Positions 1 through 15,604 of a DNA stretch of 15,604 nucleotides are shown here, piece after piece. The stretch comes from Propionibacteriaceae bacterium (GTDB lineage Bacteria > Actinomycetota > Actinomycetes > Propionibacteriales > Propionibacteriaceae): NCBI GenBank assembly GCA_009787035.1, contig WRGV01000002.1:1-15604 (forward strand), written 5' to 3'. The notes under the pieces are model-generated. The model made no database searches, was not told the origin of the DNA, and saw only the letters and a list, made by a program, of their open reading frames with translations. Both the position numbers and the translations under genes were made by a program. How positions within the stretch are numbered: position 1 is the stretch's first letter; the number at the start of each line of letters is the position of its first letter.

Positions 1-409
1 GGACGACACGGGCCGCTTGGTGGTGTCGCGTCCGAACGACGAGCGGCGCAGCAAGGCCTTGCACGGTCTGAGCCGCACGCTCGTGGCCAACATGGTCCTG
101 GGCGTGACGGACGGGTACGACCGCCAGCTGGAGATCGTCGGCGTCGGCTACCGCGTCATCTCGAAGGGCCCGACGCAGCTGGAGTTCGCGCTGGGCTTCA
201 GCCATCCGGTGATCGTGGACGCCCCCGACGGCGTCACGTTCAGCGTCGAGTCGAACACCAAGTTCACGGTGCACGGCATCGACAAGGAGCAGGTCGGCGA
301 GGTGGCGGCGAACATCCGCAAGATCCGCAAGCCTGAGCCGTACAAGGGCAAGGGCGTGCGCTACGTGGGTGAGCACGTGCGCCGCAAGGTTGGAAAGGCT
401 GGCAAGTAG
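1..409 (+). CDS. rplF: 50S ribosomal protein L6 (5'-truncated by window edge)
   Basis: This is the C-terminal part of ribosomal protein L6, a large-subunit protein near the factor-binding region that binds 23S rRNA. The reading frame is open from base 2, so the gene begins outside the window; about 135 of the usual roughly 180 residues are present. Recognisable L6 signatures are [15 protein letters not shown] followed by [15 protein letters not shown], and near the C-terminus the L6 signature around [11 protein letters not shown]. It ends with a TAG two bases before rplR, so the two genes are co-transcribed as part of the spc operon. Nothing in the visible part departs from the family. Confidence 0.97.
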
Positions 410-411
410 TC

Positions 412-795
412 ATGGCTATCTCATTGACCGTGCGCAAGAACCTGCATGCGCGCCAGGCATCGCGGCTGCGCCGTCAGATGCGGGTGCGCAAGCATGTCAG
501 CGGCACAGCGGATCGTCCGCGCTTGGTGGTGACCAAGACTGCGCGTCACACGCTGGTGCAGGTGATCGACGACACGCAGGGACGCACGTTGGTGTCGGCA
601 TCCACGATGGAGGCCGACCTGCGCGCTGCCCAGGGCGACAAGACCGAGCTGGCCAAGAAGGTCGGCACGCTGGTCGCCCAGCGGGCGAAGGACGCGGGAA
701 TCGACAAGGTCGTGTTCGACCGCGCTGGCCATCAGTACCACGGACGGATCGCGGCGCTCGCCGACGCGGCCCGCGAAGCAGGCCTGGGCCTGTGA
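412..795 (+). CDS. rplR: 50S ribosomal protein L18
   Basis: L18 binds 5S rRNA and helps dock it on the large subunit. The 127-residue product has normal length. The N-terminus is basic ([20 protein letters not shown]), followed by the family motifs [20 protein letters not shown], the TLVSAST strand, and a C-terminal stretch with [26 protein letters not shown], which is the usual L18 ending. The ATG lies 2 nt after the rplF stop, and a purine-rich GGAAAGG in the end of rplF can serve as ribosome binding site. It is followed 19 nt later by rpsE. Identity is very secure from motif and operon position. Confidence 0.97.
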
Positions 796-814
796 GCGAC
801 GAAAGGAACATCGC

Positions 815-1432
815 ATGAGTGGATCACAGCGTCGCGGCACGGGTGCCGGCGAGCAGCGTCGTGGCCGTGACGACCGTCGGGGTGGCCAGGGATCTCGGTC
901 GGATGACCGCGAGAAGAGCCAGTACCTGGAGCGCGTCGTCGCGATCAACCGCGTCGCCAAGGTCGTCAAGGGCGGCCGTCGTTTCAGCTTCACGGCGCTG
1001 GTCGTCGTCGGTGACGGCGAAGGCATGGTCGGCGTGGGCTACGGCAAGGCCAAGGAGGTGCCCACGGCGATCGCCAAGGGTGTCGAGGAGGCCAAGAAGC
1101 ACTTCTTCACGGTGCCGCTCGTGCAGCGCACCATTCCGCACCCGGTGCAGGGCGAGAAGGCGGCCGGTGTCGTCATGCTGCGCCCGGCGGCGCCCGGCAC
1201 TGGCGTGATCGCCGGTGGCTCGGCGCGTGCGGTGCTGGAGTGCGCGGGCGTGCAGGATGTGCTGTCCAAGTCGCTCGGGTCGGCCAACGCCATCAACGTC
1301 GTGTACGCGACGGTCGAGGCGTTGCAGCACCTGGAGCAGCCGGCGGCCATCGCTCGGCGCCGCGGCCTGCCGGTCGAGGAGGTCGTCCCCGCCGCGATTC
1401 TGCGGGCGCAGAAGGAAGAGGTGGCCAAATGA
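815..1432 (+). CDS. rpsE: 30S ribosomal protein S5
   Basis: S5 is a small-subunit protein involved in decoding accuracy and in unwinding mRNA at the entry channel. The product is 205 residues. The first 35 or so residues form an Arg/Gly/Gln-rich disordered extension, common in actinobacterial S5. The S5 dsRNA-binding-like domain follows at about residues 37-100 ([20 protein letters not shown]), then the C-terminal domain with [18 protein letters not shown] and [15 protein letters not shown] clear AAAGGA Shine-Dalgarno sits in front of the ATG. Its stop codon overlaps the next start as ATGA, implying translational coupling with rpmD. In bacteria S5 is a substrate of RimJ; a RimJ-like gene lies about 5 kb downstream, but I see no reason to link the two here. 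Confidence 0.97.
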
Positions 1433-1611
1433 GCCAGGTCGTGGTCAAGCAGACGAAGTCGCAGATCAGCGAGAAGCCGACCGCGCGGGCAACCCTGCGG
1501 GCACTCGGCCTGCACCGCATCGGTGACCAGGTGGTGCATGAGGACGTGCCCAGCATCCGCGGCATGATCAAGACTGTGGCGCATCTGGTCACAGTGGAAG
1601 AGGTGAAGTGA
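1429..1611 (+). CDS. rpmD: 50S ribosomal protein L30
   Basis: L30 is a small large-subunit protein of ferredoxin-like fold. The product is 60 residues, the usual bacterial size. It shows the canonical pattern [20 protein letters not shown], then [22 protein letters not shown], and ends in HLVTVEEV. I chose the ATG at 1429, which overlaps the rpsE stop in an ATGA tetranucleotide, because homology begins there; longer in-frame extensions upstream lie inside rpsE and look like shadow sequence. The GTG-rich purine stretch of the end of rpsE provides the ribosome binding site. It sits 1 nt from rplO. Confidence 0.96.
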
Positions 1612-1612
1612 G

Positions 1613-2074
1613 ATGACGCTCAAGGCGCATCACCTGCGGCCGGCTCCCGGCGCGCACACGCCGAAGACCCGCGTGGGTCGCGGCGAGGCCGGGAAGGGCG
1701 GCAAGACCGCCGGACGCGGCACGAAGGGCACCGGCGCGCGCAAGAACACGCCCGCCAATTTCGAGGGTGGCGCACTGCCCATGCACATGCGCCTGCCGAA
1801 GCTGCGCGGGTTCCAGAACCCGTTCCGCATCGAGTACCAGGTGGTCAACCTGGACAAGCTGCAGTCGCTGTATCCCGAGGGTGGCGCGGTCACCATCGAC
1901 GGCCTGGTGCTGCTGGGCGCGGTGCGTCCGGGCTGCCTGGTCAAGGTGCTCGGCGCCGGGGATGTCTCGGTGAAGCTGGATGTCGTGGCGGATGCCTTCT
2001 CGGCGTCGGCCAAGGCCAAGATCGAAGCGGCGGGAGGCACGGCCGTCCTGGCCGATGTGGAACCGGCCGAATGA
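1613..2074 (+). CDS. rplO: 50S ribosomal protein L15
   Basis: L15 is a late-assembling 50S protein that threads a Gly/Arg-rich N-terminal extension into 23S rRNA. The 153-residue product has the expected L15 beginning ([20 protein letters not shown]), the conserved glycine-rich segment [14 protein letters not shown], and the middle region [16 protein letters not shown], then a ribosomal L15/L27Ae-like C-terminal domain with [12 protein letters not shown]. The start lies 1 nt after the rpmD stop and a GAGGTG motif precedes it. In most bacteria secY follows rplO in the same operon. Here the operon stops with an intrinsic terminator about 40 nt after rplO. Confidence 0.97.
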
Positions 2075-2115
2075 CACGGTCCGCGTGGGCATGAGTCCCG
2101 CGCGGTGAGCAGGGC

Positions 2116-2146
2116 GGGGGCAGACCGAGTGGTCGGCCCCCGTTTT
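2116..2146 (+). terminator. Rho-independent terminator of the spc operon
   Basis: The two arms GGGGGC-A-GACC and GGTC-G-GCCCCC pair perfectly around a GAGT loop (10 bp with one opposed A/G), followed by GTTTT. This is a textbook intrinsic terminator. It lies 42 nt past the rplO stop and ends ribosomal operon transcription before the tRNA gene. Confidence 0.9.
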
Positions 2147-2182
2147 GCGTTGTGTGGCGTTCGTCGCGGCGGTACCGCGACT

Positions 2183-2211
2183 TTCGCGGACACCGGCCGG
2201 CGGGTTAGGCT
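2183..2211 (+). promoter_or_regulatory. Candidate promoter of the tRNA-Arg gene
   Basis: A TTCGCG -35-like hexamer and a TAGGCT -10-like hexamer are separated by exactly 17 nt, about 35 nt upstream of the mature tRNA start. The -35 is a poor match to TTGACA, so the call rests mainly on spacing and position. A short 7-bp hairpin (2224-2241) lies between it and the tRNA and may belong to the 5' leader. Confidence 0.35.
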
Positions 2212-2245
2212 TGCGGACGGTACGGCCTGCACGGGCAGGCCAGTT

Positions 2246-2318
2246 GGCCCCGTAGCTCAGGGGATAGAGCAGTGGTTTCCTAAACCATGTGTCGGGCGTT
2301 CGAATCGCCTCGGGGCCG
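2246..2318 (+). tRNA. tRNA-Arg(CCU)
   Basis: A complete cloverleaf can be drawn. The acceptor arms GGCCCCG (2246-2252) and CGGGGCC (2311-2317) pair fully. The D stem is GCTC/GAGC. The anticodon stem GTGGT/ACCAT (one G-T pair) encloses the loop TTCCTAA with anticodon CCT at 2279-2281. The T stem GGGCG/CGCCT encloses TTCGAAT. The discriminator base is G2318 and CCA is not encoded. Anticodon CCU reads the Arg codon AGG, which is rare in this window, so the tRNA serves a minor codon. tRNA-Arg genes are common integration sites, but I see no integrase in the window. Confidence 0.96.
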
Positions 2319-2708
2319 CCCAGTGATGCCGGGGGCTGACCCCACGGAACCCCTCAGACGGTGGCAGCGCAGACAGTCCGCCCATCTTGTATGCAAGAGT
2401 AACGAAGAGCGTTCGCACTGTCAATTTATTCGCATGCAGGTGGGAGATACTAGAAAAAAAGAAAAATCTGGAGTACTGGTCGACCCCCTGGCTTGCTTCC
2501 GGCGCGCCGCATGGTTAATGTTTCAGGAAAGCGGCGCTGCTCGTGGCACGTCTCCTGGGGGTGGGTAGACGGCTCATGCCACTGAGCAGCGCCGCTTCCT
2601 ACTACCCAAATGCACTCTGACAAGCGGATTTCCTTGGCTCGTCGTCCTCATCGGTGAGGGTGGCTCGGGTCGGCACGCAGGGGTCGATTGCTGTGATGGG
2701 GTTCTGAC
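2319..2708. other. Gene-free, partly AT-rich stretch after the tRNA
   Basis: I find no convincing gene in these 390 nt. The open frames here have no family features and no plausible ribosome binding site. A patch around 2395-2470 is clearly AT-richer than anything else in the window and contains the tract AGAAAAAAAGAAAAATC and a GATACT that could act as a -10. The only strong structure is the long hairpin at 2525-2600. The stretch could carry an untranslated RNA or be debris of an element that used the tRNA 3' end. The sequence alone does not decide. Confidence 0.5.
2525..2600. repeat. Long imperfect inverted repeat / stable hairpin
   Basis: The left arm AGGAAAGCGGCGCTGCTC (from 2525, continuing GTGGCA to 2548) pairs with the right arm 2577-2600, which ends GAGCAGCGCCGCTTCCT. 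The stem is about 23 bp with one bulged A and one mismatch. Inside it CGTCT (2549-2553) pairs with AGACG (2567-2571) around a G-rich loop, leaving a 5-nt bulge GCTCA on one side. No T-tract follows on either strand, so this is not a standard intrinsic terminator. It could be a structured RNA, a protein-binding palindrome or a small mobile-element relic. Confidence 0.75.
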
Positions 2709-2721
2709 TAGACTGGATGCC
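2709..2721 (+). promoter_or_regulatory. Leaderless-type promoter (-10 TAGACT)
   Basis: TAGACT at 2709-2714 is followed by seven bases and then ATG at 2722. This spacing places the transcription start at or next to the A of the start codon, as in actinobacterial leaderless mRNAs. No Shine-Dalgarno is present. The same TAGACT plus 7 nt arrangement occurs before the ABC1 kinase gene at 9863. Confidence 0.6.
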
Positions 2722-3153
2722 ATGGATGAGACGCACCAGGACCGCAATGAAGCTCATGGCGAACTGCGGACAGATGCGGATGTGCCAGAAGTTGCGGCGG
2801 CATCCATCGCATGGGCACTGACCGGCGCGGAGTTCGATGGGCGGGATGCGCCAGATGCCATGGACGTCGCTGCCATGGTCTCGTGGCTGGCCGGACAGGG
2901 CTGGGGCCACGACCGTCTGCAGGGCCGTCAGAGGGCTCTGGCGGCCGCTGGAGAGCGTTGGCCCGCACCCGTGGACGCCGGGCGCCGCGGAGGGCTGGGA
3001 GCCGCTCAGTTTCAGGCGGCGCTGCGTGAGGTGCTGCTGGCGCTCGGTCTGGACCACGCGGCGCCCGTACTGCGCGATGCCAGCACGCCGCTGGATGCGG
3101 GGGATCGCCGGCTATTAGCCGATCGACCACCCCACCACGGCCCCGTCGGGTGA
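2722..3153 (+). CDS. Small protein of unknown function
   Basis: I do not recognise this 143-residue protein. The N-terminal 30 residues are acidic and polar (MDETHQDRNEAHGELRTDAD), followed by Ala-rich, probably helical stretches (AAASIAWALTG, AMDVAAMVSWLAGQGWGHD, GAAQFQAALREVLLALGL). There is no signal peptide, membrane helix or metal-binding cysteine pattern. Start choice rests on a TAGACT -10 element 7 nt upstream, which suggests a leaderless transcript. Third codon positions are GC-rich but less extremely than in neighbouring genes, and a TTA leucine codon occurs near the end. The TGA stop abuts the first of two 66-bp repeats, so the natural C-terminus may have been changed by repeat insertion. 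The gene is probably but not certainly real. Confidence 0.55.
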   Translation: MDETHQDRNEAHGELRTDADVPEVAAASIAWALTGAEFDGRDAPDAMDVAAMVSWLAGQGWGHDRLQGRQRALAAAGERWPAPVDAGRRGGLGAAQFQAALREVLLALGLDHAAPVLRDASTPLDAGDRRLLADRPPHHGPVG

Positions 3154-3219
3154 GATCCGACGCCGGCTGCGTTGCGGCAGCCCTGATGGATGCCCGATCC
3201 ACGGCGGGCTGCCGACGCC
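3154..3219. repeat. 66-bp direct repeat, copy 1
   Basis: This copy begins GATCCGACGCCGGCTGCG directly after the stop codon of the preceding gene and is identical to 3261-3326. Inside, CGGCAGCCC (3175-3183) pairs with GGGCTGCCG (3206-3214), with a nested GGAT/ATCC stem, so each copy can fold into a hairpin. It lies between convergent genes, which suits a REP-like or terminator role. Confidence 0.85.
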
Positions 3220-3260
3220 TTGCCGGCCCCGGATCTCGCTGTGGGGGGAAGTGGTGTTGG

Positions 3261-3326
3261 GATCCGACGCCGGCTGCGTTGCGGCAGCCCTGATGGATGC
3301 CCGATCCACGGCGGGCTGCCGACGCC
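3261..3326. repeat. 66-bp direct repeat, copy 2
   Basis: This copy is identical over 66 bases to 3154-3219, with a 41-nt unrelated spacer between the two. A further partial start of the unit (GACGCCGGCTGCGT, 3321-3334) overlaps its end and runs to within 5 nt of the stop codon of the minus-strand SAF gene. The two and a bit copies suggest duplication by slippage or recombination. Confidence 0.85.
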
Positions 3327-3338
3327 GGCTGCGTCAGG

Positions 3339-3971
3339 TCAGCTGTCTTCGATCATCACGCCGAGGCTGGAACCGCTGGCACCGGCCAGAGCCTGTCCGG
3401 TGGCCGGATCTGCGGCGACCAGCACCATGACGCCCGAGGTGGTGGTGGAGCCGAGCACGCCGCTGCCGGGCTCTGCGGGTGGGGTGGCGACGCGCACGTG
3501 GCGAGCGACCACCCACGTGCCGCCGTCCGGCTGGGTTGCCACGATCGTCAGGTGGGTGCCGGCGCGCAGCAGCGGAGCCACGCTGGCATCGGCCAGATGG
3601 AATGGCACCAGCACCTCACCGGCCGCTTGGTCCGTGAGCGCGTCGGCCGCGCTCAGCGCCCACGAGGTCAGCATGGCCCCCTGGGGCAGTCCGACGGCGA
3701 GCGTGGCGCCCACGGCGTCGGCGGCGCTGGTGAGCGCCCCGGAGGGGATCAGGTCCGCGGGGGCCTGCACAACGCGCACGTCCCCGGCGACCAACAGCGA
3801 ACCGGGCGGCAGGGCCCGCGTCGTGACCACGACCGGCGTGCCGGTGGGCTGCGGGGCCAGGGCCATGCCCAGTCCGCTGAACAGACAGATGAGTGATGCG
3901 ACGACCGCGATCGCGCGGCGGTGCCAACGCAGGACGCGCAGGATGGCGGCAGGATTCCAGATGGCCTTCAT
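3339..3971 (-). CDS. SAF-domain membrane protein (CpaB/RcpC-like)
   Basis: This 210-residue protein resembles the SAF-domain proteins related to the Flp-pilus assembly protein CpaB. A basic N-terminus (residues 1-20, with LRWHRRA) is followed by one membrane helix at about 21-41 and then an extracytoplasmic SAF domain at about 46-105 (VVVTTRALPPGSLLVAGDV, then the GATLAVGLPQGAMLT strand). A beta-rich C-terminal half resembles the CpaB/RcpC region. I chose the ATG at 3971 because the longer frame upstream runs through non-coding sequence and the fmdB end; an AGGA lies 8 nt before this ATG. It is last in the minus-strand set cyclo-ligase, zinc-ribbon, SAF. No other pilus genes are visible, so a pilus role is not supported. 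It may simply be an envelope protein. Confidence 0.75.
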   Translation of the reverse strand: MKAIWNPAAILRVLRWHRRAIAVVASLICLFSGLGMALAPQPTGTPVVVTTRALPPGSLLVAGDVRVVQAPADLIPSGALTSAADAVGATLAVGLPQGAMLTSWALSAADALTDQAAGEVLVPFHLADASVAPLLRAGTHLTIVATQPDGGTWVVARHVRVATPPAEPGSGVLGSTTTSGVMVLVAADPATGQALAGASGSSLGVMIEDS

Positions 3972-4008
3972 AACCCCATCCTGATGAGCAGGGGAGCCGG
4001 TCGTCCGT

Positions 4009-4017
4009 TTATCCACA
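4009..4017 (+). promoter_or_regulatory. Perfect DnaA-box-like 9-mer
   Basis: TTATCCACA, the classical high-affinity DnaA box, lies in the 80-nt gap between the zinc-ribbon gene and the SAF gene. It is a single site without a cluster, so it is not an origin. It could be a regulatory or titration site, or chance. Confidence 0.4.
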
Positions 4018-4051
4018 GGCCAATCGGTCTGCGACGGGGGGTGTGGATGAC

Positions 4052-4378
4052 CTACGCGCTCGCGGTGGGGTGCGCCTCGGCGGCGGGCTTGTCCGCCGGG
4101 GCGGCGGATGCAGCGTCGGTGGCCTGCGCCGGCTTGGCGTGTTCGGCATCCGAGTGGGGGCTGGCGGCCTTGCCGGGCGCGGCGGTAAGGCTGGCGGTGG
4201 AATGGTGTGAATCCGTGCTGTAGAAGCCGCTGCCCTTGAAGACGATCCCGACAGGGCTGAACACCTTGCGCAGTCGTCCCTGGCACACCGGGCACTTCGT
4301 CAACGCCGGGTCGGAGAACTTCTGGAAAACCTCGAAGTCATGATCGCACTCGGTGCAGCGGTATTCGTAGGTGGGCAT
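4052..4378 (-). CDS. FmdB-family zinc-ribbon protein, Ruc-like
   Basis: This 108-residue protein has an N-terminal FmdB/CxxC zinc ribbon: MPTYEYRCTECDHDFEVFQK with Cys8/Cys11 and Cys29/Cys32 as the four ligands, then a conserved VFSPVGIVFKGSGFYSTD segment. The last 45 or so residues are Ala/Pro/His-rich and disordered. Length, domain order and position next to the cyclo-ligase match M. tuberculosis Rv0991c (Ruc), reported to be a redox-switched chaperone whose cysteines bind zinc when reduced. By that analogy it may protect proteins during oxidative stress. The start gives the conserved MPTYEY beginning. A GAGGAG lies rather far upstream (about 13 nt), and a TATACT -10 lies inside the end of the cyclo-ligase gene. 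The function is inferred. Confidence 0.85.
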   Translation of the reverse strand: MPTYEYRCTECDHDFEVFQKFSDPALTKCPVCQGRLRKVFSPVGIVFKGSGFYSTDSHHSTASLTAAPGKAASPHSDAEHAKPAQATDAASAAPADKPAAEAHPTASA

Positions 4379-4398
4379 GGAAGAAGCAGGTCTCCTCG

Positions 4399-5013
4399 TC
4401 AGCGGTCGGCAACCTGGAAAGTATAGTCGGTGCCCCTAGAACGGCCCTGGCATGCCCGGACGCCCGACGGCGTGGCGATCGCATCCACGCGCCGGTCGTG
4501 CGGCTCGACGGGCACCCGGAGCAGCACCTCGTCCTCGTCCAGCAGCAGGCACACCGGCCCGCGGGCGTGCACCAGCGCGCGGTCATACCAGCCGCCGCCG
4601 CGTCCCAGCCGGTCGCCATCCAGCGTCCCGGCCAGACCGGGCACAAGCACGGCGTCCGCCTGGGCCAGCGCCGCCGCGCCGAGGCTGACCGACTCCCCGG
4701 CGGGCGTCCAGTCCGGCAGCCAGCCGCCCGACGCATCGCGCACGAGCCGGGGCACCAGCACGCGCACTCCGCGGTGCTCCAGCGCCGCGATCAGGGCGGC
4801 GGTGCCGGGCTCGCTGGGCCAGGATTCGTACGCGGCGACGGTGCTCACGTTCAGGCCCGCCAGCCAGGCCAGCAGCGCGTCCGTGCGTGCCGCGTCGGCG
4901 ATGTCCCTGGTCGGAGCGCGGCGCGCCCGCGCACGCACCAGGCTGCGTCGCAGGTCCGCCTTGGCGGCCCCGGTCGCGGCCCCGGAGCGTCTGTCCGGCC
5001 GCATCGTACCCAT
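4399..5013 (-). CDS. 5-formyltetrahydrofolate cyclo-ligase
   Basis: The enzyme converts 5-formyl-THF to 5,10-methenyl-THF using ATP, recycling this folate reserve in the cytosol. The 204-residue product shows the family's N-terminal KADLRRSLVRARAR helix (residues 18-31), the ATP/phosphate-binding motif GDRLGRGGGWYDR (133-145) and the C-terminal HDRRVDAIATPSGV (172-185). The start is ATG 5013, or ATG 5004 three codons in. I prefer 5013 because a TACGAT -10 lies 6 nt before it, as in a leaderless mRNA. Upstream extensions of the frame overlap the divergent MoeA-like gene and are shadow. It heads the minus-strand set with fmdB (20-nt gap). The same neighbour set occurs in mycobacteria as Rv0992c-Rv0991c. 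Confidence 0.92.
   Translation of the reverse strand: MGTMRPDRRSGAATGAAKADLRRSLVRARARRAPTRDIADAARTDALLAWLAGLNVSTVAAYESWPSEPGTAALIAALEHRGVRVLVPRLVRDASGGWLPDWTPAGESVSLGAAALAQADAVLVPGLAGTLDGDRLGRGGGWYDRALVHARGPVCLLLDEDEVLLRVPVEPHDRRVDAIATPSGVRACQGRSRGTDYTFQVADR
4420..4425 (-). promoter_or_regulatory. Candidate internal -10 (TATACT) for the fmdB gene
   Basis: On the minus strand TATACT lies in the last codons of the cyclo-ligase gene, 41 nt before the fmdB ATG. It is a near-consensus -10, but no good -35 is visible 17 nt upstream. It could give the zinc-ribbon and SAF genes their own transcription. Confidence 0.35.
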
Positions 5014-5018
5014 TCGGC

Positions 5019-5025
5019 TATCGTA
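5019..5025. promoter_or_regulatory. Shared bidirectional -10 element between divergent leaderless genes
   Basis: The 7-mer TATCGTA reads TATCGT on the plus strand (5019-5024), 7 nt before the MoeA-like ATG (5032). It reads TACGAT on the minus strand (5025-5020), 6 nt before the cyclo-ligase ATG (5013). Both fit TANNNT -10 elements at leaderless spacing, and the two start codons are separated by only 18 nt. No clear -35 or Shine-Dalgarno is seen on either side. Confidence 0.55.
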
Positions 5026-5031
5026 AGCGGC

Positions 5032-6309
5032 ATGGGATTGTTTGGCCGCAAGACGAACAGGCAGGATGAGGACGGCGCCGCCGAGGATGCCGTTCGGCTG
5101 GCGGATCCCCCTGCGCCGCAGATCGACGGGTTGCGCAACCTGGATGCGCACCGCGCCTGGGTGCTGTCGCAGATCACACCGTTGGCACCGCTCGGGCTCG
5201 GGCTGGTGGACGCGACCGGGCTGACGCTCGACGAAGAGCTGCGGGCCGAGGCCGAGTGCCCCGCAACGGATCAGGCGGCCGTCTCCGGGTTCGCCGTGGC
5301 CGCAGCCGGGCTGGGCGATGCGGCGGCCCGGCGGGCACAGGAGCAGGGCGCCGCCCCCGCCGCGCCCGTGGTTCCCATCTACGCCGGGCAACCGCTGCCG
5401 GAGGGGGCCGACACGGTCATCCCCGACTGGATGGCGCAGCCGTCAGCCGACGGCGTGCTGCGGCTGGTGGGCAGGGTTCGCCGGGGCGACTGGGTGCGTC
5501 CCGCGGGCCTGGATGCGCACACCGGAGACCTGCTGGCGCGGGTCGGTGACGTCATGACTCCTGCGCTGGCCGCGAGACTGGCGCAGTGCGGCTACGACCG
5601 CGTGATCGTGCGACCGCGCGTGCGGGCGATCGTCGTCGGCTTCGACGAGCCCGCGAGCGCCGCTGCGGCCGGTGCGCCCCATCCCGGCCTTCCGGCGTCG
5701 TATCTGGTTGCCATGGCCCTGCGCAACCAGGGCGTCACGGCACATCGCATCCCGGTGGCGGCCGACGACGCGGATGCGGTGCGCGAGACGATCGGCAACG
5801 AGCTGATCCGCTCCGATCTGCTGGTCTGCTGCGGAGGCCTGGAGGATCCGGCCTCACCGGTCCTGGAGGCGCTGGATGCCCTGGGGTTGCTGGATGTGGC
5901 TCCGATGGGGCTGGAGCCGGGCGGACGCTACGCGTTCGGGCTGATGGGCGAGGAACGGACGCCGCTGCTCGGGTTGCCCGGGCAGCCGCTGGCCGCGCTG
6001 ATCGGCTACCTGTCCGTCGTACGGCCCGCGCTGTGCCTGCTCGCGGGTTCGGCGGCGGATCCGGCACAGACGCTGCAGGCCGGCGGCGCACAGATGCTGC
6101 GCACGATGCTGGATCTGCCCGCCCCGGGCGACGTGGCGTGCTTCGTCCTCGGTCGGCTGGTCCACAGCGACGGCGTGCGCCCCCTGGGCATGGGCGGTCT
6201 GGCATCCATGGCAGAGCTGACGGCAGCCGACGTCATCATCGCGCTGCCGGCCGGGTGCGCCGCGGTGCGCGCCGGTGAGCCGGTGCAGTGCTGGCCGCTC
6301 GGACTGTGA
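5032..6309 (+). CDS. glp: Gephyrin/MoeA-like protein (Glp-type), probably non-catalytic
   Basis: This 425-residue protein has the MoeA fold order. An extra N-terminal tail of about 30 residues precedes MoeA domain I/II (about 36-185), with LPEGADTVI at 122-130. The MPT-binding domain follows (about 195-340), with the family's PGNP loop present as PGQPLA (315-320), and a C-terminal beta domain closes it. Working MoeA enzymes insert molybdate into adenylylated molybdopterin. Here the catalytic Asp of the usual SAMDGYA motif is Ser85 (AAVSGFA), and the usual GGVSVGxxD motif is reduced to CCGGLEDP (266-273). The downstream rimJ and membrane-protein genes match moeA1-rimJ-Rv0996 in mycobacteria. 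In Corynebacterium the counterpart Glp binds FtsZ and the membrane receptor GlpR. I infer a division scaffold. Automated annotation would call it MoeA. The ATG at 5032 is set by the leaderless -10. Confidence 0.85.
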   Translation: MGLFGRKTNRQDEDGAAEDAVRLADPPAPQIDGLRNLDAHRAWVLSQITPLAPLGLGLVDATGLTLDEELRAEAECPATDQAAVSGFAVAAAGLGDAAARRAQEQGAAPAAPVVPIYAGQPLPEGADTVIPDWMAQPSADGVLRLVGRVRRGDWVRPAGLDAHTGDLLARVGDVMTPALAARLAQCGYDRVIVRPRVRAIVVGFDEPASAAAAGAPHPGLPASYLVAMALRNQGVTAHRIPVAADDADAVRETIGNELIRSDLLVCCGGLEDPASPVLEALDALGLLDVAPMGLEPGGRYAFGLMGEERTPLLGLPGQPLAALIGYLSVVRPALCLLAGSAADPAQTLQAGGAQMLRTMLDLPAPGDVACFVLGRLVHSDGVRPLGMGGLASMAELTAADVIIALPAGCAAVRAGEPVQCWPLGL

Positions 6310-6310
6310 G

Positions 6311-7021
6311 ATGGATCCGCTGGAGCGTTGGCGGTTGCCCGACGGGGTGGTGCTGCCCGACGAGCCGGGCTGGCCGGCCGTGCTGCGCGCCGGGGCGCTC
6401 GTGCTGCGGCCGATCTATCGCTGCGACGAACGGGCCTGGATGCAGGTGCGCAGCCGCAACGCGGGCTGGCTGGGGCCATGGGAGCCGACGTGTCCGCCGC
6501 GCAGCGAGCCGTGGGGCCAGACCGTGGCACAGATGCGCCACGCGTGGTGGGCGCAGGCCCGTGCCGGCATGGCGCTGCCGTGGGTGATGGCGTGGGACGA
6601 CGGGTGGCCCGCACGTCCGGCGCCACCGCGGCGCACCCGCTTGATCGGGGCGGTCATGGTGTCGGGCATCACGTACGGGGCCGCGCAGATGGCCGACGTG
6701 GGGTACTGGATCGATGAGTCCTTCGCCGGACGCGGGCTCACGCCGCTGGCCGTGGCGCTGGCGGGTGACTATTGCCTGCGCGTGGTGCGCCTCCACCGGC
6801 TGCAGGTCGAGATCCGGCCCGAGAACACCAAGAGCCTGCGCGTGGCCGCCAAGCTCGGCCTGCGGGCCGAGGGGACGCGGCTGCGGCTCGTCCATATCGA
6901 TGGCGCCTGGCGCGACCATCTGGCGTTCGCCGTCGATGAGCAGGATCTGGACGGACCGCTGACGGCGCGGGTCCTGGGGGGCAGGCCCGTGCCCTGCGGC
7001 GGAATCGTTGAGACGGGCTGA
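6311..7021 (+). CDS. rimJ: RimJ/RimL-like GNAT N-acetyltransferase
   Basis: GNAT enzymes transfer an acetyl group from acetyl-CoA to amines; RimJ/RimL acetylate N-termini of ribosomal proteins. The 236-residue protein starts with LRAGALVLRPIYRCDERAW, typical of this family. The acetyl-CoA motif A appears as GYWIDESFAGRGLTPLA (131-147), and the RimJ/L signature as EIRPENTKSLRVAAKLGLR (167-185). Residues 50-110 are a long Pro/Trp/Arg-rich insertion between strands. The ATG lies 1 nt after the MoeA-like stop, so translation is probably coupled; a longer in-frame GTG start inside the upstream gene is less likely. Conserved linkage with the gephyrin-like gene and its membrane partner suggests that its real substrate could belong to that module. 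This last point is inference. Confidence 0.85.
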   Translation: MDPLERWRLPDGVVLPDEPGWPAVLRAGALVLRPIYRCDERAWMQVRSRNAGWLGPWEPTCPPRSEPWGQTVAQMRHAWWAQARAGMALPWVMAWDDGWPARPAPPRRTRLIGAVMVSGITYGAAQMADVGYWIDESFAGRGLTPLAVALAGDYCLRVVRLHRLQVEIRPENTKSLRVAAKLGLRAEGTRLRLVHIDGAWRDHLAFAVDEQDLDGPLTARVLGGRPVPCGGIVETG

Positions 7022-7109
7022 GGGCGTACGAGGGGGAGCAGGATACTCGTCCGAACGTCGTTTGCGCGACACTCCGTCCCGAATACCGAGCACCGGTGGC
7101 GCCGCCCCG

Positions 7110-7115
7110 TACGGT
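7110..7115 (+). promoter_or_regulatory. Leaderless-type promoter (-10 TACGGT)
   Basis: TACGGT is followed by seven bases (GGAGGGC) and then GTG at 7123, the start I propose for the membrane protein. The spacer itself is GGAGG-like, but only 2 nt from the GTG, too close for a normal Shine-Dalgarno. The leaderless reading is therefore preferred. Confidence 0.5.
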
Positions 7116-7122
7116 GGAGGGC

Positions 7123-7902
7123 GTGGGCGCACTGATCATCGGGATAATCGTGGTCGGCTGGCTTGCGTACCTGCTGCCGTGGTATCTGAAGAACTGGGAG
7201 CATCCGGTCGAGGTCGCCGACGATGCCGTCGACCGTTTCGCCGACTCGATGGTGATCGTGCGCCGCAGCGACGAGGAGCACAGCGAGGACGCCGACGCGG
7301 CACCCACCGAAATCTCCACACCGCTGCTGCGCAGCGCGGCGCGCGAAGACATCGCGATCCGGGCGCACACCGCCGTGCGGCGCCGTCGCATCGGGCTGAT
7401 CATCAACATGGTCGTCTTGGCGCTGTGCGCCGCGGCGCCGTTCGTGCTGGCCGTGCCCGGCTGGGTCGGGTTTGTGGGGCCGGTCATGCTGGTGTGCTGG
7501 GTGATCGTCTCGCACGCGTCCGTCCGCATCGTCAACCGACGTCTCGACCGGGGCATCGAGGCGCTGAGGCACGGTTGGGACGAGCAGACGACCGTGCTGT
7601 CCGCGCCGCAGACCGCCACCGTGCGCAACCGCGAGGTTCGTGAGCAGTCCATCGATCTGTCGAAGCCGATCGATTTGGGACAAAGTCTTCCCGAGCCGAT
7701 GCCTGTGGCGCCGATGACGTACGTCAACCGTCCACCGCGCTCGGTTCGTCCCATCGACCTGGCTGCTCCGGTGGTGCGTCCCACGGCGCCGCGATTCCCC
7801 GTCACCGACACGTACCCGCAGGATGCGCTGCCGTTCGGTTCGGCGACGCTGGCGAAGACGGACGGCGATGAGGTCACGACCTCGCGCGCCGTGGGTGAGT
7901 GA
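7123..7902 (+). CDS. glpR: Membrane protein, GlpR-type gephyrin-like protein receptor
   Basis: This 259-residue protein has an N-terminal membrane helix (about 3-22, ALIIGIIVVGWLAYLLPWYL). A charged, acidic segment (25-85) follows, including HPVEVADDAVDRFADSM, then an RRRR stop and two more helices (about 90-109 and 113-130). The C-terminal tail of about 125 residues is Pro-rich and polar. Size, topology and position after moeA-like and rimJ genes match M. tuberculosis Rv0996 and the Corynebacterium receptor GlpR, which tethers the gephyrin-like Glp to the membrane at division sites. It is unrelated to the glycerol repressor also called GlpR. I chose GTG 7123 because a longer start at 7096 would add a Pro-rich segment in front of the membrane helix and lacks any promoter or ribosome binding site. 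It converges on the enolase-like gene with a 21-nt gap. Confidence 0.75.
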   Translation: MGALIIGIIVVGWLAYLLPWYLKNWEHPVEVADDAVDRFADSMVIVRRSDEEHSEDADAAPTEISTPLLRSAAREDIAIRAHTAVRRRRIGLIINMVVLALCAAAPFVLAVPGWVGFVGPVMLVCWVIVSHASVRIVNRRLDRGIEALRHGWDEQTTVLSAPQTATVRNREVREQSIDLSKPIDLGQSLPEPMPVAPMTYVNRPPRSVRPIDLAAPVVRPTAPRFPVTDTYPQDALPFGSATLAKTDGDEVTTSRAVGE

Positions 7903-7907
7903 CGCTG

Positions 7908-7921
7908 CGGCGGTCCCGCCG
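7908..7921. terminator. Short hairpin between convergent genes
   Basis: CGGCG (7908-7912) and CGCCG (7917-7921) can pair around a 4-nt loop in the 21-nt gap between the convergent membrane-protein and enolase-like genes. There is no T-tract, so it is only a weak terminator candidate. Confidence 0.25.
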
Positions 7922-7923
7922 AC

Positions 7924-9189
7924 TCAGGCCATGCCGAAGGGAAGATCGGACGTGTTGGCCGCGATCTGAATCAGCCGGTTGTACTTGTTGACGCGTTCGG
8001 AGCGCGCCGGAGCCCCGGCGGCCAGCTGGCCGCAGCCTGAGGCGATCGCCAGATCCGCGATGAACGTGTCGCCGGTTTCCCCCGGGCTCTGCGTGATGAT
8101 CTGGGCGTAGCCGAGGTCGTTGCACAGCCGCAGCGACTGGAGGGCCTGGCTGACGGTGGCGACGTGGTCGAGCTTGAGAGCGGCCGCGTTGGCGATTCCG
8201 GTGTCGGCAGCCCGCTGGATGCGCTCGGGGTGCGCGCAGCAGAGCTCGTCGGCCACCAGCTGCACCCGGCCGCCGAGCGCGTCGGTCAGCGACTGCCAGC
8301 CCAGGATGTCGTCGGGGGACAGACCGTCCTCGATGCTCCAGATGGGGAAGGCGTCGACCAGCTCGGTGTACCACGAGATCATGTCGGTGCTCGACAGCGT
8401 CTCGTTGCCCACCTGGTAGTTGCCGTCGTCGCGGCGCAGCGCGGATGCGGCAACATCGATCGCGATCGCGATGCCGTCGGTGCCCGCGGAGTAGCCCGCG
8501 TCGTGGATGGCGTTGATGATCAGCCGCAGCGCCATCTCGGGCTTGGTGAGGCCGCACCAGAATCCGCCGTCGTCGCTGACCCCCATGGTCAGGCCATCGC
8601 GGTCGAGGCGGCGGTGGATCGCATGGTAGACCTCCACGCCGGCACGGACGGCGTCCGCCATCGAGGGCGCGCCGATCGGGCAGATCATCAGGTCGGCGAA
8701 CGACAGGTGGTGCGGAGCCAGCGCACTGCCCGTGAGCATGCTAAGCACGGGCAGCGGCAGCCGGCGCTTCTGGCCCGTGCCGGGCAGCCACGCGTGCACC
8801 GAACGGCCTGCCGACCGGGCCAGGGCTCGGGCCACAGCGATGGAGACGCCGAGGGTGGCGTTCGCCCCGAGCGGGGGCATGTCCGGATCGGCGTCCAGGC
8901 TGATCAGGGCCTGGTCGATCTCGGCGAGATCGAACCACGGGCGTCCGGCCAGCGTCGGCGCGATCAGGTGCTTGATGCGCTCGCGGGCGGTCAACACGCC
9001 ATCGCCGTCGAACCGGGTGACGTCCTGGTCGCGCAGTTCGAGCGCGTGCCCCGGGCACAGCGTCGGGCCCGTGGGGACGGTTGCGCTGGCGCGGGTGCCG
9101 TCGGTCAGCTGGATGCCGACCTCCAACGTGGGCCGTGCGATGGAATCGATGATCTCCAGGGCCGATACGCATGCGATCTCGAAAGCCAC
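7924..9189 (-). CDS. Divergent enolase paralogue with altered active site
   Basis: This 421-residue protein aligns along its whole length with enolase, which interconverts 2-phosphoglycerate and phosphoenolpyruvate. Framework motifs survive: PLGANATLGVSIAVARA, the metal-ligand Asp245 (AIDVAAS), Glu287 (SIEDGL) and Asp313 (LVADEL), and the catalytic base Lys339. Other key sites are changed. The SHRSGETED signature reads TQSPGETGD (366-374), so His, Arg and Ser are lost. The final catalytic Lys (GQIKTG) is Ala390. The two acidic residues of QEFM and GDEGGF are both Asp (166, 207). The GGAHA loop reads GSALA (154-158), and the mobile SGASTG loop is altered. The start is GTG with AGGAAGG 7 nt upstream. 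It does not look like a normal glycolytic enolase; a true eno gene should exist elsewhere. Actinobacterial eno is often next to a ftsB-like gene, absent here. Confidence 0.85.
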   Translation of the reverse strand: MAFEIACVSALEIIDSIARPTLEVGIQLTDGTRASATVPTGPTLCPGHALELRDQDVTRFDGDGVLTARERIKHLIAPTLAGRPWFDLAEIDQALISLDADPDMPPLGANATLGVSIAVARALARSAGRSVHAWLPGTGQKRRLPLPVLSMLTGSALAPHHLSFADLMICPIGAPSMADAVRAGVEVYHAIHRRLDRDGLTMGVSDDGGFWCGLTKPEMALRLIINAIHDAGYSAGTDGIAIAIDVAASALRRDDGNYQVGNETLSSTDMISWYTELVDAFPIWSIEDGLSPDDILGWQSLTDALGGRVQLVADELCCAHPERIQRAADTGIANAAALKLDHVATVSQALQSLRLCNDLGYAQIITQSPGETGDTFIADLAIASGCGQLAAGAPARSERVNKYNRLIQIAANTSDLPFGMA

Positions 9190-9325
9190 GCCGGATCCTT
9201 CCTGTGGGGCGGTGGCCGGCGCATCGAGTCCGTCGTGCGTGGGGGAGGCGATGGACGTCGGCCGCGTATGTGCCAGTTCTGTGCTGACTCATGCCCGCCA
9301 GGACATCGCCAGACGGGCTGGGCCG

Positions 9326-9331
9326 ATCATA
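9326..9331 (-). promoter_or_regulatory. Candidate -10 (TATGAT) for the enolase-like gene
   Basis: On the minus strand TATGAT occurs about 135 nt before the GTG start. It is a fair -10, but I see no matching -35 at 17 nt and the leader would be long. Weak call. Confidence 0.25.
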
Positions 9332-9407
9332 CCCAGATGCGGCAAACACGCTTGTGCATCGCGCATTTCTGGGGTGGGCGCGGTGGCTGCGGATGGGCCT
9401 GCATGAT

Positions 9408-9416
9408 TGGTATGAT
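9408..9416 (+). promoter_or_regulatory. Extended -10 promoter (TGGTATGAT) for the AbrB-like gene
   Basis: TGG-TATGAT is an extended -10 (TGn plus TATGAT) in a small AT-richer island in front of the AbrB-like gene, about 48 nt from its ATG. Extended -10 promoters tolerate a poor -35, and none is visible here. An AbrB-family protein could also bind this AT-rich island to control its own gene. Confidence 0.45.
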
Positions 9417-9464
9417 TTACATGTTGCTGCGTACTTAGCGCGGCACAGGCGAAGGTGGGACATC

Positions 9465-9845
9465 ATGGCAGACAAGACGACCCCCGGCTCGTTTCCGTGG
9501 CAGTACATGCCGCGTCCGGGCAAGGTGTACGGCGCGGCACGCATCGGCGAGCGCGGGCAGATCGCCATCCCGGCGGACGCGCGCCGAGACCTGAACATCC
9601 AGCCCGGTGACAAGCTCATGGTCTTCGGCAATCGCATCAACGGCTCGGTCGTGCTCATCAAGGCCGACGTCTTCGAAGGCTTCGCCGACTTCTTCATGAC
9701 CAAGCTCAACAAGCTCGAATCCACCGCGCAGGAGTTCCTTGGGTCGTTCACGGCCGAGGCTGCCGAGTCGGACGGCGACGACACGGCTGAGGAGGCGTCC
9801 GGTGACCAGGCCAGCCGAGCGGCGGACGAACCCGAACAGGCGTAG
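9465..9845 (+). CDS. AbrB/MazE/SpoVT-type DNA-binding protein
   Basis: This 126-residue protein carries one SpoVT-AbrB swapped-hairpin domain at about residues 22-67, with the diagnostic ARIGERGQIAIPADARRDLNIQPGDKL spread over 25-51. Members bind DNA as dimers and act as transcription regulators or antitoxins. After it come a Phe-rich helix (EGFADFFMTKLNKLES, 71-86) and a disordered acidic tail of about 35 residues. I chose ATG 9465 because AAGGTGGGA lies at proper distance, while the longer frame from 9291 is unsupported. The next gene, an ABC1-type kinase, begins 17 nt after the stop. The AbrB-ABC1 pairing is, as far as I recall, also seen in other Gram-positives. The adjacent gene is not a toxin, so a regulatory or accessory role for the kinase gene is more likely than a toxin-antitoxin pair. 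Confidence 0.85.
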   Translation: MADKTTPGSFPWQYMPRPGKVYGAARIGERGQIAIPADARRDLNIQPGDKLMVFGNRINGSVVLIKADVFEGFADFFMTKLNKLESTAQEFLGSFTAEAAESDGDDTAEEASGDQASRAADEPEQA

Positions 9846-9849
9846 TCAC

Positions 9850-9855
9850 TAGACT
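9850..9855 (+). promoter_or_regulatory. Leaderless-type internal promoter (-10 TAGACT)
   Basis: TAGACT lies in the 17-nt gap after the AbrB-like stop and exactly 7 nt before the kinase ATG. No Shine-Dalgarno precedes that ATG. The arrangement matches the one at 2709 base for base in the hexamer and in spacing, and would let the kinase be expressed apart from the regulator. Confidence 0.55.
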
Positions 9856-9862
9856 CCCTGGC

Positions 9863-11446
9863 ATGGGCCTGGCTGGAATCCGTCGCTACCTGGCGACGCT
9901 GCGTCTGGCGGTGCTGTTTGCCGTGCAGCTGTGGTGGCTGCGCCGCACGAGGTTCCTGCGCGGCCAGCGCCAGGAACAGGCGGCCAGTGCCCTCTATGCG
10001 CGGCAGGGCCGCGAGTTCGTCGCTTTTGCCACGCGGATGGGCGGCCTGATCGTCAAGCTCGGCCAGTTCCTGAGCGTGCGCATCGATCTGCTGCCCAAGG
10101 AGTACATCGACGAGCTGTCGCGGTTGCAGGACGCGCTGCCGGGGCTGCCAGCCGAGCAGATCATCCGCGTCATCGAGGCTGAACTGCACCGTCCGCTGGC
10201 CCAGATCTACCGCACGTTCGACCGTCTGCCCGTGGCTGCGGCCTCGCTGGGCCAGGTGCACCGGGCGACGCTGCCCGACGGCACGCCGGTGGCGGTCAAG
10301 GTGCTGCGTCCCGGCATCGAGAAGGTGGTTGCCACCGATCTGACGTCGCTGCGCGCCATCCTGCGGCTGTTCGACCGCTTCTTCCACCTCAGCCGCATGA
10401 TCGACCTCGACGTGCTGGAGGCCGACTTCACCGCGACATTCACCAACGAGCTCGACTATGCGCTGGAGGGGCTCCACGCCGAGACGTTCCAGCGCAACCT
10501 GCTGTGGGACATGCATGTCGATATTCCGCAGATCTTCTGGGAACGGTCGTCGCACCGCGTGCTCACCATGGAGTACATGGACGGCGTGCGCATCGACGAC
10601 CTGGCCGCTATCGACGCGTTCGGCATCGACCGTCACGAACTGGCGGTCAACCTGGCCGGGGTCTTCTTCCACATGGTGCTGACCGACGGCTTCTTCCACG
10701 CCGATCCGCACCCCGGCAACGTGTTCGTGCGCCGCGACGGTGTCATCCAGTTGATCGACTTCGGCATGGTCGGCACGGTGACGGACGCCGACCGCGCCCG
10801 GTACGCCGACCTGGTCATGGCGATGACGCGCCACGACGCGATGGGCATTGTCCGCGCGCTGCGCGCGCTCGGGTTCTTGGGGCCGGGTGCCGACCTGCGC
10901 CGTCTGGCCACCATGATCGAGCCGTACATCGCGGCCATCGTCGGCGATGTGTCCCGGATGTACACCTCGGCCTCCGTGGTGGGGTCGATGATGTCCGGCT
11001 CGTTCGACCTGACCATCGATGCGGCGACGCTGGAACAGATGCAGCGCTTCATCTTCACCCAGCCGATCGTGCTGCCGGGGCAGGCGACCTTCCTGGGCAA
11101 GGCGCTGGTCACGGTCGTTGGCCTGTGCCTGCGCCTGGATCCCGACCTCGATCTGTTGGCCATCTGCGGGCCCTATGTGGCCGAGGCGACCCAGGCGGGG
11201 GCCTTTGAGTGGCTGACCAAGCGCGTCGGTGACGGTGCCGCCATGGCCCGCAACGCTGTTCCCACGGCGCGGCGGCTGCTCGCGTTGGCCGAGCGCCTCG
11301 ATGACGGCACGTTCGAGCTGGAGCTGGGGGAGGCCGTCGAGCGCCGCCTGCGCGCGTCCCAGCAGCAACAGACCCGGCACATCGTCCGCGCGGTGGCTGC
11401 GCTGGTCGCCGGTGCCGTCGTGGTGCTGCGCTGGCGCCGGCGCTGA
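9863..11446 (+). CDS. ABC1/UbiB/AarF-family atypical protein kinase-like protein
   Basis: This 527-residue protein belongs to the UbiB/ADCK atypical kinase family. Motifs in order are the KxGQ motif KLGQFLSVR (65-73), the Ala-rich loop AAASLGQVHRA (125-135) that replaces the usual Gly-rich loop, VAVKVLRPG with Lys146, NELDYALEG (195-203) with the ExD motif, HADPHPGN (279-286) as catalytic loop and LIDFGMVG (297-304) with the metal-binding DFG. All residues expected for ATP binding are present. Known relatives support ubiquinone biosynthesis or lipid handling, mostly by ATPase activity. Actinobacteria make menaquinone, so the substrate is unknown. A short hydrophobic segment (507-523) followed by RWRRR at the very end suggests a C-terminal membrane anchor. 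It is linked to the AbrB-like gene and also has its own candidate promoter. Confidence 0.9.
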   Translation: MGLAGIRRYLATLRLAVLFAVQLWWLRRTRFLRGQRQEQAASALYARQGREFVAFATRMGGLIVKLGQFLSVRIDLLPKEYIDELSRLQDALPGLPAEQIIRVIEAELHRPLAQIYRTFDRLPVAAASLGQVHRATLPDGTPVAVKVLRPGIEKVVATDLTSLRAILRLFDRFFHLSRMIDLDVLEADFTATFTNELDYALEGLHAETFQRNLLWDMHVDIPQIFWERSSHRVLTMEYMDGVRIDDLAAIDAFGIDRHELAVNLAGVFFHMVLTDGFFHADPHPGNVFVRRDGVIQLIDFGMVGTVTDADRARYADLVMAMTRHDAMGIVRALRALGFLGPGADLRRLATMIEPYIAAIVGDVSRMYTSASVVGSMMSGSFDLTIDAATLEQMQRFIFTQPIVLPGQATFLGKALVTVVGLCLRLDPDLDLLAICGPYVAEATQAGAFEWLTKRVGDGAAMARNAVPTARRLLALAERLDDGTFELELGEAVERRLRASQQQQTRHIVRAVAALVAGAVVVLRWRRR

Positions 11447-11656
11447 TTCGCGCTGCGCGCACGCGGTTCCGCAGTCGTGGGGGGACTCTCCTGGATCGAG
11501 GCGTCGTTCCGGCGCTACCACGACCTGTTCGACGCCCATCATCTGAGGGGCTGGGTCGCCAACTGCGCCGTGCGTCTCAAGGGGAAGACCTACATCCTGG
11601 ATGGCGCCTTCAAGGCGGCGAAGCTGGCTCTGGAGTTCGACGGCGACCGTGGGCGG
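11447..11656 (+). pseudogene. Remnant of a DUF559/PD-(D/E)XK endonuclease-like gene
   Basis: A frame open directly after the kinase stop encodes about 70 residues that resemble the core of DUF559-type (very-short-patch-repair-like) proteins common in actinobacteria. It shows an acidic residue in SWIEASFRRYHDLFDAHHL, then YILDGAF and KLALEFDGD, matching the spacing of the D...ExD catalytic core. There is no good start (only a GTG at 11477 without ribosome binding site). The frame runs straight into the downstream hairpin, so both the N-terminal part and the C-terminal half of the domain are missing. I read it as a decayed fragment. The match is by pattern recognition and needs a profile search. 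Confidence 0.6.
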
Positions 11657-11665
11657 GCCCCGGGC

Positions 11666-11715
11666 ATACGGAACCGGCCCCGCCAGCTGAGGGCTGGACG
11701 GGGCCGGTTCCGTAT
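11666..11715. terminator. Long near-perfect hairpin, probable bidirectional terminator
   Basis: The left arm ATACGGAACCGGCCCCG plus CCAGC (11666-11687) pairs with GCTGG plus CGGGGCCGGTTCCGTAT (11693-11715). This gives 22 bp with a single bulged A and a 5-nt loop. It lies between the convergent kinase and xylanase genes. No T-tract follows, so it would rely on stem stability alone, or serve as a protein- or Rho-related site. Confidence 0.7.
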
Positions 11716-11719
11716 CGGG

Positions 11720-11739
11720 TCGGGCGGATCACCGCCCGA
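11720..11739. terminator. Second hairpin after the xylanase stop
   Basis: TCGGGCGG and CCGCCCGA pair perfectly (8 bp) around ATCA, 5 nt past the xylanase stop codon on the minus strand. Together with the adjacent longer hairpin it forms a tandem terminator-like block. No T-tract is present. Confidence 0.5.
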
Positions 11740-11744
11740 TCATG

Positions 11745-14700
11745 TCACCAGCGCGCGATGTTCGGATGCACCTTGCGCAGGCTGAGGGCCACGCCGGCCA
11801 TGGCCAGCAGTGCCAGGCAAGCCAGCAGGCCCGTCGCGGGGCCACCGCCCACCAGGCCGCCGCCGGTCGGCACCGTCGCACCGCCGCTCTGCGTGCCGGA
11901 GCCGCCGCCGGTCGGGGCCGTCGGCGCCTTGGGCACGGTGAACGTGGCCGAGACCGAGCCGGAGACCGAGCCGGAGATGACCACGGTGTGCGTGCCGGTG
12001 CCCAGGCCATCGGTCGGGACATCGACCCAGATGTATCCGTCATCGTCGGTCGTGATCCGGCTGGGATCCAGCGACTTGCCGTCCAGCGTCGCGGTGAGCG
12101 TCTCCGACGGCAGGAAGCCGGCAGCGACCAGCGTCTGCTCCTCGCCGGGGAGCACCGAGTCGTTCTCCAGGGCCGCATCGATGAAGTTGACCGGCAGATT
12201 GGCGATCTTGGTGCCGTTCAGCGAGACGGTCACGGCGCCCACCACGGGCTTGTCCGCGGTGGCCTTGATGGTGTACGTGCCGTCGCCGTTGTCGGTGATG
12301 GACGACACCGTGATCGACGGGTCGGATGTCGTGACGGTCAACTGGCTGGCCGCGCCGGACAGCCCGGCGCCGCTGGCGTCCTTGACGGTCGCGGTGATCG
12401 TGTAGGCGTCCGTGCCGTCGGCCAGACGGGCGGCGCCGTTGGTCTGCGCGGACTTGTCCGTGCCGACCGACGCCGTCGAGTTGGAGACGCACGCCAGCGG
12501 GGACGTGGTGGCGGCCATCAGCTCGCCGACACCCCACTGGGCACCGGACTGGTAGCCCTTGTCACTCGGGTCAGCCCAGTTGGTCAGGCTGACGCGGTGT
12601 CCCGCGGTGCCGTCGTCCACCTGGAAGTCGAGGCCCTGATAGGTGCCCGCCCCGCCCAGGCCGTCCATCTTGAAGGACGCCTCGACGGTGTAGCCCGTGG
12701 CGGTGCTCACGACCGCGGAGGTGCCCATCAGATCGGCGTTGCCGTTGTTGACGGTCACGACGTTGTCGCGGTTGATCTGGATCTGCGTCATGTCAGGGCT
12801 GTAGGCGCTCGCCTTGGTGTTGCCCCGGTCGATGTAGATCTCGACGCCGTCCTTCTCGTACCAGTTGGACGAGCTGGTGTCGGGCGTCGCGTCGGGCACC
12901 GTGGCCAGCACGTACAGCATGTCGCCCGACCACAGCGTCTTGAAGGTGCCGATCGTGGGCGTGGTGGCCGTGGTCTGCGAGCTCACGATGCTGGTGGTCA
13001 CCGCGGGTGCGCTGGCCCACACCGGGTCGTCCGCGTTCCCGTCGATCGTCGGCAGGCACGAGGCCTCGGGGATCTCCATGAAGCTGAGCGGCTGCAGCAG
13101 GGTGAGGACGCCGTCCACGCCGATGCTCCACGTGACCGGATCGGTGGTTGCACCGGCGATCGCCACGTTGAAGTTCTCCGAGGAACCGACCTTCGCATCC
13201 GAGGGCAGCGGGAGCTTCACCACCAGCGCGTAGCTGGAGCCCTTGTCGACGACGGCCGCCGTGGCGCCCGCGCCGGTCACGGCGCCGGTGAGGCGGTTGA
13301 CCGTGTATGTGGTGCCAGCGAGCGTCAGCGTCACGACATCGGCCGAGCTGGCGCTGGAGTCGTTGACATCGACATAGACCGTCAGGCCATCGGCTCCCCA
13401 ACGGGGCTCGAAGGTCGCCACGCCGTTGCCGATGGACTGCATCGGCAGCTTGGCCCACTCCGAGGAGTTGACGCCGTCAGTGGTTGCCGAGATGTTGCCC
13501 GTCGTTGCATCGGTGCCGAACACGTTGGCCGACTGGGCCAGCGGGCCGAGCGTGCAGCCGTCCGGATTGATGTTGTCCTGGTCGATCGCGCCGCAGTAGG
13601 CGGGCTTGTCTTGCAGGTTCCCGTCGAACAGCAGCGGGGCCTTGGCCTGCCCCAGCCACGACTGCGCGTCGTCCAGACCCCACAGCGTGACCGAGAAGAG
13701 CTGCCCCGTGGCGGCGTCGAACTGGCGGAACGCGTTGAACAGATCCTGGTAGTAGTAGCCCTGTGCGGTGAGCAGGGCCGTGGTGGACGTCGTGCCCACG
13801 GGCACGTCCAGCTCGGTGATCGCGGTCTGCATGGGGGCGCCGTCGGCGCTCTTGAGGGCCGCGAACTTTTGCAGCGGAGCCACGACGTTGGCGGCCGGAA
13901 CCGTCATGCCCTGGTTCAGGTGTGCCTGCGAGCCGATGCCGTCGACCTGCACGCCCGCGGCGGTCAGGCGGTTGACCTCGTCGATCATCCGCTGCGTCTT
14001 GGCGGCGTCATTCTCGAAGCTGTAGTCGTTGATGAACAGCTTGACCGGACGGTCAGAGCCAGGGGCGGCGTAGGTGTGGTTGAACGCCTGGTCGGCATCC
14101 TGGAAGGCCAGGTTGATCCAGTTGGGGCCCAGAACCTGATACCAGCGGCTGTCGCGCAGCCCATCGGGGGTCGCGGTGTCGGCGATCGCCTCGTTGACGA
14201 CGTCGAACGCCACGAGCGGGTTGGTGTCGGAGCCGAACAGCCCCCAGCCGTCGGACAGGTACTTGGCGACAAAGTTGATGTGTGCCTGCAGCCGGTCGGC
14301 CAGGATCTTCTGGTCGGCGGCCGAGTTGGTCAGCGGCGTGTCGTCGGTCGGTGAGACGTTGAAGAACCACGTCGGCATCTGATGGCCCTCGTACCAGGCC
14401 AGGTTGTGCCCGTAGACGCGCAGATGGTTCTGCTGGGCGAAGTCCATCGTCTCGTCGGCCAGCGCATTGTCGGTGACGAACGAGCCGTCGGCGTTGTACC
14501 ACTGGTCGGGCTTCATCGCGTTCTCGGCGGTGACCTGATCGAAGTGGTACGCGGTCAACTGTCCGGCCGGGCCCTCCATCTGGGCCTGGCTGACGGCGAC
14601 ACCGACCGGGAAGTCGACGGTGCTCTTGAGCGGGACCCCGGACAGGTTCGGCTGCACGTTGGGTGCGGTGAACGAGATGTCGTCGATGCAGAAATCGCTG

Positions 14701-15604
14701 GTGTTGCCGGCGCTGTTGCTGTTGTAGTGCGTCTCGAAGTAGACGGTGGCATCCCCCGGATAGTTCGGCATCGTGAAGGTGCCGCCGACCTGGCTCCAGC
14801 CGGTGTTGGTGACCGTGCCGACGTTGCTGATCAGGTTCGGGTACTCGTTGACCGTGCTGCCGGGCAGATGCGCCGAGAGCACGACGGTGTCGGTGGGCTG
14901 GTCGGCCGCGAAGCGCATCCAGGCCGAGAAGGTGTACGTCGTACCCGGCGTCAGCACGCCCGTGGCGTTGTACGCGAGGCCGGCGTTGCTGTAGCCGCGA
15001 TCGGAGACGCAGGCGGCGTAGGTGCCGCTGTGCACGTCAGTGCTCTCGACGGCGACCGTCGGGTTGGCCGATGCGTTGCCCTGGGTGGGGCCCCAGCCGT
15101 CCAGCGTGCCGTCCTCGAAGCCGGTGCTGATGGCGGCCGTGGACGTCGTGGGCGCGGGCGTCGTGACGGTGAGGTCGTCGACGAGGTAGGACGGGAAGGG
15201 GGCGCTGCCGCCGCTGTCGATGTAGAGCTTGGTGTTGGCTGCGGTGGCGTCGGTCGGGACGGTGAAGGTGCCGGAGACGGTCGTCCATGCGGAGTCGGTG
15301 ATGGAGGTGCTGCCGGGGACCCAGGCGTATTTGTTGCCGGTGGCCGTGTCGGAGTTGAGGGTGAAGTGGACGTCGGCGGTGCTGGTGTCGCCGGCGAGGA
15401 GGCGGACCTTCATGGTGGCGGTGTAGGTCTGGCCGGGCTGGAGGACGCCGGTGGGTGACTGGATGCCGAAGTAGCTGTTGGTGCGGTTGGTGACCTGGAG
15501 CACCTGGTTGTTGGCGTTGTCCGGGTCGGCCACGTAGGTCAGCGTCGGGCTGCCGTCTTGGGTCCAGGGGCTCAGCGGATCGAACGGCAGACTCCACACG
15601 GTGG
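11745..15604 (-). CDS. Multimodular endo-1,4-beta-xylanase, GH10 (5' end outside window)
   Basis: The enzyme cleaves the xylan backbone with retention. The 1,284 visible residues contain two CBM4/9-type carbohydrate-binding modules (about 10-147 and 157-312) and a GH10 domain (about 322-672). A CBM9-like segment (690-835), a CBM9 module (845-1030), two Ig-like domains (1060-1142, 1143-1222), a Gly/Ser/Thr linker, a membrane helix (1258-1274) and a basic tail follow. GH10 active-site residues are present: ENAMK (Lys363), His398, Trp402, VVNE with acid/base Glu470, SQAH (Gln558, His560), nucleophile Glu596 (ITELDV) and Trp640. The usual His after Trp402 is Tyr403. No signal peptide is seen because the gene continues past base 15604; the GTG at 15599 is not the real start. 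Before the last helix GGPATG sits where an LPxTG sortase motif would be. It is probably exported and surface-anchored for plant xylan. Confidence 0.93.
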   Translation of the reverse strand, partial: TVWSLPFDPLSPWTQDGSPTLTYVADPDNANNQVLQVTNRTNSYFGIQSPTGVLQPGQTYTATMKVRLLAGDTSTADVHFTLNSDTATGNKYAWVPGSTSITDSAWTTVSGTFTVPTDATAANTKLYIDSGGSAPFPSYLVDDLTVTTPAPTTSTAAISTGFEDGTLDGWGPTQGNASANPTVAVESTDVHSGTYAACVSDRGYSNAGLAYNATGVLTPGTTYTFSAWMRFAADQPTDTVVLSAHLPGSTVNEYPNLISNVGTVTNTGWSQVGGTFTMPNYPGDATVYFETHYNSNSAGNTSDFCIDDISFTAPNVQPNLSGVPLKSTVDFPVGVAVSQAQMEGPAGQLTAYHFDQVTAENAMKPDQWYNADGSFVTDNALADETMDFAQQNHLRVYGHNLAWYEGHQMPTWFFNVSPTDDTPLTNSAADQKILADRLQAHINFVAKYLSDGWGLFGSDTNPLVAFDVVNEAIADTATPDGLRDSRWYQVLGPNWINLAFQDADQAFNHTYAAPGSDRPVKLFINDYSFENDAAKTQRMIDEVNRLTAAGVQVDGIGSQAHLNQGMTVPAANVVAPLQKFAALKSADGAPMQTAITELDVPVGTTSTTALLTAQGYYYQDLFNAFRQFDAATGQLFSVTLWGLDDAQSWLGQAKAPLLFDGNLQDKPAYCGAIDQDNINPDGCTLGPLAQSANVFGTDATTGNISATTDGVNSSEWAKLPMQSIGNGVATFEPRWGADGLTVYVDVNDSSASSADVVTLTLAGTTYTVNRLTGAVTGAGATAAVVDKGSSYALVVKLPLPSDAKVGSSENFNVAIAGATTDPVTWSIGVDGVLTLLQPLSFMEIPEASCLPTIDGNADDPVWASAPAVTTSIVSSQTTATTPTIGTFKTLWSGDMLYVLATVPDATPDTSSSNWYEKDGVEIYIDRGNTKASAYSPDMTQIQINRDNVVTVNNGNADLMGTSAVVSTATGYTVEASFKMDGLGGAGTYQGLDFQVDDGTAGHRVSLTNWADPSDKGYQSGAQWGVGELMAATTSPLACVSNSTASVGTDKSAQTNGAARLADGTDAYTITATVKDASGAGLSGAASQLTVTTSDPSITVSSITDNGDGTYTIKATADKPVVGAVTVSLNGTKIANLPVNFIDAALENDSVLPGEEQTLVAAGFLPSETLTATLDGKSLDPSRITTDDDGYIWVDVPTDGLGTGTHTVVISGSVSGSVSATFTVPKAPTAPTGGGSGTQSGGATVPTGGGLVGGGPATGLLACLALLAMAGVALSLRKVHPNIARW

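Follow-up and report, generated by a model that had tools for sequence, protein, structure and literature searches.

The stretch of DNA analysed here (the window: 15,604 nucleotides, G000:C2:1-15604, from a 2.14-Mb genome of 393 contigs that is 81% complete) probably carries a Glp-RimJ-GlpR (SepX) division module, in which the MoeA-fold protein Glp would be a non-catalytic dimeric scaffold and one case of a decay that follows the loss of moaC from the locus. Across the class, catalytic decay of Glp tracks the absence of moaC from the locus. A wider reading, held with somewhat less confidence, is that in much of the Actinomycetes Glp is still the sole molybdotransferase while serving division, that scaffold-only Glps, such as those of corynebacteria and of the window, arose repeatedly where moaC left, and that one family cut out domain II whole.

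Gene content of the window

The Glp-like protein (P0001, 425 aa; 5032..6309, + strand), assigned to the MoeA fold by Pfam, NCBIfam and alignment to E. coli MoeA, is followed by a RimJ-like GNAT acetyltransferase (6311..7021, + strand; Acetyltransf_3, E=2.8e-16), the likely start of which is the ATG at 6311 (the ORF list has a GTG at 6275), and by a GlpR/SepX-like membrane protein of 268 aa (7096..7902, + strand), identified with NF050099 and hydropathy. On the opposite strand, domain matches identify 5-formyltetrahydrofolate cyclo-ligase (MTHFS; 4399..5013, - strand), whose ATG at 5013 leaves 18 bases to the Glp start, and an FmdB-type zinc-ribbon protein (4052..4378, - strand). Gene order and strands are as an earlier note on this DNA had stated them. 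MTHFS(-)/glp-rimJ-glpR is an order seen repeatedly across the class, and in our reading, which covered 120 fetched stretches plus the search loci, the MoeA-RimJ-GlpR order was found again in most stretches from other families, so that the arrangement is not a matter of chance.

In the window Glp, MoeA_N, MoCF_biosynth and MoeA_C all score above the Pfam cut-offs. Among NCBIfam models it matches NF045515 (Glp_gephyrin) best, with a score of 194 bits that is below the cut-off of 475; three other Glps without moaC from the window's family (f1, in the f1 to f32 coding of the genome search) were tested, and all fell short of that cut-off as well (187-284 bits). The membrane protein has no Pfam match; its best model is NF050099 (E=6.7e-17; 62.3 bits, below the cut-off of 150), named SepX_GlpR_2, a name that covers SepX and GlpR together. 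The three transmembrane helices claimed earlier for this protein are borne out by hydropathy, with one stretch at 9-27 and a second region, 102-145, that is long enough for two (peaks at 102-120 and 127-145). The linker 31-93 (IDR1) is acidic, with a pI of 4.55, and the C-terminal tail 138-268 (IDR2) has a pI of 6.93, i.e. it is not basic, the published value for the C. glutamicum GlpR tail being 10.87. With E<=0.01 as the limit, GlpR was matched in 35 of the 37 relatives; with E<=1e-9, 147 of the 176 class genomes had a match. The assignment of a Glp-GlpR-type module in the earlier note is supported. The scores of both proteins below the NCBI cut-offs and the GlpR tail that is not basic weigh against the division-module reading. 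Judged from the locus and from similarity, and not from the hairpin loop discussed below, the window protein can be called a Glp orthologue. An AF2 monomer of it, built from a two-row alignment, has a mean pLDDT of 49.

Active site of Glp and its relation to moaC

Active-site residues were compared at seven positions (D59, T100, R137, D142, E188, D228 and D259), a list based on mutant structures of E. coli MoeA; the E. coli sequence from NC_000913 served as the alignment reference. The window Glp has S, A, R, D, P, D and S at these positions: three of the seven are kept (R137, D142 and D228), none of the catalytic residues D59, T100, E188 and D259 is present, and the GGVSVG stretch reads GGLEDP. 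Ser85 aligns to E. coli Asp59 (Asn in PDB chain 2nqk, D59N), and the alignment agrees with the earlier claim that this serine replaces the catalytic Asp of MoeA and that the GGVSVGxxD motif is degraded. Taking Ser85 as a mark of the module was an overstatement, and it is ruled out as a signature: among the other 19 family-f1 Glps position 59 is Asp in 16, the sister G001 included, and Ser (G013), Pro and Glu in one each. Ser85 is one step in a decay that runs through the whole family, and does not explain that decay. The Glp of the sister, which shares 52% identity with that of the window along its full length, has D, A, R, D, P, G and S at the seven positions. A scan of genome contigs for close relatives returned one locus only (L003).

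With these replacements the window Glp most likely no longer inserts molybdenum. The search for molybdenum-cofactor (Moco) genes proposed in the earlier note gave a divided answer in this 81% complete genome. On contig C312 there is a gene for a DMSO-reductase-like protein that has a Tat signal and Molybdopterin, Molydop_binding and Fe4S4 domains, and contig C237 ends, behind a FecCD-type transporter, in a MogA-like start (23.3 against PF00994, below the Pfam cut-off of 26.6, in a frame cut by the contig end); domain searches of the same genome found no MoaA, MoaC or second MoeA. These two genes, together with the failure to find another MoeA, would suit a Glp that has stayed a molybdotransferase in spite of its unusual active site, a reading that we consider very improbable given the replacement of D59, T100, E188 and D259, the loss of GGVSVG, the incompleteness of the genome and the presence in sister G001 of another, intact MoeA. 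The sister also has a moaC-mog-moaE-moaA cluster adjoining nitrate reductase subunits.

For the comparison across genomes, 37 relatives (window genome included) were searched for MoeA_N, GlpR, MoaC, Molybdopterin and MoaA domains, and 176 class genomes (the window genome and others of at least 97% completeness) for MoeA_N, GlpR and MoaC; among the further class genomes, loci were fetched for 85 of 170, picked for family spread and not randomly. Of the resulting 108 Glp-locus rows, the 37 relatives contributed 33 and the further class genomes 74; one is from a MAG labelled Mycobacterium. Dropped before counting were G007 (Glp over two contigs, its front half intact and its back half beside moaC), G004 (a broken site on a contig that stops before the neighbour genes) and G047 (an intact Glp adjoining moaC in a locus spread over several contigs). 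Not countable were G003 and G015, where MoeA was not found; G079, G114, G150, G159, G185 and G169, with rimJ-glpR and no glp in the fetched stretch; and, from f28, G097, G142 and G178 (MoeA-moaC with neither rimJ nor glpR in 10-11 kb) and G195 (short loci only).

Two main locus types emerged, glp-moaC-rimJ-glpR and glp-rimJ-glpR. Scored with Glu allowed at position 259, the seven-site active site is intact in 70 of the 71 Glp-locus proteins beside moaC and in none of the 37 without it, seven of the latter being truncated f21 proteins whose missing sites represent one deletion. The single moaC-linked exception, G034 (D142A), is the sole MoeA of its genome. The seven-site rule is stricter than the enzyme needs, since only 20 of 31 other MoeAs, taken as a control, pass it (failures: D142E in nine, R137V in two). 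D59, T100, E188 and D228 are kept in all 31 of these MoeAs from outside Glp loci, and under a four-site rule made of these positions, picked post hoc, intactness is found in 71/71 Glps beside moaC versus 0/37 without. The Fisher value for moaC linkage versus intactness is 3e-28, with kinship ignored. A tree that leaves Glp out was built from RimJ+GlpR+MTHFS, with 107 rows, 106 of them scored; G032 and G034 are outside it for too little marker sequence, G007 is in it unscored, and 12 rows have less than half of their columns filled. On the best tree there are 11 changes in moaC linkage and 11 in intactness, and seven independent pairs on well-supported branches all agree (p=0.0156); on a quicker tree five of five pairs agree, which is too few for 0.05.

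Decay is graded, as the f7 Glps retain most sites without moaC. A simple link of decay to genome-wide Moco is ruled out, because 18 of the 37 broken Glps lie in genomes with moaC elsewhere, and it is for this reason that moaC linkage at the locus replaced the genome-wide link in our account; each of those 18 genomes has another MoeA.

Glp with one role or two, and its contacts

Counts were available for 70 moaC-linked genomes, and 42 of these, from 14 families, have Glp as their sole MoeA_N (PF03453) protein; G069 was counted with two MoeAs owing to a partial match at 5.5e-4. All 42 sole-MoeA Glps keep D59, T100, E188 and D228, and the three tested against NF045515 score above the cut-off of 475 (549-594 bits). 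Matches to PF00384 lie far above the NuoG-like level in such relatives, for instance in G008, G010, G011, G021 and G026 (6e-67 to 7e-60 and beyond; 1e-57 in G010), a counter-example being the sole-MoeA genome G020, whose best match is no better than 2e-23. If the Moco pathway works in the sole-MoeA genomes, Glp would have to perform the MoeA step there; among genomes with moaC, G034, whose Glp is changed at one site only, comes closest to depending on an altered Glp. These sequences suggest that many other actinobacteria still use Glp for both division and Moco synthesis.

At the opposite end, MoaA and MoaC were found jointly in 25 of the 37 relatives and missed jointly in 12, of which six are 95-100% complete and all six retain glp and glpR. 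In these six (G013, G014, G016, G017 and G018, 98-100% complete, and G004, 95%), the searches found neither MoaA nor MoaC, and each has one PF00384 match (3e-24 to 7e-28), which we read as probable NuoG. As near-complete relatives without MoaA and MoaC keep glp and glpR, a job of the decayed Glp apart from Moco is supported, and these genomes are the best evidence for it. They also weigh against the idea that the window glp is a decaying remnant without function. Strong divergence and a score below the NCBI cut-off could be taken that way, but the frame is open over its full length, position and N-terminal motif are conserved, the sister protein is alignable throughout at the identity given above, and relatives that are 98-100% complete and lack moaA and moaC still keep glp; we regard this idea as highly unlikely.

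Family f21 provides the extreme form; the class sample has 17 of its genomes, of 1.2-2.2 Mb, and seven were examined. Its Glp-locus proteins, in all seven genomes, are about 298 aa long and are without E. coli residues 41-139 (45-142 in G121), and the remaining domains are retained in all seven (Pfam was run on one). The deletion lies close to domain II as published for C. glutamicum Glp (46-145), so that these f21 proteins have lost catalytic domain II and kept the other domains.

The contacts of Glp were examined against the C. glutamicum protein. According to PMC10522489, a hairpin in domain IV of that protein binds the FtsZ tail, the protein binds GlpR with nanomolar affinity, and deletion of the hairpin loses both FtsZ and GlpR binding. 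In the window Glp the hairpin is shortened: Leu360 is unchanged, V stands in place of M361 and Y369 falls in a gap (C. glutamicum numbering). An FtsZ contact can thus not be assumed from Corynebacterium as the earlier note would have had it, and of the scaffold role which that note proposed, the Moco-independent part is backed by the relatives without MoaA and MoaC and the FtsZ contact is not transferable. The hairpin is ruled out as a universal mark of Glp, since in an alignment of 101 Glp-locus proteins most differ at M361 or Y369. Of the hinge 2 prolines (C. glutamicum P182 and P184), the window Glp has one; P182 is present in 97/101 aligned Glp-locus proteins versus 11/30 other MoeAs.

The window Glp starts with the motif MGLFGRKTN (5032..5058, + strand), recognised by comparing family-f1 Glp rows. 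M[AGP]LF, usually followed by basic residues, occurs in 18 of 19 such rows, the miss being G007, a C-terminal half; the G004 Glp, outside this count, also carries it, and it occurs in none of 89 rows from other families plus the MAG labelled Mycobacterium. The motif as an added contact is a guess on our part. A rewired module, in which Glp still partners GlpR, does not bind FtsZ directly and gains another contact, to membrane or protein, through M[AGP]LF, would account for the altered hairpin and for the restriction of the motif to one family. We consider it unlikely, though less so than the two readings set aside above: the FtsZ of the window genome ends in DDDDLDVPGFMK, resembling the tails of relatives, i.e. 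its tail is well conserved, and as the hairpin residues vary in most aligned Glp-locus proteins, their absence may mean little.

For the window protein, a role as a scaffold linked to GlpR is likely. By analogy with C. glutamicum, from which dimerisation, GlpR binding and septal location are carried over, the window Glp would most likely form a dimeric scaffold, bound at the septum to the membrane protein GlpR, that may reach the FtsZ ring directly or via GlpR. Ancestral Glp, we infer, was a molybdotransferase encoded in an operon glp-moaC-rimJ-glpR as well as a division protein. moaC would leave the operon once a lineage has given up the Moco pathway or has another MoeA to serve it, after which the active site would decay and the scaffold role alone be retained. 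On the best reading, Glp was probably bifunctional at first, and scaffold-only forms, including that of the window, arose repeatedly.

Comparison with known systems

The module of the window is the known Glp-GlpR division gene set, and its spread through the Actinomycetes is not new: glp and glpR together across that class, with conserved context, are already reported in PMC10522489, and SepX in PMC8748795, so that the earlier statement that the module reaches beyond corynebacteria is correct and already published. A link between moaC and Glp catalysis was not found in the open-licence literature, figures and supplements being outside the scope of that search; the term moaC is absent from the text of PMC10522489 that was available, and Extended Data Fig. 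6 of that paper (gene contexts) may show the order. According to PMC11733289, Glp-bearing bacteria hold at least two MoeA copies and Glp is predicted to have no second job. Should many actinobacteria indeed have Glp as their one intact MoeA, this view needs changing. The natural series of intact, decayed, domain II-deleted and locus-absent Glps is ready material for separation of function.

Like C. glutamicum Glp-GlpR (PMC10522489; PDB 8bve/8bvf), the window combines a protein of the MoeA fold with glpR in one locus, and the GlpRs of both have three hydrophobic stretches and an acidic first linker. D259 is lost in both Glps. C. glutamicum Glp has also lost D228, which the window Glp keeps; the window Glp, unlike its counterpart, has also lost D59, T100 and E188, is without the M361/Y369 hairpin and carries the family-specific N-terminal motif, and its GlpR tail is not basic. 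SepX of Streptomyces venezuelae, as described in PMC8748795, is like the window GlpR a membrane division protein, and the two share one NCBIfam name. Three genomes of f18 were compared as well. These, which we take to be Streptomyces-like, have an intact Glp that adjoins moaC, neither of which applies to the window Glp. MoeA of E. coli and other actinobacterial MoeAs share fold and domains with the window Glp, whereas D59, T100, E188 and D228, kept in those actinobacterial MoeAs (31/31), are reduced in it to D228.

Animal gephyrin resembles the window Glp in its MoeA fold and, according to PMC10522489, in its scaffold role with a membrane receptor; it retains catalysis, whereas the window Glp is without the residues for it. 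The moaC-linked Glps, if they have both roles, would be the closer bacterial match to gephyrin, a two-job counterpart in which one protein could connect cofactor synthesis with division.

Sequence features of Glp by family

Among 109 rows of Glp-locus proteins, the motif M[AGP]LF at the N-terminus of Glp is restricted to the window's own family, f1 (window positions 5032-5058 and the other f1 loci), where it is usually followed by basic residues. The Glps encoded at seven loci of family f21 (L171, L172, L173, L123, L136, L140 and L141) lack domain II (E. coli positions 41-139) while retaining the other domains, and the respective genes are located between the MTHFS gene and rimJ-glpR.

Loci where part of the module was not found

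At five loci of family f27 (L117, L124, L129, L131 and L135) and at L132 of genome G169, glp was not found in the fetched stretch and rimJ-glpR is retained. At the f28 loci L168, L169 and L170, moaC adjoins the MoeA gene, and neither rimJ nor glpR is present in the fetched stretch, possibly reflecting the reverse loss, in which the division role is gone and the enzyme is retained. In genomes G005, G006 and G017 (L061, L062 and L069), rimJ was not found between glp and glpR.

Other genes of the window and its genome

An enolase gene (7924-9189), whose product scores 370 bits with model TIGR01060, where the cut-off is 300, is convergent with glpR, and an ABC1-type kinase-like protein is encoded at 9863-11446, behind an AbrB-type protein. 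The window's genome also contains a DMSO-reductase-like gene on contig C312 (L049) and, on C237 (L050), the start of a MogA-like gene that follows a FecCD-type transporter gene and is interrupted by the contig end.

A Mycobacterium-labelled MAG

The locus of one MAG labelled as Mycobacterium (L003) has the order glp-moaC-rimJ-glpR. This arrangement differs from that of the five examined genomes of family f7, which we take to be Mycobacteriaceae-like, and the label may be wrong.
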